Shown here: in pieces, positions 1 to 64,000 of the stretch
Layout of the letters: each line of letters begins with the position of its first letter
Position numbering within the stretch: position 1 is the stretch's first letter
Origin: Streptomyces sp. NBC_01304
GTDB taxonomy: Bacteria; Actinomycetota; Actinomycetes; Streptomycetales; Streptomycetaceae
Direction of reading: 5' to 3'
Assembly: GCF_035975855.1 (NCBI RefSeq)
Contig: NZ_CP109055.1
Location: 5,022,001-5,086,000 of the forward strand
DNA: 64,000 nt
Program-made: the position numbers and the translations under genes
The notes under the pieces: generated by a model
What the model saw: only the letters and a program-made list of their open reading frames with translations
What the model was told of the DNA's origin: nothing
The model's database searches: none

Positions 1-858
1 GACGCGGTCCTGCTGCCGCGCGGCAAGGAAGGCACGGCGGGCACGGCGGGCACGGCGAGCAAGGCGGGCGAGGACGGCACCGCCGACGTCCTCTCGGTCG
101 ACGCCGCCCACACCCACATCGAGTCCCGGCGGGCCCGCAGCGGCAAGACCGTCTGGCGCACCCCGTTCCCCGCGGGCACCCAGTGCGCGCCGTACGTCGC
201 CGGGACGCACGCCTACGCCGTCTGCGCCCCGCTCGCCGAGGTGCAGGGCACCGAGGTGCTGCACCCCGTCGTGCACACCATCGACGCCAAGACCGGAAAG
301 CTCGGCAAGGGCGTCCGGTTCGACGGGCGGATGAAGCCCGTCGGCGCGGCGCAGGGCAGGCTCGTCCTCGTACAACAGCGGTGGAAGGACGCCGCGTTCG
401 ACCACTACGACAAGGTCGCGCTCCTCGATCCGCGGACCGGCAAGGTCACCGCGCACCCGCTGCGGACGTCGGCCGCCTCGACGCCGGGGCTGCGGGCGGG
501 CGGGGCGCCGGTCGTGGCGGACGGGACGCTGTACTTCACCGGGCCCGGCGGCCGGGTCAACGCGGTCGACCCGGCCAGCGGCAAGGAGAAGTGGTCACGG
601 CAGACCGGCGCGGAGTGGCTGTCGGCGCCCACCCTCGCCGACGGCGTCCTGTACTTCGCCTCGGCGAGCGGCCGCGTCGTCGCCCTGGAGGCGCCGGGCG
701 GCAAGCCGCTGTGGACCACCGACACGCGGGTGGACGGGCTCGGCGGCGACGCCGGCGTCAGCGCGCGGGTGACGGTGGCCGGCCGCGCCGTGATCGTGAG
801 CGCGGACGGGAACACCTTGTTCGGCTTCGACGCGGGCAAGCCGCCCAAGCCCGAGTGA
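1..858 (+). CDS. PQQ-like beta-propeller repeat protein, C-terminal part (5' end outside window)
   Basis: The reading frame is open from the first base and ends at TGA 856-858, so only the last 285 residues are present. Repeated blade-like units are visible (DPRTGKV, DPASGKEKW, LEAPGGKPLW, each followed by short beta strands), which is the PQQ-like/WD-type propeller pattern. The C-terminus (LFGFDAGKPPKPE) closely matches that of the kinase-propeller fusion ending at 3569 (LFSFDGAKPPKL), so the two are probably tandem paralogues and the missing N-terminus may be a Ser/Thr kinase domain. The substrate or ligand of the propeller is unknown. Identity as a propeller is fairly sure; an N-terminal kinase is inference. 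Confidence 0.75.
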   Translation, partial: DAVLLPRGKEGTAGTAGTASKAGEDGTADVLSVDAAHTHIESRRARSGKTVWRTPFPAGTQCAPYVAGTHAYAVCAPLAEVQGTEVLHPVVHTIDAKTGKLGKGVRFDGRMKPVGAAQGRLVLVQQRWKDAAFDHYDKVALLDPRTGKVTAHPLRTSAASTPGLRAGGAPVVADGTLYFTGPGGRVNAVDPASGKEKWSRQTGAEWLSAPTLADGVLYFASASGRVVALEAPGGKPLWTTDTRVDGLGGDAGVSARVTVAGRAVIVSADGNTLFGFDAGKPPKPE

Positions 859-920
859 GACGCGGGCGGCCCGCCGAAGTCCGAATGTTCCGCATTGTGC
901 GGTGCCGGTCGACCTGACGG

Positions 921-1214
921 TCAGCAGCGCGGCGCCACGTACCCGTCGCTGCCCGTGCGGACGTACGTGTCGGAGATGTAGCGCCCGGAACCTATCCGGT
1001 CCCAGATGTTCGACGTACCGGTCGGTCCGGTGACCGTCGTGCCGGGCCGCTGGCAGTAGATCGTGACCATGGTGCCGCCCCGGACCCGGCCGACGACGGA
1101 GTACGAAGTCCCCGGGCCCGAGCGGACGTTGACGTCGGCGCACACCGCGTAGGTGCGTGCGGTCGTGGCCTCCACGGCCTCGGTGGGCTCTGGTGCGGTC
1201 AGGTTCTCGCTCAT
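921..1214 (-). CDS. small SH3-like domain protein
   Basis: This 97-aa protein has an acidic/Thr-rich N-terminus followed by a bacterial SH3-like stretch containing VNVRSGPGTSYSVVGRVRGG, the signature of SH3_3 domains that often bind cell-wall peptides. No clear signal peptide is seen. An upstream in-frame start (1247) exists, but ATG 1214 is preferred because GGGGGAGAG lies just before it. It sits on the opposite strand between two propeller proteins and is divergent from the kinase gene. Two Cys lie in the domain (ADVNV side and YCQRPG) and one ends the protein. Role unknown. Confidence 0.75.
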   Translation of the reverse strand: MSENLTAPEPTEAVEATTARTYAVCADVNVRSGPGTSYSVVGRVRGGTMVTIYCQRPGTTVTGPTGTSNIWDRIGSGRYISDTYVRTGSDGYVAPRC

Positions 1215-1343
1215 GGTGCTCTCCCCCGTGTTCGGCATCTTCCTCATCCGTTAGATGAGACCCCAGTGGCCCGCGGTTCCCGCGTGCGCAGCGGATACAT
1301 ACTCTGTACGCGTCAACTGTGGACACGGGGGAGGAGCAGGGCT

Positions 1344-3569
1344 GTGCCGCTGAGTGCGGAGGACCCCGCAGCGATAGGCGATTACGCCCTGGTCGACCGC
1401 CTCGGCTCGGGCGGCATGGGCGTCGTCTATCTGGCCCGGTCGTCCACGGGGCGGCAGGTCGCGCTCAAGGTGGTGCACCAGCAGTTCGCCGAGGACGAGG
1501 AGTTCCGGATCCGCTTCCGGCAGGAGGTCGCGGCGGCCCGCCGGGTCAGCGGGGCGTTCACCGCCGCCGTGGTCGACGCCGACCCCGATGCGGTGCGGCC
1601 CTGGATGGCGACCGCGTTCATCGAGGGGCGGACCCTCGCCGAGCGGGTACGGGCCCAAGGGGCCGTACGCGGACGGGAGTTGCGGCAGCTCGCGGTCGGG
1701 CTCGCCGAGGCGCTGCGGGACATCCACCGGGCCGGCGTCGTGCACCGGGACCTCAAGCCGGCCAACATCGTGCTGTCCGGCGAGGGCCCGCGCGTCATCG
1801 ACTTCGGGATCTCGCGGGCCGCCGACAACCAGACGCTGACCATGACCGGCCGCGTGATGGGCACGCCGCCCTTCATGTCGCCGGAGCAGCTGCAGTCGCC
1901 GCGGGACGTCGGGCCGGCTTCGGACGTCTTCTCGCTGGCGGCGGTGCTGGTGTTCGCGGCGGCGGGGCGCGGGCCCTTCGACGCGGACAGCCCCTATCTG
2001 ACCGCGTACCAAGTGGTGCACGAGGCGCCCTCCCTCGACGGGGTTCCGGCGGGGCTGCGGGCGGCGGTCGAACCCTGTCTGGCCAAGGAGCCGGAGCGGC
2101 GGACCGAACTGGGCGCGCTGCTCGGCCTGTTGCGGCAGCTGTCGGACGACGACGTTCCGGGCGAGGTGCGGCGCACCGAGGCGGCGTACATCGAAACGGT
2201 CCTGGACGGGCGGGGGACGGTCCTCGACGGACAACAGACAGAGAGCGCGACGCCGCCCGCGGGAGAGCGGAAGCGGCCACGCGCGCGTACCGCCCTGGTC
2301 GCCACGCTCGCCACCCTCGCGCTCGTGGCCGTCACGGGCGGCGTGGTGGTGGCCCTGCGGGCGCAGGACGGCGGCGGTACGCCCCCCGACCAGGGCGGCA
2401 GCGGCGCATCCGAGGTCCGGACGACGCTCGCCGGCGGCGCTCCCGTGGGCTGGCAGCCCTGGCGGGTGCGGCCCTTGGGGGACCTGGACAGCGGCGGCGA
2501 CCTCTTCTGCAGGGTGCACCGGGACTCCATGTACTGCAGCGGCGACACCGACCGCCCCGTGCGGCGGATCCGGCTCTCTGACGGCAAGACGGTGTGGCCG
2601 GACGAGAAGGCGGACTTCAACATCTCGGCTCCGTCGGAGGAGGTGCTCGGCGTCACGGACCGCACGGTGACGGTCGTGCGGACCAAGTACGCGGAGGGCG
2701 CCGCCGAGTCGACGCACCGCGTCGTCGGCCTGGACCCCAGGACCGGCAAGCAGCGCTGGACCACCCCGGAGACCGACGTCAGCGGCACGGCCGATGCGCA
2801 GGCGGGCGGCATCGCGCTGCTCGCACCGACCGAGAGCGGGCCCGGGCTCCGGGCCCTCGACGCGGACTCCGGGGACGAGCTCTGGACGTTCCGCCCGCCC
2901 TCGTCCCTCCAGCGGGACCTCGGCAAGAAGGAGGCGGACTGTCTGCCCTACGGCGCCGGCGCCCGGCTCTACGCGTTGTGCGCCCCGGTGGGTTCGCCCG
3001 AGGGCCCGTCGAGGGTGTACGCGCTGGACGACAAGGGCGGCACGCTCTGGACGTACGACAGCCCCAACTACCTCGACCTGCTGGTCGCCGACGGCGATTC
3101 GCCGGTGTTCTTCACCGGCTCCGAGACCGCGAGCGGTGCGGACGAGTACTCCTCCGTCGTGCGGCTCGACGCCCGCACGGGCAAGGCGGTGGAGTTCACC
3201 GTACGACAGCCCAGCAACAGCTCGGTCTCGGCGACGGGCGGCGCCCTGTACTTCGCCCGGCCGGACGGGCGGTTGAGCGCCTACTCGCTGGCCACCGGTG
3301 AGCGCCAGTGGTCCCGCCTGGTCAACCACGACGGCCTCTCGGCACCCGTCGCGAGCGGCGATCTGCTCCTCGGCGCGACCCCGATCGGACAGGTCGTCGC
3401 GATGGACCGGCGCACCGGCAAGGAGCTGTGGGTGACGAAGCGGCACGCGGAGGACGGCGGGGACGGCTCCCGGGAGCCGCGCGTGCACGTGGTCGGCCGC
3501 ATCCTCTTCGTGGAGGGCGGCGGGCCCACCCTGTTCTCGTTCGACGGGGCGAAGCCGCCCAAGCTGTAG
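1344..3569 (+). CDS. eukaryotic-type Ser/Thr protein kinase with extracellular PQQ-like propeller
   Basis: The 741-aa product starts at GTG 1344, preceded by GGGGGAGGAG. Residues about 15-270 form a Hanks-type kinase: Gly-rich loop GSGGMGVVY, VAIK-equivalent ALKVV, catalytic HRDLKPAN near residue 133, DFG near 152 and SPE in the activation segment. A single transmembrane helix follows at about 315-338, then a 400-residue PQQ-like propeller with recurrent DxRTGK and W blade ends. This is the PknD/AfsK-like architecture, in which an extracytoplasmic sensor propeller controls a cytoplasmic kinase. Its ligand and phosphorylation targets cannot be read from the sequence. It shares its C-terminal motif with the truncated gene at the window start. 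Confidence 0.9.
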   Translation: MPLSAEDPAAIGDYALVDRLGSGGMGVVYLARSSTGRQVALKVVHQQFAEDEEFRIRFRQEVAAARRVSGAFTAAVVDADPDAVRPWMATAFIEGRTLAERVRAQGAVRGRELRQLAVGLAEALRDIHRAGVVHRDLKPANIVLSGEGPRVIDFGISRAADNQTLTMTGRVMGTPPFMSPEQLQSPRDVGPASDVFSLAAVLVFAAAGRGPFDADSPYLTAYQVVHEAPSLDGVPAGLRAAVEPCLAKEPERRTELGALLGLLRQLSDDDVPGEVRRTEAAYIETVLDGRGTVLDGQQTESATPPAGERKRPRARTALVATLATLALVAVTGGVVVALRAQDGGGTPPDQGGSGASEVRTTLAGGAPVGWQPWRVRPLGDLDSGGDLFCRVHRDSMYCSGDTDRPVRRIRLSDGKTVWPDEKADFNISAPSEEVLGVTDRTVTVVRTKYAEGAAESTHRVVGLDPRTGKQRWTTPETDVSGTADAQAGGIALLAPTESGPGLRALDADSGDELWTFRPPSSLQRDLGKKEADCLPYGAGARLYALCAPVGSPEGPSRVYALDDKGGTLWTYDSPNYLDLLVADGDSPVFFTGSETASGADEYSSVVRLDARTGKAVEFTVRQPSNSSVSATGGALYFARPDGRLSAYSLATGERQWSRLVNHDGLSAPVASGDLLLGATPIGQVVAMDRRTGKELWVTKRHAEDGGDGSREPRVHVVGRILFVEGGGPTLFSFDGAKPPKL

Positions 3570-3582
3570 CAGGCCCGCATAC

Positions 3583-3627
3583 GTGAAAGCGGCCCGCCCC
3601 GGTGACTTCCGGGGCGGGCCGCTTCAC
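3583..3627. terminator. bidirectional terminator between kinase gene and ilvD
   Basis: GTGAAAGCGGCCCGCCCC and its near-perfect complement GGGGCGGGCCGCTTCAC form an 18-bp GC-rich stem around a short loop, placed between the convergent kinase gene (stop 3569) and ilvD (stop 3677). Confidence 0.8.
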
Positions 3628-3676
3628 GTACAACGTACGTACGGAGTTGAGGACTCGGCTGTACGAAGGCGAGGCC

Positions 3677-5527
3677 TCAGCCCAGCTTCGACACGTCCCG
3701 CACCGCGCCCTTGTCGGCGCTGGTCGCCATGGCCGCGTACGCCTTGAGCGCCTGGGAGACCTTGCGCTCGCGGTTCTTCGGGGCGTACGCGCCGTTCAGC
3801 GCGGCCTCGCGGGTCGCCAAGTCCTCGGCGGAGACCAGGAGTTCGACGCTCCGGTTCGGGATGTCGATGCGGATGCGGTCGCCGTCCTCGACGAGCGCGA
3901 TCGTGCCGCCGGAGGCCGCCTCGGGCGAGGCGTGGCCGATGGACAGGCCCGAAGTGCCGCCGGAGAAGCGGCCGTCGGTGATCAGGGCGCAGGTCTTGCC
4001 GAGACCGCGGCCCTTGAGGAAGGAGGTCGGGTAGAGCATCTCCTGCATGCCGGGGCCGCCCTTGGGGCCCTCGTACCGGATGACCACCACGTCGCCGTGG
4101 GTGATCTCCTTCTTCAGGATCTTGTCGACGGCCTCTTCCTGCGATTCGCAGACGACGGCCGGGCCCTCGAAGGTCCAGATCGACTCGTCGACGCCGGCGG
4201 TCTTCACCACGCAGCCGTCGACGGCGAGGTTGCCCTTGAGGACGGCGAGGCCGCCGTCCTTCGAGTACGCGTGCTCGGTGGAGCGGATGCAGCCGCCCTC
4301 GGCGTCCGTGTCGAGGGTGTCCCAGCGCTCGGACTGCGAGAAGGCGGTGGCGGAGCGGACGCAGCCGGGGGCCGCGTGCCACAGCTCGACGGCCTCGGCG
4401 GACGGCGAACCGCCGCGCACGTCCCAGGTCTTGAGCCAATCAGCGAGGGACGCGGAGTGCACGCTGTGCACGCCTTCGTTCAGGAGGCCGCCGCGGTAGA
4501 GCTCGCCGAGGATGGCGGGGATGCCGCCTGCCCGGTGCACGTCCTCCATGTAGTACGTGCGGTCCTTGGCCACGTTCGGAGCGACCTTGGCCAGGCACGG
4601 GACGCGGCGCGAGATGGCGTCCATGTCCGCGAGGCCGAAGTCCAGCTCGGCCTCCTGGGCGGCGGCGAGCAGGTGCAGGATCGTGTTGGTCGAGCCGCCC
4701 ATCGCGATGTCGAGCGCCATGGCGTTCTCGAAGGCGTCGAAGGTGGCGACGTTGCGCGGCAGGACCGTCTCGTCGCCCTGCTCGTAGTAGCGCTTGGTGA
4801 TGTCGACGACCGTGCGCCCGGCGTTCTCGTACAGCGCCTTGCGGGCGGTGTGCGTGGCGAGCACCGAGCCGTTGCCGGGGAGGGAGAGGCCGATGGCCTC
4901 GGTCAGGCAGTTCATCGAGTTGGCGGTGAACATGCCGGAACACGAGCCGCAGGTCGGGCAGGCGTTCTCCTCGATACGCAGCATGTCCGCGTCGGAGACG
5001 TTGTCGTTCACCGCCTCCGACATCGCGTCGACCAGGTCGAGCGTGCGGACCGTGCCGTCGACGAGGGTCGCGCGGCCGGACTCCATCGGGCCGCCGGAGA
5101 CGAAGACCGTCGGGATGTTGAGGCGCAGGGCGGCGTTCAGCATGCCGGGCGTGATCTTGTCGCAGTTGGAGATGCAGATCAGGGCGTCCGCGCAGTGCGC
5201 CTCGACCATGTACTCCACGCTGTCCGCGATCAGGTCGCGGGAGGGGAGGCTATAGAGCATCCCCCCATGCCCCATCGCGATGCCGTCGTCGACCGCGATG
5301 GTGTTGAACTCGCGGGGCACCGCGCCCGCCGCCTTGATCGCCTCGGAGACGATCCGGCCGACCGGCTGGAGGTGGGTGTGGCCCGGCACGAACTCGGTGA
5401 AGGAGTTGGCCACGGCGATGATCGGCTTGCCGATGTCCTCGCTCGCTACGCCCGACGCCCGCATCAGGGCGCGGGCGCCCGCCATGTTCCGGCCGTGGGT
5501 GACAGTGCGGGACCTCAGCTCGGGCAT
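3677..5527 (-). CDS. ilvD: dihydroxy-acid dehydratase
   Basis: This 616-aa protein is the full length of the IlvD family. It dehydrates 2,3-dihydroxy-3-methylbutyrate and -valerate to 2-oxo acids in valine and isoleucine synthesis. Fe-S cluster cysteines are visible in CISNCDK (about residue 120) and [11 protein letters not shown] (about 193-203), with further family blocks GSTNTILHL and the C-terminal [18 protein letters not shown] 5527 ([12 protein letters not shown]) is chosen over an in-frame ATG 42 nt upstream because GGAGCGAG lies just before it. No other ilv/leu gene is adjacent. The leader holds three copies of TTCAA(A/T)GACA (separate entry). Confidence 0.97.
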
Positions 5528-5540
5528 CGCCGCTCGCTCC

Positions 5541-5574
5541 TTCAATGACACTTCAAAGACAGGCTTCAAAGACA
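5541..5574 (-). promoter_or_regulatory. three direct repeats in the ilvD leader
   Basis: TTCAATGACA (5541-5550), TTCAAAGACA (5552-5561) and TTCAAAGACA (5565-5574) occur head-to-tail immediately upstream of the ilvD start. Starts are 11 and 13 nt apart. They could be a regulator site or part of a leader structure; the regulator is unknown. Confidence 0.4.
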
Positions 5575-5611
5575 GATGTGACTGCTGTCGAGCGTACGCC
5601 GGTGATCCAAG

Positions 5612-5632
5612 ATCCGGACAAGCGTTCCGGAT
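5612..5632. promoter_or_regulatory. inverted repeat between TetR gene and ilvD
   Basis: ATCCGGA-N7-TCCGGAT lies in the 120-bp gap between the TetR gene stop (5648) and the ilvD start (5527). It could be the terminator of the TetR operon or a TetR-type operator in front of ilvD. No T-tract follows on the minus strand. Confidence 0.4.
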
Positions 5633-5647
5633 TCTGGGATGCGCTGC

Positions 5648-6277
5648 TCACTCCTCGGTCAGATACCGCTGCAGCGTGGGCGCGACGAACTTGATGATCT
5701 CTTCGGGGTCCGCAGAAGCCATCGGCTCGACCTTGATCACGTACCGCGCGAAGGCGATCCCGATCATGTGGGACGCGGCCAGCTCGGCACGGAACTTCGG
5801 ATCCGGTACGTCCAGATCCCCGCCGACCCGCTCGATCAGCCGCTTCAGCACGAAGCTCCGCAGCACCTTCGCCGCGGCCTCGTGGGTCACCGCCGAGCGG
5901 ATCACCGCGAGCAGCGGGGTGCGGGTCGCCGGGTTCTCCCAGACGGCGAAGAAGAACCGGGCCAGGCGCTCGCCGGCGCCGTCGAGCCCCTCCTCCACCG
6001 CGTCGATCACGCCCACCGCGGGCTCGAAGGTGACCTCGATGGCCGCGGCGAAGACGTCGTCCTTGGTGCCGAAGTAGTGGTGCACCAGGGCCGAGTCCAC
6101 CCCGGCCGCCTTGGCGATGCCGCGCATCGACGTCTTGTCGTAGCCCCGCTCGGCGAACTGGTCCCGGGCCGCCTGCAGAATGCGGTCCCGGGTCGCGGGG
6201 CCCTGCTCCGACTCCGTACGAGAAGGACGTCCGCGGCGCCGCGGCGCCTGCGGGACCTGAGGGGCCTGCTCACTCAC
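5648..6277 (-). CDS. TetR-family transcriptional regulator
   Basis: The 209-aa product has a basic, Pro-rich N-terminal extension, then a TetR HTH at about residues 28-75 ([43 protein letters not shown] pattern) and a helical ligand-binding domain. It begins with GTG 6277, overlapping the stop of the upstream isomerase-like gene by four bases (GTGA), so the two are co-transcribed. ilvD lies downstream on the same strand. Effector and targets are unknown; autoregulation or control of ilvD through the inverted repeat at 5612-5632 is possible. Confidence 0.9.
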
Positions 6278-7098
6278 GCCTTGTCCACCCGGAGCGCGGA
6301 CGCGAGGTGCAGCCGGGTGAAGGCCAGCGCCTCGGCCAGGTCGGCCTCACGTTCGGCGCTGGACATCGCCCGCCGCGTATTGACCTCGATGACGACGTGC
6401 CCGTCGAAGCCGCTCAGCGCCAGACGCTCCAGCAACTCCGCGCAGGGCTGGGTGCCGCGGCCGGGGACCAGGTGCTCGTCCTTGGCGGAGCCGTTGCCGT
6501 CGGCGAGGTGGATGTGGGCGAGGCGGTCGCCCATTCGGTCGATCATCTCCATCGCCTCGGTGCGGGCGGTCGCGGTGTGCGAGAGGTCGACGGTGAAGTG
6601 CCGGTAGTCGTCCTTGGTCACGTCCCACTCGGGGGCGTACGCGAGCATTTCCCGGTCGCGGTAGCGCCACGGGTACATGTTCTCCACGGCGAACCGCACA
6701 TCGGTCTCGTCCGCCATCCGCCACAGCCCGCTGACGAAGTCGCGTGCGTACTGCCGCTGCCAGCGGAACGGCGGGTGGACGACGACGGTCGAGGCGCCCA
6801 GCTTCTCGGCGGCGGCCTGGGCCCGCTGCAGCTTGACCCACGGGTCCGTGGACCACACCCGCTGGGTGATCAGCAGACATGGGGCGTGCACGGCCAGGAT
6901 CGGGATCTGGTGGTAGTCGCTCAGCCTGCGCAGTGCCTCGATGTCCTGGCTGACCGGGTCGGTCCACACCATGACCTCGACGCCGTCGTAGCCGAGGCGC
7001 GCGGCGATCTCGAAGGCCGTCGCGGTCGACTCCGGATAGACCGAGGCCGTCGACAGGGCGACCTTCGCATCCGGGATGCGCACCACTGGTTCTGCCAC
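6274..7098 (-). CDS. sugar phosphate isomerase/epimerase-like (AP endonuclease 2-type TIM barrel) protein
   Basis: The 274-aa protein has the xylose-isomerase-like TIM barrel: [13 protein letters not shown] near the N-terminus, VVVHPPF, a metal-ligand-type [27 protein letters not shown] and a late VIEVN strand. These carry the Glu/His/Asp metal-ligand pattern of the family. GTG 7098 (VAEPVVRIP) is taken as the start; the frame stays open to 7146, so it is uncertain by up to 16 codons. It is translationally coupled to the downstream TetR gene. The substrate is unknown, so the specific isomerase reaction is not assigned. Confidence 0.8.
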
Positions 7099-7142
7099 GA
7101 GGGACAGCGTACGGGGAGCGCGGGGGTGGTCGGCAGGTGGTC

Positions 7143-8120
7143 TCAAGCCGGTCGGTCACCACCGTCCGGTGTGCGCAGCTCATGGCTCTGGCTCTCCGAC
7201 ATGTGGTCGAGCCGGCGCAGGATCACGCCTTCGCGCAGCGCCCAGGGACAGACCTCCAGCGCCTCGATCCCGAACAGATCCATCGCGCCCTCGGCCACAA
7301 GCGCCCCCGCGAGCAGCTGTCCGGCCCGCCCCTCGGAGACCCCGGGCAGCTCGGACCGCTCGGCCTCGGTCATCGAGGCAAGCCGCGGCACCCAGTCCTC
7401 CAGCGACTTTCGCTTCAGTTCCCGCTGTACGTAGAGACCCTCGGTCGACCGCGCGGCGCCGGCGAGACGGGCGAGCTGCTTGAACGTCTTGGACGTCGCG
7501 ACCACGTGGTCCGGATTGCCGAAGCGGCTGAACTCCCCGACCGTACGGGCGATCTGGGCCCGCGCGTGCCGGCGCAGCGCCTTGACGTCCTGCGGGTCGG
7601 GCGGATCACCGGGCAGCCAGGCGGCAGTCAGCCGCCCCGCGCCGAGCGGCAGCGAGACGGCCGCGTCGGGCTCCTCGTCGATCCCGTACGCGATCTCCAG
7701 CGACCCGCCCCCGATGTCGAGGACGAGCAGCTTGCCCGCGGACCAGCCGAACCAGCGGCGTACGGCCAGGAAGGTGAGCCGGGCCTCCTCCTCGCCGGAG
7801 AGCACCCTGAGGTCGACGCCCGTCTCGTCCCTGACGCGGGTCAGGACCTCGTCGGCATTGGTCGCCTCACGGACGGCGGAAGTCGCGAACGGCAGTACGT
7901 CCTCGCAGCCCTTGTCCTCCGCGGCCTCCAGGGCACTCTTGATCGTGGAGATCAGGAGGTCGACGCCTTCCGGGCCGATCGCCCCGCTGTCGTCGAGGAG
8001 TTGGGCGAGCCGCAGCTCCGCCTTGTGCGAGTGGGCGGGCAGCGGGCGCGCGCCGGGGTGGGCATCCACCACCAGCAGATGCACCGTGTTCGAACCCACA
8101 TCCAGGACACCGAGTCTCAT
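7143..8120 (-). CDS. Ppx/GppA-family phosphatase (exopolyphosphatase-like)
   Basis: This 325-aa protein starts at ATG 8120 ([19 protein letters not shown]), the phosphate-1 motif of the ASKHA fold. It continues with [11 protein letters not shown], the phosphate-2 motif [14 protein letters not shown] and adjacent conserved blocks. It is short like the actinobacterial Ppx1/Ppx2 proteins, lacking the HD domain of E. coli Ppx. Expected activity is hydrolysis of polyphosphate and/or pppGpp; the sequence does not distinguish these. The stop lies 44 bp upstream of the isomerase-like gene on the same strand, so a shared operon is possible. Confidence 0.9.
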
Positions 8121-8202
8121 GGGTAAAACGCTACTGCGCGTTCTACCTCCGACCGCCCATGTGCCGTCCACGTGACCCTTCCGTCGCCCTTACCCTTGCT
8201 TC

Positions 8203-9051
8203 GTGCCCAAGACGAAAAAGGCGAAGACCGACAAATCTTCCAAGGCCTCCAAGGCTTCCTCGGCTGCCAAGTCGGGCGCCAAGGCGCGCTCGAAGAAGGA
8301 GGCCCCCGACGAGAAGGGCGTGGACTTCGCCCGCGCCTGGGTCGAGTTCCCCGACCCGGCCGACGACGAGCAGGTCTTCCGCTGCGATCTGACCTGGCTG
8401 ACCTCGCGCTGGACCTGCATCTTCGGCAGCGGCTGCCAGGGCATCCAGGCGGGGCGCGCGGACGACGGCTGTTGCACGCTCGGTGCGCACTTCTCCGACG
8501 ATGACGACGAGAAGCGGGTCGCGGGGCATGTGGCCCGGCTCACGCCGGACATCTGGCAGCACCACGACGTGGGTTCGGCCTCGGGCTGGACCGAGGAGGA
8601 CGAGGACGGCGACCGGCAGACCCGCCGCTGGAAGGGCTCCTGCATCTTCCAGAACCGTCCCGGCTTCGAGGGCGGTGCGGGCTGTTCGCTGCACATCCTG
8701 GCGCTGCGCGAGGGGCGCGAGCCGCTGGAGACCAAGCCGGACGTCTGCTGGCAGCTGCCGGTCCGTCGTACGTACGAGTGGATCGACCGCCCCGATGACA
8801 CGCGTGTCCTGCAGGTCTCGATCGGCGAGTACGACCGGCGGGGCTGGGGTCCTGGCGGGCATGACCTCCACTGGTGGTGCACGTCGGCGACGTCCGCGCA
8901 CGGGGCGGGCGATCCGGTGTACGTGTCGTACCGACCCGAGCTGATCGAGCTGATGGGCAAGGAGGGCTACGACCGGCTGGTCGAGCTGTGCGAGGCCCGC
9001 CTGGCTTCGCAGTTGCCGCTGGTTGCTCCGCATCCGGCGGATCCCCGCTAG
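8203..9051 (+). CDS. conserved Cys-rich protein with Lys/Ala/Ser-rich N-terminal tail
   Basis: The 282-aa protein begins with a ~45-residue low-complexity basic tail ([19 protein letters not shown]), then a globular domain with many Cys: [36 protein letters not shown] and WWCTS. The spacing suggests metal or Fe-S binding, like YkgJ/DUF3109-type cysteine-cluster proteins, but I do not assign a function. The C-terminal [13 protein letters not shown] is helical. GTG 8203 has no Shine-Dalgarno, and a TACCCT -10-like hexamer ends 6 nt before it, so the mRNA may be leaderless. It is divergent from the Ppx/GppA gene. Confidence 0.75.
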
Positions 9052-9084
9052 CCCTGAAGGCCGAGGTCACGGGGGTGCTGCCCC

Positions 9085-9254
9085 CGGGCCCCCGGATCTT
9101 TTGCCCCTCCCCGCCCCTTCCCGTGAGGCTGCCGCCGGCTTCAAAGACTGTCACTGATGTCCTCAAGCGCCGGACGGGCTGACTTTGTCAGCCCGTCCGG
9201 CGCTTGAGGACACAGCTCCGCAGGATTTCGGGAAGGGGCGGGGAGGGGAAGAAA
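9085..9254. repeat. head-to-head pair of the dispersed Streptomyces-type intergenic repeat
   Basis: One copy reads forward (TTTTGCCCCTCCCCGCCCCT ... TCCTCAAGCGCCGGACGGGC) and a second reads in reverse (GCGCTTGAGGACACAGCTCC ... GGGAAGGGGCGGGGAGGGGA). The same blocks recur at 12685-12830, inside the kinase gene at 18385-18528, and at 37076-37160, 45705-45777 and 47303-47375. Confidence 0.85.
9158..9212. terminator. 26-bp perfect hairpin between convergent genes
   Basis: TGTCCTCAAGCGCCGGACGG (start of arm 9158-9183) is exactly complementary to 9187-9212 with a 3-nt TTT loop. It is formed by the junction of the two opposed repeat copies, lies between convergent genes ending at 9051 and 9255, and should act as a bidirectional terminator. 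Confidence 0.75.
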
Positions 9255-10934
9255 TCAGCCGGTCGGCGACCCCGACCCGCTCGGCGGCGGCTCCGAGGAC
9301 GTAGGCGTGGGCGTCGGGTCCGGCTCAGATGGCGAGGGGTCGGTCGGGGTCGGATCCGGTGAGGGGTCGGTCGGGTCGGGCGAAGGATCGGTCGGAGTCG
9401 GATCCGGCGAGGGATCCGTAGGCGTCGGATCAGGCGAAGGATCGGTCGGATCAGGCGACGGCGGAGCCGATCCGTAGCCCTCGATCACCACCACCGCCCG
9501 CCCCGGCGCAACCCCCACCCGCGCACTCCAATGCCCCACGGGCTCCCGCGCATGGTCGACGTACACCCGGATCGTGACCGACTCCCCGGGCCGCAGCGTC
9601 CCGGAGGACCTGCTCAGCGACAGCCACGACGCGTCGGCGTAGGCCGACCAGTGCACGGGCTCCCCACCGGACGCGGTCAGCGTGATGAGCGTCGTGTCAC
9701 CGCTGGGCTGCGCCGCGACCGTGAGGCGGCCGGGCCCGACCCCGGGCTTCGTCGGCTTGCCGCCGGGGCTGATCACCTCGACGGAGACATCGGGCGAGTG
9801 ACTGCCCGCGGTGAAGCGGGAGTCGGGCTCGGCCCGCGCATTGCCCGCGTTCTCGTAACTCCGCGCCCGGTCCCCGCCGAGCTCGCCGGAGCCGTCCGCC
9901 TCGCTGGCCGTGATCGTGCGCCCGTCGTGGCCCTCGCCGGTCAGCGGAGCCCCGCGGTACGCGGCCCACAGCGCGAGCACCGGCGCGGCCACCACGGTGG
10001 CCACGACCGTCGTCGTCACGGCACGCGCGCGGAGCCGGTCGCGGCGGGCCGCGCGGTCCTTGGGGTCCATGGGGAAGCCCCGTCGGTCGAAGCGAGGAGC
10101 TGCGGCGCGCGCCCGGGGCACATGGGCCATCGCCACATGGACCGCGGCACGGGGCGCCTCGACGACCGGGAGTTCGGCGGGAGTCACCGCGGTGCCCGGC
10201 CAGGAGGCGGAGCCCGCGCGCTCGGCGGTGCGGCGGCAGCGGGGGCAGTCGTCGACGTGCCGGACCAGTTCGCGGCGCAGCGCCGTGCCGAGCAGCAGTT
10301 GGTTGTCACCGGTGAGGCGGGCGACGATCGGGCAGGTGCCGGTCTCGACGACGGCGAGGGCCGCCCGGGTGCGCTCCACCTCGCAGGCGGCGGCGCCGAG
10401 GAGGTCGCGGGCCGCGGCCGGTTCCATGCCGAGGACGGCGGCGACCTCGCGGGGCGCCAGCTTGTGCCGGACCGCGAGCTCCAGCGCCTCGCGCTGCTCG
10501 GGGGTGGTGCCGGCGGCCTCCGGCCAGGCCAGCAGGGCGAGTTCGCGCCTGTGCCGCTCACTCGCCTCGTCCGAGACGGGGACGCCGTCCGCGGCGGGGC
10601 GCCGGCCGGACGCGTGCGTGCCCTGCCGCTTGCGCTTGGCCTCGGCGAGCCCGCGCAGACAGGACCAGCGGGCCAGGGCGTAGAGCCAGGCCCGACGGTC
10701 CTGCGTGCCCTCGGGCGCGCGCGAGTGACGGCGTTCGGCCAGCGCGAGTACGTCGCCGAGCGCGGCCGTCGCCGCGTCGTGGTCGCAGAGCACGGACAGG
10801 CAGTACGTGAACAGGCCGTCCAGATAAGGCTCATAGCGCGCGGGCGGCGCCTGCGGCACGGTCCGGGGCGCACGACGGTGCGCCCGGTGTGCGCCGGTGG
10901 TGTGCGTAGGGTGCTCCGGGCTGCTGGTCGTCAC
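9255..10934 (-). CDS. sigma-factor-like / zinc-finger / transmembrane / BACON-domain protein
   Basis: This 559-aa protein starts at GTG 10934. Residues about 33-105 resemble sigma-70 region 2 (YEPYLDGLFTYCLSVL, RRAWLYALARWSCLRG). Residues 140-195 resemble region 4 (TTPEQREALELAVRHKLAPREVAAVLGM). HVDDCPRC at 226-233 looks like an anti-sigma zf-HC2 remnant. One transmembrane helix lies at about 306-326, followed by an outside BACON-like domain at about 395-465 (HWSAYADASWLSLSRSSGTL) and a ~90-residue Pro/Ser/Asp/Thr repeat tail (PSPDPTPTD units). A membrane-tethered sigma-like protein would be unusual; whether it still binds RNA polymerase cannot be told. No separate anti-sigma gene is adjacent. 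Confidence 0.8.
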   Translation of the reverse strand: MTTSSPEHPTHTTGAHRAHRRAPRTVPQAPPARYEPYLDGLFTYCLSVLCDHDAATAALGDVLALAERRHSRAPEGTQDRRAWLYALARWSCLRGLAEAKRKRQGTHASGRRPAADGVPVSDEASERHRRELALLAWPEAAGTTPEQREALELAVRHKLAPREVAAVLGMEPAAARDLLGAAACEVERTRAALAVVETGTCPIVARLTGDNQLLLGTALRRELVRHVDDCPRCRRTAERAGSASWPGTAVTPAELPVVEAPRAAVHVAMAHVPRARAAAPRFDRRGFPMDPKDRAARRDRLRARAVTTTVVATVVAAPVLALWAAYRGAPLTGEGHDGRTITASEADGSGELGGDRARSYENAGNARAEPDSRFTAGSHSPDVSVEVISPGGKPTKPGVGPGRLTVAAQPSGDTTLITLTASGGEPVHWSAYADASWLSLSRSSGTLRPGESVTIRVYVDHAREPVGHWSARVGVAPGRAVVVIEGYGSAPPSPDPTDPSPDPTPTDPSPDPTPTDPSPDPTDPSPDPTPTDPSPSEPDPTPTPTSSEPPPSGSGSPTG

Positions 10935-11079
10935 CCGTGCGACCGTAGGGGCCGGACGGCAGACGGGTCCGCCCCCTCGAGCACCTTTAATCCTTACGGG
11001 TGAACAGATCCCTCAAAAGGGGACAGGAACCTCGGATTCCATGGCCTGGACGTGACGCAACCAGACCGGATACGCCTGC

Positions 11080-11472
11080 TCAGGACGCGAGTTGACCCGA
11101 CGCTCCGGACGTGAGCTGTTCAGAGGCCGCACCGATCACTTCGTCGAGCACGCCCCGGGAACGTACGAGATCGGCGATCATCCCGTCGATCCGCCGGCGC
11201 TCCTCGGCCAGCTCGGTGACCAGGCGCGGGGTGGCGATCTCGTTCGGGCGGCCGTCCGCGTCCCGCATGCAGGGCAGCAGTTGGGCGATCTTCTTGCTGT
11301 GCAGACCCGCGGCGTACAGCTGCTGGATCAGTACGACGCGGTCCACGGCGACCTCCAGGTAGTGCCGATGGCCGCCGGGTGTGCGCTCGGAGGCGAGCAA
11401 TCCCTGCTTCTCGTAGTAACGCAGCGAGCGCTCACTCACGCCGGCCCGCTGAGCCAGTTCACCAATCCGCAT
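11080..11472 (-). CDS. MerR-family transcriptional regulator
   Basis: The 130-aa product has the MerR HTH and wing at residues 1-70 (MRIGELAQRAGVSERSLRYYEKQGLL, TPGGHRHY) and a dimerisation coiled coil (AEERRRIDGMIADLV). No C-terminal metal-binding Cys cluster is present (the only Cys is LLPCMRD), so an organic or redox effector is more likely than a metal. ATG 11472 is the natural MerR start. It is divergent from the ene-reductase gene with 66 bp between the starts, where a long-spacer promoter suited to MerR action is found. Confidence 0.93.
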   Translation of the reverse strand: MRIGELAQRAGVSERSLRYYEKQGLLASERTPGGHRHYLEVAVDRVVLIQQLYAAGLHSKKIAQLLPCMRDADGRPNEIATPRLVTELAEERRRIDGMIADLVRSRGVLDEVIGAASEQLTSGASGQLAS

Positions 11473-11500
11473 GCCCCACCCCATCCATCAGCCAATGGAC

Positions 11501-11539
11501 TTGAACCTGACACCGATGACAACTTCTACGGTACCGGCA
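11501..11539 (+). promoter_or_regulatory. MerR-type promoter for the ene-reductase gene, probably leaderless
   Basis: TTGAAC (11501-11506) and TACGGT (11527-11532) are separated by 20 bp, close to the 19-20 bp spacing typical of MerR-activated promoters. The spacer holds the imperfect dyad CTGACACCGATGACAAC. The next gene's ATG is 6 nt after the -10, where transcription would start, and no Shine-Dalgarno is present. Confidence 0.5.
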
Positions 11540-12684
11540 TGACGAACACAGCAGCAGAATCAGCCCCCGCCCCCCTCACTTCCCCCCTCTTCGAGGCCAC
11601 CCGCCTCGGCCCGCTCAAGCTGCCCAACCGCCTGGTGATGGCCCCGCTGACCCGCAACCGCGCACAGGCCGACGGCGTCCCGTCCGACCTGATGGTGACC
11701 CACTACGCACAGCGCGCCTCGGCGGGCCTGATCATCGCCGAGGGCACCACGCCGAACGCGGTCGGCCAGACCTATCCCGACATCCCGGCGATCCACAACG
11801 ACGCGCACGAGGCGGGCTGGCGGCGCGTGACGGAAGCGGTGCGCGCGCAGGGCGGCCGGATGTTCCTGCAGCTGCAGCACGGCGGCCGCAACGGCCACCC
11901 CGACACCAGCGGACTCATCCCCCTCGCCCCTTCCGCCCTCGCGCTCCCAGAGGACGTGGCCACCCCGTCCGGCCCCCAACCCGCGCCCGTCCCGCGCGAG
12001 ATGACGATCGACGACATCCGTACGACTGTCGCCGATTTCGCGGCAGCGGCCCGCCGAGCCGTGGCCGCGGGCTTCGCCGGGGTGGAGGTGCACAGCGCCA
12101 ACGGCCAGCTCCTGCACCAGTTCCTCGGCGAGAACACCAACCGCCGCACCGACGCCTACGGAGGCTCGGCAAAGGACCGCATACGTTTCGTCGTCGAGGT
12201 CGTCCGCGCGGTCGCCGACGCCATCGGCCCGGACCGGGTGGGCCTGCGCATCTCCCCCACCCAGACCGTCAACGGCATGGCCGAGGGCGACACGGACACG
12301 ATCTACACGTCCCTCGCCGGCGCCCTCGCGGACAGCGGCCTGGCCTACCTCCACCTCGTGCACGCCGACCCCGACCAGCCCCTCTTCCACGAGCTGCGCC
12401 GCATCTGGCCGGGCACGCTGATCGGCAACCCGGTCCTGTCCCGCGAGGACGTCGCCACTGACGGCGGCAAGGCGAAGGGCGAGGAACTCCTCGCGGCCGG
12501 GGCCGACTTGATCGCCCTGGGGCGCGGCTTCCTGGCCAACCCGGACCTGGTCGAACGCCTGAAGGCTGCCGCGCCCTTGAACCTCGTACGGGACAAGTAC
12601 CTGATGTACACAGGTGGCGAGACGGGCTACAACGACTACCCGACGCTGGCGGAGAGCCGGGCGCGGGTGCGGGTCGCGGCTTGA
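11539..12684 (+). CDS. old yellow enzyme-family alkene reductase
   Basis: The 381-aa protein is an FMN-dependent OYE (NemA/OPR-like): LFEATRLGPLKLPNRLVMAPLTRNRA at the N-terminus, FLQLQHGGRNGH, AGVEVHSANGQLLHQFL with the substrate-binding H-x-x-N pair, NRRTDAYGGS, and the C-terminal phosphate-binding LIALGRGFLANPDLVERL. It should reduce activated C=C bonds of enones or nitro compounds with NAD(P)H. ATG 11539 is chosen because homology begins there. Divergence from a MerR regulator suggests induction by electrophiles. It is the only enzyme in this pair. Confidence 0.95.
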   Translation: MTNTAAESAPAPLTSPLFEATRLGPLKLPNRLVMAPLTRNRAQADGVPSDLMVTHYAQRASAGLIIAEGTTPNAVGQTYPDIPAIHNDAHEAGWRRVTEAVRAQGGRMFLQLQHGGRNGHPDTSGLIPLAPSALALPEDVATPSGPQPAPVPREMTIDDIRTTVADFAAAARRAVAAGFAGVEVHSANGQLLHQFLGENTNRRTDAYGGSAKDRIRFVVEVVRAVADAIGPDRVGLRISPTQTVNGMAEGDTDTIYTSLAGALADSGLAYLHLVHADPDQPLFHELRRIWPGTLIGNPVLSREDVATDGGKAKGEELLAAGADLIALGRGFLANPDLVERLKAAAPLNLVRDKYLMYTGGETGYNDYPTLAESRARVRVAA

Positions 12685-12830
12685 TTTTCCCCCACCCCAC
12701 CCCTTCCCGAAATCCTGCGGAGCTGTGTCCTCAGGCGCCGGACGGGTACCCACCCACCCCCGCCCCGGAAGCCGGCGGCAGCCTTACGGGAAGGGGCGGG
12801 GAGGGGCAAAAATCAGCCCGTCCGGCGAGG
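12685..12830. repeat. dispersed intergenic repeat copy (degenerate pair)
   Basis: CCCACCCCTTCCCGAAATCC and TGCGGAGCTGTGTCCTCAGG GCGCCGGACGGG-type blocks are followed by an opposed GGGAAGGGGCGGGGAGGGGC block. This is the same family as 9085-9254. The remaining bases to 12935 hold no gene that I can support and should contain the radA promoter. Confidence 0.75.
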
Positions 12831-12935
12831 ACCGGGGCCCGGGGCGCCGTGACATCAGCGGCTTCGCCGCGGGCCCGCGACCGAGGCGAAGTCACCGCAA
12901 GCCGCACTGTCAGTGCCACGGGCTACGGTTCCCCC

Positions 12936-14345
12936 ATGGCCACCCGCACAAAATCCAGCAAGGACCGCCCCGCCTACCGCTGCACGGAATGCGGCTGGCA
13001 GACGGCGAAGTGGCTGGGCCGCTGCCCCGAGTGCCAGGCCTGGGGCACGGTCGAGGAGTACGGCGTACCCGCGGTCCGCACCACAGCGCCCGGAAGGGTC
13101 ACGAGCTCCGCCCTCCCCATCGGCCAGGTCGACGGCCGCACGGCCACGGCCCGCTCGACCGGGGTCGACGAGCTGGACCGCGTCCTGGGCGGCGGCCTCG
13201 TCCCCGGCGCGGTCGTCCTGCTCGCGGGCGAGCCCGGCGTCGGAAAGTCGACGCTCCTCCTGGACGTGGCGGCCAAGGCGGCCGACGAAGAGCACCGCAC
13301 CCTGTACGTCACCGGCGAGGAATCGGCCAGCCAGGTCCGCCTCCGCGCCGACCGCATCGGCGCCCTGCACGACCACCTCTACCTCGCGGCCGAGACGGAC
13401 CTCTCCGCGGTCCTCGGCCACCTCGACGCCGTCAAGCCGTCCCTCCTGATCCTCGACTCCGTACAGACGATCGCCTCCCCCGAGATCGACGGCGCCCCGG
13501 GCGGCATGGCCCAGGTCCGCGAGGTCGCCGGCGCCCTGATCCGCGCCTCCAAGGAGCGGGCGATGTCGACCCTCCTGGTCGGCCACGTGACCAAGGACGG
13601 CGCGATCGCGGGCCCCCGCCTCCTGGAGCACCTGGTGGACGTCGTCCTCTCCTTCGAGGGCGACCGGCACGCGCGCCTGCGCCTGGTCCGCGGCGTCAAG
13701 AACCGGTACGGGGCGACCGACGAGGTCGGCTGCTTCGAGCTGCACGACGAGGGCATCACGGGCCTCGCCGACCCGAGCGGCCTCTTCCTCACCCGCCGCG
13801 ACGAGCCGGTCCCCGGCACCTGCCTGACCGTCACCCTCGAAGGCAAGCGCCCCCTGGTCGCCGAGGTCCAGGCCCTCACGGTCGACTCACAGATCCCGTC
13901 CCCCCGCCGCACCACCTCCGGCCTGGAGACCTCCCGCGTGTCGATGATGCTCGCGGTCCTGGAGCAGCGCGGCCGGATCACCGCCCTCGGCAAGCGCGAC
14001 ATCTACAGCGCGACGGTCGGCGGCGTGAAGCTCACGGAGCCGGCCGCGGACCTGGCCATCGCCCTCGCCCTGGCCAGCGCGGCCAGCGACACTCCCCTGC
14101 CCAAGAACTTGGTCGCGATCGGAGAAGTGGGCCTTGCGGGCGAGGTCAGAAGGGTCACGGGCGTCCAGCGCCGGCTCTCCGAGGCGCACCGTCTCGGCTT
14201 CACGCACGCCCTCGTGCCGCGCGATCCCGGCAAGGTCCCGGCCGGTATGAAGGTCACCGAAGTCGCCGACATGGGGGACGCGCTGCGCGTACTGCCGAGA
14301 TCGCGTCGCCGAGAGGCCCCGCGGGAGGCCGATGAGCGCCGGTAG
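12936..14345 (+). CDS. radA: DNA repair protein RadA (Sms)
   Basis: The 469-aa protein has the N-terminal four-Cys zinc finger CTECGW...CPECQAWG, a RecA-like ATPase with Walker [10 protein letters not shown] (about residue 98-106) and Walker [10 protein letters not shown], the RadA-specific motif as KNRYG (KNRFG in most bacteria) near residue 255, and a Lon-protease-like C-terminal domain. RadA promotes branch migration and processing of recombination intermediates. In Bacillus it also binds and inhibits DisA, whose gene follows here 88 bp downstream. ATG 12936 has only weak upstream pairing to 16S rRNA. Confidence 0.97.
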
Positions 14346-14433
14346 ACTTTGCCCCGGTCTCGCCCATCCGTTTGAAAATGGGCCTGGGCAGCGGGCCGTG
14401 CAGAGCATGTCTGCGACCGACCGGAGGAGAGCA

Positions 14434-15558
14434 GTGGCAGCCAACGACCGGGCGGCAGCTCCCGGAAAGTCGGGCGGGAGCTCCGGCGCCGATGGTCTGA
14501 TGCGCGCCTCCCTGAGCGCGGTCGCCCCGGGCACGGGCCTGCGCGACGGCCTGGAGCGCATCCTCCGCGGCAACACCGGCGGACTGATCGTTCTCGGCTG
14601 GGACAAGACGGTCGAGTCGATGTGCACGGGCGGCTTCGTCCTGGACGTCGAGTTCACCGCGACCCGCCTGCGGGAACTCTGCAAGCTCGACGGCGGCATC
14701 ATCGTCGACAAGGACATCACCAAGATCCTGCGGGCCGGCGTCCAGCTGGTGCCCGACCCGACCATCCCCACCGAGGAGACGGGCACCCGGCACCGCACGG
14801 CCGACCGCGTCTCCAAGCAGGTGGGCTTCCCGGTCGTCTCGGTGTCCCAGTCGATGCGGCTGATCGCGCTGTACGTCGACGGCCAGCGCCGCGTCCTGGA
14901 GGACTCGGCCGCGATCCTCTCCCGCGCCAACCAGGCCCTCGCCACCCTGGAGCGGTACAAGCTCCGCCTCGACGAGGTCGCGGGCACGCTCTCCGCCCTG
15001 GAGATCGAGGACCTGGTGACGGTCCGGGACGTGACGGCGGTCGCCCAGCGCCTCGAAATGGTCCGCCGCATCGCCACCGAGATCGCCGAGTACGTCGTCG
15101 AGCTCGGCACCGACGGCCGTCTCCTCACCCTCCAGTTGGACGAGTTGATCGCGGGCGTCGAGCCGGAGCGCGAGCTCGTCGTACGGGACTACGTGCCGGA
15201 GCCGACCGCCAAGCGTTCCCGCACGGTCGACGAAGCACTCTCCGAGCTGGACGCCCTGACCCACACCGAGCTGCTCGAACTGCCCATAGTGGCAAGGGCG
15301 TTGGGGTACACCGGCTCCCCCGAGGCGCTGGACTCGGCGGTCTCGCCGCGCGGTTACCGGCTCCTCGCGAAGGTGCCGCGGCTGCCCGGCGCGATCATCG
15401 ACCGCCTCGTCGAGCACTTCGGCGGCCTGCAGAAGCTGCTCGCCGCGAGCGTGGACGACCTGCAGACGGTCGACGGCGTGGGCGAGGCCCGGGCCCGGTC
15501 GGTGCGCGAGGGCCTGTCGCGGCTCGCGGAGTCGTCGATCCTGGAGCGGTACGTCTAG
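14434..15558 (+). CDS. disA: DNA integrity scanning protein DisA, diadenylate cyclase
   Basis: The 374-aa protein starts at GTG 14434 after CGGAGGAGAG. It makes c-di-AMP from two ATP. The DAC domain (about 25-160) shows [10 protein letters not shown] at the DGA site and GTRHRTADR at the RHR site; a linker follows, and a C-terminal HhH domain (about 310-374, with [16 protein letters not shown]) binds branched DNA. In Streptomyces c-di-AMP affects osmotic balance, development and Rpf/peptidase gene expression. A -10-like TAGACT overlaps the radA stop, so disA may have its own promoter in addition to read-through from radA. Length matches the actinobacterial family. Confidence 0.97.
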
Positions 15559-15565
15559 GCCCTTG

Positions 15566-15587
15566 GGCCCCGGTCTTCCCCGGGGCC
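15566..15587. terminator. terminator hairpin downstream of disA
   Basis: GGCCCCGG-tcttcc-CCGGGGCC forms a perfect 8-bp stem directly after the disA stop and abuts the stop of the convergent gene at 15588, so it can serve both. Confidence 0.6.
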
Positions 15588-16409
15588 TCAGTCTTCCTTG
15601 ATGACGAACGACGTCTGCAGCTTCGGCAGCCCGTCCGCCTTCACCTCGACCAGATAGGTGTCGGGCCCGGCCGTCCCGGCCGACGGCGTCGCGCAGTGCG
15701 GCTCGCTCGCCCTGAGGTCCCACTCCACGGTGTACTTGATCTCCTGCCCGGCCGGCACCCGGAGCAGCACGCTGTCCTCGCCGCGTCGCGGGCAGTCCTC
15801 GGAGGACCACATCGGATCGCTCTCGCCGCCCTGAGTGATGGTCAACACCGCGTGCTTGGCGCCGAGATCGACCTTGCAGGCGGAACCCGAGGTGTTCTCG
15901 ACGGTCAGCTCCAACTTCGGCTTCTCACCACGCCGGTACTCGCGCGGGTCGCTCTTCACCGCCCAAGTCACCTTCGGCTTGGTGCAGTCGGGGAGGCTGG
16001 ACCCGGCCGGCAGCCGCGTACCGCTGCCGCCCCCGCCCTTGGACCCGTCCTCGCCACCGCCGGAACCGCCGTCCGAACCGCTGCCGCCGTCCGCACCCGA
16101 ACCGTCACCGGAACCGTCGCCCGACCCGTCGCCGCCGCCGGAACCACCGCCGGAGTCGTCGCCCGACTCGTCGCGCCCGCCCGGCTGTTCACTGATCGCG
16201 GGGCCGGAACCCGAGGGCCCAGGGGTGATCGAGGGCGCGGGCCCCTTGCCGTTGGCGCCGTCGTCACCGCCGTTGCCGCCCCCGCCACCGGAAGTGACGA
16301 CCCATAGGATCAGCAGCGCCAACACGGCGACCAAGGACAGCAGAACAGCCCTCCGTCGCCAGTAGATGGAGGAGGGAAGCGGCCCGATCGGATTGCGCAG
16401 AGATCCCAC
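15588..16409 (-). CDS. membrane-anchored protein with Gly/Ser/Asp-rich linker
   Basis: The 273-aa product (GTG 16409 preferred; frame open to 16487) has a short cytoplasmic N-terminus, one hydrophobic helix at about residues 20-40 (VLLSLVAVLALLILWVV) and a ~100-residue linker of GGGS/DGSGDG repeats. The extracytoplasmic beta-rich domain contains LELTVENTSGSACKVDLG, four Cys and YTVEWDLRASEPHC, an immunoglobulin-like fold often seen near actinobacterial envelope proteins. I do not recognise a specific function. It is convergent with disA, and its promoter is shared with the PAP2 gene region. Confidence 0.75.
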   Translation of the reverse strand: MGSLRNPIGPLPSSIYWRRRAVLLSLVAVLALLILWVVTSGGGGGNGGDDGANGKGPAPSITPGPSGSGPAISEQPGGRDESGDDSGGGSGGGDGSGDGSGDGSGADGGSGSDGGSGGGEDGSKGGGGSGTRLPAGSSLPDCTKPKVTWAVKSDPREYRRGEKPKLELTVENTSGSACKVDLGAKHAVLTITQGGESDPMWSSEDCPRRGEDSVLLRVPAGQEIKYTVEWDLRASEPHCATPSAGTAGPDTYLVEVKADGLPKLQTSFVIKED

Positions 16410-16618
16410 GGCGCAAACTGTACGAGAGATCGGGCCCAACTCCCGCCCCACCCGCCGCCCCTTCCCGCAACTTTTGCGGATCATCATCCCGGCCCCGGCG
16501 GCCCCGGGACCTCTTTCCCTCCCCCTGACGGGACTTTGGACCCCTGTCGATCGTCAGGTACGTCACTGGCCGATCGCGGGATGTGACGAGACAAGATCCT
16601 TACGTACGGTGCGTAACC

Positions 16619-17302
16619 ATGGAAGCTATGCAAGCTCTGGACGCTCTGGCCCCGAACACCCCGGTCGACACCTCCGGCCTCTACCGCGACATCACCGACT
16701 TCGCGCACGACACCCCTTCGTGGGTGCAGCACTTGGCCGAGGTGTGGACGGAGGTCGGCCTGCTGCTCTTCGGGGTGCTCTTCGTGGCCGCCTGGTGGCG
16801 GGCCCGGCGCGCGGACTCGCGGCTGCTCGCGATAGCCGTCCTCGCCCCGCTCGGCACCGCGGTCGCGTACGTCGTGAGCGAGGTCCTCAAGTCGCTGATC
16901 GACGAGGAGCGTCCCTGCCGCGCCGTCACCGGAGCCACCACCTCCCTGGTGAAGTGCCCGGCCGTCGGCGACTGGTCCTTCCCCAGCAACCACGCCACGA
17001 TCGCGGCCGGCGCGGCGGTCGGCCTGGCGCTCGCCTGGCGCGGCATCGCCTGGCTGACGCTGCCGATGGCGGTCCTGATGGCGTTCTCGCGCGTATTCGT
17101 AGGCGTCCACTACCCCCACGACGTGCTGGCCGGACTCCTGCTCGGCGCGCTGACCGCCTTCTTGGTCGTACGTCTCGGAGCCCGCCCCCTGACGCGTCTC
17201 GTGGACACGATGCGCGGCTCGGACACGGCGGCGGTGCGCTGGGCGGCCGGCCCGGGCCCGGCCCAGCACGCGGCACCGCGCGAGCCCTCACTGCACCACT
17301 AG
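16619..17302 (+). CDS. PAP2-family membrane phosphatase
   Basis: The 227-aa integral membrane protein carries all three PAP2 signatures: KSLIDEERP (KxxxxxxRP), PSNH, and SRVFVGVHYPHD (SRxxxxxHxxxD), with five to six transmembrane helices. Such enzymes dephosphorylate lipid phosphates such as undecaprenyl pyrophosphate or phosphatidic acid at the membrane. ATG 16619 is used; a GTG at 16583 in the same frame is an alternative, and neither has a strong ribosome site. It is convergent with the downstream response regulator, with 18 bp between stops. Confidence 0.92.
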   Translation: MEAMQALDALAPNTPVDTSGLYRDITDFAHDTPSWVQHLAEVWTEVGLLLFGVLFVAAWWRARRADSRLLAIAVLAPLGTAVAYVVSEVLKSLIDEERPCRAVTGATTSLVKCPAVGDWSFPSNHATIAAGAAVGLALAWRGIAWLTLPMAVLMAFSRVFVGVHYPHDVLAGLLLGALTAFLVVRLGARPLTRLVDTMRGSDTAAVRWAAGPGPAQHAAPREPSLHH

Positions 17303-17320
17303 TCCGCCTGGTCCGGCCCG

Positions 17321-17971
17321 CTACTCCACCAGTCCGGCCTCGTACGCGACGATCGCGGCCTGAACGCGGTTCTTGACTTCAAGTCGGTCGAGGACCGCGC
17401 TCACATACGCCTTGACGGTGCCCTCCACGAGGTGGAGCCGGGCCGCGATCTCCGGGTTGGAGAGCCCCGCTCCCACAAGCCCGAGCACCTCCCGCTCGCG
17501 CGGCGACAGCGCCCGCGTCCGCTCCCGGGCAACCGCCGCCTTGCCGAGCCGCTCCCCGCCGTACCCGTCGATCACCCGCCGGGCCACCTTCGGCGACAGG
17601 AACGCGGCGCCGGACGCGACGGCCCGGACCCCCGCGAGCAGCTCGTGCGGATCCCCCGACTTCAGCAGGAACCCGGTGGCACCCCCGGACAGCGCCCGGG
17701 CGACGTACGCCTCCTCGTCGAACGTGGTCAGCATGGCCACCCCGCACCCGGGCACGGTCCGCACGATCTCCTCGGCGGCGGCGAGCCCGTCGAGCCGGGG
17801 CATACGGATGTCGAGCAGCGCGACATCGGGCCGGTGCGCCTGGGCCGCCTCGACGGCCTCCCGCCCGTCCGCCGCTTCCACGACGACCTCGATACCGGGA
17901 TCCGAAACGAGAATCGCCCGCACACCGGCCCGGATCATGGCCTCGTCGTCGGCGAGAAGTACGCGGATCAC
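17321..17971 (-). CDS. NarL/LuxR-type response regulator
   Basis: The 216-aa protein has a receiver domain with acidic pocket ADDE (residues 7-10), phosphoacceptor Asp54 (LLDIRMPRLDG) and conserved Thr/Lys (TTF, LLKSGD). A C-terminal LuxR HTH follows (LSPREREVLGLVGAGLSNPEIAARLHL). Its start overlaps the stop of the upstream histidine kinase gene by four bases (ATGA), so the two form a coupled two-component system. Targets are unknown. Confidence 0.95.
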   Translation of the reverse strand: MIRVLLADDEAMIRAGVRAILVSDPGIEVVVEAADGREAVEAAQAHRPDVALLDIRMPRLDGLAAAEEIVRTVPGCGVAMLTTFDEEAYVARALSGGATGFLLKSGDPHELLAGVRAVASGAAFLSPKVARRVIDGYGGERLGKAAVARERTRALSPREREVLGLVGAGLSNPEIAARLHLVEGTVKAYVSAVLDRLEVKNRVQAAIVAYEAGLVE

Positions 17972-19665
17972 TGGTCGTCCTTGGCCTTTCCAACGGCGGG
18001 AACACGGTCCTTGGCGACGAGCCGGTCGCCCTCGAAGCAGAGCCTGAAGTGGTCGACGGACACGAAGAGTTCACCACTGGCCCGGTAGTAGACACAGCTC
18101 GCCCCGGCGGGCTCGGCCGGGGCCCGGTCGGTCGGCGGATCGTCGATCTCCCGCTCCGGCAACCGCATCTGCTCCCGCCTGTCCCCGACTCGAAGGTCCG
18201 CGTAGTCACGGGGCGACAGGACAGAGTGCGACTTGCTGTACGCGTACCACCCGAAGGCCCCCGCAACGAGCAGCAGCCCGAGCACTCCGGCGAGAAAGAA
18301 GCCCCGATAACCGGCACGCTGCTGCCCCTCCGCCCTTCCCGACAGCCCCGCCCCGCCCGGCAGCTGCCCCTCACCCAGCAGCTCCGCCTCATCCAGCCCC
18401 TCCGGCGTTTGAGGAGCGGGGGTCCGGGGGCGGAGCCCCCGACGCCACCACCGACCCGCACCAACCCACCCTCCCTCAACCCCCAAAAGCTCCGCAGGAT
18501 CACGGGAAGGGGCGGGGTGGGGGAAATCAGCCGGCACCTCCACCCGCACCCGAAACCCCGACCCACAGGCCCCGGCCGAAAACACCCCACCCGCCCCCAA
18601 CACCCGCTCCCGCAGCCCGAGCAGCCCGGTGCCCCCGGCCCCAACGGACCGCTTCCCGCCAGAACCACCGTCGTCCTCGACCACGACTGTCGTACCGGCC
18701 GAGCCCCGCTCCACCGCAACCAAAACCCGCGCCCCCGGCGCATACTTCGCCGCGTTCGTCAGCCCTTCCTGCACCACCCGGTAAACAGTCCGCTCAGCCA
18801 CACCGCCACCCCCGGGCAAGCCCGACTCACGAAGCGACACCGCCAGCCCCGAAGACGCGGCCCGCTCGACCAGAGCCGCCACCGATTCACCGGCCGGGGT
18901 GAGGGGCGCCCCCTCCCCCTCCTCCCGCAACAGCCCCACGATCGACCGCAGCCGGTCCGTCGCATCCGCCGCAGCCGAGCGCAGCGACGCCGCCTCGGCC
19001 CGACGCCCCTCCGGAAGGTCCGGCGCGAGCTGCAACCCGCCCGCCCGCAGCGCGATCAGGCTCAGGTCGTGCCCGAGCGAGTCATGCATGTCCTGCGCGA
19101 TCCGCGCCCGCTCCAGCTGCGCGGCCCGGGCCAAGCCGGCGACGGCCAGTTCGCGGCGCTGACGCCGGAAGCGGCCGACCAGCCAGGGAAAGCAGCAGCC
19201 GAAGAGCAGCGTGGCCATGAGGATCAGCCACTCGGCCACCGGATCGACGTCCCGCACGACGATCCGGACGCTCCCGGCCAGGGCAAGCCCGGCGAAGGCG
19301 TACAGGACGGGCCGCGTCCGGGCCGGCCCCCGCGCGCCGAGCAGCTGGCAGAAGACGGCGAGCGCGATGCCGTACGACACCGTGAAGAGCGAGGGCGAGG
19401 CCGCGAGCCCCAGCGCCCCCACGAGCAGCACCGACCAGAGCGGCCGGGCCCGCCACACCGCGGCCGCCGCCGCGAGCACGGCGAGGCCCGCGAGCTCCTG
19501 CCAGACGGCGCGGGGCTCGTTCAGACCTAGGCGGTCGGCCGCGAGGGCGGGGACGGCGAGGCCCGCCCAGAGCAGGGCGTCGGCGAGCCGGGAACGTACG
19601 GCGGGAATCGGCACTGAGGGCGGCACGGCAGCGGACACCCGGCCGACGGTACAAGCGGAAGCCAC
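17968..19665 (-). CDS. HisKA_3-type sensor histidine kinase with repeat-derived insert and C-terminal membrane domain
   Basis: The product is about 565 aa from GTG 19665, which has AGGGGTGG upstream; the start is uncertain. It has four to five N-terminal transmembrane helices, a HisKA_3 H-box RIAQDMHDSLGHDLSLIAL (phospho-His near residue 194) and an HATPase_c domain (LTNAAKYA, VEDDGG, GLLGLRERV). Typical kinases of this family end there. Here residues about 380-428 are encoded by a copy of the dispersed intergenic repeat, read in frame, followed by another transmembrane helix (about 456-476) and an extracytoplasmic tail (SVLSPRDYADLRVGDRREQM, two Cys). The tail resembles a separate membrane protein joined by the repeat. 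It is coupled to the response regulator by ATGA. Confidence 0.88.
   Translation of the reverse strand: MASACTVGRVSAAVPPSVPIPAVRSRLADALLWAGLAVPALAADRLGLNEPRAVWQELAGLAVLAAAAAVWRARPLWSVLLVGALGLAASPSLFTVSYGIALAVFCQLLGARGPARTRPVLYAFAGLALAGSVRIVVRDVDPVAEWLILMATLLFGCCFPWLVGRFRRQRRELAVAGLARAAQLERARIAQDMHDSLGHDLSLIALRAGGLQLAPDLPEGRRAEAASLRSAAADATDRLRSIVGLLREEGEGAPLTPAGESVAALVERAASSGLAVSLRESGLPGGGGVAERTVYRVVQEGLTNAAKYAPGARVLVAVERGSAGTTVVVEDDGGSGGKRSVGAGGTGLLGLRERVLGAGGVFSAGACGSGFRVRVEVPADFPHPAPSRDPAELLGVEGGWVGAGRWWRRGLRPRTPAPQTPEGLDEAELLGEGQLPGGAGLSGRAEGQQRAGYRGFFLAGVLGLLLVAGAFGWYAYSKSHSVLSPRDYADLRVGDRREQMRLPEREIDDPPTDRAPAEPAGASCVYYRASGELFVSVDHFRLCFEGDRLVAKDRVPAVGKAKDDQ
18385..18528. repeat. dispersed repeat copy located inside a coding sequence
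   Basis: The + strand reads TCCGGCGTTTGAGGAGCGGG near one end and AGCTCCGCAGGATCACGGGA then AGGGGCGGGGTGGGGGAAAT at the other. These match the intergenic copies at 9187-9254 and 12685-12750. Read on the minus strand in the kinase frame it encodes DFPHPAPSRDPAELLG ... PQTPEGLDEAELLGEG. Confidence 0.85.
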
Positions 19666-19724
19666 GCCGCCACCCCTGCCGATCGTCAGGTCCCGAGCCC
19701 CCCTCGTGGGAGGATCGCCCTGCC

Positions 19725-20672
19725 ATGACTGCGATCGCACTCAGCTCCGACGGATCCGACACCCACCCGACCCCCGGCGCGGACGCGACGTCCGCCGCAC
19801 CGGACCGGCTGCACAGCCCGGTCATCGCGTGGTTCGAGCAGCACGCGCGGGACCTGCCGTGGCGCCGCCCCGACGCGGGCGCATGGGCCGTGATGGTCAG
19901 CGAGTTCATGCTCCAGCAGACCCCGGTGAACCGGGTGCTGCCGGTGTACGAGCAGTGGCTGGCGCGCTGGCCGCGCCCCGCCGACCTGGCCAAGGAGCCG
20001 CCCGGCGAGGCCGTGCGCGCCTGGGGCCGGCTCGGCTATCCGCGCCGCGCCCTTCGCCTGCACGGGGCGGCCGTCGCCATAACGGAACGCCACGGCGGCG
20101 ACGTACCGGCGAAGCACTCCCAGCTGCTCGCGCTGCCCGGAATCGGCGAGTACACGGCGGCGGCCGTCGCCTCTTTCGCGTACGGACAGCGGCATGCGGT
20201 GCTCGACACCAATGTGCGCCGGGTCTTCGCGCGGGCGGCGACGGGCGTGCAGTACCCGCCGAACGCGACCACGGCGGCCGAGCGGAAGCTGGCCCGGGCG
20301 CTGCTGCCCGAGGAGGAGTCGACGGCGGCGCGCTGGGCGGCGGCCTCCATGGAGCTCGGCGCGCTGGTGTGCACGGCGAAGAACGAGGACTGTGCGCGCT
20401 GCCCGATCGCCGCGCAGTGCGCCTGGCTGCAGGCGGGCAAGCCCGCGCACGAGGGGCCGCCGCGGCGCGCCCAGACGTATGCGGGGACCGACCGTCAGGT
20501 GCGCGGCAAGCTGCTCGCCGTGCTGCGCGAGGCCGTGGCGCCGGTGCCGCAGGCCGTGCTCGACCGGGTGTGGGACGAGCCGGTTCAGCGGGGCCGTGCG
20601 CTGGACGGTCTGGTGGCCGACGGCCTCGTCGAGCCGCTGGCGGGCGGGCTCTACCGGCTGCCGCTCAGCTGA
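19725..20672 (+). CDS. mutY: A/G-specific adenine DNA glycosylase MutY
   Basis: The 315-aa protein is an HhH-GPD glycosylase that removes A paired with 8-oxoG. Visible are WRRPDAGAWAVMVSEFMLQQTPV, the helix-hairpin-helix LPGIGEYTAAAVASFA, catalytic Asp in VLDTNVRRVFAR (about residue 161) and the [4Fe-4S] ligands C-x6-C-x2-C-x5-C (about 216-232). It is shorter than E. coli MutY, with a reduced C-terminal region instead of a full NUDIX-like 8-oxoG domain. ATG 19725 follows GGGAGG. It is divergent from the histidine kinase gene. Confidence 0.95.
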   Translation: MTAIALSSDGSDTHPTPGADATSAAPDRLHSPVIAWFEQHARDLPWRRPDAGAWAVMVSEFMLQQTPVNRVLPVYEQWLARWPRPADLAKEPPGEAVRAWGRLGYPRRALRLHGAAVAITERHGGDVPAKHSQLLALPGIGEYTAAAVASFAYGQRHAVLDTNVRRVFARAATGVQYPPNATTAAERKLARALLPEEESTAARWAAASMELGALVCTAKNEDCARCPIAAQCAWLQAGKPAHEGPPRRAQTYAGTDRQVRGKLLAVLREAVAPVPQAVLDRVWDEPVQRGRALDGLVADGLVEPLAGGLYRLPLS

Positions 20673-20939
20673 CGGAGAGCCTCAGTGGGGCGGATGTGAC
20701 GGATTACGTCTGCCCTACATCGCCTAAAAAGGGACTTGAGCAGGCATAACGCACCGGGTTTTTAGCCTGCCCTTAGTTCTGTTACCTAACCGAGGGGTAG
20801 CCGTGCGCCCCTCGAAGTCCAGCCCGCAAAGCCCCGTTACAACGCCTCCGTAACTTCGTAGATGTACCGGAGAGACATCCGGTTCCACTACGAATGCATC
20901 CAATTCGGACGCGGGTGTTGAGGACGGAGGCGGTTGGGA
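20673..20939 (+). promoter_or_regulatory. sigE upstream region with GTTAC-N9-GTAAC inverted repeat
   Basis: This 267-bp gap precedes sigE. GTTACAACGCCTCCGTAAC at 20836-20854 is a perfect 5-bp inverted repeat, and a further GTTAC occurs in TTCTGTTACCTAACC upstream. In S. coelicolor the sigE promoter depends on phosphorylated CseB, so this dyad is a candidate CseB site. GGAGG at 20926-20930 sets the sigE start. No other gene is seen. Confidence 0.45.
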
Positions 20940-21479
20940 ATGGCGCACGGCGAGGTGCTCGAGTTCGAAGAGTACGTACGTACCCGGCAGGACGCCCTGC
21001 TCCGCAGCGCCCGCCGCCTCGTGCCGGACCCGGTGGATGCCCAGGACCTGCTGCAGACGGCGCTGGTGCGGACCTACCACCGCTGGGACGGCATAGCCGA
21101 CAAGCGCCTCGCGGACGCCTACCTCCGCCGCGTGATGATCAACACGCGTACGGAGTGGTGGCGGGCCCGGCGCCTGGAGGAAGTCCCCACCGAGCAGCTG
21201 CCGGACGCCAGCGTCGAGGACTCCACCGAGCAGCACGCCGACCGGGCCCTGCTGATGGACGTACTGAAGGTGCTCGCTCCCAAGCAGCGCAGCGTCGTGG
21301 TGCTGCGACACTGGGAGCAGATGTCCACCGAAGAGACCGCCGCCGCCCTCGGAATGTCGGCCGGCACGGTCAAGAGCACGCTGCACCGGGCCCTGGCCCG
21401 GCTCCGTCAGGAGCTGGAGAGCCGGGACCTCGATGGGCGCATGCTCATGCGTGAGGAGCGGGAGCGTTGCGCGGCCTGA
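20940..21479 (+). CDS. sigE: ECF RNA polymerase sigma factor SigE
   Basis: The 179-aa protein has ECF region 2 (FEEYVRTRQDALLRSARRLVPDPVDAQDLLQTALVRTYHRWDGI pattern, about 10-75) and region 4 (LAPKQRSVVVLRHWEQMSTEETAAALGMS, about 105-160). The RTEWWRARRLEEVPTEQLPD segment is characteristic of Streptomyces SigE. SigE directs the cell-envelope stress regulon and is controlled mainly by transcription through CseB/CseC rather than by an anti-sigma factor. ATG 20940 lies 9 nt after GGAGG; the TTG at 20934 is too close to the ribosome site. It overlaps cseA by 13 nt. Confidence 0.97.
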   Translation: MAHGEVLEFEEYVRTRQDALLRSARRLVPDPVDAQDLLQTALVRTYHRWDGIADKRLADAYLRRVMINTRTEWWRARRLEEVPTEQLPDASVEDSTEQHADRALLMDVLKVLAPKQRSVVVLRHWEQMSTEETAAALGMSAGTVKSTLHRALARLRQELESRDLDGRMLMREERERCAA

Positions 21480-22123
21480 ATCGGTCGAAGGGCCTGAAGG
21501 CGGGGAGCACGGCGGTGGCCGGGCTCGCCGCCCTTGTCCTTTTTGTCGGATCCCTGGCGGCCTGCACCACCGGCGGCACCGGCACCCGTGACGAGGGCTC
21601 CGCCCCCACGGACCGGGCGTCGGGACCCACGCCGCCGTCGTCCTCCGAGTCGCAGTCGTCCAGGAACTTCAAGCGGGCCGACGCGATCGCCCTGGTCAAG
21701 GCCGACAGCAAGGTCAGCGCCGACATCAAGGCCGACCTCAAGCCCTGTGCCGCGGACGAGTACCCGGTGGACGTGACCTACGGCAACCTGACCGGGGGAT
21801 CGTCGCCGGATGTCGTGGTCAACGTGATGACCTGCGGCGATGCCGTCGGCGTCGGCAGTTACGTGTATCGCCCCGAGGGCAAGAAGTACAAGAATGTCTT
21901 CATGACCGAGGAGCCGTCGGCGTACTCCGAGATCGAGCGGGGCGAGCTGGTGGTCACCAAGCAGATCTACAAGAAGGACGATCCGGTGGCGGCCGCGTCC
22001 GCCGAAGAAGTGACGACGTACTACTGGCACGATGACTCGTTCGTCGAGCGACCGGGGGGCTGGTCGCTGACCGAGTACGGCGGCGACATCGCCGGCGAGG
22101 CCATCGCGCCCGAGGAGAACTGA
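21467..22123 (+). CDS. cseA: lipoprotein CseA, negative modulator of the SigE system
   Basis: The 218-aa product starts at TTG 21467 after GAGGAGCGGGAG, inside the end of sigE. The signal peptide ends in a lipobox (GSLAAC, Cys at about residue 33), followed by a Ser/Pro/Thr-rich linker and a mostly beta extracytoplasmic domain. The position between sigE and cseB is diagnostic. In S. coelicolor CseA is a lipoprotein that dampens sigE expression. Overlap with sigE implies translational coupling. Confidence 0.95.
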   Translation: MRGLNRSKGLKAGSTAVAGLAALVLFVGSLAACTTGGTGTRDEGSAPTDRASGPTPPSSSESQSSRNFKRADAIALVKADSKVSADIKADLKPCAADEYPVDVTYGNLTGGSSPDVVVNVMTCGDAVGVGSYVYRPEGKKYKNVFMTEEPSAYSEIERGELVVTKQIYKKDDPVAAASAEEVTTYYWHDDSFVERPGGWSLTEYGGDIAGEAIAPEEN

Positions 22124-22130
22124 GAGCGGA

Positions 22131-22855
<725 letters not shown>

Positions 22856-22859
<4 letters not shown>

Positions 22860-24178
22860 GGTTCGGGGGGCTGCCCAGGGGGCTGAGGACAGGGCTGCGC
22901 TGGAAGCTGAGTGCGGCGATCGCGCTGGTCAGCGCGTTGGTCGCGCTGGTGCTCAGTCTGGTCGTGCACAACGCCGCGCGTGTCACCATGCTCGACAACG
23001 CGCGCGATGTGCAGGACGAGCGGCTGCAGATCGCGCAGCGCTACTACGAGTCGTCCAGACAGGTCAGGCTCGGCGCCAGGATCGACGACTCGGATCTGCC
23101 CCCGGAGCTGAAGGCCAAGGTCTCGAACGGCCGCCGCGCGACGTATGTGCAGGTCAAGGGCAACAGCGTGCCGGACATCTGGGCCGCGATGCCCATGAAG
23201 GACGGCCGCATCCTGTCCCTGCACACGCGCTTCACGGACCGCAGCACGACCGTGATGAAGGACCTCGACCAGGCCCTGGTCATCGGCTCGATCGCGGTCG
23301 TCTTCGGCGGCTGCGCCCTCGGCGTACTGGTCGGCGGCCAGCTCTCGCGCCGGCTGCGCAAGGCGGCGAGCGCGGCGAATCTGGTCGCCGCGGGCGAGAG
23401 CAACGTACGGGTACGCGACGCCATCGGCGGTGTCGTACGCGATGAGACCGACGATCTCGCGCACGCCGTGGACGCCATGGCGGACGCACTCAAGCAGCGC
23501 TACGAGGCCGAGCGGCGGGTCACCGCGGACATCGCGCACGAGCTGCGTACGCCGGTGACGGGGCTGCTCACCGCGGCCGAGCTGCTGCCGCCCGGCCGGC
23601 CGACCGAGCTGGTCAGGGACCGGGCACAGGCGATGCGCACCCTCGTCGAGGACGTGCTCGAGGTGGCCCGGCTCGACGGTGCCTCCGAGCGGGCCGAGCT
23701 GCAGGACATCAACCTCGGCGAGTTCATCACCCGGCGGGTCGCCTCGGCCTTCCCGGACGTCGAGGTGCAGGTGGTGCACGAGTCGGAGGTCACCACCGAC
23801 CCGCGCCGCCTGGAGCGCGTCGTCGGCAACCTCCTGGCCAATGCGGCCAAGCACGGCAAGGCACCCATCCAGATCTCGGTCGAGGGCCGGGTGATCCGGG
23901 TCCGCGACCATGGCACCGGCTTCCCCGAGGAGCTGCTCGCCGAGGGCCCGAGCCGTTTCCGCACGGGCAGCAGCGACCGCGCGGGCCACGGCCACGGCCT
24001 CGGTCTGACGATCGCGGCGGGCCAGGCCCGGGTGCTCGGCGCACGGCTGACGTTCCGCAATGTGGGGCCCGAGCTGGGCGAGGGTCCGGCGGAGGGCGCG
24101 GTAGCGGTGCTGTGGCTGCCGGAGCACGCGCCGACGAACACGGGGAGCTTTCCGATGCTGTTCCCGCCCAAGAAGTAG
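22856..24178 (+). CDS. cseC: sensor histidine kinase CseC
   Basis: The 440-aa protein has a first transmembrane helix (about 18-40), an extracytoplasmic sensor of about 100 residues, a second helix (about 142-162, VIGSIAVVFGGCALGVLVGG), a HAMP region, a HisKA domain with phospho-His about 228 (DIAHELRTP) and an HATPase (NLLANAAKHG, VRDHGTGFP, GHGLGLTIA). CseC senses envelope damage, for example by glycopeptides or lysozyme, and phosphorylates CseB. The operon ends in the strong hairpin at 24218-24253. Confidence 0.97.
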
Positions 24179-24217
24179 CCCGAGAAGCAGCCTGAGAAGC
24201 AGAAGTCTTCAGACGTA

Positions 24218-24253
24218 CGAAGCCCCCTGGTGCACAAGCACCAGGGGGCTTCG
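24218..24253. terminator. strong terminator hairpin after the sigE operon
   Basis: CGAAGCCCCCTGGTGC-acaa-GCACCAGGGGGCTTCG is a perfect 16-bp stem between convergent cseC (stop 24178) and the efflux gene (stop 24298). Confidence 0.9.
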
Positions 24254-24297
24254 TCGGCCGGGCTCGGGCCGGGATCAGGCGGACTCTGCGACCGCCG

Positions 24298-25979
<1,682 letters not shown>

Positions 25980-26029
25980 GTTCGACTGCGCCCTTGGCCC
26001 TAGGGCAATCGACGGAGAAGGCGAGCGCC

Positions 26030-26620
26030 ATGACGAGCGAGAGCAGCACGCGGAGCCCCCGCAGGGGCAATACGCGACAGCGCATCCAGGACATCGCCCT
26101 CGAACTCTTCGCGGAGCAGGGGTACGAGAAGACGTCCCTGCGCGAGATCGCCGAGCAGCTCGAGGTCACGAAGGCGGCGCTGTACTACCACTTCAAGACC
26201 AAGGAAGACATCCTGATCAGCGTCTTCGAGGACCTGACCAAGCCGATGGACGAGCTGATCGAGTGGGGCAAGGCGCAGCCGCACACGCTGGAGACCAAGC
26301 TCGAGGTGGTACGCCGCTACAGCGAGGCGCTGATCGGCGCGGAGCGGCTCTTCCGTTTCATGCAGGAGAACCAGGCGACCGTACGCGAACTGACCGTCGG
26401 CCTGTCCTTCAAGGACCGCGTCATCGCCCTGATGGACATCATGCGGGACAAGGACGCACCCCTGACCGACCAGGTCCGCTGCTTCAGCGCGCTGTTCACC
26501 ATGCACGCCGGGCACTTCGCCCTCCAGGACATCGAAAACGACCCCGAGGAGCGGCGCAAGGCCATCCTCGAGGTCGCCCTCGATCTGGTGACACAGGCCC
26601 ACACGGGGCCGAAGAGCTGA
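26030..26620 (+). CDS. TetR-family repressor, probable regulator of the divergent efflux pump
   Basis: The 196-aa product has a TetR HTH at about residues 13-58 (TRQRIQDIALELFAEQGYEKTSLREIAEQLEVTKAALYYHF pattern) and a helical ligand domain with QENQATVREL. ATG 26030 follows GGAGAAGGCGAG; an in-frame ATG-like start 36 nt upstream has no ribosome site. The gene is divergent from the DHA2 pump across the nested dyad and is probably autoregulated. It is convergent with the M23 peptidase gene, 13 bp between stops. Confidence 0.93.
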   Translation: MTSESSTRSPRRGNTRQRIQDIALELFAEQGYEKTSLREIAEQLEVTKAALYYHFKTKEDILISVFEDLTKPMDELIEWGKAQPHTLETKLEVVRRYSEALIGAERLFRFMQENQATVRELTVGLSFKDRVIALMDIMRDKDAPLTDQVRCFSALFTMHAGHFALQDIENDPEERRKAILEVALDLVTQAHTGPKS

Positions 26621-26633
26621 GAGTGCCGGGGGG

Positions 26634-27293
26634 TCAGACAGTGACGCCCAGCGAGCGCAGGTAGGAGACCGGGTTGATCGCGGAGCCGTAGTTCGGCGTC
26701 GTACGGATCTCGAAGTGCAGGTGCGGACCGCTGGAGTTTCCGGTGTTGCCGGAGAGGGCTATGCGCTGGCCCTCCTTCACGGTCTGGCCGATCCGGACCT
26801 CGACCCGCGACAGGTGCGCGTACTGCGAGTACTTGCCGTTGGGGTGCTTGATCACTATCGCGTTGCCGTACGCGGGCCCGTCACCGGCGCCGTTCGGGCC
26901 GGCCTTGACCACGGTGCCGGCGCTGACGGCCTCGACCACGGTGCCGATCGGCACCGCGAAGTCCTGGCCGGAGTGCTTGTGGGCCCAGCGGCTGCCGCCG
27001 AGACCGAAGCCCGCGGAGAGCGTGTAGTTGTCGACCGGGTCCTCCCAGCCGTGCGTCGCCTTGGTGACCGCGGCCTTCTTGGCCTGGGCCACGTCGGCCG
27101 CCTTCGCCTGCGCCGTGGCCTGCGCCTCGATCGAGGCCGCCACGGTGGTCACACCGTTGTCCCCGCCGTTCTGGGCGGCCATGGCGATCCCGCTGCCGAG
27201 CACCGTCGTCACCCCGATGCCGGCGGCCATGACGGCGGCCCGCGTACGGAACATCGACGGGCTGGGACTGTGGGACTTGGCGCGCTTCGACAT
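26634..27293 (-). CDS. secreted M23-family peptidoglycan endopeptidase
   Basis: The 219-aa protein starts at ATG 27293 after GGAGG. It has a basic N-terminus, a signal peptide (VMAAGIGVTTVLGSGIAMA, cleavage near residue 39), an Ala/Gln/Lys-rich helical segment and a C-terminal LytM domain. Zinc ligands are visible in HSGQDFAVP (H-x3-D) and HLHFEI (HxH), with GNTGNSSGPH before the latter. It should cleave peptide cross-bridges in the wall. The long leader (27294-27793) has a candidate c-di-AMP riboswitch, as described for Streptomyces wall-lytic genes such as rpfA. Confidence 0.94.
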   Translation of the reverse strand: MSKRAKSHSPSPSMFRTRAAVMAAGIGVTTVLGSGIAMAAQNGGDNGVTTVAASIEAQATAQAKAADVAQAKKAAVTKATHGWEDPVDNYTLSAGFGLGGSRWAHKHSGQDFAVPIGTVVEAVSAGTVVKAGPNGAGDGPAYGNAIVIKHPNGKYSQYAHLSRVEVRIGQTVKEGQRIALSGNTGNSSGPHLHFEIRTTPNYGSAINPVSYLRSLGVTV

Positions 27294-27499
27294 GCGGATG
27301 ACCTCCGTGGCCGGACAAGAGTGCAAGACGTGAGACATGAACAGACCCGGCCGCGGAACCCCTTACGGAATGACCCCTACGACCGGGATGCCCCACCTTG
27401 GTAACCCGCGCCCCCGCCCCCGCCCAAACCCCTCACCTACTACCGAGGCTCGTACTCAAGGCTCGGGCTCACCGACCCTTGACGACCGCTATGTCCAAA

Positions 27500-27650
27500 T
27501 TCGCCCGATGCCAAGTTTCTTAGCGCTGGTCCGGTTTAGCCCCAGTTCGGGGCCGTACGTTCCGACCGCTCGCCCGGGATTCCCTTAGCCTCACCCCCTC
27601 CAGGACCAAGGTCCCGAGGGTTGCCCGTCGAAGGTCCCGGGCCACTGGGG
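27500..27650 (-). ncRNA. candidate ydaO-type (c-di-AMP) riboswitch in M23 peptidase leader
   Basis: The 500-bp region 27294-27793 has no supported gene. Read on the minus strand it contains CGGGACCTTGGTCC, then GGAGGGGGTGAGGC, and then CCCCGAACTGGGGCTAAACC followed by GG. These resemble the ydaO pattern of GGGGAACC, GGGGTGAA and CCGAAC...GCTAACCCGG. The gene type (cell-wall hydrolase) and the presence of disA in the window agree. Assignment is by eye, and boundaries are approximate. Confidence 0.5.
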
Positions 27651-27793
27651 GGCTGTCCCCACTATTCCGCCTAGTACCGGACAAAACCCCTGTGCGTCAT
27701 GTCACCGCGCCCCAAGATCCAACACCCTGCGAATGTGACCCCCGCTACGCTGCATTCCGCTGATGGCACGGCCTACTGGGGGGCTTGGCGCTG

Positions 27794-30700
27794 ATGGATC
27801 CGGCATTTCTGAGCGGGGCACGGTTGGCTTCGCGGGCGGCGGCTCCGCTGATCAAGAAGCTTTTCGTCGCGGACGGGCCCGGGGCGGGGCTGGTGGACAA
27901 GCCGATGCGGATATCGGGGTTCGTTTCGTTCCGGGGTGAGAAGCGGACGCTCAGCGAGAAGGATCTACGCAGGATCGCGGGGCGGCTGGTGAATGCGGCC
28001 TTGCGTACGCGCGAGCGCCCCATTGCCTACGAGGAGCGGCAAGCGGTCATCGATGCGTTGACGGGGACTCTGTTTGCTCTGGGCGAGCTGGGCCTCACGG
28101 ATGTCGCCGCGGTGCGTATGGGGGCGGGGGCTTTTGCCCGGGAACTCCGGGCGGCGGCAGGCACACCGGAAAGGCACCTGTCCGCCGATGCGACGTATCT
28201 CTATGAGCGGCTCGTCGAGGATGCCTGCGCCCATATCCTCAACTTCTTCACTCAGCGCTCTCAATTCGTCGCACGCAGCCATGTCGAGGAGATCCGGCTG
28301 CTCGGCGACAGCATCGCGAAGATCGATGAACTGATCGCCCGGACGCCGCTTCCGGGGGCGCTGGATGCGGAATTCGAGGCACGCTATTTCGAGTACATCG
28401 AGGCGAAGCACAGTCGGCTGACGATCTATGGGATCGATCTGGCGGATACCCCGGGGAAGTGGCCGATCGATGCGGCGTATTTGAGCCTGCAGGCGGCCGA
28501 GCCGGACCCGAAGTTCTTCCTGAGCTGGAGGTCCCACGAAGGCATCACCCAGGTCTTCCTGCCGCACACCGATGGCGGCGCCTTTGCCCCACGCCCCGCC
28601 GACCGGGCCCTGGCCGACTACGACCGGGTCCTGCTGCGCGGCGTCGCAGGCTCCGGCAAGACGACGCTGGTGCAGTGGCTGGCCCTCTCGGCGGCCCGCC
28701 AGGACCTGGCCGACCCAGCCGACCCGATGGCGTACCTGGACGACCGCATCCCCTTCGTCCTGCCCCTGCGCTCCCTGACCCGGCACGGTGAACGCCTCCC
28801 CTCCTCCCCCGGCAGCTTCCTCACGGCCATCGGCTGCGGAGTGCGCGACGACGAGCCGGCCGGCTGGGCGGCACGGGTGCTGCGGGCCGGCCGCGGGCTA
28901 CTCCTGGTCGACGGGATCGACGAGGTGCCGGAGGCGGAGCGACCGCGGGCGAAAGCGTGGCTGGCGGAACTGGTCGAGCTCTATCCGGGCAACCGATGGC
29001 TGGTGACCTCCCGGAATTCGGCCGTACCCACCGGCTGGCTGGCCGAGGAGGGCTTCGCCGAGCTCGCCCTGACACCCATGGGCGCCGCCGAGACCGCGTC
29101 GTTCATCGGCCACTGGCACCGCGCGGCACACACCGACGACCCCGAGGCGGACGGCCAGCTGGCGGCGTACGAGAGAAAGCTCCTGCAGGCCGTACGCGCC
29201 AAGCCGGAGCTCGGCAGGCTCGCCACCAACCCGCTGATGTGCGGACTCATCTGCGCCCTGCAGCGGGACCGGCGCGGCTATCTGCCGCACAGCAGACGCG
29301 AGTTGTACGAGGCCGCTCTCGCCATGCTCCTTGTCCGGCGGGACCGGGAGCGGGACATCCACGTGCCGGAGGTCTCGCAGGAGTCGCAGGTCGAAGTGCT
29401 GCAGCGGCTGGCGTACCACCTGATCCTCAACGGACGGACGGAGCTCGATCGTTCACGGGCGGAGTCGATCATCGGCAAAACCCTGGACTCGGTCCCCGAA
29501 CTACGGCAAGCGATCGGCGAGGCCCCGGCCGTCTACGACCACTTCCTGGAACGCAGCGGCCTGCTGACCGACCCGGATCCGCAGACCATGATCTTCATCC
29601 ACCGCACCTTCCAGGACTACCTGGGTGCCCGGTACGCGGTCAGCGAGGGCCACTTCGGGGTGCTCGGCGCACATGCGGCAGACGACCAATGGCAGGACGT
29701 CATCCGCATGGCCGTGGGGCACGGGCGGCCCCGCGAACGGGCTGAGATCTTCGAGGAGTTGCTGAGGAAGGCGGACAGTTCCTCCGACAAGGCGGTGCGG
29801 GACCGCATCCACCTGGTGGCCGCGGCGGCGCTGGAACAGGCTGTGGGCGGGCTTTCGGAGGATGTACGTCGCCGGGTCACGGCCGGTGCCGAGTCGCTTG
29901 TCCCACCGCGCGACGCGGACGCGGCCCGCGCTCTGGCCGGAGCCGGCCCGATCGTGCTCGAACTGCTGCCGGGCCCGGAAGGCCTGGACGAGGAAGCGGC
30001 CGCGCATGTGGTGACGGCGGCCTCGCACGTGGGCGACGAGCGCGCCATCCCCTTCCTGGCCCGATACGCGGACCATGAGTCCCTGCTCGTGCGCCGGCAA
30101 CTGATGTGGGCGTGGCACCGCCTTCCCACCGTCCCGTACGCCGAAGAGGTCATCGCCCGGCTCAGCCCTGACGGGCTGTACTTCACGGTCACGACGGACC
30201 AGGAGCTCAGGACGCTCGGCACCTTGGGACCACGCCCGCTGCTCGAAGTGCGGGACGACGTCACACCCGGGGCGCTGGCCGCATTCACGGCATCGGCCCA
30301 GCTCACCCATGTGAGGTTCAGCTGGGCGACCCACATCACGGATCTGTCGTGCCTGCGCGACCAGACCCGGCTCACAGCAGTGACCATCCTGCCGCCGCTG
30401 GACCGCGCGCGGCCGTTCTCCCTGACCGGCCTGTCCGCCGACACACCCCTGCGGTCACTGCTCGTCTCGTTCGCCGACCTGCGGGAAGGTCTGCAACCGA
30501 TCGAGCACTACCGGGAACTGCGTGAACTGGAGGCCGTGGACAACATGCCGTACTCAGCGGCGGACTGGCGAGCCGTTGCCACACTCCCTCACCTGCGAAA
30601 ACTGACCATCGCGGCCCAGGACCTGCCCTCGGCCCGGCAGCTGGTGCTGCCAGGCCTCAGCTCCCTCGTCATGCTGGGCATCTCCTTCGCCGTCCCCGAC

Positions 30701-30886
30701 CTGCGTCAGCTGGTCGAGTTCTGCCCGGCGCTCCAGTCCCTGACGTTGGACACCTACACCAGGCCCGTGGACCTCGCCCCACTGGCTGCTCTGCCGTGTC
30801 TGCGGGAGCTCAGGCTCGGCAACCTCAGCACCACGTTCACCGGCCTCGACCAGCTCCCCTCCACCATCCAGGTCGTCCGCGACTGA
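27794..30886 (+). CDS. NACHT-domain, LRR-containing STAND protein (bacterial NLR, candidate anti-phage)
   Basis: The 1030-aa protein starts at ATG 27794, 10 nt after GGGGGG. Residues 1-270 form a helical N-terminal domain (MDPAFLSGARLASRAAAPLIKKLF, GLVDKPMRISGFVSFRGEKR) resembling the NNH domain of actinobacterial NACHT proteins. NACHT follows: Walker A GVAGSGKTTL (about 283-292), Walker B LLLVDGIDEVPEAER (about 369-382), sensor LVTSR near 402, then winged-helix-like TNPLMCGLICALQRDRRGYLP and FIHRTFQDYLGARY. Residues about 830-1030 are leucine-rich repeat-like (LRKLTIAAQDL, LQSLTLDTY, LRELRLGNL). Bacterial NACHT proteins of this form can give phage defence; here that is inference. It is a single gene between core genes, with no effector partner visible. 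Confidence 0.9.
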   Translation: MDPAFLSGARLASRAAAPLIKKLFVADGPGAGLVDKPMRISGFVSFRGEKRTLSEKDLRRIAGRLVNAALRTRERPIAYEERQAVIDALTGTLFALGELGLTDVAAVRMGAGAFARELRAAAGTPERHLSADATYLYERLVEDACAHILNFFTQRSQFVARSHVEEIRLLGDSIAKIDELIARTPLPGALDAEFEARYFEYIEAKHSRLTIYGIDLADTPGKWPIDAAYLSLQAAEPDPKFFLSWRSHEGITQVFLPHTDGGAFAPRPADRALADYDRVLLRGVAGSGKTTLVQWLALSAARQDLADPADPMAYLDDRIPFVLPLRSLTRHGERLPSSPGSFLTAIGCGVRDDEPAGWAARVLRAGRGLLLVDGIDEVPEAERPRAKAWLAELVELYPGNRWLVTSRNSAVPTGWLAEEGFAELALTPMGAAETASFIGHWHRAAHTDDPEADGQLAAYERKLLQAVRAKPELGRLATNPLMCGLICALQRDRRGYLPHSRRELYEAALAMLLVRRDRERDIHVPEVSQESQVEVLQRLAYHLILNGRTELDRSRAESIIGKTLDSVPELRQAIGEAPAVYDHFLERSGLLTDPDPQTMIFIHRTFQDYLGARYAVSEGHFGVLGAHAADDQWQDVIRMAVGHGRPRERAEIFEELLRKADSSSDKAVRDRIHLVAAAALEQAVGGLSEDVRRRVTAGAESLVPPRDADAARALAGAGPIVLELLPGPEGLDEEAAAHVVTAASHVGDERAIPFLARYADHESLLVRRQLMWAWHRLPTVPYAEEVIARLSPDGLYFTVTTDQELRTLGTLGPRPLLEVRDDVTPGALAAFTASAQLTHVRFSWATHITDLSCLRDQTRLTAVTILPPLDRARPFSLTGLSADTPLRSLLVSFADLREGLQPIEHYRELRELEAVDNMPYSAADWRAVATLPHLRKLTIAAQDLPSARQLVLPGLSSLVMLGISFAVPDLRQLVEFCPALQSLTLDTYTRPVDLAPLAALPCLRELRLGNLSTTFTGLDQLPSTIQVVRD

Positions 30887-30903
30887 ATCCCCGTACGGAA
30901 AAA

Positions 30904-30945
30904 GGGGCTGGCCCCGAACCGAAAACCCGGTCCGGGGCCAGCCCC
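30904..30945. terminator. terminator between NACHT gene and clpC
   Basis: GGGGCTGGCCCCG and CGGGGCCAGCCCC form a 13-bp perfect stem around a 16-nt loop that adds CCG/CGG pairs, lying between two convergent genes. Confidence 0.85.
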
Positions 30946-30974
30946 ACAAACTCGCGGCACCAGGCCGCAAGGCC

Positions 30975-33491
<2,517 letters not shown>

Positions 33492-33705
33492 CGTTAATCG
33501 CTCCTCAGAGCGGTCAGGCAGTAAGGGGTCGGTCCCCTCCCTGTCCTTCCGCAGCTTAGTCCCGCAAGCGGGGACCGCTCATTCCAACTGCCGACACCGG
33601 GCCCCCTCTCAGAGGAACTCTTGACCCCGAACGCCGACAACTGCTCCAACCCGATGGTGCGAGACGATGTTCCCGCAGGCCAGGCAGTTACCCCCTTCGC
33701 CAGTA

Positions 33706-33716
33706 CGCCGATGGCG
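33706..33716. promoter_or_regulatory. candidate ClgR box in the clpC/SCO3374-like divergent region
   Basis: CGCCGATGGCG (CGC-N5-GCG), flanked by TA and AAC, matches the ClgR operator core known for Streptomyces clp genes. It lies 215 bp upstream of clpC within the 439-bp gap 33492-33930. That gap otherwise shows a CTTACCCGTAAG dyad at 33765-33776 and no supported gene. Confidence 0.45.
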
Positions 33717-33930
33717 AACGTGGAACGCCCGAGACTGCGTGTCGCCCCTCCCCACTAGGAATGTCTTACCCGTAAGGACTGACACTCCATGCGGCGCGCA
33801 CCGGTTCCCTCCGCTACGGGCGAACACCCTTGCGCCGCCCAAGACGCCCGTACGCCCCCATTTCAGCCACCCTACGCAATCGCCATAGCACACTGCGTAA
33901 CTCCGAGGACTTTGGGGAGTTGCTCCTGGC

Positions 33931-34545
33931 ATGGCTCTCACAGTCTCCGGAACCGCTCAGGTTCCGCTCCCCCGTCGACCGCTCACCCAGGGCGATCCCG
34001 TGCTGCGGTGGTACGCGGACGAACTCGGCTGGGCCGCCGTGCGGGACGGCGCCGGCTCGCCGGTGCAGCTGCTGACGGGACTGCGCTTCGACGTACTGCA
34101 GCTGCCCGCCCAGGCCGGCTTCGCAGTGCTGCGGCGACTCGGGGACGCGCTGAGGACCGGTCCGGTCGCGCTGGAGGGGGACACGATGCGGCTCCTGGTG
34201 GCCGCCGGCACCGCGGACGAACTGCCCGGTCTCCTGGACTGGCTGCAGTGGGGTCCGCTGCCGCTCGATCTGACCGCCGTCGGCACCGGCGGCCGGATTC
34301 CGGCGCCGCTGCCGCCCGACTGGTCGGGCCCGCGGGGAGCCGCCGTGTGGGTGCGGCCCCCCGAGCCGGGGTGCGAGGTGGAGCCGACGCTGCCGGCCCT
34401 CACCGGACTCGGGAGTCAACGGACGGTGTCCGAAGGCGGCCGCGACGCGGCTCCCGATCTCGTACGACTCGTCGATGCGGCGGCAACGCAGTGCCACCGC
34501 CTCCGACTGATGAGAGCCAGTGCTCAGCCGTTGGCCTTCTCGTAG
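33931..34545 (+). CDS. SCO3374-family hypothetical protein
   Basis: The 204-aa protein has conserved blocks TQGDPVLRWYADELGWAAVR, LLTGLRFDVLQLPAQAGF and LLVAAGTADELPGLLDWLQW. These recall the N-terminal region of prim-pol-like or phage-type proteins, but I do not claim activity. The position between clpC and lsr2 matches the S. coelicolor gene SCO3374 from memory. Its 3' end overlaps the 3' end of lsr2 by 22 bp on the opposite strand. Confidence 0.75.
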   Translation: MALTVSGTAQVPLPRRPLTQGDPVLRWYADELGWAAVRDGAGSPVQLLTGLRFDVLQLPAQAGFAVLRRLGDALRTGPVALEGDTMRLLVAAGTADELPGLLDWLQWGPLPLDLTAVGTGGRIPAPLPPDWSGPRGAAVWVRPPEPGCEVEPTLPALTGLGSQRTVSEGGRDAAPDLVRLVDAAATQCHRLRLMRASAQPLAFS

Positions 34546-34859
34546 GCCTCACGAATCGCCTGGGGAACGCGGCCGCGGTCGTTGACCTCGTGGCCGTTCT
34601 CCTTCGCCCAGGCACGGATCTGCGCGGTGTTCTCGCTGCCACCCGTGGCGGCGCGAGCCTTGCCGCGACCACCAGAAGCGCGGCCTCCGGTGCGACGACC
34701 GCCCTTGAGGTAAGGATCGAGCAGCCCACGGAGCTTCTCCGCGTTGGCAGTGGTGAGGTCAATCTCGAACGTCTTGCCGTCCAGAGCAAACGTCACGGTC
34801 TCGTCCGCCTCGCCACCGTCGAGGTCATCGACAAGAAGGACCTGAACCTTCTGTGCCAC
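34524..34859 (-). CDS. lsr2: Lsr2 nucleoid-associated xenogeneic silencer
   Basis: The 111-aa protein (GTG 34859, AAAGGA upstream) has the N-terminal dimerisation domain QKVQVLLVDDLDGGEADETVTFALDG (residues about 2-55), a Gly/Arg-rich linker (GGRRTGGRASGGRGKARA) and a C-terminal DNA-binding domain IRAWAKENGHEVNDRGRVP with the AT-hook-like RGR. Lsr2 silences AT-rich horizontally acquired DNA, including biosynthetic clusters. The upstream gap (34860-35092) contains AT-richer patches (GGTTATATGG, GCTGGAAAAACACAAACC), possible autoregulatory binding sites. Confidence 0.97.
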   Translation of the reverse strand: MAQKVQVLLVDDLDGGEADETVTFALDGKTFEIDLTTANAEKLRGLLDPYLKGGRRTGGRASGGRGKARAATGGSENTAQIRAWAKENGHEVNDRGRVPQAIREAYEKANG

Positions 34860-35092
34860 CGGATTTCCTTTCATCGATAACTTCAGGGCCAGGTGCCGTA
34901 CGGCGTGCGCGCCGTTGTTTCACCGTCCCCGGTTATATGGAGTACGTCGGAAAGCAAACCGCTTTTGCTGGAAAAACACAAACCCCTGGGTAGAGACTGA
35001 GACCTCAAGGGGCCTTGAAACGTGCGCGTTTCGGACATAGCCACCGCCTTAGCGCGGCCTCGCCGGACAGTGCCGGAAAATTGCGCGGGCGA

Positions 35093-35644
35093 TCACAGGT
35101 GCAGAAGCATCCGACTGTTGCCCAAGGTGTTCGGTTTCACTCGTTCGAGACCCAGGAACTCGGCGACGCCTTCGTCATAGGAACGCAGCAGCTCGCCGTA
35201 GACATCCGACTCGACCGGCGCCTCGCCGATCTCCACGAAGCCGTGCTTGGCGAAGAAGTCCACTTCGAAGGTGAGGCAGAAAACCCGGCGCACACCGATC
35301 CAGCGCGCGGTCTGCAGCAACTTGCCGAGCAGTTGATGCCCCACGCCGTAACCCTTGGCGTCGGGGTTCACCGCGAGAGTGCGCACTTCGGCGAGGTCTT
35401 CCCACATCACGTGCAGGGCGCCGCAGCCGACGACCTCGCCGCTGTCGTCGCGTTCCGCGACCCAGAACTCCTGGATGTCCTCGTAAAGCGTGACCGTTGC
35501 TTTGTCGAGCAGGATGCCCCGGCGTACGTACGCGTCCAGGAGGTTGCGCACCGCCCGCACATCAGAGGTCCGCGCCCGGCGGATGGTGAGGGCATTCGCG
35601 GGAACATCGGGATACGGGTCCGTAGGGGGGGTGTCTCCGGGCAT
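35093..35644 (-). CDS. GNAT amino-acid N-acetyltransferase (N-acetylglutamate synthase type)
   Basis: The 183-aa protein has a GNAT fold: IRRARTSDVRAVRNLLDAYVRRGILLDKA, LAEVRTLAVNPDAKGYGVGHQLLGKLL (acetyl-CoA loop Q/RxxGxG/A as KGYGVG) and VFCLTFEVDFFAKHGFVEI. This matches the short ArgA type known from Mycobacterium (Rv2747), which makes N-acetylglutamate for arginine synthesis. It follows the BlaI-type gene by 9 bp in the same direction. Confidence 0.88.
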   Translation of the reverse strand: MPGDTPPTDPYPDVPANALTIRRARTSDVRAVRNLLDAYVRRGILLDKATVTLYEDIQEFWVAERDDSGEVVGCGALHVMWEDLAEVRTLAVNPDAKGYGVGHQLLGKLLQTARWIGVRRVFCLTFEVDFFAKHGFVEIGEAPVESDVYGELLRSYDEGVAEFLGLERVKPNTLGNSRMLLHL

Positions 35645-35653
35645 GCCGGGACG

Positions 35654-36052
35654 CTATCGCCCTGTGGTGCCCGCTGCCACGCCGGGGTTCTCCGGGCCTT
35701 GCACGATGCGTACGGCGTCGGTGAGGGATTCGCGCTGTTCCGGCGACATCATCCCGAAGAAGGCGACGAGTGCGGCTGCCGGGTTGTCGCTCTGCGACCA
35801 GGCCTCGTTCATCAGTGCGGCCGCGTAGGCGGCGCGGGTGGAGACCGCCTCATATCGATATGCGCGGCCTTCCGCTTCCCTGCGTACCCAGCCCTTCTGA
35901 TGGAGATTGTCCAATACGGTCATGACGGTCGTGTACGCGATGGACCGTTCCTGCTGAAGGTCTTCCAGGACTTCTCGAACGGTCACCGGGCGGTTCCACT
36001 TCCACACCCGCGTCATGACCGCGTCTTCGAGTTCTCCCAATGGGCGAGGCAC
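35654..36052 (-). CDS. BlaI/MecI/CopY-type transcriptional regulator
   Basis: The 132-aa protein has a winged helix (LGELEDAVMTRVWKWNRPVTVREVLEDL, AYTTVMTVLDNLHQKGWVRRE) and a dimerisation helix region. GTG 36052 has no Shine-Dalgarno. An ATGTC-N15-GACAT dyad at 36072-36096 lies just upstream and could be its operator. No beta-lactamase or BlaR/M56 peptidase gene is adjacent. It is probably co-transcribed with the downstream GNAT gene. Confidence 0.9.
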   Translation of the reverse strand: MPRPLGELEDAVMTRVWKWNRPVTVREVLEDLQQERSIAYTTVMTVLDNLHQKGWVRREAEGRAYRYEAVSTRAAYAAALMNEAWSQSDNPAAALVAFFGMMSPEQRESLTDAVRIVQGPENPGVAAGTTGR

Positions 36053-36106
36053 AGCTGAACAATAGTGGGAGATGTCACTAATGGCGTGCCAGACATTACA
36101 AAAAGG

Positions 36107-36139
36107 GCGTACGGCTCGAAAAGCGAACGAGCCGTACGC
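36107..36139 (-). terminator. intrinsic terminator after the small membrane protein gene
   Basis: GCGTACGGCTCG and CGAGCCGTACGC form a perfect 12-bp stem (36107-36118 / 36128-36139) with a 9-nt loop. On the minus strand it is followed by CCCTTTTT, a T-tract rare in this genome. Confidence 0.85.
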
Positions 36140-36163
36140 GGGTGGAGCGGGTTGGCGCGGGTG

Positions 36164-36355
36164 TCAGGCGCCGCCGGTCTTCGGGGTGCCGGGCGGGGTC
36201 TGGCGGACGCTCTCGGCGCGGGCGATCGCGGCGTCCACGACCGCGTCCTCCTTGGCCTTGTTGGCGCCGCCCTGGGTCTTCACGATCGTCACGATCAGAC
36301 CGATGAAGAAGACGGCCATCACTACGGGGGGCACGAGCGCGGAGACGTAGTCCAT
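36164..36355 (-). CDS. 63-aa single-span membrane protein
   Basis: ATG 36355 follows GGGGG. Residues 4-24 form one hydrophobic helix (VSALVPPVVMAVFFIGLIVTI), then a Lys/Ala/Asp-rich cytoplasmic helix (ANKAKEDAVVDAAIARAES) and a Pro/Thr tail. It starts 13 bp after the 202-aa gene stop and ends in its own terminator. Function unknown; the family looks conserved in Streptomyces. Confidence 0.7.
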   Translation of the reverse strand: MDYVSALVPPVVMAVFFIGLIVTIVKTQGGANKAKEDAVVDAAIARAESVRQTPPGTPKTGGA

Positions 36356-36368
36356 GCCCCCAGCGTAG

Positions 36369-36977
36369 CTATCCGACGGCGAGCTGCTGCGGCGGGGCCG
36401 CGGGAACGGCGGGTGCGGGTCGGCGCTTGGGCGGGAAGACCTCGGCCGGAGTGGGCACCGGACGGGGCTGGGCCGGGCGCTCGGGGGTCGGTTTCCTGGG
36501 CTCGGAGGCCGGCTGCGCGTCCTCGGCGCGGCCGCCGGGCAGGGCCAGCAGGCGGGTGCGCGAGGCCGGGACCGTACGGCCCGCGAGCTTGGCGCGTACG
36601 GCCTGTTCGGTGAGGGCGCGGCAGTGGTTGAGCAGGGCGCCGGCGACCGGGTTGCCGCGCAGGGCGCGCAGCGCGGCGAGGTCGTCGGGGCCCGGGCTGT
36701 AACCGGCCGCGAGGGCGTCGGCGAGGAGCTCCAGGTAGCCGGCGGCGGTGCCGGGCAGGGCCTGCCGGTAGCGGGCGAGGTCCGCGAGGAGGAAGGCGCG
36801 GAGCCTCGCCCCCTCGTCGACCGCTTCGTCGACGGAGTCGGCGAGGCGGAGACAGTCCTGGACGTCCTCGTCCGAGACATGGCTGGGATGGAGGGCGATG
36901 GCGAGGGCGCGTCGGAGCACACGCAGCTCGTCTGCGCTGAACGCCATGCCGCCGCGGGATCCGTATGGCGTGGGCAT
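36369..36977 (-). CDS. hypothetical protein with helical N-terminal domain and Pro-rich tail
   Basis: The 202-aa product (MPTPYGSRGGMAFSADELRV; an internal ATG at 36947 is an alternative) is largely helical to about residue 130 (LRRALAIALHPSHVSDEDVQDCLRLADSVDEAV, AAGYLELLADALAAG), then Pro/Arg/Ala-rich to the end. No catalytic motif is visible. It forms a likely unit with the 63-aa membrane protein downstream. I do not recognise it further. Confidence 0.7.
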   Translation of the reverse strand: MPTPYGSRGGMAFSADELRVLRRALAIALHPSHVSDEDVQDCLRLADSVDEAVDEGARLRAFLLADLARYRQALPGTAAGYLELLADALAAGYSPGPDDLAALRALRGNPVAGALLNHCRALTEQAVRAKLAGRTVPASRTRLLALPGGRAEDAQPASEPRKPTPERPAQPRPVPTPAEVFPPKRRPAPAVPAAPPQQLAVG

Positions 36978-37075
36978 GGGGCGACGATACGGCCCAATCG
37001 GACAAAATCCGTTTAACGCCAATCCGGCGGCGCGGCGGCCTTGCCGGACCGGCGGGGCTTGCGGTGGTGCCCCGC

Positions 37076-37160
37076 ATGAGGGCCGAGCCCCGCCGGGCCG
37101 GGGTCGCGGGGGCGCTACCCCCGGGCCCCCGCTCCTCAAACGCCGGAGGGGCTGATTCTG
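37076..37160. repeat. dispersed intergenic repeat copy
   Basis: It contains the hairpin CGGGGG-cgcta-CCCCCG (37107-37123), then GGGCCCCCGCTCCTCAAACG and CCGGAGGGGCTG, the same end as the copy inside the histidine kinase gene (TCCGGCGTTTGAGGAGCGGG read in reverse). It fills the gap after the gene ending at 37163. Confidence 0.75.
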
Positions 37161-37162
37161 GC

Positions 37163-38740
37163 TCAGTCGCCGGAGGGTTCGGTCTTGGATGTTGCCGCTT
37201 CTTCGGACGCCGCAAGCTCCTTGGCCCTCGACTTCGCCCGCCGGCGGCGTACGTACACACCAGACGCAAACGTGAGGCCCAGGATCGCCACCACCGCGAT
37301 CGTGCCGCCCTTGGAGGTGGGCTTCTCCTCAGCGGCGGCGGCCGCCGGGACCGGGTTGGGGCGGGAGGGGTCCACCAGGGGGCCGCCCGTCGCGTCGATC
37401 TCGATCGGGACCGCGTTGTCGGCGCGGTGTGGGTCGCGGGCCGGGCGCTCGGGGGCCTCCCGGATTTCGAGGAGGCCCTTGGCGCCGCGGACGCGCTTGT
37501 CGATGCGGAATTGGAGGGTCGTCGACCAGATGTCGTCGGGCTCCAGGGCGCGGTCGGGGTTACAGGTGTACGGCTTCCCCTTGGTGCCGGCGCACTCCCA
37601 CTCCCACTCCGACTCGTTGTCCGGGTCGTCCGGCGGGGTCGGCTCCACGATGGTGGTGCCCTCCGGCGGGGTGATCTCCAGGGAGGTCTTCGAGATGCGG
37701 CCGGGGCCCGCGTTCTGCACCCCGACTGTCACGTCGACGGTCTCGCCGGTCCTGCCCCGGATGACGCCCGCGGTCGCCTGCAGGTCGGACGTCTGCGAGG
37801 TCCGGAGCTCCACTTCACCGGCCCTGTACTTCTGCATGAAGTCCTTGGCCTCGCCCTCGACCGGGCGCACCCTCAGCTCCGGGCCCGTGCCGCGCGTCAT
37901 GCCGTCCTCGTCGGCGGTCTCGCCCGTCTCGTCCTCCGCGTCGCCGGTCAGGCCCGGCAGATACGGGGAGTAGGTGAAACTGCCGTTCACCATCGACGTC
38001 GGTACGCCGACGTCGATGGGATCGGCGAACTCGTAGGCCTGGCCCGGTTCGAGGGTCTGGTCGAACCAGCAGGTCGCCCAGCGGGCGAGGGCGTACTCGC
38101 AATTGCTGTATTTCGCGGGGAAATTGAGGTGCGCGCTGTCGAACTTCACGGCGAAGCCCTCGGCGGGGAACTTGCCCGCGTTGCGCACCTGGGGCTTGAA
38201 GCCGAAGCTCTTGCCCGCGGTGTCGCCCCTGCGGATCTTCTCCACCCGGGGCCGCAGGTCCGGGCCCTCGACCCATACGTCGCTCTCGTATGTCACGTCC
38301 TCGGCGCCCGGCGCGCTGAACGTGACGCGGAGCGTGCCGTGGCTGCCGCGGGGCACGCCGTGCACCGCCTCGATGTACACCGCGTCCGGGGCGTTGAACT
38401 TGCCGCGGGTGAGCGTGCCCAGTTTGCAGGTGACGGTGAAGGTGTCACCGAAGGCGTGGTCGCCGCACTCGCGGCGGGTGCGGAGCTGGACCGTGCCCTC
38501 CAGGTCGGAGGCGTCTACCGTCATCGTCACGTCGGACTGCGCCGGGCGGCCCGCCCCCGGCTGCGGGTTGAGCCACAGCCGGATGCCGCCGGTGGGGCTC
38601 ACCCCGCGCTTGGGGAGGTACGACGTGTCCGGGAGGCTCAACTCGACGGCCGGGCCGGCAGCTTGGGCCGGTGCCATGGACGCGAGCAGGGCGCCGAGCA
38701 GGAGGGCGACGAGCGCACCCCCGCGACGTATGAGACTCAA
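37163..38740 (-). CDS. secreted, membrane-anchored multi-domain surface protein
   Basis: The 525-aa protein starts at TTG 38740 with GGGGGGAA 8 nt upstream. It has a signal peptide (ALVALLLGALLASMAPAQA), two or more beta-sandwich regions of the conserved-repeat/DUF11 type (VDVTVGVQNAGPGRISKTSLEITPPEGTTI pattern) with paired Cys, a Pro/Ala linker, a C-terminal helix (GGTIAVVAILGLTFASGVYV) and a basic tail RRRRAK. This is a type I surface-protein layout without an LPXTG motif. Ligand unknown. It is upstream of nothing obviously related. Confidence 0.8.
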   Translation of the reverse strand: MSLIRRGGALVALLLGALLASMAPAQAAGPAVELSLPDTSYLPKRGVSPTGGIRLWLNPQPGAGRPAQSDVTMTVDASDLEGTVQLRTRRECGDHAFGDTFTVTCKLGTLTRGKFNAPDAVYIEAVHGVPRGSHGTLRVTFSAPGAEDVTYESDVWVEGPDLRPRVEKIRRGDTAGKSFGFKPQVRNAGKFPAEGFAVKFDSAHLNFPAKYSNCEYALARWATCWFDQTLEPGQAYEFADPIDVGVPTSMVNGSFTYSPYLPGLTGDAEDETGETADEDGMTRGTGPELRVRPVEGEAKDFMQKYRAGEVELRTSQTSDLQATAGVIRGRTGETVDVTVGVQNAGPGRISKTSLEITPPEGTTIVEPTPPDDPDNESEWEWECAGTKGKPYTCNPDRALEPDDIWSTTLQFRIDKRVRGAKGLLEIREAPERPARDPHRADNAVPIEIDATGGPLVDPSRPNPVPAAAAAEEKPTSKGGTIAVVAILGLTFASGVYVRRRRAKSRAKELAASEEAATSKTEPSGD

Positions 38741-38782
38741 GTGCTGTTCCCCCCAAGGGACGTGCTGGACGTGCCGGACGTG

Positions 38783-39589
38783 TCAGCTGCGGGACACGTT
38801 GCGCTCGTAGACCAGGCGGAGCCCGATCAGCGTGAGCCACGGCTCGTGTTCGTCGATCACCGTGGACTCGCCGAGGACCATGGGCGCGAGGCCGCCGGTC
38901 GCGATGACCGTGACGTCGTCGGGGTCTCCGGCGGGGCCGGCCAGTTCGCGGGCCATGCGGTTGACCAGGCCGTCGACCTGTCCCGCGAAGCCGTAGAGGA
39001 TGCCGGACTGCATGGCCTCGACGGTGTTCTTGCCGATGACGCTGCGCGGGCGGGTCAGCTCGATCTTGCGGAGCTGGGCGCCGCGGACGCCGAGCGCGTC
39101 GACCGAGATCTCGATGCCGGGGGCGATCGCGCCGCCCGTGTACTCGCCGCGCGCGGAGACCGCGTCGAAGGTGGTGGCCGTGCCGAAGTCGACGACGATC
39201 GCCGGGCCGCCGTAGAGCTCGACGGCCGCGACCGCGTTGATGATGCGGTCGGCGCCGACCTCCTTGGGGTTGTCGGTGAGGATCGGGACGCCGGTCTTGA
39301 TGCCGGGCTCCACCAGGACCGCCGGTACGTCGCCGTAGTAGCGGCGGGTGACCTCGCGCAGCTCGTGCAGGACCGACGGGACGGTGGCGCAGATCGCGAT
39401 GCCGTCGATGCCGTCGCCGAGCTCTTCGCCGAGCAGCGGGTGCATGCCCATCAGGCCGTTGAGCAGGACGGCCAGCTCGTCGGCGGTGCGGCGGGCGTCG
39501 GTGGAGATGCGCCAGTGCTCGACGATCTCCTCGCCGTCGAACAGGCCGAGGACCGTGTGGGTGTTTCCTACGTCGATCGTGAGCAGCAT
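38783..39589 (-). CDS. coaX: type III pantothenate kinase
   Basis: The 268-aa ASKHA kinase has LLTIDVGNTHTVLGLFDGE at the N-terminus, GADRIINAVAA, IVVDFGTATTFDAVS and GGAIAPGIEIS. CoaX phosphorylates pantothenate in the first step of CoA synthesis and is insensitive to CoA feedback. It is the last gene of the cofactor operon; its ATG overlaps the nadC stop by one base (TGATG), linking pantothenate phosphorylation to panC upstream. Confidence 0.97.
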   Translation of the reverse strand: MLLTIDVGNTHTVLGLFDGEEIVEHWRISTDARRTADELAVLLNGLMGMHPLLGEELGDGIDGIAICATVPSVLHELREVTRRYYGDVPAVLVEPGIKTGVPILTDNPKEVGADRIINAVAAVELYGGPAIVVDFGTATTFDAVSARGEYTGGAIAPGIEISVDALGVRGAQLRKIELTRPRSVIGKNTVEAMQSGILYGFAGQVDGLVNRMARELAGPAGDPDDVTVIATGGLAPMVLGESTVIDEHEPWLTLIGLRLVYERNVSRS

Positions 39590-40587
39590 CAGGCGTTCGC
39601 CTCGCGCAGGTCCAGGCCGATGTCGAGGATGGGCGAGGAGTGGGTCAGGCCGCCGACCGCGAGGTAGTCGACGCCCGTCTCGGCGTACGCGCGGGCGGTG
39701 TCGAGGGTGAGGCGGCCGGAGGATTCGAGGAGCGCGCGGCCGCCGGTGAGCTTCACCGCTTGCTCGGTCTCCTGCGGCGTGAAGTTGTCCAGGAGGATCA
39801 AGTCGGCGCCCGCGTCCAGGACTTCGGCCAGCTGGTCCAGGGTGTCGACCTCGACCTCGATCGCCAGGCCCGGGAACTCGTCGCGTACGGCCTTGAAGGC
39901 CTGCGCGACGCCGCCGGCCGCCACCACGTGGTTGTCCTTGACGAGCGCCGCGTCCGACAGGGACATGCGGTGGTTGACGCCGCCGCCGCAGCGGACCGCG
40001 TACTTCTCCAGCGCGCGGAGGCCCGGCGTCGTCTTGCGGGTGTCGCGGACCTTGGCCTTCGTACCGTCAAGGACGTCCGCCCACGCGCGCGTGGCCGTCG
40101 CGATGCCGGAGAGGCGGCACAGGATGTTCAGCGCGCTGCGCTCGCCGGTGAGCAGGTCGCGGGTGCGGGTGGTGACCGAGATCAGCTTCTGGCCGGCCCG
40201 CACGCGGTCGCCGTCCTCGACGTGCCGCTCGACCTCGAACTCGTCCGTGCAGACCACGGAGAGGATCGCCTCGGCGATGCGCAGGCCGGCCACGACGCCG
40301 TCCTCGCGGGCCGTGAAGTCGGCGGTGGCGACGGCCTCTTCGGGGATCGTGGCGACCGTGGTGACGTCCACGCCGCCGTCCAGGTCCTCGGCGATCGCCA
40401 TGTGCGCGATGTCCTCGACCAGGACGGGGTCGAGGCCCGCTTCGGCGAGGAGCTGGGCGAGGGCCGGGTCGAGGCCGCACTCCATCACGTCGGCGAAGTC
40501 CCCTCCGTCGTCCGCCGCGCAGCCGCAGCCGTCGCCGCAGCCGCCGCTGTTCTGGACGAGGGGGAGGTCCTCAGGGGTGCTGCTCAC
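39589..40587 (-). CDS. nadC: nicotinate-nucleotide pyrophosphorylase (quinolinate phosphoribosyltransferase)
   Basis: The 332-aa enzyme converts quinolinate and PRPP to NaMN. Family blocks are AIAEDLDGGVDVTT, ARKTT-type DTRKTTPGLRALEKYAVRCGGGVNHR, LVKDNH and IEVEVDTLDQLAEVLDAGADLILLDNF. GTG 40587 is chosen for its 10-nt spacing to AGGAG; GTG 40596 is the alternative. Unlike the E. coli enzyme it carries an N-terminal extension of about 30 residues with a Gly/Cys cluster (SGGCGDGCGCAADDGG). Position between nadB and coaX shows co-expression. Confidence 0.96.
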   Translation of the reverse strand: MSSTPEDLPLVQNSGGCGDGCGCAADDGGDFADVMECGLDPALAQLLAEAGLDPVLVEDIAHMAIAEDLDGGVDVTTVATIPEEAVATADFTAREDGVVAGLRIAEAILSVVCTDEFEVERHVEDGDRVRAGQKLISVTTRTRDLLTGERSALNILCRLSGIATATRAWADVLDGTKAKVRDTRKTTPGLRALEKYAVRCGGGVNHRMSLSDAALVKDNHVVAAGGVAQAFKAVRDEFPGLAIEVEVDTLDQLAEVLDAGADLILLDNFTPQETEQAVKLTGGRALLESSGRLTLDTARAYAETGVDYLAVGGLTHSSPILDIGLDLREANA

Positions 40588-40592
40588 GTCGG

Positions 40593-42356
40593 TCACTGCT
40601 CCTGGAGAGAGGCCTGGGTCGGCCGGGTCGGGGGGAAGTCTGCCGTGTCTGTCGTGTGCACGGCGAGGGTCCGGTCGGGATTCAGTCGTACGACGATGTG
40701 GCGTCGCCAGTCGGTGTCGTCGCGCTCCGCGTGGTCCTCGCGCCAGTGGCAGCCGCGGGTCTCCTCGCGGCGCTGCGCGGCGGCGACGAGCACGCGCGCG
40801 ACGCACAGCAGGTTGGTCGCCTCCCAGCTGTCGACGCCCGGCTCGGCGGTCTTGCCGTGCTCGGTGAGCGTCTCGCGGGCGGCGGCGTGGATCGCGCCGA
40901 GCTCGGTGCCGGCCCGCTCCAGGGACGCGGCGGAACGCAGGACTCCGGCACCCGCCGACATGATGCGCTGGATGGTGAGCCGGGCCTCGGGCGGCAGGAG
41001 CGGGTGGGCCGGGGTCTCGGGGTGCACGACCGGGGCGGGTTCACGGGCCGGCGGGGTGTGTGCGGCGATGTCCTCGGCGATGCGCTCCGCGTAGACCAGG
41101 CCCTCCAGGAGGGAGTTGGAGGCCAGGCGGTTGGCGCCGTGCACGCCCGTGCAGGCGACCTCGCCGCAGGCGTACAGGCCCGCGACGGTGGTGCGGCCGC
41201 GGCTGTCCGTACGGATGCCGCCGGAGGCGTAGTGGGCGGCGGGGGCGATCGGGATGGGCTCGGTCACCGGGTCGATGCCGTGCGCGCGGCAGGCCGCCAG
41301 GATGGTCGGGAAGCGGTTCTCCCACATCTCGGCGCCGAAGTGCCGGGCGTCCAAGTACATGTGCTCGGCGCCCTGTTCGGCCATGCGGCGCGTGATGCCC
41401 TTGGCGACGATGTCGCGGGGCGCGAGCTCGGCGAGCTCGTGCTGGCCGAGCATGAAGCGGGTGCCGTCCGCGTCGACGAGATGTCCTCCCTCGCCGCGTA
41501 CCGCCTCGGAGACCAGGGGCTGCTGGCCTTCCGCACCCGCGCCCAGGAACAGCACGGTGGGGTGGAACTGGACGAATTCGAGGTCGCTGACCTCGGCGCC
41601 CGCGCGCAGCGCGAGGGCCACGCCGTCGCCGGTCGAGACGGACGGGTTGGTGGTGGCCGAGAAGACCTGGCCCATGCCGCCGGTCGCGAGCACCACGGCG
41701 CGCGCGTGCACCGCGCCGACGCCGTCGTGCTGGCCCTCGCCCATGACGTGCAGGGTGACGCCCGCGGTGTGGCCTTCGGCGTCCGTCAACAGGTCCAGGA
41801 CCAGGGCGTTCTCGATCGTACGGATGGTGCCGGCCGAGGGCTCGGCATCCGTGGCGTACTTGACCGCGTCCACCAGGGCGCGCGAGATCTCCGCGCCGGT
41901 CGCGTCGCCGCCCGCGTGCGCGATGCGGCGGCGGTGGTGGCCGCCCTCGCGGGTCAGCTCGATCTCGCCGGCCGCCGAGGTGTCGAAGTGGGCGCCGGTC
42001 GCGATGAGGCGGCGTACGGCGTCGGGTCCTTCGGTGACGAGGATGCGGACCGCTTCCTCGTCGCACAGGCCCGCGCCGGCCACCAGGGTGTCGTCCAGGT
42101 GCTGTTCGGGGGTGTCGCCCTCGCCGAGGGCCGCGGCGATGCCGCCCTGGGCCCAGCGGGTGGAGCCGTCGTCCAGGCGGGCCTTGGTGACGACGACCGT
42201 ACGCAGACCCGTGGCCGCGCAGCGCAGGGCCGCCGTGAGGCCCGCTACGCCGGAGCCGACGACGACCACGTCCGCGTCGATGGACCAGCCGGGGGCCGGG
42301 GCGTGCAGCCGTATTCCGGTACCGGTGCCTGTCAGGGGGGTTCCTTCGGTGGTCAT
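40593..42356 (-). CDS. nadB: L-aspartate oxidase
   Basis: The 587-aa flavoprotein has the FAD-binding [15 protein letters not shown] (about 29-43), the substrate region [64 protein letters not shown] and [26 protein letters not shown]. It oxidises L-aspartate to iminoaspartate for de novo NAD synthesis. ATG 42356 overlaps the panC stop (ATGA). No nadA is adjacent, so quinolinate synthase must be encoded elsewhere. Confidence 0.97.
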
Positions 42357-43354
42357 ACGGCGGCTCCTGCTCCTGCTCCGAAGGTCAGCGGAAGGTTGTC
42401 GATCAGTCGGGTGGCGCCCACGCGCGCGGCGACCGCGAGGATCGCCTCGCCCGTGAAGCCGTCGCCGATCTCGGTGAAGTCGGCCGGGTCGACCAGGGCC
42501 AAGTAGTCCAGCGCGAGCGGGGGTTGGGCCCGGGCGGCATCGTCCAGTACGGCGCGTGCGGCCATGCGGACCGCGGTGGGGCCGCCGCTCGCCGCCTGGG
42601 CCACCGCATGGGTGTCGGCGGCGGCGCGGGCCTCGCCGAGGGCGGTCAGGGCGTCGACGCGCGCACGCGTGGCGGGCAGCGCCTCGGCACGCGCGTGGAG
42701 GGCGATTTGGGCGGCGAGGCGGTCGCGGCCCGCGAAGAGCGCGCCGGACAGGGCGAGCGCGGTCTGCCGCTCGGCGGCCGACAGGTAGCGGTTGCGGCTG
42801 GACAGGGCCAGGCCGTCGGCCTCGCGCACGGTCGGTACGCCGACGATCTCGACCCTGTAGTTCAGGTCGCGCACCATGCGGCGGATCAGGGCGAGTTGCT
42901 GGGCGTCCTTCTGTCCGTACAGGGCGACGTCGGGCGCCGTGAGGTGCAGCAGCTTGGCGACGACGGTGAGCATGCCGTCGAAGTGGCCGGGGCGCGAGGC
43001 GCCTTCGAGGCGCTCCCCCATGGGGCCGGCGGCGATGCGGACCTGGGGTTCGCCGCCCGGGTAGACCTCGTCGGCGGACGGCGCGAACACCACGTCCGCA
43101 CCGGACTGTTCGGCGATCTGCCGGTCGGCGTCGAGGGTGCGCGGGTAGCGGTCCAGGTCCTCGCCCGCGCCGAACTGCAGCGGGTTGACGAAGACCGTGA
43201 CGACGACCTGGCCGCGCTCGCCCGCGAGTTCGCGTGCGGCGCGGATCAGGGTCGCGTGGCCCTCGTGCAGGGCGCCCATCGTCATGACGACGGCGCGCGG
43301 GCCCTCGTGCGGGAGCGCGCGGAGTTCGTCGGCGGTGTGCAGCAGTTTGGTCAT
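42353..43354 (-). CDS. panC: pantothenate synthetase
   Basis: The 333-aa protein joins pantoate and beta-alanine using ATP. Visible are [16 protein letters not shown] (the MGxLHxGH site), VFVNPLQFG, the [16 protein letters not shown] block, and [11 protein letters not shown]. The N-terminal [12 protein letters not shown] helix is usual for the family. It is overlapped on both sides by ATGA junctions, with the DUF2520 gene upstream and nadB downstream. Confidence 0.97.
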
Positions 43355-44289
43355 CGCGCGCCCCCCTCGGCGCCGGGCCCCGAATGAGTCCCGTTGGCCA
43401 GCACGCCGAGCAGGTCCTCGGCGAGTTCGGGCTTGAGCATGCCGTGCGCGAGCGCGCGGTCGGCGGTCGCGCGGGCCATCGCCAGATAGCCGGCGACGGT
43501 CCCCGGCGCGTGCTTGCGCAACTCCGCGACATGGGCGGCGACCGTGCCGGCGTCACCGCGCGCGACGGGGCCGGTGAGCGCGGCGTCGCCCGACCTGAGC
43601 GCGTTGTCCAGGGCGGCGCCGAGCAGCGGGCCGAGCATCCGGTCGGGGGCACCGACGCCCGCCTGCCGGAGCAGCTCCATCGCCTCGGCGACCAGCGTGA
43701 CCAGGTGGTTCGCGCCGAGCGCGAGGGCCGCGTGGTAGAGCGGGCGGGCCGCTTCCTCGACCCACTCGGGCTCGCCGCCCATCTCGATGACGAGGGCCTC
43801 GGCGGCCAGCCGCAGCTCCTCGGGCGCGGTCACGCCGAAGGAACAGCCGGCCAGGCGGTGTACGTCGACGGGAGAGCCGGTGAACGTCATCGCGGGGTGC
43901 AGCGCGAGCGGCAGTCCGCCGGCCCTGAGGACGGGGTCGAGGACCTTGACGCCGTACCGCCCAGAGGTGTGCACGACCAGTTGGCCGGGGCGTACGGCGC
44001 CGGTCTCGGCGAGGCCCTGGACCAGGCCGGGCAGGGCGTCGTCCGGCACGGTCAGGAGCACCAGTTCGGACCGCTCGAGGACTTCGGCCGGCGTCACCAG
44101 GGGAACGTCGGGCAGCAGCTCGGCGGCCCGGCGCACCGAGGCCTCGGAGACGCCGGACGCGGCGACGGGGCGGTGCCCCGCGAGTTCCAGCGAGGCGGCG
44201 AGCGCGGGGCCGACCCGGCCCGCGCCGACGACCCCTACGGTGAGCCGGGCCGGGCGGTCCTTCGGCTCCTGCTGCTGGGTTACGTTCAC
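43351..44289 (-). CDS. Rossmann-like / DUF2520 domain protein
   Basis: The 312-aa protein (GTG 44289) starts with an NAD(P)-binding fold [22 protein letters not shown], followed by [22 protein letters not shown] and [11 protein letters not shown]. It ends in a helical DUF2520 domain ([23 protein letters not shown]). The resemblance is to ketopantoate reductase/P5C reductase-type dehydrogenases. Being the first gene of a panC operon it may supply or regulate pantoate formation, but the reaction is not established. Confidence 0.9.
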
Positions 44290-44376
44290 GCGACGACGGC
44301 CTTCCGTTCCAGTCCGCTCGGGGTACCGGACGATTTCTCGTCATGTTAACGCGAGGTGTTCGGGGCGGGCCCGGCA

Positions 44377-44480
44377 CTGTCCACAGGCTTGCGGGTCTCT
44401 CCACAGGCTTCCGAAGCCCTTCGAAAGTTATCCACAGGCTGTGCGCTTCCGGATGGGTGTGCGAGAGGATCTGTGGATGA
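44377..44480. promoter_or_regulatory. cluster of DnaA-box-like sites
   Basis: CTGTCCACA (44377-44385), CTCTCCACA (44397-44405) and a perfect TTATCCACA (44428-44436) occur in the same orientation, 20 and 31 nt apart and each followed by GGCT. TGTGGATGA (44472-44480, reverse TCATCCACA) lies in the opposite sense over the next gene's start. The gap between divergent genes is 44290-44476. Confidence 0.65.
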
Positions 44481-45679
44481 GCGACGAGCAGCGGGGCGTG
44501 CGGGACGAGCAGGGCGTGCGGGACGAGGACGACCTCGATGCGGTGGCGCCGGACGCGCGCAAGCGGCGCTTCGCGGCCCGGCGCGCGGCCAAGCGGGTCC
44601 TGGCCCGGGGCGGGGCGGAGTTCACGCTCGCCGAAGGGCTGGCCCGGCTGACGGATGCCTCCCCGGAGGCGTACGACCTGGACGGGCCGGTCGACTTCTA
44701 CGGGGACGGGATCGTGGCCGCCCTGGAGGAACGCGTCGCCGCGCTGCTCGGCAAGGAGGCCGGCGCGTTCTTCCCCACCGGCACCATGGCCCAGCAGGTC
44801 GCGCTGCGCTGCTGGGCGGGACGTACCGGGGACTCGACGGTCGCGCTGCATCCGCTCGCGCACCCCGAGCAGCACGAGCGGGGCGCGTTCGGCGCGGTCA
44901 GCGGCCTGCGCACGGTCCACCCCACGAGCGAACCGCGGCTGCCCACGGCCGAGGAGATACGGGACTTCGACGAGCCCTTCGGGACGCTGATGCTCGAACT
45001 GCCGCTCAGGGACGCCGGTTTCGTGCTGCCCACCTGGGAGGAGCTGACGGCGGTCGTCGCGGCCGCGCGGGAACGGGACGCCGTGGTGCACTTCGACGGG
45101 GCCCGGCTGTGGGAGTGCGCACCGCACTTCGGGCGGCCGCTGGACGAGATCGCGGACCTCGCGGACACCGTGTACGTGTCGTTCTACAAGTCGCTCGGCG
45201 GGCTCGGCGGGGCGGTGATCGCCGGGCCGCAGAGCTTTGTGGACGAGGCGAGGACCTGGCGGCACCGGTACGGCGGCCAGGTCTGGCAGCAGTATCCGAC
45301 GGCGCTCTCGGCGCTCATCGGGCTCGATCGGGAGCTGCCCCGGCTTCCCTCGTACGTCGCCCACGCGCGCGTGGTCGCCGAGGCGCTGCGCGAGGGGTTC
45401 GCTCAGGCGGGGGTCGCGTGGGCGCGGGTGCATCCGGAGGTGCCGCACACCCATGAGTTCCAGGTGTGGCTGCCTTATCCGCCGGAGGTCCTTGATGAGG
45501 CTTCGGTGCGGCAGACGGAGGAGACGGGGGTCGGGCTGTTCAGGGTGTGGTGGTCGGCTGCGGGTGGGCCGCCCGGGGTTTCGCAGACCGAGGTGTCGGT
45601 GGGGGCGGCGGGGCTGGAGTGGTCGGCGGAGGATGTGCGGGGTGCTGTGCGGGACTTTGTGGGGCGGTTGCCGGGGTAG
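44477..45679 (+). CDS. PLP-dependent threonine aldolase / beta-eliminating lyase family enzyme
   Basis: The 400-aa protein begins at ATG 44477 after GAGAGG. After a charged N-terminal region it has the fold-type I aminotransferase pattern of the beta-eliminating lyase family: LTDASPEAYDLDGPVDFYGDG, GKEAGAFFPTGTMAQQVALR, VVHFDGARLWECAPHF (Asp for the pyridine N) and the PLP lysine in VSFYKSLGGLGGAVIAG. Low-specificity threonine aldolase is the best match, but the substrate is not proven. The start codon lies within the fourth DnaA-box-like site. Confidence 0.87.
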   Translation: MSDEQRGVRDEQGVRDEDDLDAVAPDARKRRFAARRAAKRVLARGGAEFTLAEGLARLTDASPEAYDLDGPVDFYGDGIVAALEERVAALLGKEAGAFFPTGTMAQQVALRCWAGRTGDSTVALHPLAHPEQHERGAFGAVSGLRTVHPTSEPRLPTAEEIRDFDEPFGTLMLELPLRDAGFVLPTWEELTAVVAAARERDAVVHFDGARLWECAPHFGRPLDEIADLADTVYVSFYKSLGGLGGAVIAGPQSFVDEARTWRHRYGGQVWQQYPTALSALIGLDRELPRLPSYVAHARVVAEALREGFAQAGVAWARVHPEVPHTHEFQVWLPYPPEVLDEASVRQTEETGVGLFRVWWSAAGGPPGVSQTEVSVGAAGLEWSAEDVRGAVRDFVGRLPG

Positions 45680-45704
45680 GTGGGCGGGGGATGTTTTCCC
45701 CGAC

Positions 45705-45777
45705 CCGCCCCTTCCCGTAAGTCTGCGACGCCTTCCGCCCTGCGGGCAGTGTCCTCAAACGCCGGACGGGCTGGATG
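45705..45777. repeat. dispersed repeat, left copy of a 73-bp direct pair
   Basis: CCGCCCCTTCCCGTAAGTCT through CGCCGGACGGGCTGGATG differs from 47303-47375 at only two positions. The pair brackets the small-protein/ArsR unit. The end of the 79-aa gene lies inside this copy. Confidence 0.85.
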
Positions 45778-45994
45778 AATGGCTGGATGAGGAGTCGGAC
45801 GAACCGGATGCCCGGCCCCTCAGCCTGGCCAGGAGACCGCGAGGGCGTCGCCCGGCCGGAGCGCCCGATGCCCGGGCGGCGTCCCTGAGTTCGGCGATGA
45901 CGCGCCAGTCGTGGCGGCCGGGGGCCGGCGGGTGCGGGTCGCCGTGCTGGGCGGCGCGGTAGAGGTCGAGCGAGTACTGGGCTGTGATGCTCAT
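45755..45994 (-). CDS. 79-aa small protein ending inside a repeat
   Basis: ATG 45994 follows GGAAAGGA. The product begins MSITAQYSLDLYRAAQHGDP, contains HDWRVIAELRDAARA and a basic stretch RRPRGLLARLRGRA, then a Ser-rich tail. Its last residues and stop (SPSGV then TGA) come from the repeat copy 45705-45777. No known domain is visible. It is divergent from the ArsR-type gene across a perfect dyad, so the two may be regulated together. Confidence 0.65.
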   Translation of the reverse strand: MSITAQYSLDLYRAAQHGDPHPPAPGRHDWRVIAELRDAARASGAPAGRRPRGLLARLRGRASGSSDSSSSHSSSPSGV

Positions 45995-46111
45995 GACAGA
46001 GCTGTCCTTTCGGTTGCCGGACATGGCGAAGCCGCTGGTCCGGGGAGGGTCCGTCCCGAGCCGTTCGCTCCGGACGAGATTCAGATTCCGCCTGTCGTCC
46101 GGGTCCGGTCA

Positions 46112-46140
46112 CGTCGATTGACCAGAGCCGTCAATCGACG
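46112..46140. promoter_or_regulatory. perfect 11-bp dyad, candidate ArsR-type operator
   Basis: CGTCGATTGAC-N7-GTCAATCGACG lies 36 bp upstream of the ArsR-type gene and between it and the divergent small gene. Arms match with no mismatch. Confidence 0.75.
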
Positions 46141-46175
46141 GTCGGGCTGTCGGTGGCGGGGTGCACCATGGGGAC

Positions 46176-47282
46176 ATGAGCGTCACGATCGACATCGCGG
46201 GACTGGCACCGGAGCGCATCTCCGTCGTGCCGTCGCCCCTCGCCGAGCTGGGTGCCGCGCTGCACGCGCTGGCCGAGCCCGCCCACCATCCGCATCTGCA
46301 CGGGTGGGCCACCGCCGTGTGCTCGTCGCTCGACTCCTGCCTCGCCGACCGGCTGTGCGAGGCGGACTTCCTGTGGCGCACGACGTTCTCGGACGTCTTC
46401 GCACCGTTCGCCGCCGTCCCGGGCAACCGCGGCATCCCCGGCGCCACGCTCGCCGACGAGCTGGACCTGCTCGACAAGCTCACCGACCGCCAATTCGTCG
46501 ATGCCGCCCTGGAGTTCACCTGCCAGGTGGAGTACGACATCCAGAGCCCGGACGTCCTGACCGACCCCGCGAGCCGACAGCGGGCCGTGGAGCTGGCCGC
46601 CACCCGTGGCGTGCCCCAACTGCGCTTCACCCAGCGGCTGCTCGATGACCCACCGGCCGTGCGGGCCTGGTTCCGGCGGCTCGTGGAGGACTGCGAGAAG
46701 GCGTTCTTCGCGGACCTCTGGGCCCGGATCAGCCCTGAGCTCGCCGCGGACGCCCGGCACAAGACGGAGCTCCTTCGCCACAAGGGTCTCGGCGAGGCCC
46801 TGAGCGCGGCGTCGGCGGCGGCCTCCCTGGACGTGCAGGCCGCGCGGATCACCGTCGACAAGATGTCCGTGGGCCGCACCAGGACCGGGGACGGCGGCCT
46901 CGCCCTCGTCCCCACCAGCATCGGCTGGCCGCACATCCTGGTGCTGCACCGCTTCGGCTGGCAGCCCTCGATCATGTACCCGGTCAGGGCGCCCGGCCCC
47001 GCCGCGCCCACCTCCGTCGAGCAGCTCACCCGGCGCATGGCCGCGCTTGCGCATCCTGCGCGTATGCGGCTGTGTCGGCATCTTGCGCGGGCCGCGTACA
47101 CCACCAGCGAGTTGGCGGATGCGCATGGGATGACTGCGCCGGAGATATCTCGGCACCTGGGGGTGCTGAAGAAGGCCGGGCTGATCACGGCTCAGCGCCG
47201 TGGGCGCTATGTGCAGCATCAGCTGGATCTGAGTGCGGTGTCCCGCCTCGGCAGTGACTTCATTGAGGGTGTGCTGCGGTAG
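46176..47282 (+). CDS. ArsR-family regulator with N-terminal DUF5937-like domain
   Basis: The 368-aa product starts at ATG 46176. The first ~270 residues are mainly helical (LAPERISVVPSPLAELGAALHALAEP, DEFDLLDKL-like region) and form the large N-terminal domain found in actinobacterial ArsR-like proteins. The C-terminal winged helix reads LTRRMAALAHPARMRLCRHLARA, TTSELADAHGMTAPEISRHLGVLKKAGLI. No metal-binding Cys pair of classical ArsR is present. Probable autoregulation through the dyad at 46112-46140. The signal is unknown. Confidence 0.88.
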   Translation: MSVTIDIAGLAPERISVVPSPLAELGAALHALAEPAHHPHLHGWATAVCSSLDSCLADRLCEADFLWRTTFSDVFAPFAAVPGNRGIPGATLADELDLLDKLTDRQFVDAALEFTCQVEYDIQSPDVLTDPASRQRAVELAATRGVPQLRFTQRLLDDPPAVRAWFRRLVEDCEKAFFADLWARISPELAADARHKTELLRHKGLGEALSAASAAASLDVQAARITVDKMSVGRTRTGDGGLALVPTSIGWPHILVLHRFGWQPSIMYPVRAPGPAAPTSVEQLTRRMAALAHPARMRLCRHLARAAYTTSELADAHGMTAPEISRHLGVLKKAGLITAQRRGRYVQHQLDLSAVSRLGSDFIEGVLR

Positions 47283-47302
47283 GGACGGGATTTTTCCCCT
47301 CC

Positions 47303-47375
47303 CCGCCCCTTCCCGTAAGTCTGCGACGCCTTCCGCCCTTCGGGCGGTGTCCTCAAACGCCGGACGGGCTGGATG
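47303..47375. repeat. dispersed repeat, right copy of the 73-bp direct pair
   Basis: It starts 21 bp after the ArsR-type stop. It reads CCGCCCCTTCCCGTAAGTCT ... CGCCGGACGGGCTGGATG with an internal CCGCCCTTCGGGCGG hairpin. Confidence 0.85.
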
Positions 47376-47429
47376 TGAGGCCGGATGGGCTGAAGAGCGG
47401 AGGCAGCCGAAGGCACACGAGAGAGGCCG

Positions 47430-48068
47430 CTAGTCGAAGCGGATGTGCTTCACACCCGTCCAGGCCCGCCGGAGCCGCCCCTTCACCCGGCCGTCCGCAT
47501 TCGGCAGCAGCGTAAGGCCCGCTGAAGCGGCGATCCGGTCCGCGACAGCCGGGACCGGGGTGCGGTCCGTTCGCAGGTGTTCCGCGAACTCCGGCTTGGC
47601 CAGCTGCTCCAGGCAGTGGTCCAGCTTGCGTACCGCGAAGCTCTCGCGACGCAGTGGAGCGTCCTGGCCGGCGACGTACTTCACCACGTGTCCGAAGTTC
47701 CGTTCGCGCAGCCGGTTCAGGACCGTCTCCCGGTCGGCGAGCAGGGCGAAGTGGCGGACGTCGTGGCCCTGTTCGCGCAGCCGGCCGAGGATCTCGGCGT
47801 AATAGTCGGTGTTCACCAGGGTCATCGGGGCGATCACCGTGCCCGGGTGCTTGGTCAGGGTGAGGTCGAGGACCTCGAAGACGCCCTGGCGCCAGGCGGG
47901 CAGGTCCTGGAAGTCTCCGCGCAGCGCGGGCGGCATCATGCGGTGCAGGCCGAAGCCCACCCGCTCCGGGTCGCAGACCACGCTCCCGGGAAGGCGTCGG
48001 TGCAGTTCGTACGCGGTCTGTGTCTTGCCCCCGCCGAAGGGGCCGTTGATCCAGAGCAGCATCGGCAT
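47430..48068 (-). CDS. TmrB-like P-loop protein (tunicamycin-resistance family)
   Basis: The 212-aa protein has a kinase-type P-loop MLLWINGPFGGGKTQTAYELHRRLPGS, then CDPERVGFGLHRMMP, FQDLPAWRQ, VIAPMTLVNTDYYAEILGRLREQGHDVRHFALLA, and ends LRRAWTGVKHIRFD. This resembles Bacillus TmrB almost end to end ([43 protein letters not shown] from memory). TmrB gives resistance to tunicamycin by an ATP-binding, membrane-associated mechanism. ATG 48068 has GGAGG 10 nt upstream. Its start lies 3 bp after the stop of the response-regulator gene, so it is likely co-transcribed with the two-component system. Confidence 0.85.
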   Translation of the reverse strand: MPMLLWINGPFGGGKTQTAYELHRRLPGSVVCDPERVGFGLHRMMPPALRGDFQDLPAWRQGVFEVLDLTLTKHPGTVIAPMTLVNTDYYAEILGRLREQGHDVRHFALLADRETVLNRLRERNFGHVVKYVAGQDAPLRRESFAVRKLDHCLEQLAKPEFAEHLRTDRTPVPAVADRIAASAGLTLLPNADGRVKGRLRRAWTGVKHIRFD

Positions 48069-48071
48069 CGC

Positions 48072-48743
48072 TCAGGCGCCTCCGCCGGCGCGCACCAGGC
48101 CCGTCTCATAGGCGAGGACCACGACCTGGACGCGGTCGCGCAGGCCCAGCTTGGTGAGGATGCGGCCCACGTGGGTCTTCACCGTGGCCTCGGACAGGAC
48201 GAGGCGGCCCGCGATCTCGCCGTTCGACAGGCCCTGCGCCACCAGGATCATGACCTCGCGCTCGCGGTCCGTGAGGCGCTCCAGCTCCTTGTGCTGGTTG
48301 CCCTTGCCGCTGTCGGGCAGCATCGGCGCGAAACGGTCCAGGAGGCGGCGCGTGGTGGTGGGCGCGACGACCGCGTCACCGCTGTGCACGGACCGGATGG
48401 CGGCGAGGAGTTCGGCCGGCGGCACGTCCTTGAGCATGAAGCCGGAGGCACCCGCCTTCAGCCCCGAGAAGGCGTACTCGTCGAGGTCGAAGGTGGTCAG
48501 GATCAGCACCTTGGGCGGGTCGGGCTGCGCGCAGATCCGGCCGGTCGCCTCGACGCCGTCCAGCCTCGGCATGCGTACGTCCATCAACACCACGTCCACC
48601 GGCGTGGACTTGAGGACCTCCAGGGCCTCGGCCCCGTCGCCCGCCTCCGCGACGACCTCCATGTCCGGCTGTGCGGCGAGCACCATGCGGAAGCCGGTAC
48701 GCAGGAGCGCCTGGTCGTCGACGAGCATTACGCGGATCGCCAT
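48072..48743 (-). CDS. NarL/LuxR-type response regulator
   Basis: The 223-aa protein (ATG 48743; GGAGG 10 nt upstream, the ATG at 48752 being too close to it) has the receiver MLVDDQALLRTGF, phosphoacceptor Asp55 in LMDVRMPRLDG, and TTF/FMLKD. The LuxR HTH is LTDREREVMILVAQGLSNGEIAGRLVLSEATVKTHVGRIL. It is 48 bp downstream of its cognate kinase gene and directly upstream of the TmrB-like gene. Targets unknown. Confidence 0.95.
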   Translation of the reverse strand: MAIRVMLVDDQALLRTGFRMVLAAQPDMEVVAEAGDGAEALEVLKSTPVDVVLMDVRMPRLDGVEATGRICAQPDPPKVLILTTFDLDEYAFSGLKAGASGFMLKDVPPAELLAAIRSVHSGDAVVAPTTTRRLLDRFAPMLPDSGKGNQHKELERLTDREREVMILVAQGLSNGEIAGRLVLSEATVKTHVGRILTKLGLRDRVQVVVLAYETGLVRAGGGA

Positions 48744-48791
48744 GTCCGGCATTCCTCCAAGGTCATAAAGCGGGGCAAGTACTGACAGGTG

Positions 48792-50033
48792 TCAGTGGGC
48801 GGGCTTGAGCGGCAACAGTGCGCTGATGCGGAACCCGCCGCCGGGCCGGGGCCCCGCGTCGAGCGTGCCGCCGACCATACCGACGCGCTCGCGCATGCCG
48901 ATCAGGCCGTGGCCGCGGCCGTCGGCGCCGCCGTCCTCGTACAGCTCGTGCGGGGCGCCCTTGCCGTCGTCCTCGACGAGCAGGCCGAGCCCGTCGTCGA
49001 AGTAGACGATGCGCACGCTCGCCCCGGCGTTCTCACCGCCGTGCTTACGGGTGTTGGTGAGGGCCTCCTGCACGATGCGGTAGGCCGTGAGCTCGACGCC
49101 GCTGGGCAGCGGGCGCGCGGTGCCCTCGATCTTGAAGTCGACGGTGAGGCCCGAGGAGCGCACCTGCTCGATGAGGTCGTCGATCTGCTCGACATCGGGC
49201 TGCGGGACGTATTCGCCGCCCTCGCGCGGCTCCCCGGTGCGCAGCACGCCGAGCAGCCGGCGCATCTCGGCGAGGGCCTGCCGGCCGGTTCCGGAGATGG
49301 TCTCCAGGGCCTTCTTGGCCTGGTCGGGCGCGTTGTCCATGACGTACGCGGCGCCGTCGGCCTGCACGACCATCACCGACACGTTGTGCGCGACGACGTC
49401 GTGCAGCTCGCGGGCGATCCGGGCCCGCTCGGCCGCGACCGCGACCTTGGCCTGGGCCTCGCGCTCCTGCTCCAGGCGGGTGTTGCGCTCCTCGAGCTGG
49501 GCGAAGTAGGCGCGCCGGGTGCGGATCGAGTCGCCGAGCACCCAGGCGAGCACGAAGGGCAGCATCGAGAACCCGGCGAAGAGGATGTTGCCCCACGAGC
49601 CGGTGTTCTCGTCGGGCCAGCGCAGCTGCGCGATCGGCGCCGCGAGCACGCCGCCGATCAGCGCGAACCTGCGGGCCCACACGGCGCCCTCCGCGGCCAC
49701 GGTGTAGATGATCACCAGCATCGCGAAGTCGGTCGGCATCACACCGATGTCGACGATCACCTGGACGACGCCCATGAAGGCCGAGAGCAGCAGCATCTTC
49801 TCGGGGGCGCGGCGGCGCAGCGCCACGACCACGCACTGCGTCACGACGATCAGCACCCCGACGCCGAGCTGCCAGTCGGCATAGCGCTGGATGCCCCGGG
49901 CGGCCTCGTCCACGTCCTGCGGGCCGTTCCCCATGGCGAACAGCCCCACGAGCGACACCAGGAACAGGACGACAGCCCAGAAGCTGTCGACACCGGTCGG
50001 GTGTCTGCGGAGGAAGTCGTAGAGGCGCTGCAC
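48792..50033 (-). CDS. HisKA_3-type sensor histidine kinase
   Basis: About 413 aa from GTG 50033 (VQRLYDFLRRHPTGVDSFWA; GTG 50060 is an alternative). It has five or six N-terminal transmembrane helices, a coiled-coil (LEERNTRLEQEREAQAKVAVAAE), an H-box RIARELHDVVAHNVSVMVVQADGA (His about 211) and an HATPase (ALTNTRKHGG, VEDDGKGA, GHGLIGMRERVGMVGG). It pairs with the response regulator downstream. No dedicated extracellular sensor domain is present; sensing is likely within the membrane. Confidence 0.95.
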   Translation of the reverse strand: MQRLYDFLRRHPTGVDSFWAVVLFLVSLVGLFAMGNGPQDVDEAARGIQRYADWQLGVGVLIVVTQCVVVALRRRAPEKMLLLSAFMGVVQVIVDIGVMPTDFAMLVIIYTVAAEGAVWARRFALIGGVLAAPIAQLRWPDENTGSWGNILFAGFSMLPFVLAWVLGDSIRTRRAYFAQLEERNTRLEQEREAQAKVAVAAERARIARELHDVVAHNVSVMVVQADGAAYVMDNAPDQAKKALETISGTGRQALAEMRRLLGVLRTGEPREGGEYVPQPDVEQIDDLIEQVRSSGLTVDFKIEGTARPLPSGVELTAYRIVQEALTNTRKHGGENAGASVRIVYFDDGLGLLVEDDGKGAPHELYEDGGADGRGHGLIGMRERVGMVGGTLDAGPRPGGGFRISALLPLKPAH

Positions 50034-50139
50034 GTAACCCAGCGTAGGTACGTGCCACACGTGCGGGGGTCAACCGCAGGTTCGATCCGTGGACCGGGCG
50101 CCTACTCCCCAAGGTGGAGGTCCCCATAGCCTGCGGTCT

Positions 50140-51267
50140 GTGAAGAACGGCGACGCGACGGACGAGACGGGCACGGGACACGGGTGGCGCGGGTGGCGCG
50201 AGGCGGCCGCCGAAGCGCTCTACGGACCCGGCGGCTTCTATCTGCGCCCCGAGGGCCCGGCCGGTCATTTCCGCACGTCAGTGCATGCGTCACCGCTGTA
50301 CGCGGCCGCTGTGGCCCGGCTCCTTGTACGCGTGGACGAGGCCCTGGGCCGGCCGCCCGAGCTGGCTTTCGTGGACGTCGGGGCGGGGCGCGGGGAGCTC
50401 TCGGCGGGCGTGCTCGCGGCGCTGCCCGCAGAAGTGGCGGCACGCGCGCGTGCCCATGCGGTGGAGCTGGCCGCGCGGCCGGAAGGGCTCGACGATCCCC
50501 GGATCGAGTGGACCGCCGAGGTGCCGGTGGGGCTGACGGGGCTGCTGTTCGCGAACGAGTGGCTCGACAATGTGCCGCTTGATGTGGTCGAGGTGGACGA
50601 GGACGGGGTGGCCCGGCTGGTTCTGGTCCGTGCGGACGGCGCGGAATCCCTGGGGGCCGAGCCCGGCGAGGCCGACGCCGCGTGGCTGCGGCAGTGGTGG
50701 CCGTTCGCCGATGCCGACGACGATGCCGGGCCCGGCCTTCGGGCGGAGATCGGCCGGCCTCGCGATGCGGCCTGGGCCAAGGCTGTCGGGTCCCTGGAGC
50801 GCGGCCTCGCCGCGGCCGTCGACTATGCCCACGGGCAGGATTCCCGCCCTCCGTTCGGCACGCTCACCGGCTTCCGCGAGGGCAAGGAGTGCCGGCCCGC
50901 GCCGGACGGGTCCTGCGACATCACCGCTCACGTCGCCCTCGACGCCTGCGCGCAGGCCGCCGCGGACTCCGGGCCCGCCGGGGGGACGTACCGCCTGACC
51001 ACCCAGCGGGAGGCCCTGCACGCCCTCGGCGTGAGCGGCGGCAGGCCCCCACTCGCCCTCGCGGCCGGCGATCCGGCGGCGTACGTCCGCGCGCTCGCCG
51101 GCGCGGGAGAGGCCGCCGAACTCACCGCGAAGGGCGGGCTCGGCGACTTCGGGTGGCTGCTGCAGCCCGTCGGCGTACGGCTGGAAGAGCTGTTTGACGA
51201 CCTACTTGTCGTCGATGGCGAAAATGACGCCCTACTTGTCGATGTCCCCGACCACGAAGAACAGTGA
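50140..51267 (+). CDS. SAM-dependent methyltransferase of the MidA/NDUFAF7 family
   Basis: The 375-aa protein starts at GTG 50140. It has [31 protein letters not shown] motif I as [16 protein letters not shown] (about 77-91), and [16 protein letters not shown] (about 138-152), which matches the family signature ANE(F/W)xDxxP of Methyltransf_28. NDUFAF7 dimethylates an arginine of the complex I 49-kDa subunit (NDUFS2/NuoD). Strikingly, the gene overlaps an orphan nuoD paralogue tail-to-tail by 36 bp. The C-terminal [16 protein letters not shown] reflects a small duplication of the nuoD stop region. The substrate is inferred, not shown. Confidence 0.85.
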
Positions 51268-52416
51268 CCCGAGAATCGCCACCATGTCCGCGACCAGCGT
51301 CCCCGGCAGCAGCACCGCGAGCGCCTGGATGTTGTTGTACGACGCCGAGCGCAGCTTCAGCCGGTACGGGGTCTTCTCGCCCTTGCTGACGAGGTAGTAG
51401 CCGTTGATGCCGAGGGGATTCTCGGTCCAGGCGTACGTATGGCCCTCGGGAGCCTTGAGGACCTTCGGGAGGCGCTGGTTGATCGGGCCCGGCGGCAGGT
51501 CGGCGATGCGGTCGAGGCAGGCGTCGGCGAGGTCGAGGGCGTTGTGGGTCTGCTCCAGGAGCACCTCGAAGCGGGCCAGGCAGTCGCCCTCCTGGCGGGT
51601 CACCACCTTGAGCGTGTCCTGCAGTTCGCCGTAGGCCAGGTACGGCTCGTCGCGGCGCAGGTCGAAGTCGACGCCCGAGGCACGGGCGATCGGACCGCTC
51701 ACGCCGTACGCGTGCACCGCCTCCGGGGACAGCACGCCGACGTTCCGGGTACGGCCGCGGAAGATCTCGTTGCCGAGCACGAGACGGTCGTACACGTCCA
51801 TCCGCGAACGCACCGAGGCGATCGCGGCGCGCACGCGCGTGGTCCAGCCGAGCGGCAGGTCCTCCTTGAGGCCGCCGACGCGGTTGAACATGTAGTGCAT
51901 GCGGCCGCCGGAGACTTCCTCCATGACGGCCTGGAGTTCCTCGCGCTCACGGAAGGCGTGGAACACCGGGGTGATTCCGCCCAGTTCGAGCGGGTACGAA
52001 CCCAGGAACATCAGGTGGTTGAGCGTGCGGTTGAGCTCGGCGAGCAGCGTGCGCGTCCACACGGCGCGCTCGGGGACCTCCATGCCGAGCATCCGCTCCA
52101 CGCCCATGACCACACCGAGCTCGTTCGAGAACGCGGAGAGCCAGTCGTGCCGGTTGGCCAGCATGACGATCTGCCGGTAGTCGCGCGCCTCGAAGAGCTT
52201 CTCGGCGCCGCGGTGCATATAGCCGATGACCGGCTCCGCGTGCTGGATGCGCTCGCCGTCGAGGACGATGCGCAGGCGCAGCACGCCGTGCGTGGACGGG
52301 TGCTGGGGGCCGATGTTGAGCACCATGTCGGTGCTCTCCGCGGCGCCGCCGATGCCGACCGTCGTCGTCTCGCGCTCCGTCTCGGTCACCGTGTTGGGAC
52401 CCGTCTGGGTACTCAT
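51232..52416 (-). CDS. nuoD2: orphan NADH dehydrogenase subunit D-like protein (complex I 49-kDa homologue)
   Basis: The 394-aa protein aligns with NuoD/NDUFS2 throughout: [96 protein letters not shown] and a C-terminal [19 protein letters not shown]. The quinone-site His (STHG, His43) is kept, but the catalytic Tyr position (DY in complex I) is Trp92 here (RHDWLSAF), and the Asp of the LDLG motif is Glu. No other nuo genes are near. It may have a changed or lost quinone reaction. Confidence 0.9.
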
Positions 52417-52448
52417 GGCGAACAGTCTCTCGTACGTAGGGTGGGTTC

Positions 52449-53003
52449 ATGGAAACGGGGATGCAGGGGATGACGGGCGACGGCGGCCCGAAGGCCGAAC
52501 CGCCGGGTGCCGCCCCGGGGACAGAGGCCGCGAAGGCGCTGGAACCGGTGTGGACCGGGCTGCCGCAGGCGATGCTGACGATGCGCAGGCTGCTGCTCGT
52601 GGTGTGGCTCGGTCCGCTCGCGGTCGGGCTCGCGCTGCTGCTCTGGCTGACCGCGGGGCCGGTGTGGGCGGCGTTCGCGCTGATTCCGGCCGGGCTTCTG
52701 GTGTGGGGCTGGCCGATGCTGGGACGCAACTGGCGGTCGTGGCGGTATGCCGAGCGGGCCGACGACCTGCTGATCCAGCGCGGGGTGCTGTGGCGCGAGG
52801 AGACGGTGGTGCCGTACGGCCGGATGCAGCTGGTCGAGGTGGAATCGGGGCCGCTGCAGCGGAAGTTCGGGCTCGCGAGCCTGCAGCTGCACACGGCGGC
52901 CGCGGCGACCGACGCGACGATCCCCGGGCTCGACCCGGCGGAGGCCGAGCGACTGCGGGACCGGCTGACGGAGCTGGGCGAGGCACGATCGGCGGGGCTG
53001 TGA
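52449..53003 (+). CDS. bacterial PH-domain membrane protein (YdbS-like)
   Basis: The 184-aa product has a Gly/Pro-rich N-terminus, two transmembrane helices (LLLVVWLGPLAVGLALLLWL, VWAAFALIPAGLLVWGW) and a bPH_2 domain: RYAERADDLLIQRGVLWREETVVPYGRMQLVEVESGPLQRKFGLASLQLHTA pattern. It overlaps the next gene by four bases (GTGA). YdbS and YdbT of Bacillus form a similar pair acting in the envelope. Confidence 0.92.
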   Translation: METGMQGMTGDGGPKAEPPGAAPGTEAAKALEPVWTGLPQAMLTMRRLLLVVWLGPLAVGLALLLWLTAGPVWAAFALIPAGLLVWGWPMLGRNWRSWRYAERADDLLIQRGVLWREETVVPYGRMQLVEVESGPLQRKFGLASLQLHTAAAATDATIPGLDPAEAERLRDRLTELGEARSAGL

Positions 53004-54343
53004 GCGGCGACGAACCCACGACAAAGCAGTCTTCACAGGACGTGCAGGAGCGGCGACTGCACCCCGTCACCCCGCTGCGGCGGGCCTGGGCGCCCTTCGC
53101 GGTGATCACCGGGTGGGCCGTGCACGACGTGGGCGAGGCGCAGCGGCGGGTCTCCGACCTGGGGCCGGCGTACCTGCTGCTCGGGGCCTTCGGACTGCTG
53201 GTGTGCGGGGCGCTCTACGGCTTCCTGAGCTGGTGGTTCACGCACTTCGCCGTCACGGAGACCGAACTGCGGGTGCGGACCGGGCTGATCTTCCGGCGCA
53301 CCGCGCACATCCGCCTCGACCGGCTCCAGGCCGTCGACATCAACCAGCCGCTGTTCGCCCGCTTCTTGGGCGTGGTCAAGCTGAAGATGGACGTCATCGG
53401 GACGGACTCCAAGGACGAGCTGGCCTATCTGGGCGAGCGGGACGCGCGGGCGCTGCGGGCCGAACTGCTCGCCCGCGCGGCCGGGTTCGCGCCCGAGACG
53501 GCGCACGAGGTGGGCGAGGCGCCGGTGGAGGGGCTGCTGCACGTGGCGCCGGGCCGGCTCGCGGTGGCGATGGTGCTCTCCGCCTCCACCTGGGCGCTGC
53601 TCCTTGCCGCGCTGGTGGTGCCGCCGCTCCTCTGGTTCGCGACGCACAGCTGGGGGCTGCTGCTCGGCACCGGCATCCCGCTGCTCGGCGGGGCCGGGGC
53701 GAGCACGGTGGGGCGGTTCGTGAAGGAGTACGACTGGACGGTGGGCGAGTCGCCGGACGGGCTGCGCATCGACCACGGGCTGCTCGACAAGGCCCATGAG
53801 ACGGTGCCGCCGGGGCGGGTGCAGACCGTGCGCATCGTGGAGCCGCTGCTGTGGCGCAGGCGGGGCTGGGTGCGGGTGGAGCTGGCGGTCGCGGGCTCGT
53901 CCAACAGCGTGCTTGTGCCGGTGGCGCCGCGGGAGTTGGCCGAGTCGGTGATCGCCCGGATCCTGCCGGGGGTGCGGGTGCCGGCGGCGGCCGAGCTGGT
54001 GCGGCCGCCGAAGCGGTCGTGGTGGTGTGTGCCGGTGTGGTGGCGCGGTTATGGGTTCGCGGTCACGGACCAGGTGTTCGCGGCGGGTTCGGGCGTGGTC
54101 TCGCGCACGCTGTCGCTGGTGCCGCACGCCAAGGTGCAGAGCGTACGGCTGACGCAGGGGCCGTGGGAGCGGCTGTGGGGCGTCGCCGACGTACATGTGG
54201 AGACGGGCGCCAACACGACGGTGGCGGCCCGGCTGCGGGATGCAGGCGAGGCGGCGGAGCTGCTGCAGGCGCAGGCGGACCGGTCGCGCACGGGGCGGCG
54301 GACGGCCCGGCCTGACCGGTGGATGGCCGCGCCTGCCGAGTGA
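53000..54343 (+). CDS. bacterial PH-domain membrane protein (YdbT-like, two to three PH domains)
   Basis: The 447-aa protein starts at GTG 53000. It has two N-terminal helices flanking PH unit 1 (FAVTETELRVRTGLIFRRTAHIRLDRLQAVDINQPLFARFLG pattern), two more helices (ALLLAALVVPPLLWF, LLLGTGIPLLGGAGAS), PH unit 2 (LRIDHGLLDKAHETVPPGRVQTVRIVEPLL) and a third PH-like unit (FAVTDQVFAAGSGVVSRTLSLVPHAKVQSVRLTQGPWERLWG). It is translationally coupled to the YdbS-like gene. Precise role unknown. Confidence 0.92.
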   Translation: MSGDEPTTKQSSQDVQERRLHPVTPLRRAWAPFAVITGWAVHDVGEAQRRVSDLGPAYLLLGAFGLLVCGALYGFLSWWFTHFAVTETELRVRTGLIFRRTAHIRLDRLQAVDINQPLFARFLGVVKLKMDVIGTDSKDELAYLGERDARALRAELLARAAGFAPETAHEVGEAPVEGLLHVAPGRLAVAMVLSASTWALLLAALVVPPLLWFATHSWGLLLGTGIPLLGGAGASTVGRFVKEYDWTVGESPDGLRIDHGLLDKAHETVPPGRVQTVRIVEPLLWRRRGWVRVELAVAGSSNSVLVPVAPRELAESVIARILPGVRVPAAAELVRPPKRSWWCVPVWWRGYGFAVTDQVFAAGSGVVSRTLSLVPHAKVQSVRLTQGPWERLWGVADVHVETGANTTVAARLRDAGEAAELLQAQADRSRTGRRTARPDRWMAAPAE

Positions 54344-54436
54344 GTCGGACCGGGGGCCGGTGCGGGCCCTCGGTCAGGAAACTGCCGCAAGGACAGTGGC
54401 GTACGAACGGTCAGGAAACGGTCGTACGAAGGAGCT

Positions 54437-55480
54437 TCAGGAAATCGCGGTGCGAAGCTCCGCCACATCGAGCTGCTCGGTCTCGTCGTGCGCGGTGAGG
54501 TCGATGACCTGGCCGACGGCCCGCTCGGCGGGCCCCGCCGGCTTGAACCCCGCCTCGGCGTCGGCCTTGTGGACCGCGAGGGCCTCCGCACCGACCACGT
54601 CGGCCAGGTCCTCGTTCTGCACCGCTTCGAGCGCGGCCGGGCTCTGCCCCGCCTTCGTCCCGAAGAAGTCGAAACCGCCCACGGCACTGCGCCGCACCGG
54701 GGCGTGCGGCACCACGGCTGCGGCGGCCGGCACCGCGTAGTGCCGCGAGGTCGGCGCGGGGGCGGCCGCACGCTGGTGCGCGTGAGCGTCGGCCGCCACG
54801 GGCTTCCCCTGCGGGGCGCCCGCCTCTTCCTTGCTCTGATCTGCCTTGCTCTGATCCGCCTTGCTCTGCGCTGTCTCGCTCTGGTCCACGTCGCGCTGAG
54901 CCGGCACCTCGCCCGCCTTGCGCGCGAGCTTCATCAGGGCCGCGTCGGCCCGCAGATACAGCGCGGGAGTCGGCGCCCCACGCCGTGCCTCGCCCCCGGC
55001 GGGCGGCAGCGCCTTCGCCGGTGCGGCCGCCTCGATCGCGAGCTGCCTGCGGCCTTCGAGCGCGCTGGCCCGCTCGGTCTCGGCGGTGGCGTACCGGCGC
55101 AGCAGGGCCGCGTGCTCGGTGCGCAGCGCCGCGAGTTCGGCGCGCTTGGAGCGGACCTTGGCCTCGAGCTTGCCGCGCAGCTCGCGGGACTCGTCGAGGT
55201 CCGACTCCAGCTCGGCTATGTGTTCTTCGTGCTTCCACTGGTCGCTCGCCCGGGCGCGGGTGAGCTCGGCGACGCGCTTGCCCGCGTGCCGGTCCCAGCG
55301 GCGCATGACGATCGCACCCACGACCGCCGCGGCCGCGGCGGCGCCGGCCAGCGAGCGGATGACCAGGGGTTCCGCCACGATCCAGGCCGCGGCGGCGCAC
55401 ACCACGGAGACGCCGGCGACCGTCGAGGGAGGAAGCACCCTGTGCAGGGGTGGCGAATGGCGGTGACGTCCACGTGGCAT
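54437..55480 (-). CDS. membrane protein with coiled coil and Ala/Gln-rich tail
   Basis: The 347-aa protein (ATG 55480) has two N-terminal hydrophobic helices (TVAGVSVVCAAAAWIVA, SLAGAAAAAAVVGAIVM), then a coiled coil at about residues 65-150 (HIAELESDLDESRELRGKLEAKVRSKRAELAALRTEHA pattern). A low-complexity stretch has three to four ADQSK/TAQSK repeats, and the tail is acidic (VIDLTAHDETEQLDVAEL). No enzyme motif. A structural or divisome-type role is possible but not supported further. Confidence 0.8.
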   Translation of the reverse strand: MPRGRHRHSPPLHRVLPPSTVAGVSVVCAAAAWIVAEPLVIRSLAGAAAAAAVVGAIVMRRWDRHAGKRVAELTRARASDQWKHEEHIAELESDLDESRELRGKLEAKVRSKRAELAALRTEHAALLRRYATAETERASALEGRRQLAIEAAAPAKALPPAGGEARRGAPTPALYLRADAALMKLARKAGEVPAQRDVDQSETAQSKADQSKADQSKEEAGAPQGKPVAADAHAHQRAAAPAPTSRHYAVPAAAAVVPHAPVRRSAVGGFDFFGTKAGQSPAALEAVQNEDLADVVGAEALAVHKADAEAGFKPAGPAERAVGQVIDLTAHDETEQLDVAELRTAIS

Positions 55481-55646
55481 GGCCAGAAACTTACCGCGCG
55501 TACGCAAGGGGCGGAGCCCCGCTCGGCAATCTGTTCCCTTGTGGTTACGAAGCCCCCATAAGGTTTACTCCGCAACTATCCACTCCCCGCCCTCAGTTGC
55601 CCCTCGGCCGTTCCGGCCGATCCACTGATCCGCCGATCCGGACGAT

Positions 55647-56768
55647 CTACTGGGGCGCGGTCAGCCTGCTGCTGAGCCACACCAGGGCCGGCGGGATCTC
55701 GCGCCGCCAGGTGTTGAAGTTGTGGCCGCCGCTGTCGAGGATGATCGACGACATGCGCGTGGGCGGCTTGAAGTCCTCGATGAACTTCATGGTGTCGTCG
55801 TAGTTGCTCTCGCCCTGCTTGCTGCTGGTCGTCAGGAGCGAGACCTTCGGCGCGGGCGCGTTCTTCTGGAGCCACAGCAGGTCGGCCCGGTTCTCCAGGT
55901 CCTTGTCGCCGTGGAAGAGGTCGCCGGTGGTGTCGTCGATGGGCGCCCTGTAGTTGGCGGAGAGGCCCGCCCCTGCGCCGTAGCGTTCGGAGTGCTTCAT
56001 CGCGATCTTCAGGGCGCAGTAGCCACCGGTGGAGTTGCCGATGACGCCCCAGTTCTCGGGCTTGGTGCCGACGCGGTAGTGATCGGCGATCGCGTCGGGA
56101 AGGTCCTTGCCGAAGAACGTCTCGGTCTTGGGACCGCCGGGTATGTCCACGCATTCGGTGTCCCGCGGGGGCGCCACCGTGGGCCGCAGCATGACCAGGA
56201 CCATCGGCATCATCTTGCCCTTGGCCGCCTCACTGTGGGCGGTCGCCGGGTAGCGCAGTCCGTTGAGCAGGTTCTCCGCGGTGCCGGGGTAGCCGGTGAT
56301 CACCGTGGCCACCGGGAACTTGCGGTCCTTGTCCTTGAAGTACTCGGGCGGCAGGTAGACATAGGCCTGGGTGGCTATGTCGGACTCCTTGCCGAGCACC
56401 TCGATCTTCTGGATCTGGCCGCCCACCTTGGGCTTGCCGCCGCCGGGCACGTTCTTCACTGCCTGCTTGCCGACGACCTTGACCCGGCCCTCGGTGCCGC
56501 CCGCCTTGTCGTGGTCCTGTACGACGCCCAGCTCCTGCTCCTGGCCGAAGAGGTCGCCCCAGGAGGCGTAGAACTCGAAGGACCGGTTGGCGGCCAGGCC
56601 GACCGAGCTGAAGACCATGATCTGCGTCGCCGCGAGCAGGCCGATGCGGCCGAGCACGGCCTTCCAGCTGCGCCCTGCGAGCTTCGGCCAGAGCCAGACC
56701 GTGCCGATGAACAGCAGCACGGCCAGCAGTACGGCCAACGCAAGGACCAGGTTGCTCTTTAGTCCCAT
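55647..56768 (-). CDS. membrane-anchored esterase (alpha/beta hydrolase, esterase D / antigen 85-like)
   Basis: The 373-aa product (ATG 56768 after AGGAA) has two to three N-terminal hydrophobic helices, then an alpha/beta-hydrolase: ATQAYVYLPPEYFKDKDRKFPVATVITGYPG, nucleophile elbow GVIGNSTGGYCAL (GxSxG) and late GGHNFNTWRREIP with the catalytic His. The acid residue is probably in the LLTTSSKQGESNYDD region. Related proteins include the actinobacterial mycolyltransferase-like esterases. It is divergent from the MprF-like gene. The substrate is unknown. Confidence 0.87.
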   Translation of the reverse strand: MGLKSNLVLALAVLLAVLLFIGTVWLWPKLAGRSWKAVLGRIGLLAATQIMVFSSVGLAANRSFEFYASWGDLFGQEQELGVVQDHDKAGGTEGRVKVVGKQAVKNVPGGGKPKVGGQIQKIEVLGKESDIATQAYVYLPPEYFKDKDRKFPVATVITGYPGTAENLLNGLRYPATAHSEAAKGKMMPMVLVMLRPTVAPPRDTECVDIPGGPKTETFFGKDLPDAIADHYRVGTKPENWGVIGNSTGGYCALKIAMKHSERYGAGAGLSANYRAPIDDTTGDLFHGDKDLENRADLLWLQKNAPAPKVSLLTTSSKQGESNYDDTMKFIEDFKPPTRMSSIILDSGGHNFNTWRREIPPALVWLSSRLTAPQ

Positions 56769-56944
56769 GGGGTGTTCCTGCCTGCGCTTTCTGCCCGACT
56801 CGGCGACGGGGCTTCGAGGTTGATGCCGAAATTCCTGAGCGGAGAGTGAACCCATCTCCCGATCGCGCCGTCCTAGAGGGCGCAATTTGTCCGGCAGTAA
56901 ATCCTTGGCCGGGCTCCAGCTCTCTCGCAGAACTACGGGATGCG

Positions 56945-58777
56945 ATGTCTGTCAGGATAGATGGGGAAATGTCGGGCGTGGTTCCGAGCCGGGTACGCCG
57001 CATACTGCGGGGCCCCAGCCCGGAGCGCGTCCCTGCCCTGGTCGCCACCGCCTGCACGCTGGTAGGCCTGCTGGACATCGCAGCCGGCGTCTTCCCGCGG
57101 TTCCGGCACAGCCGGATCCACACGCTCGCCGAAGTGCTGCCGGGGGCGCTGGGGCCCTTCGCGGCCGCTCTGGCGCTCAGCGCGGGCGTCCTGCTGCTGT
57201 ACCTGGCCCACGGCCTGCGACGCCACAAGCGGCGCGCCTGGCGGGCCGCGGTGGTGCTGCTGCCCGCGGGGGCCGTGGCCCAGTTCGTGTACCGGCACTC
57301 GATCATCGGCGTAGTGATCGCGGGCGTGCTTCTCGCGCTCCTGTTGCGCCATCGGAGTGAATTCGACGCCCTTCCGGATCCCCGCAGCCGCTGGCGGGCG
57401 CTCACCAATTTCTTCCTGATGGGCACCTTCTCACTCGGCCTCGGCACGGTCGTCGTCGGCACCCACCCGCACAACGTCATCGGGGACCCCAGCCTCGCCG
57501 ACTACCTGACCCACGTCGTCTACGGCCTGTTCGGCTTCGAGGGCCCCATCGACTACACGGGACGTACGTCCTGGACCGTCGGCTACTCCCTCGGCGCGCT
57601 CGGCCTGCTGACCGCGATCACCACGATCTACCTGGCCTTCCGCCCCGAGCACCCGGCAGCACGGCTTACCGACGACGAGGAGAAGCAGCTGCGCGAGCTC
57701 CTCGACAAGCACGGCGCCCGCGACTCCCTCGGCCACTTCGCGCTCCGCCGCGACAAGGGCGTCGTCTTCTCGCCCAGCGGCAAGGCCGCCGTCACCTACC
57801 GCGTCGTCTCCGGCGTGATGCTCGCGAGCGGCGACCCGATCGGCGATGTCGAGGCCTGGCCCGGCGCCATCGAGCGCTTCATGGACGAGGCGAAGGCCCA
57901 CTCCTGGACCCCCGCCGTCATGGGCTGCTCCGAGACCGGCGGCCAGGTCTGGACCCGCGAGACCGGGCTCGACGCCCTCGAGCTGGGCGACGAGGCGGTG
58001 GTGGATGTCGCGGATTTCTCCCTCACCGGGCGCGCGATGCGAAACGTGCGCCAGATGGTCAAGCGCATCGAGCGCAATGGCTACGAAACCCGCGTACGGC
58101 GCGTTCGTGATCTCACCCCGCAGGAGCTGGAGGCCGTCCAGCGCGCCGCCACCGACTGGCGCGGCACCGACACCGAGCGCGGCTTCTCCATGGCGCTCGG
58201 CCGCATCGGCGACCCCGGCGACCTGGACTGTCTCATCGCCACCGCGCACAAGAAGGACGAAGTCCTGGGTCCGTACGGCGACTTGAAGGCCGTCATCCAC
58301 TTCGTGCCGTGGGGCAAGGACGGCGCCTCGCTGGAGCTGATGCGCCGTGACCGCTCGGCCGACCCGGGCATGAACGAGCTGCTGATCGTGGCCTCTCTGC
58401 AGGCCGCCCCGCAGCTGGGCATCAAGCACGTCTCGCTGAACTTCGCGATGTTCCGCTCGGCCCTCGCCCGCGGCGAGAAGCTCGGCGCGGGGCCGGTGCT
58501 CCGCTTCTGGCGCGGACTGCTCGTCTTCCTGTCCCGCTGGTTCCAGATCGAGTCGCTGTACAAGTTCAACGCGAAGTTCCGCCCCCGCTGGGAGCCCCGC
58601 TTCGTCGTCTTCCGCAGCACCCGCGACCTGCCCCGCATCGGCTTCGCCGCGATGCAGGCCGAGGGCTTCGTGAACCTGGCGATGCCCCGCTTCATCCGCC
58701 CCGCCCGCAAGGTCCAGCGCCCCTGCCCGCACATAGCTCCGCTGGAGCGGCAGGAGCGCGAGGTCCAGACGGCGTGA
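56945..58777 (+). CDS. MprF-like protein: membrane helices plus DUF2156 lysyltransferase domain
   Basis: The 610-aa protein (ATG 56945; ATG 56969 is an alternative) has about six N-terminal transmembrane helices and a C-terminal DUF2156 (LPG synthase C) domain at about 235-590. Its blocks are GKAAVTYRVVSGVMLASGDPIGD, LELGDEAVVDVADFSLTGRAMRNVRQMVKRIERNGYE, MNELLIVASLQAA, and FNAKFRPRWEPRFVVF. MprF enzymes aminoacylate phosphatidylglycerol, lowering sensitivity to cationic peptides. It has fewer helices than Staphylococcus MprF and no fused LysRS as in LysX. Lipid substrate is inferred only. Confidence 0.87.
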   Translation: MSVRIDGEMSGVVPSRVRRILRGPSPERVPALVATACTLVGLLDIAAGVFPRFRHSRIHTLAEVLPGALGPFAAALALSAGVLLLYLAHGLRRHKRRAWRAAVVLLPAGAVAQFVYRHSIIGVVIAGVLLALLLRHRSEFDALPDPRSRWRALTNFFLMGTFSLGLGTVVVGTHPHNVIGDPSLADYLTHVVYGLFGFEGPIDYTGRTSWTVGYSLGALGLLTAITTIYLAFRPEHPAARLTDDEEKQLRELLDKHGARDSLGHFALRRDKGVVFSPSGKAAVTYRVVSGVMLASGDPIGDVEAWPGAIERFMDEAKAHSWTPAVMGCSETGGQVWTRETGLDALELGDEAVVDVADFSLTGRAMRNVRQMVKRIERNGYETRVRRVRDLTPQELEAVQRAATDWRGTDTERGFSMALGRIGDPGDLDCLIATAHKKDEVLGPYGDLKAVIHFVPWGKDGASLELMRRDRSADPGMNELLIVASLQAAPQLGIKHVSLNFAMFRSALARGEKLGAGPVLRFWRGLLVFLSRWFQIESLYKFNAKFRPRWEPRFVVFRSTRDLPRIGFAAMQAEGFVNLAMPRFIRPARKVQRPCPHIAPLERQEREVQTA

Positions 58778-58807
58778 AGGACCTCCGGTGCGGCCTAGGC
58801 TGGTGAC

Positions 58808-59677
58808 ATGAGTACGTTGCGCCGCCAAGGCCGCGGCCGGGTCGAGGGCCTGCCCGAGTGGGACCGCTGTGCGGTCATGGGAGTCGTCAATGTGACGCCC
58901 GACTCCTTCTCCGACGGCGGCCGCTGGTTCGACACCACGGCCGCCGTGAAGCACGGCCTCGACCTGGTCGCGGAGGGTGCCGACCTGGTGGACGTCGGCG
59001 GTGAGTCGACCCGCCCCGGCGCCTCCCGCGTGGACGAGGGCGAGGAGCTGCGCCGGGTCGTCCCGGTCGTGCGGGGCCTGGTCTCCGAGGGCGTCACGGT
59101 CTCCGTGGACACCATGCGCGCCACGGTCGCCGAGCAGGCACTCGCCGCCGGTGCCCGCCTCGTCAACGACGTCAGCGGCGGCCTCGCCGACCCCGCGATG
59201 ATCCCGGTCGTCGCGGCCGCCGAGGCCCCGTTCGTCGTCATGCACTGGCGCGGCTTCAGCCAGGACATGAACAGCCGCGCGGTGTACGCCGATGTCGTCA
59301 AGGAGGTCGTCGACGAGCTCCACGCGCGCGTGGAGGCCGTCATCGAGGGCGGCATCGCCCCGGAGCGCGTCATCGTCGACCCGGGCCTCGGCTTCGCCAA
59401 GAACGCCGAGCACGACCTGGCCCTGGTCGCCCACATGCAACAGCTGCACACCCTGGGCCACCCGATCCTGGTCGCCGCCTCCCGCAAGCGGTTCCTCGGC
59501 CGGGTCCTCGCGGCCGGCCCGGACGCCGCCCCACCGCCCGCGCGGGAGCGGGACGCCGCCACCGCCGCGGTCTCCGCGATCGCCGCCCACGAGGGCGCCT
59601 GGGCGGTCCGCGTGCACGAGGTACGGGCCACGGCGGACGCCGTGCGCGTCGCCCGCGCGGTCGAGGGAGCCCAGTGA
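58808..59677 (+). CDS. folP: dihydropteroate synthase
   Basis: The 289-aa TIM barrel has MGVVNVTPDSFSDGG (pterin site), DVGGESTRPGA, VSVDTMRATVAEQAL, LVNDVSGGLADP, MHWRG and DPGLGFAKNAEHDLAL, with SRKRFLG near the end. It joins p-aminobenzoate to dihydropterin pyrophosphate and is the sulfonamide target. ATG 58808 is 31 bp after the MprF-like gene. Its stop overlaps the NTF2-like gene (GTGA). Confidence 0.97.
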   Translation: MSTLRRQGRGRVEGLPEWDRCAVMGVVNVTPDSFSDGGRWFDTTAAVKHGLDLVAEGADLVDVGGESTRPGASRVDEGEELRRVVPVVRGLVSEGVTVSVDTMRATVAEQALAAGARLVNDVSGGLADPAMIPVVAAAEAPFVVMHWRGFSQDMNSRAVYADVVKEVVDELHARVEAVIEGGIAPERVIVDPGLGFAKNAEHDLALVAHMQQLHTLGHPILVAASRKRFLGRVLAAGPDAAPPPARERDAATAAVSAIAAHEGAWAVRVHEVRATADAVRVARAVEGAQ

Positions 59678-60177
59678 CGGAGCACGCGGAACGTACGGAC
59701 GAGGAAGCCGTCGAAGACGCCAACACCGCCTTCTACGAGGCCATGGAGCGCGGCGACTTCGAGGAGCTCTCCGACCTCTGGCTGACCGGCGACGAGGGCG
59801 ACGGGGTGTCCTGCATCCACCCCGGCTGGCCCGTGCTCAGCGGCCGCGGCGAAGTCCTCAGGTCGTACGCCCTGATCATGGCGAACACCGAGTACATCCA
59901 GTTCTTCCTCACCGACCTGCGCATCGGCGTCAGCGGCGACACCGCCCTGGTCACCTGCACCGAGAACATCCTCAGCGGCGGCCCGGCCGAGGAGGGCGGC
60001 GAGCTCGGCCCGCTCGTCGGCCAGCTCGTCGTCGCCACGAATGTGTTTAGGCGCACACCCGACGGCTGGAAGATGTGGTCCCACCACGCCTCCCCGGTCC
60101 TTTCCGATGCAGACGACGAAGAGGACGGCGACAGCGGCGACGACAACAACGCCGCAGGCGGAGAGTCCCCCGCCTGA
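59674..60177 (+). CDS. nuclear transport factor 2 / SnoaL-like protein in folate cluster
   Basis: The 167-aa protein (GTG 59674) has the NTF2 fold: VEDANTAFYEAMERGDFEELSDLW, SCIHPGWPVLSGRGEVLRSYALIM, VTCTENIL, VVATNVFRRTPDGWKMWSHHAS. An acidic, Asn-rich tail follows. It is coupled to folP and precedes folB by 191 bp. This member is conserved in actinobacterial folate clusters; a catalytic role is unproven. Confidence 0.9.
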   Translation: MTEHAERTDEEAVEDANTAFYEAMERGDFEELSDLWLTGDEGDGVSCIHPGWPVLSGRGEVLRSYALIMANTEYIQFFLTDLRIGVSGDTALVTCTENILSGGPAEEGGELGPLVGQLVVATNVFRRTPDGWKMWSHHASPVLSDADDEEDGDSGDDNNAAGGESPA

Positions 60178-60368
60178 GTGGGTAGGGGCCCCTTTGGTGA
60201 TTGAAAACCGGGCCCCTGGGTATGGGCGGCTACCAGCCGTCGGCCTGCTTGTCCATAGCCCCCATGGGCAAGCGCTGTCGGTGCTCGCAGGTAGATTCGA
60301 ATGGGGCTGGTGTGCCGACCGCACTCGACACGAGCCCAAAGAACCGACTGATTGCAGGAGTGATTCGC

Positions 60369-60728
60369 GTGGATCGTGTCGCGCTGCGCGGCCTCAAGGC
60401 CCGTGGGCACCACGGTGTCTTCGCCCACGAACGCGAGGAGGGCCAGACCTTCATCGTCGACCTGGTCCTGAGCCTGGACACCAGGGCGGCCGCTGCCGGC
60501 GACGACCTGACGAAGACCGTTCACTACGGCGTGGTGGCCGAGGAGGTCGTGGCCGTGGTCGAGGGCGAACCCGTCGACCTGATCGAGACCCTCGCCGAGC
60601 GGATCGCTCAGCAGTGCCTCAAGTACGACGCCGTCCAGCAGGTCGAGGTCGTCGTGCACAAACCCGAGGCGCCGATCACCGTGCCGTTCGACGACGTGAC
60701 CATCACCATCACCCGGAGCCGAGTATGA
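60369..60728 (+). CDS. folB: dihydroneopterin aldolase
   Basis: The 119-aa enzyme starts at GTG 60369, 8 nt after AGGAG. It shows VDRVALRGLKARGHHGVFAHEREEGQTFIVDL with the pterin-binding Glu, VHYGVVAEEV, VDLIETLAERIA and the catalytic Lys in VVHKPEAPI. It converts dihydroneopterin to hydroxymethyl-dihydropterin. Its stop overlaps the folK start (ATGA). The 191-bp upstream gap holds an imperfect dyad (CTTGTCCAT / ATGGGCAAG, 60248-60272) and a TAGATT -10-like site near 60293. Confidence 0.96.
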   Translation: MDRVALRGLKARGHHGVFAHEREEGQTFIVDLVLSLDTRAAAAGDDLTKTVHYGVVAEEVVAVVEGEPVDLIETLAERIAQQCLKYDAVQQVEVVVHKPEAPITVPFDDVTITITRSRV

Positions 60729-61336
60729 CTGCGTTTTCTACGACCGGTCAGAGCGACCCGACCGTACAGCCGGTGCCCGCCTCCGTCGTGGAGCGGGTGG
60801 ACGCCGCCGACACCACCCTCAGCAACCCCAAATTCGCCGTGGTCGCCCTCGGCAGCAATCTGGGCAACCGCCTGGAGACGCTGCAGGGCGCCGTGGACGC
60901 CCTGGAGGACACCCCCGGCCTGCGGGTGAAGGCCGTGTCCCCGGTGTACGAGACGGAGCCGTGGGGCGTCGAGCCGGGCACCCAGCCCTCGTACTTCAAC
61001 GCGGTCGTGATCATCAAGACGACCCTGCCCCCGTCCTCGCTCCTGGAGCGGGCGCACGCGGTGGAAGAAGCGTTCCATCGCGTACGTGACGAGCGCTGGG
61101 GCCCGCGCACCATCGACGTCGACATCGTGGCGTACCAGGACGTCGTCTCGGACGACCCGGTGCTGACCCTGCCGCACCCGCGCGCCCACGAGCGCGCCTT
61201 CGTCCTCGCCCCCTGGCACGACGTCGACCCGGAGGCGGTCGTCCCCGGCCGCGGCCCGGTCGCCCAGCTCCTCTCGCAGGTCACCCGCGAGGGCGTGGCC
61301 CCGCGCGTGGACCTGGAACTTCGGCTGCCCGAGTAG
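60725..61336 (+). CDS. folK: 2-amino-4-hydroxy-6-hydroxymethyldihydropteridine pyrophosphokinase
   Basis: The 203-aa HPPK has an N-terminal extension of about 35 residues, then VVALGSNLGNRLETLQGAVDAL, VSPVYETEPWG, YFNAVVIIKT, RWGPRTIDVDIVAY (catalytic Asp pair) and LPHPRAHERAFVLAPW. It transfers pyrophosphate from ATP to hydroxymethyl-dihydropterin. Coupled to folB. Confidence 0.97.
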   Translation: MTAFSTTGQSDPTVQPVPASVVERVDAADTTLSNPKFAVVALGSNLGNRLETLQGAVDALEDTPGLRVKAVSPVYETEPWGVEPGTQPSYFNAVVIIKTTLPPSSLLERAHAVEEAFHRVRDERWGPRTIDVDIVAYQDVVSDDPVLTLPHPRAHERAFVLAPWHDVDPEAVVPGRGPVAQLLSQVTREGVAPRVDLELRLPE

Positions 61337-61397
61337 TCGTTAGGGTCTAGCGGGTTCGTACGACAGTGGGTCGTCACGCCGACGAGGAAGGCCGATC

Positions 61398-61874
61398 GTG
61401 AAGCAGCTGCGCATCAGGACGCTGATCGGCCTGTTCCTCGTGGCCGGGGTGCTGTCCTGGGCGGGCGCCAGGATGTGGGACTCACTCGGCAATCTGCCGA
61501 GCGTCCCGCTGGCCGCCCCGATCGTCCTCGCGGTGATCGCCGTGGTCCTGGTGGCCACCGCCCTGTCCCTGCGGTCCCGGCTGCGCGCCCAGCGCGAGCG
61601 CCGGCCGGGCGCCAAGGGCGTGGAGCCCCTGATGGCGGCCCGCGCGGTGGTCTTCGGGCAGGCCAGCGCATTGGTCGCGTCCCTGGTCGCCGGGATGTAC
61701 GGCGGCACGGGCGTCTTCCTGCTCACCAAGCTCGACCTGCCGGCCCGCCGGGACCAGGCGTTCTACGCGGGCTTCTCGGTCCTCGCCGGCGCGGCCGTGA
61801 TCGCTGCGGCGATCTTCCTGGAACGCGTGTGCAAGCTTCCGGAGGACGACGAGACCGAGGGTGCGGCGGCCTGA
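61398..61874 (+). CDS. DUF3180 membrane protein
   Basis: The 158-aa product has four transmembrane helices (LIGLFLVAGVLSWAGA, PLAAPIVLAVIAVVLVATAL, GQASALVASLVAGMYGGTGVFLLT, FYAGFSVLAGAAVIAAAIFLE). The LTKLDLPARRDQA loop is typical of DUF3180. It follows folK by 61 bp and is convergent with folE. Such genes accompany folK in many actinobacteria; function unknown. Confidence 0.9.
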   Translation: MKQLRIRTLIGLFLVAGVLSWAGARMWDSLGNLPSVPLAAPIVLAVIAVVLVATALSLRSRLRAQRERRPGAKGVEPLMAARAVVFGQASALVASLVAGMYGGTGVFLLTKLDLPARRDQAFYAGFSVLAGAAVIAAAIFLERVCKLPEDDETEGAAA

Positions 61875-61905
61875 TACCGGCCGCCCGCGAGCCTGCTCCG
61901 ATCGT

Positions 61906-62511
61906 CTAGCGAGCCATGATCAGGCTCATGGCCTCATTGCGGGTCGCCGGATCCCGCAACTGCCCCCGCACGGCCGACGTGATGGTCTTCGCGCCAGGCT
62001 TACGCACGCCCCGCATCGTCATGCACATGTGCTCGCACTCCACGACCACGATCACGCCGCGCGGCTCCAGGATCTCCATCAGGGAGTCCGCGATCTGCGT
62101 GGTCAGCCGCTCCTGCACCTGCGGGCGGCGGGCGAACACGTCGACCAGGCGGGCCAGCTTGGACAGCCCCGTGATCTTGCCGTCGGTGGACGGGATGTAG
62201 CCGACGTGGGCGACCCCGTGGAACGGCACCAGGTGGTGCTCGCAGGAGCTCATGACCTCGATGTCCTTCACCAGGACCATCTCGTCGTGACCGAGGTCGA
62301 AGGTCGTCGTCAGGACGTCCTCGGGCTTCTGCCACAGGCCCGCGAATATCTCCTTGTACGCGCGTGCCACCCGCCCCGGCGTGGCCCGCAGGCCCTCCCG
62401 GTCCGGGTCCTCGCCCACGGCGATCAGGAGCTCGCGCACGGCGTTCTCGGCCCGCTTCTCGTCGAACTCGCCGATCGAGCCCTCGCCCTCAAGCGTCACC
62501 GGGTCGGTCAT
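61906..62511 (-). CDS. folE: GTP cyclohydrolase I
   Basis: The 201-aa enzyme makes dihydroneopterin triphosphate, the first folate step. Motifs: [42 protein letters not shown] (zinc Cys/His), [23 protein letters not shown], and [16 protein letters not shown] with the second zinc Cys. ATG 62511. It is separated from ftsH upstream by a strong terminator, so it has its own promoter. Confidence 0.97.
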
Positions 62512-62554
62512 CAGTGCCTCGCTCCTGTTTCGTCTGCGTCCAGGCACGAAAAGT

Positions 62555-62590
62555 GCCGCGCCCCCCAGGCTAGAACCTGGGGGGCGCGGC
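62555..62590 (-). terminator. ftsH terminator
   Basis: GCCGCGCCCCCCAGG-ctagaa-CCTGGGGGGCGCGGC is a perfect 15-bp stem. On the minus strand it is followed by ACTTTTCG. It lies between ftsH (stop 62628) and folE (start 62511). Confidence 0.88.
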
Positions 62591-62627
62591 ATCCATTCCG
62601 GGCCCCGTGGGGCCGCTGAGCCGTGGC

Positions 62628-64000
62628 TCAGCTCTCCGGGCTGTCCTCCGGCGCCGGGGCCTTGGTGAGCTCCGGTGCGGCGGCCTGCTCGGTGGCGGAG
62701 GCCGTCACGGCCGGCGTCGCACCGTTCGCGCCGTTCGTCAGTGCCAGCTCCCGGGGGGAGAGCACCGGCGGACGGGTGGACGGCGTACGCCGCGAGGAAC
62801 CGGTCCACGCCGGACGGGCCGGACGCTTCACGATCGGCGCGAAGACCTCAGCGATCTGCTCCTTGCTGAGCGTCTCCTTCTCGAGGAGCTCGAGAACCAG
62901 GGCGTCGAGGACGTCGCGGTTCTCGACGAGAATCTCCCACGCTTCGTTGTGCGCGGTCTCGATGAGCTTCTTGACCTCTTCGTCGACCAGCGCCGCGACC
63001 TCTTCCGAGTAGTCCCGCGGGTGCGACATCTCGCGGCCCAGGAACGGCTCGGTGTTGTCGCCACCGAACTTGATCGCGCCGAGCCGCTCGGTCATGCCGT
63101 ACTGCGTGACCATGGCTCGCGCCGTGGCCGTGGCCTTCTCGATGTCGTTCGCCGCGCCCGTCGTCGGGTCGTGGAAGACGAGTTCCTCGGCCGCGCGCCC
63201 GCCCAGCATGTATGCCAGCTGGTCGAGCATTTCATTGCGCGTGGTCGAGTACTTGTCCTCGTCCGGGAGCACCATCGTGTATCCGAGGGCACGCCCACGG
63301 GACAGGATCGTGATCTTGTGGACCGGGTCGGAGTTGGGCGAAGCCGCCGCGACCAGGGCGTGGCCGCCCTCGTGGTACGCGGTGATCTTCTTTTCCTTGT
63401 CCGACATGATCCGGGTCCGCTTCTGCGGGCCCGCCACGACGCGGTCGATCGCCTCGTCCAGGGAGTGATTGTCGATCAGCTTCTTGTCGCTGCGCGCCGT
63501 CAGGAGCGCCGCTTCGTTCAGCACGTTCGACAGGTCCGCGCCCGTGAAGCCGGGCGTACGCCGGGCAACCGCGCCCAGGTCGACGTCCGGGGCAACGGGC
63601 TTGCCCTTCTGGTGGACCTTGAGGATCTCCAGGCGGCCCAGCATGTCCGGACGGTCGACCGCGATCTGCCGGTCGAAACGGCCGGGGCGAAGGAGCGCCG
63701 GGTCCAGGATGTCGGGCCGGTTCGTGGCGGCGATCAGGATGACGCCGCCCTTCACGTCGAAGCCGTCCATCTCGACGAGCAGCTGGTTCAGCGTCTGCTC
63801 GCGCTCGTCGTGACCACCGCCGAGGCCGGCGCCGCGGTGGCGGCCGACCGCGTCGATCTCGTCGACGAAGACGATCGCCGGGGCGTTCGCCTTGGCCTGC
63901 TCGAAGAGGTCGCGGACACGGGAGGCACCGACACCGACGAACATCTCGACGAAGTCGGAACCGGAGATCGAGTAGAAGGGGACCCCCGCCTCACCGGCGA
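62628..64000 (-). CDS. ftsH: ATP-dependent zinc metalloprotease FtsH, C-terminal part (5' end outside window)
   Basis: The frame runs off the right edge; 457 codons are visible, starting just after the Walker A region ([21 protein letters not shown]). Walker [19 protein letters not shown], the second region of homology ([25 protein letters not shown] pattern) and the zinc site HEGGHAL (HExxH) are intact. The C-terminal tail after [14 protein letters not shown] is Pro/Thr/Ala-rich and longer than in E. coli. It degrades membrane and regulatory proteins. The neighbourhood folE-ftsH is common in actinobacteria. Confidence 0.97.

Follow-up and report, generated by a model that had tools for sequence, protein, structure and literature searches.

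What is the function of a putative methyltransferase gene that overlaps a second copy of nuoD, far from any other complex I gene? The question is raised by a locus in the 11-Mb genome of Streptomyces sp. NBC_01304, which was analysed within a window of 64,000 nucleotides (contig positions 5022001-5086000). The forward-strand gene at 50140..51267 starts with GTG at position 50140 (alternative GTG at 50089) and encodes a 375-residue protein assigned to the MidA/NDUFAF7 family of SAM-dependent methyltransferases. The gene on the reverse strand at 51232..52416, nuoD2, encodes a homologue of the 49-kDa (D) subunit of complex I. The two coding sequences overlap tail to tail by 36 bp (51232..51267), and ORF analysis, the sequence and Pfam confirmed this arrangement of a Methyltransf_28 gene and a nuoD homologue, as an earlier sequence-only reading had described it. 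The pair is flanked by a LuxR-type two-component pair upstream of the methyltransferase (48072-50060, reverse strand) and by two genes of bacterial PH-domain proteins beyond nuoD2 (52449-54343, forward strand), both recognised from ORFs and Pfam. Where the two genes converge, PH-domain genes follow beyond nuoD2, and a histidine kinase resembling that of the window adjoins the methyltransferase in 56 of 68 loci inspected, several of the remaining loci ending early.

The methyltransferase is the only match to Methyltransf_28 (PF02636) in the whole genome by profile search. Its score of 70.8 bits exceeds the cut-off of 23.3 and places it with MidA/NDUFAF7 (Methyltransf_28, COG1565), and its predicted structure shows the MidA fold across most of the chain (structure comparison with VIA-align 2). 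The protein carries a SAM-binding motif (50371..50400, forward strand), with V, GAG and G invariant across five diverse family members, and the NE.xD..P motif of the MidA family, in the form NE.LD..P (50548..50577, forward strand), with N, E, L, D and P invariant across five diverse members. Among 36 aligned Streptomyces methyltransferases, N-E-x-L-D-N-V-P is invariant and the SAM motif is mostly invariant or nearly so. By profile and modelled fold, the window gene is thus a methyltransferase of the MidA/NDUFAF7 family, of which the Streptomyces proteins are divergent members (70.8 bits, compared with up to 205 in other classes). Annotation of the listed relatives stops at (MidA-family) SAM-dependent methyltransferase or hypothetical protein, and the pairing with nuoD2 offers the gene a more specific candidate function.

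PF00346 matches reveal two NuoD genes in the genome, one in the main nuo cluster (NuoD1) and the window copy, which is matched as two stretches. NuoD2 scores 235.5 bits against Complex1_49kDa (PF00346; cut-off 24) and passes NCBIfam PRK06075 (372.5; cut-off 360), and it falls below the cut-offs of the canonical NuoD equivalogs (381.4 bits against 459.35 for TIGR01962, and 386.9 against 522 for PRK12322). Alignment shows that approximately 40 residues of NuoD1, ahead of the C-terminal part, are missing from NuoD2. A second nuoH was located by profile search at C1:4846000 of the host genome (G000), and the fetched region that holds it (L009) contains a nuo2 cluster with the order nuoA2-B2-C2-H2-I2-J2-K2-L2-M2-N2, in which no D, E, F or G match was detected. 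The copy of nuoD in the window lies approximately 224 kb from nuoA2; this separation in Streptomyces has already been published (PMC8388888, PMC3765725). Together, nuo2 and nuoD2 comprise the 11-subunit set of complex I, with A, B, C, D and H-N present and E/F/G absent from the cluster, and in the NuoD tree NuoD2 falls with the NuoD proteins of nuo2 operons. On its PF00346 match, this tree grouping and the NuoB2 residue switch described below, NuoD2 is assigned as the D subunit otherwise lacking from a second 11-subunit complex I without E/F/G. The term 'orphan', applied to it in the sequence-only reading, holds for its location and not otherwise: an unattached subunit is ruled out by the D-less nuo2 cluster at that distance and by the NuoB switch.

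Several features of the second complex stand apart from the methyltransferase. Trp92 of NuoD2 (RHDWLSAF) aligns with the quinone-site tyrosine, Tyr87 of Thermus thermophilus Nqo4; this position is Trp in 69 and Tyr in 19 of 88 Arg-type NuoD tips, and Tyr in 18 of 18 Thr-type tips. The literature search found no paper on Y144W. Quinone handling of the second complex may differ, given the Trp at this position. The nuoC2 frame (L009:8938-9840) runs on into a Pro-, Ala-, Ser- and Glu-rich tail of approximately 300 residues, and NuoC1 (248 aa) has no tail of this kind. Beside nuo2, a korA-like 2-oxoacid:ferredoxin oxidoreductase gene and a korB-like next ORF were recognised by eye (L009:15625-18000; G000:C1:4853625-4856000), and a Streptomyces nuoABC-korAB synteny has been remarked on (PMC13118837). 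The korA-like neighbour hints that ferredoxin may be the electron donor of the second complex.

The two NuoD proteins of the host differ at the key residue of a short motif, which reads GYMHRGAEK in NuoD2 (G65-Y-M-H68-R69-G70-A-E-K) and GYLHTGIEK in NuoD1. Sequence and pattern position identify Arg69, encoded at 52210..52212 on the reverse strand, as the counterpart of human NDUFS2 Arg85 and the predicted methylation site; the residue had been singled out in MHRGAEK from the letters alone, and it stands. Arginine occupies the site in every NuoD2-type locus read. NuoD1 has Thr, and therefore offers no arginine for methylation at that site; because it reads HTGIEK, only NuoD2 of the two can, from the residues present, be an arginine substrate. 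The earlier proposal that the target is not the main complex I subunit thus has a firmer footing than its reader could have known. The arginine of this motif is the site of methylation in human, where NDUFAF7 is reported to methylate NDUFS2 Arg85 (PMC3829151, PMC3750175). The same arginine is dimethylated in Paracoccus and is reported as unmodified in Escherichia coli (PMC3750175), and it is described as needed for cluster N2 (PMC8042128).

A second residue ties NuoD2 to its complex. NuoB1 reads AGRVSQKM and NuoB2 reads SGTVTDKM, so that an arginine is present in one partner of each pair. This reciprocal switch was observed in all 83 fetched loci in which both sites were readable (53 NuoD-Arg/NuoB-Thr and 30 NuoD-Thr/NuoB-Arg), and in 71 of 71 distinct NuoD/NuoB pairs (41 with Arg-type and 30 with Thr-type NuoD). 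As the pattern held throughout, NuoD2 matches NuoB2, not NuoB1, and this residue-level test assigns the separately located nuoD2 to the second Streptomyces complex. In T. thermophilus, which has Thr at the site, Arg83 of Nqo6, the NuoB homologue, fills the same space in an inter-subunit switch (PMC8042128). The Nqo4-Thr/Nqo6-Arg83 combination is the same swap as NuoD1-Thr/NuoB1-Arg; in Streptomyces, by contrast, both versions occur in one genome and the Arg-type is accompanied by a methyltransferase.

The pairing extends well beyond this genome. Among 147 Streptomycetales genomes, a PF02636 match (E ≤ 0.001) is present in 146 and NuoD2 in all 147. The two genes lie no more than 1 kb apart in 114 genomes, within 10 kb in 27 more (141 of 147 in all) and farther apart in one; in the remaining 5 of 147 the hits are on separate contigs or without a listed position. 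This count used 145 of the 146 methyltransferase genomes, G011 having no listed position and being counted as 'none'. A pairing limited to this genome had been named as the outcome that would speak against the enzyme-substrate idea, and these figures, together with a NuoD2-type gene in 97 of 97 methyltransferase genomes of the class survey, show the opposite.

Gene order is less constant than linkage. The Streptomycetales arrangements comprise 69 convergent, 61 same-strand with the methyltransferase first, 11 divergent and one reversed. In a tree of 48 nuoD2 genes, rooted on an outgroup family (G331) with the root state set as same-strand, the ancestral layout places the methyltransferase ahead of nuoD2 in the same direction, and convergent pairs evolved from it two or more times. 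Stop distances of convergent loci vary from the 36-bp overlap to gaps of more than 100 bp, and the exact 36-bp overlap occurs in only part of the convergent Streptomyces loci (a few overlap values above 1000 were left out as artefacts of extending the hit to the next stop). With variable stop distances, other loci on the same strand and a same-strand ancestor, the overlap was rejected as meaningful in itself; it is a late, local feature.

In the class survey of 295 genomes, in which co-occurrence counts ignore relatedness, the methyltransferase was found in 97, NuoD2 (E ≤ 1e-100) in 89, both in 86 (33 of these in the host's own family) and neither, at these thresholds, in 195. The 11 methyltransferase genomes below the NuoD2 threshold each encode, no more than 2.5 kb from the enzyme, a second NuoD that is more divergent (41-50% identity), with HRG or HRS at the site in 11 of 11 and opposite orientation of the two genes in three (G512, G544 and G558); it is their inclusion that brings the total to 97 of 97. 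NuoD2 occurs with no methyltransferase match in three genomes (G397, G457 and G458). Outside the host's own family, 51 of the 53 genomes with both genes, the site motif having been read in only some of the 53, have them on one contig, all on the same strand with the methyltransferase first, and 49 within 10 kb.

Across the phylum (246 genomes), the methyltransferase is present in 68 genomes and NuoD (E ≤ 1e-40) in 193. All 68 methyltransferase genomes have a NuoD match, and the methyltransferase was found in none of the 53 genomes without a NuoD match at that threshold. Of the 193 NuoD genomes, 132 have an Arg-type NuoD (methyltransferase in 65), 39 have Thr-type NuoD alone (methyltransferase in 3) and 22 are of unresolved type (methyltransferase in none). 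The association of Arg-type NuoD with the methyltransferase has a Fisher p of 1.4e-6, calculated for resolved genomes only, omitting the 22, and ignoring relatedness. Calls were based on exact DNA patterns for HRG and HTG, supplemented by 29 genomes read from fetched loci (HRA, HRS and HRC variants), and pattern matches judged to lie outside NuoD were dropped (G381, G367, G344, G281, G188, G186, and one each in G004 and G000). The 132 Arg-type genomes include 16 placed by pattern alone and not traced to a NuoD gene (14 of f28 and f42, G316 and G168), of which only G316 has the methyltransferase.

Arg-type NuoD is thus present in 65 of 68 methyltransferase genomes, and only Thr-type NuoD was found in the other three (G234, G335 and G382). 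In G382 (L199, G382:C21:961000-973000), the methyltransferase is 54% identical to that of Streptomyces and lies beside a NuoB2-type gene (84% identity); no NuoD2 was found in this assembly, and given the NuoB2-type neighbour its NuoD2 may therefore be missing from the assembly. Among the listed NuoD matches, those with a methyltransferase no more than 10 kb away belong to the NuoD2 type, and none of the Thr-type pattern matches is this close to any methyltransferase of the phylum survey. In 14 genomes, the methyltransferase follows NuoD2 by 7.6-9.1 kb on the same strand; in the three fully read examples (f31, f64 and f25; L193-L195), it stands downstream of nuoN and is itself the final gene of nuo2. 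In f17 (L190-L192), nuoD2 is likewise apart from the other nuo genes and adjoins the methyltransferase. In f18, f22, f33 and f49 (L202-L205), D lies inside the nuo2 operon and the genome has no methyltransferase match. The converse rule, that the arginine requires the enzyme, is false in its strict form: 67 of the 132 Arg-type genomes have no methyltransferase, so arginine alone does not demand it. Among 14 well-known control genomes, PF02636 is present in three, all among the 11 with NuoD, and 8 of these 11 have no PF02636 match.

A scan of GTDB species genomes with the five-member alignment as query identified at least 373 confirmed relatives, of which the best-scoring 80 loci, not a random sample, were kept. 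Over half of these best 80 belong to Acidimicrobiia or its families, the others including Thermoleophilia, Rubrobacter, Streptomyces and Thermomonosporaceae. In 65 of the best 80 of at least 373, nuo genes lie beside the methyltransferase, typically in the order A-B-C-D-H-I-J-K-L-M-N followed by the methyltransferase, with no E/F/G among the hits; many of these contigs end within the nuo cluster. The NuoD site was readable in 35 of the 37 NuoD-holding loci among the 80, with 30 HRGYEK, 5 HRGAEK and no HTG.

On these observations, the window gene probably specifies a protein-arginine methyltransferase of the MidA/NDUFAF7 type that has Arg69 of NuoD2 as its target in the cell, NuoD2 being the quinone-site subunit in a second complex I with 11 subunits (A2 B2 C2 D2 H2-N2). 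The enzyme-substrate couple suggested in the sequence-only reading thus gains support from the fold, the Arg/Thr contrast, the linkage and the co-occurrence, for the second complex only; methyl transfer itself we infer. The enzyme would bind freshly made NuoD2, and Arg69 would be dimethylated, presumably in the symmetrical form, before or during docking of NuoB2 with cluster N2. An analogous assembly-stage step has been proposed for NDUFAF7 (PMC3829151). The dimethylated arginine would then pack against the iron-sulphur cluster N2 and could thereby influence it, and the main 14-subunit complex I would need no methylation step, because NuoB1 supplies the arginine and NuoD1 has Thr.

The methyltransferase might instead act on another substrate, protein or DNA, and be merely a long-standing neighbour of nuoD2. 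DNA methylation by a Wolbachia MidA produced in E. coli has been reported (PMC12455994), inheritance of synteny could by itself account for the neighbour order seen within Streptomyces, and in G335 and G234, which have the enzyme, no NuoD other than the Thr-type was found. This explanation is unlikely, as the link persists across classes in varied layouts (at the end of the nuo2 operon, on the same strand ahead of nuoD2, convergent and divergent), the enzyme is missing from all 53 NuoD-less genomes of the 246, and the residue two positions after the arginine and the presence of the enzyme change together on four branches of the NuoD tree.

Half-empty co-occurrence, with 67 of 132 Arg-type genomes lacking the enzyme, and a convergent gene order in this genome that provides no operon coupling would also fit an assembly chaperone of the NuoD2/NuoB2 pair, with Arg69 left unmodified as in E. 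coli. The conservation of N-E-x-L-D-N-V-P and the SAM motif in the 36 Streptomyces proteins, with a core common to the five diverse members, counts against a pure chaperone, which would not need catalytic motifs, and such a role is considered improbable. Least probable of all is an exchange in which NuoD2 takes the place of the D subunit in the main complex I and the methyltransferase acts on it there: nuoD2 does lie apart from the nuo2 cluster in the host genome, but NuoD2-Arg would then meet NuoB1-Arg, which none of the 71 distinct pairs combines, and the same NuoD type lies inside the nuo2 operon in other Actinomycetota.

The proposed methylation of NuoD2 resembles the action of NDUFAF7/MidA on NDUFS2 Arg85 (human, Dictyostelium) in the fold, the SAM motifs and an arginine in HRGxE beside N2. 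It differs in that the Streptomyces enzyme gene is linked to its presumed substrate, predicted here from sequence, and is tied to a complex without the NADH module, while the main complex uses Thr. A paper of 2018 reportedly argued for a proteobacterial origin of MidA's role. Paracoccus denitrificans has a single 14-subunit complex I. Its dimethylated Arg65 (PMC3750175) likewise belongs to a bacterial Arg-type D subunit, and there the modification has been demonstrated, whereas in the Streptomyces genome two complexes that differ at the site coexist. The NuoEFG-less 11-subunit enzymes of the Desulfitobacterium hafniense type (PMC11238625) have the same set without the NADH-oxidising module; unlike these, Streptomyces has a detached D subunit, kept with a methyltransferase, in which Trp replaces the quinone-site Tyr.

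Of these elements, the enzyme family, the modified arginine, its occurrence in Paracoccus and the Thermus switch were known before. A literature search that reached few subscription papers found no title on the methyltransferase-NuoD2 pairing in Actinomycetota; within the literature searched, the assignment of the enzyme to the second complex alone, the Arg/Thr contrast between two complexes of a single genome, the linkage across the phylum and the HRxF pattern described below are new. According to PMC8042128, a role of dimethyl-arginine in assembly or catalysis awaits confirmation. A convenient bacterium for such work would be Streptomyces, which has Arg and Thr versions of the complex and a single linked methyltransferase gene.

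Presence of the enzyme among Arg-type genomes of the phylum follows the second residue after the arginine. Where this is Phe (HRxF), the methyltransferase is absent from 34 of 35 genomes, and it is present in 64 of the 97 other Arg-type genomes. The combination of HRxF with methyltransferase absence occurs in families f16, f18, f19, f22, f29, f33, f41 and f49. On the 174 branches of the NuoD tree, Phe changes on six, the methyltransferase on eight and both on four (hypergeometric p of 2.7e-5, from simple parsimony on one FastTree tree with 88 Arg-type tips and some weak nodes). Exceptions are G185 (f19), with HRGF and the enzyme, and G282 (HRGY) and G168 (HRGA), without it. E. coli NuoD reads HRGA at the site, and as it is nonetheless unmethylated it also counts against the pattern. 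Read jointly, these data raise the tentative possibility that Actinomycetota offer a natural test of what the methyl-arginine does in complex I. A single cell would hold an Arg-free complex I and a second complex that lacks the NADH module and depends on methyl-arginine, its D subunit, with Trp for the quinone-site Tyr, travelling with its own arginine methyltransferase. Several lineages would have escaped methylation through a change from HR(G/A)[A/Y/M] to HR(G/A)F, the Phe beside the arginine standing in for two methyl groups. Natural relatives that retain the arginine and have lost the methyltransferase would aid study of its purpose; inside f16 and inside f29, close relatives differ in both states in the expected direction.
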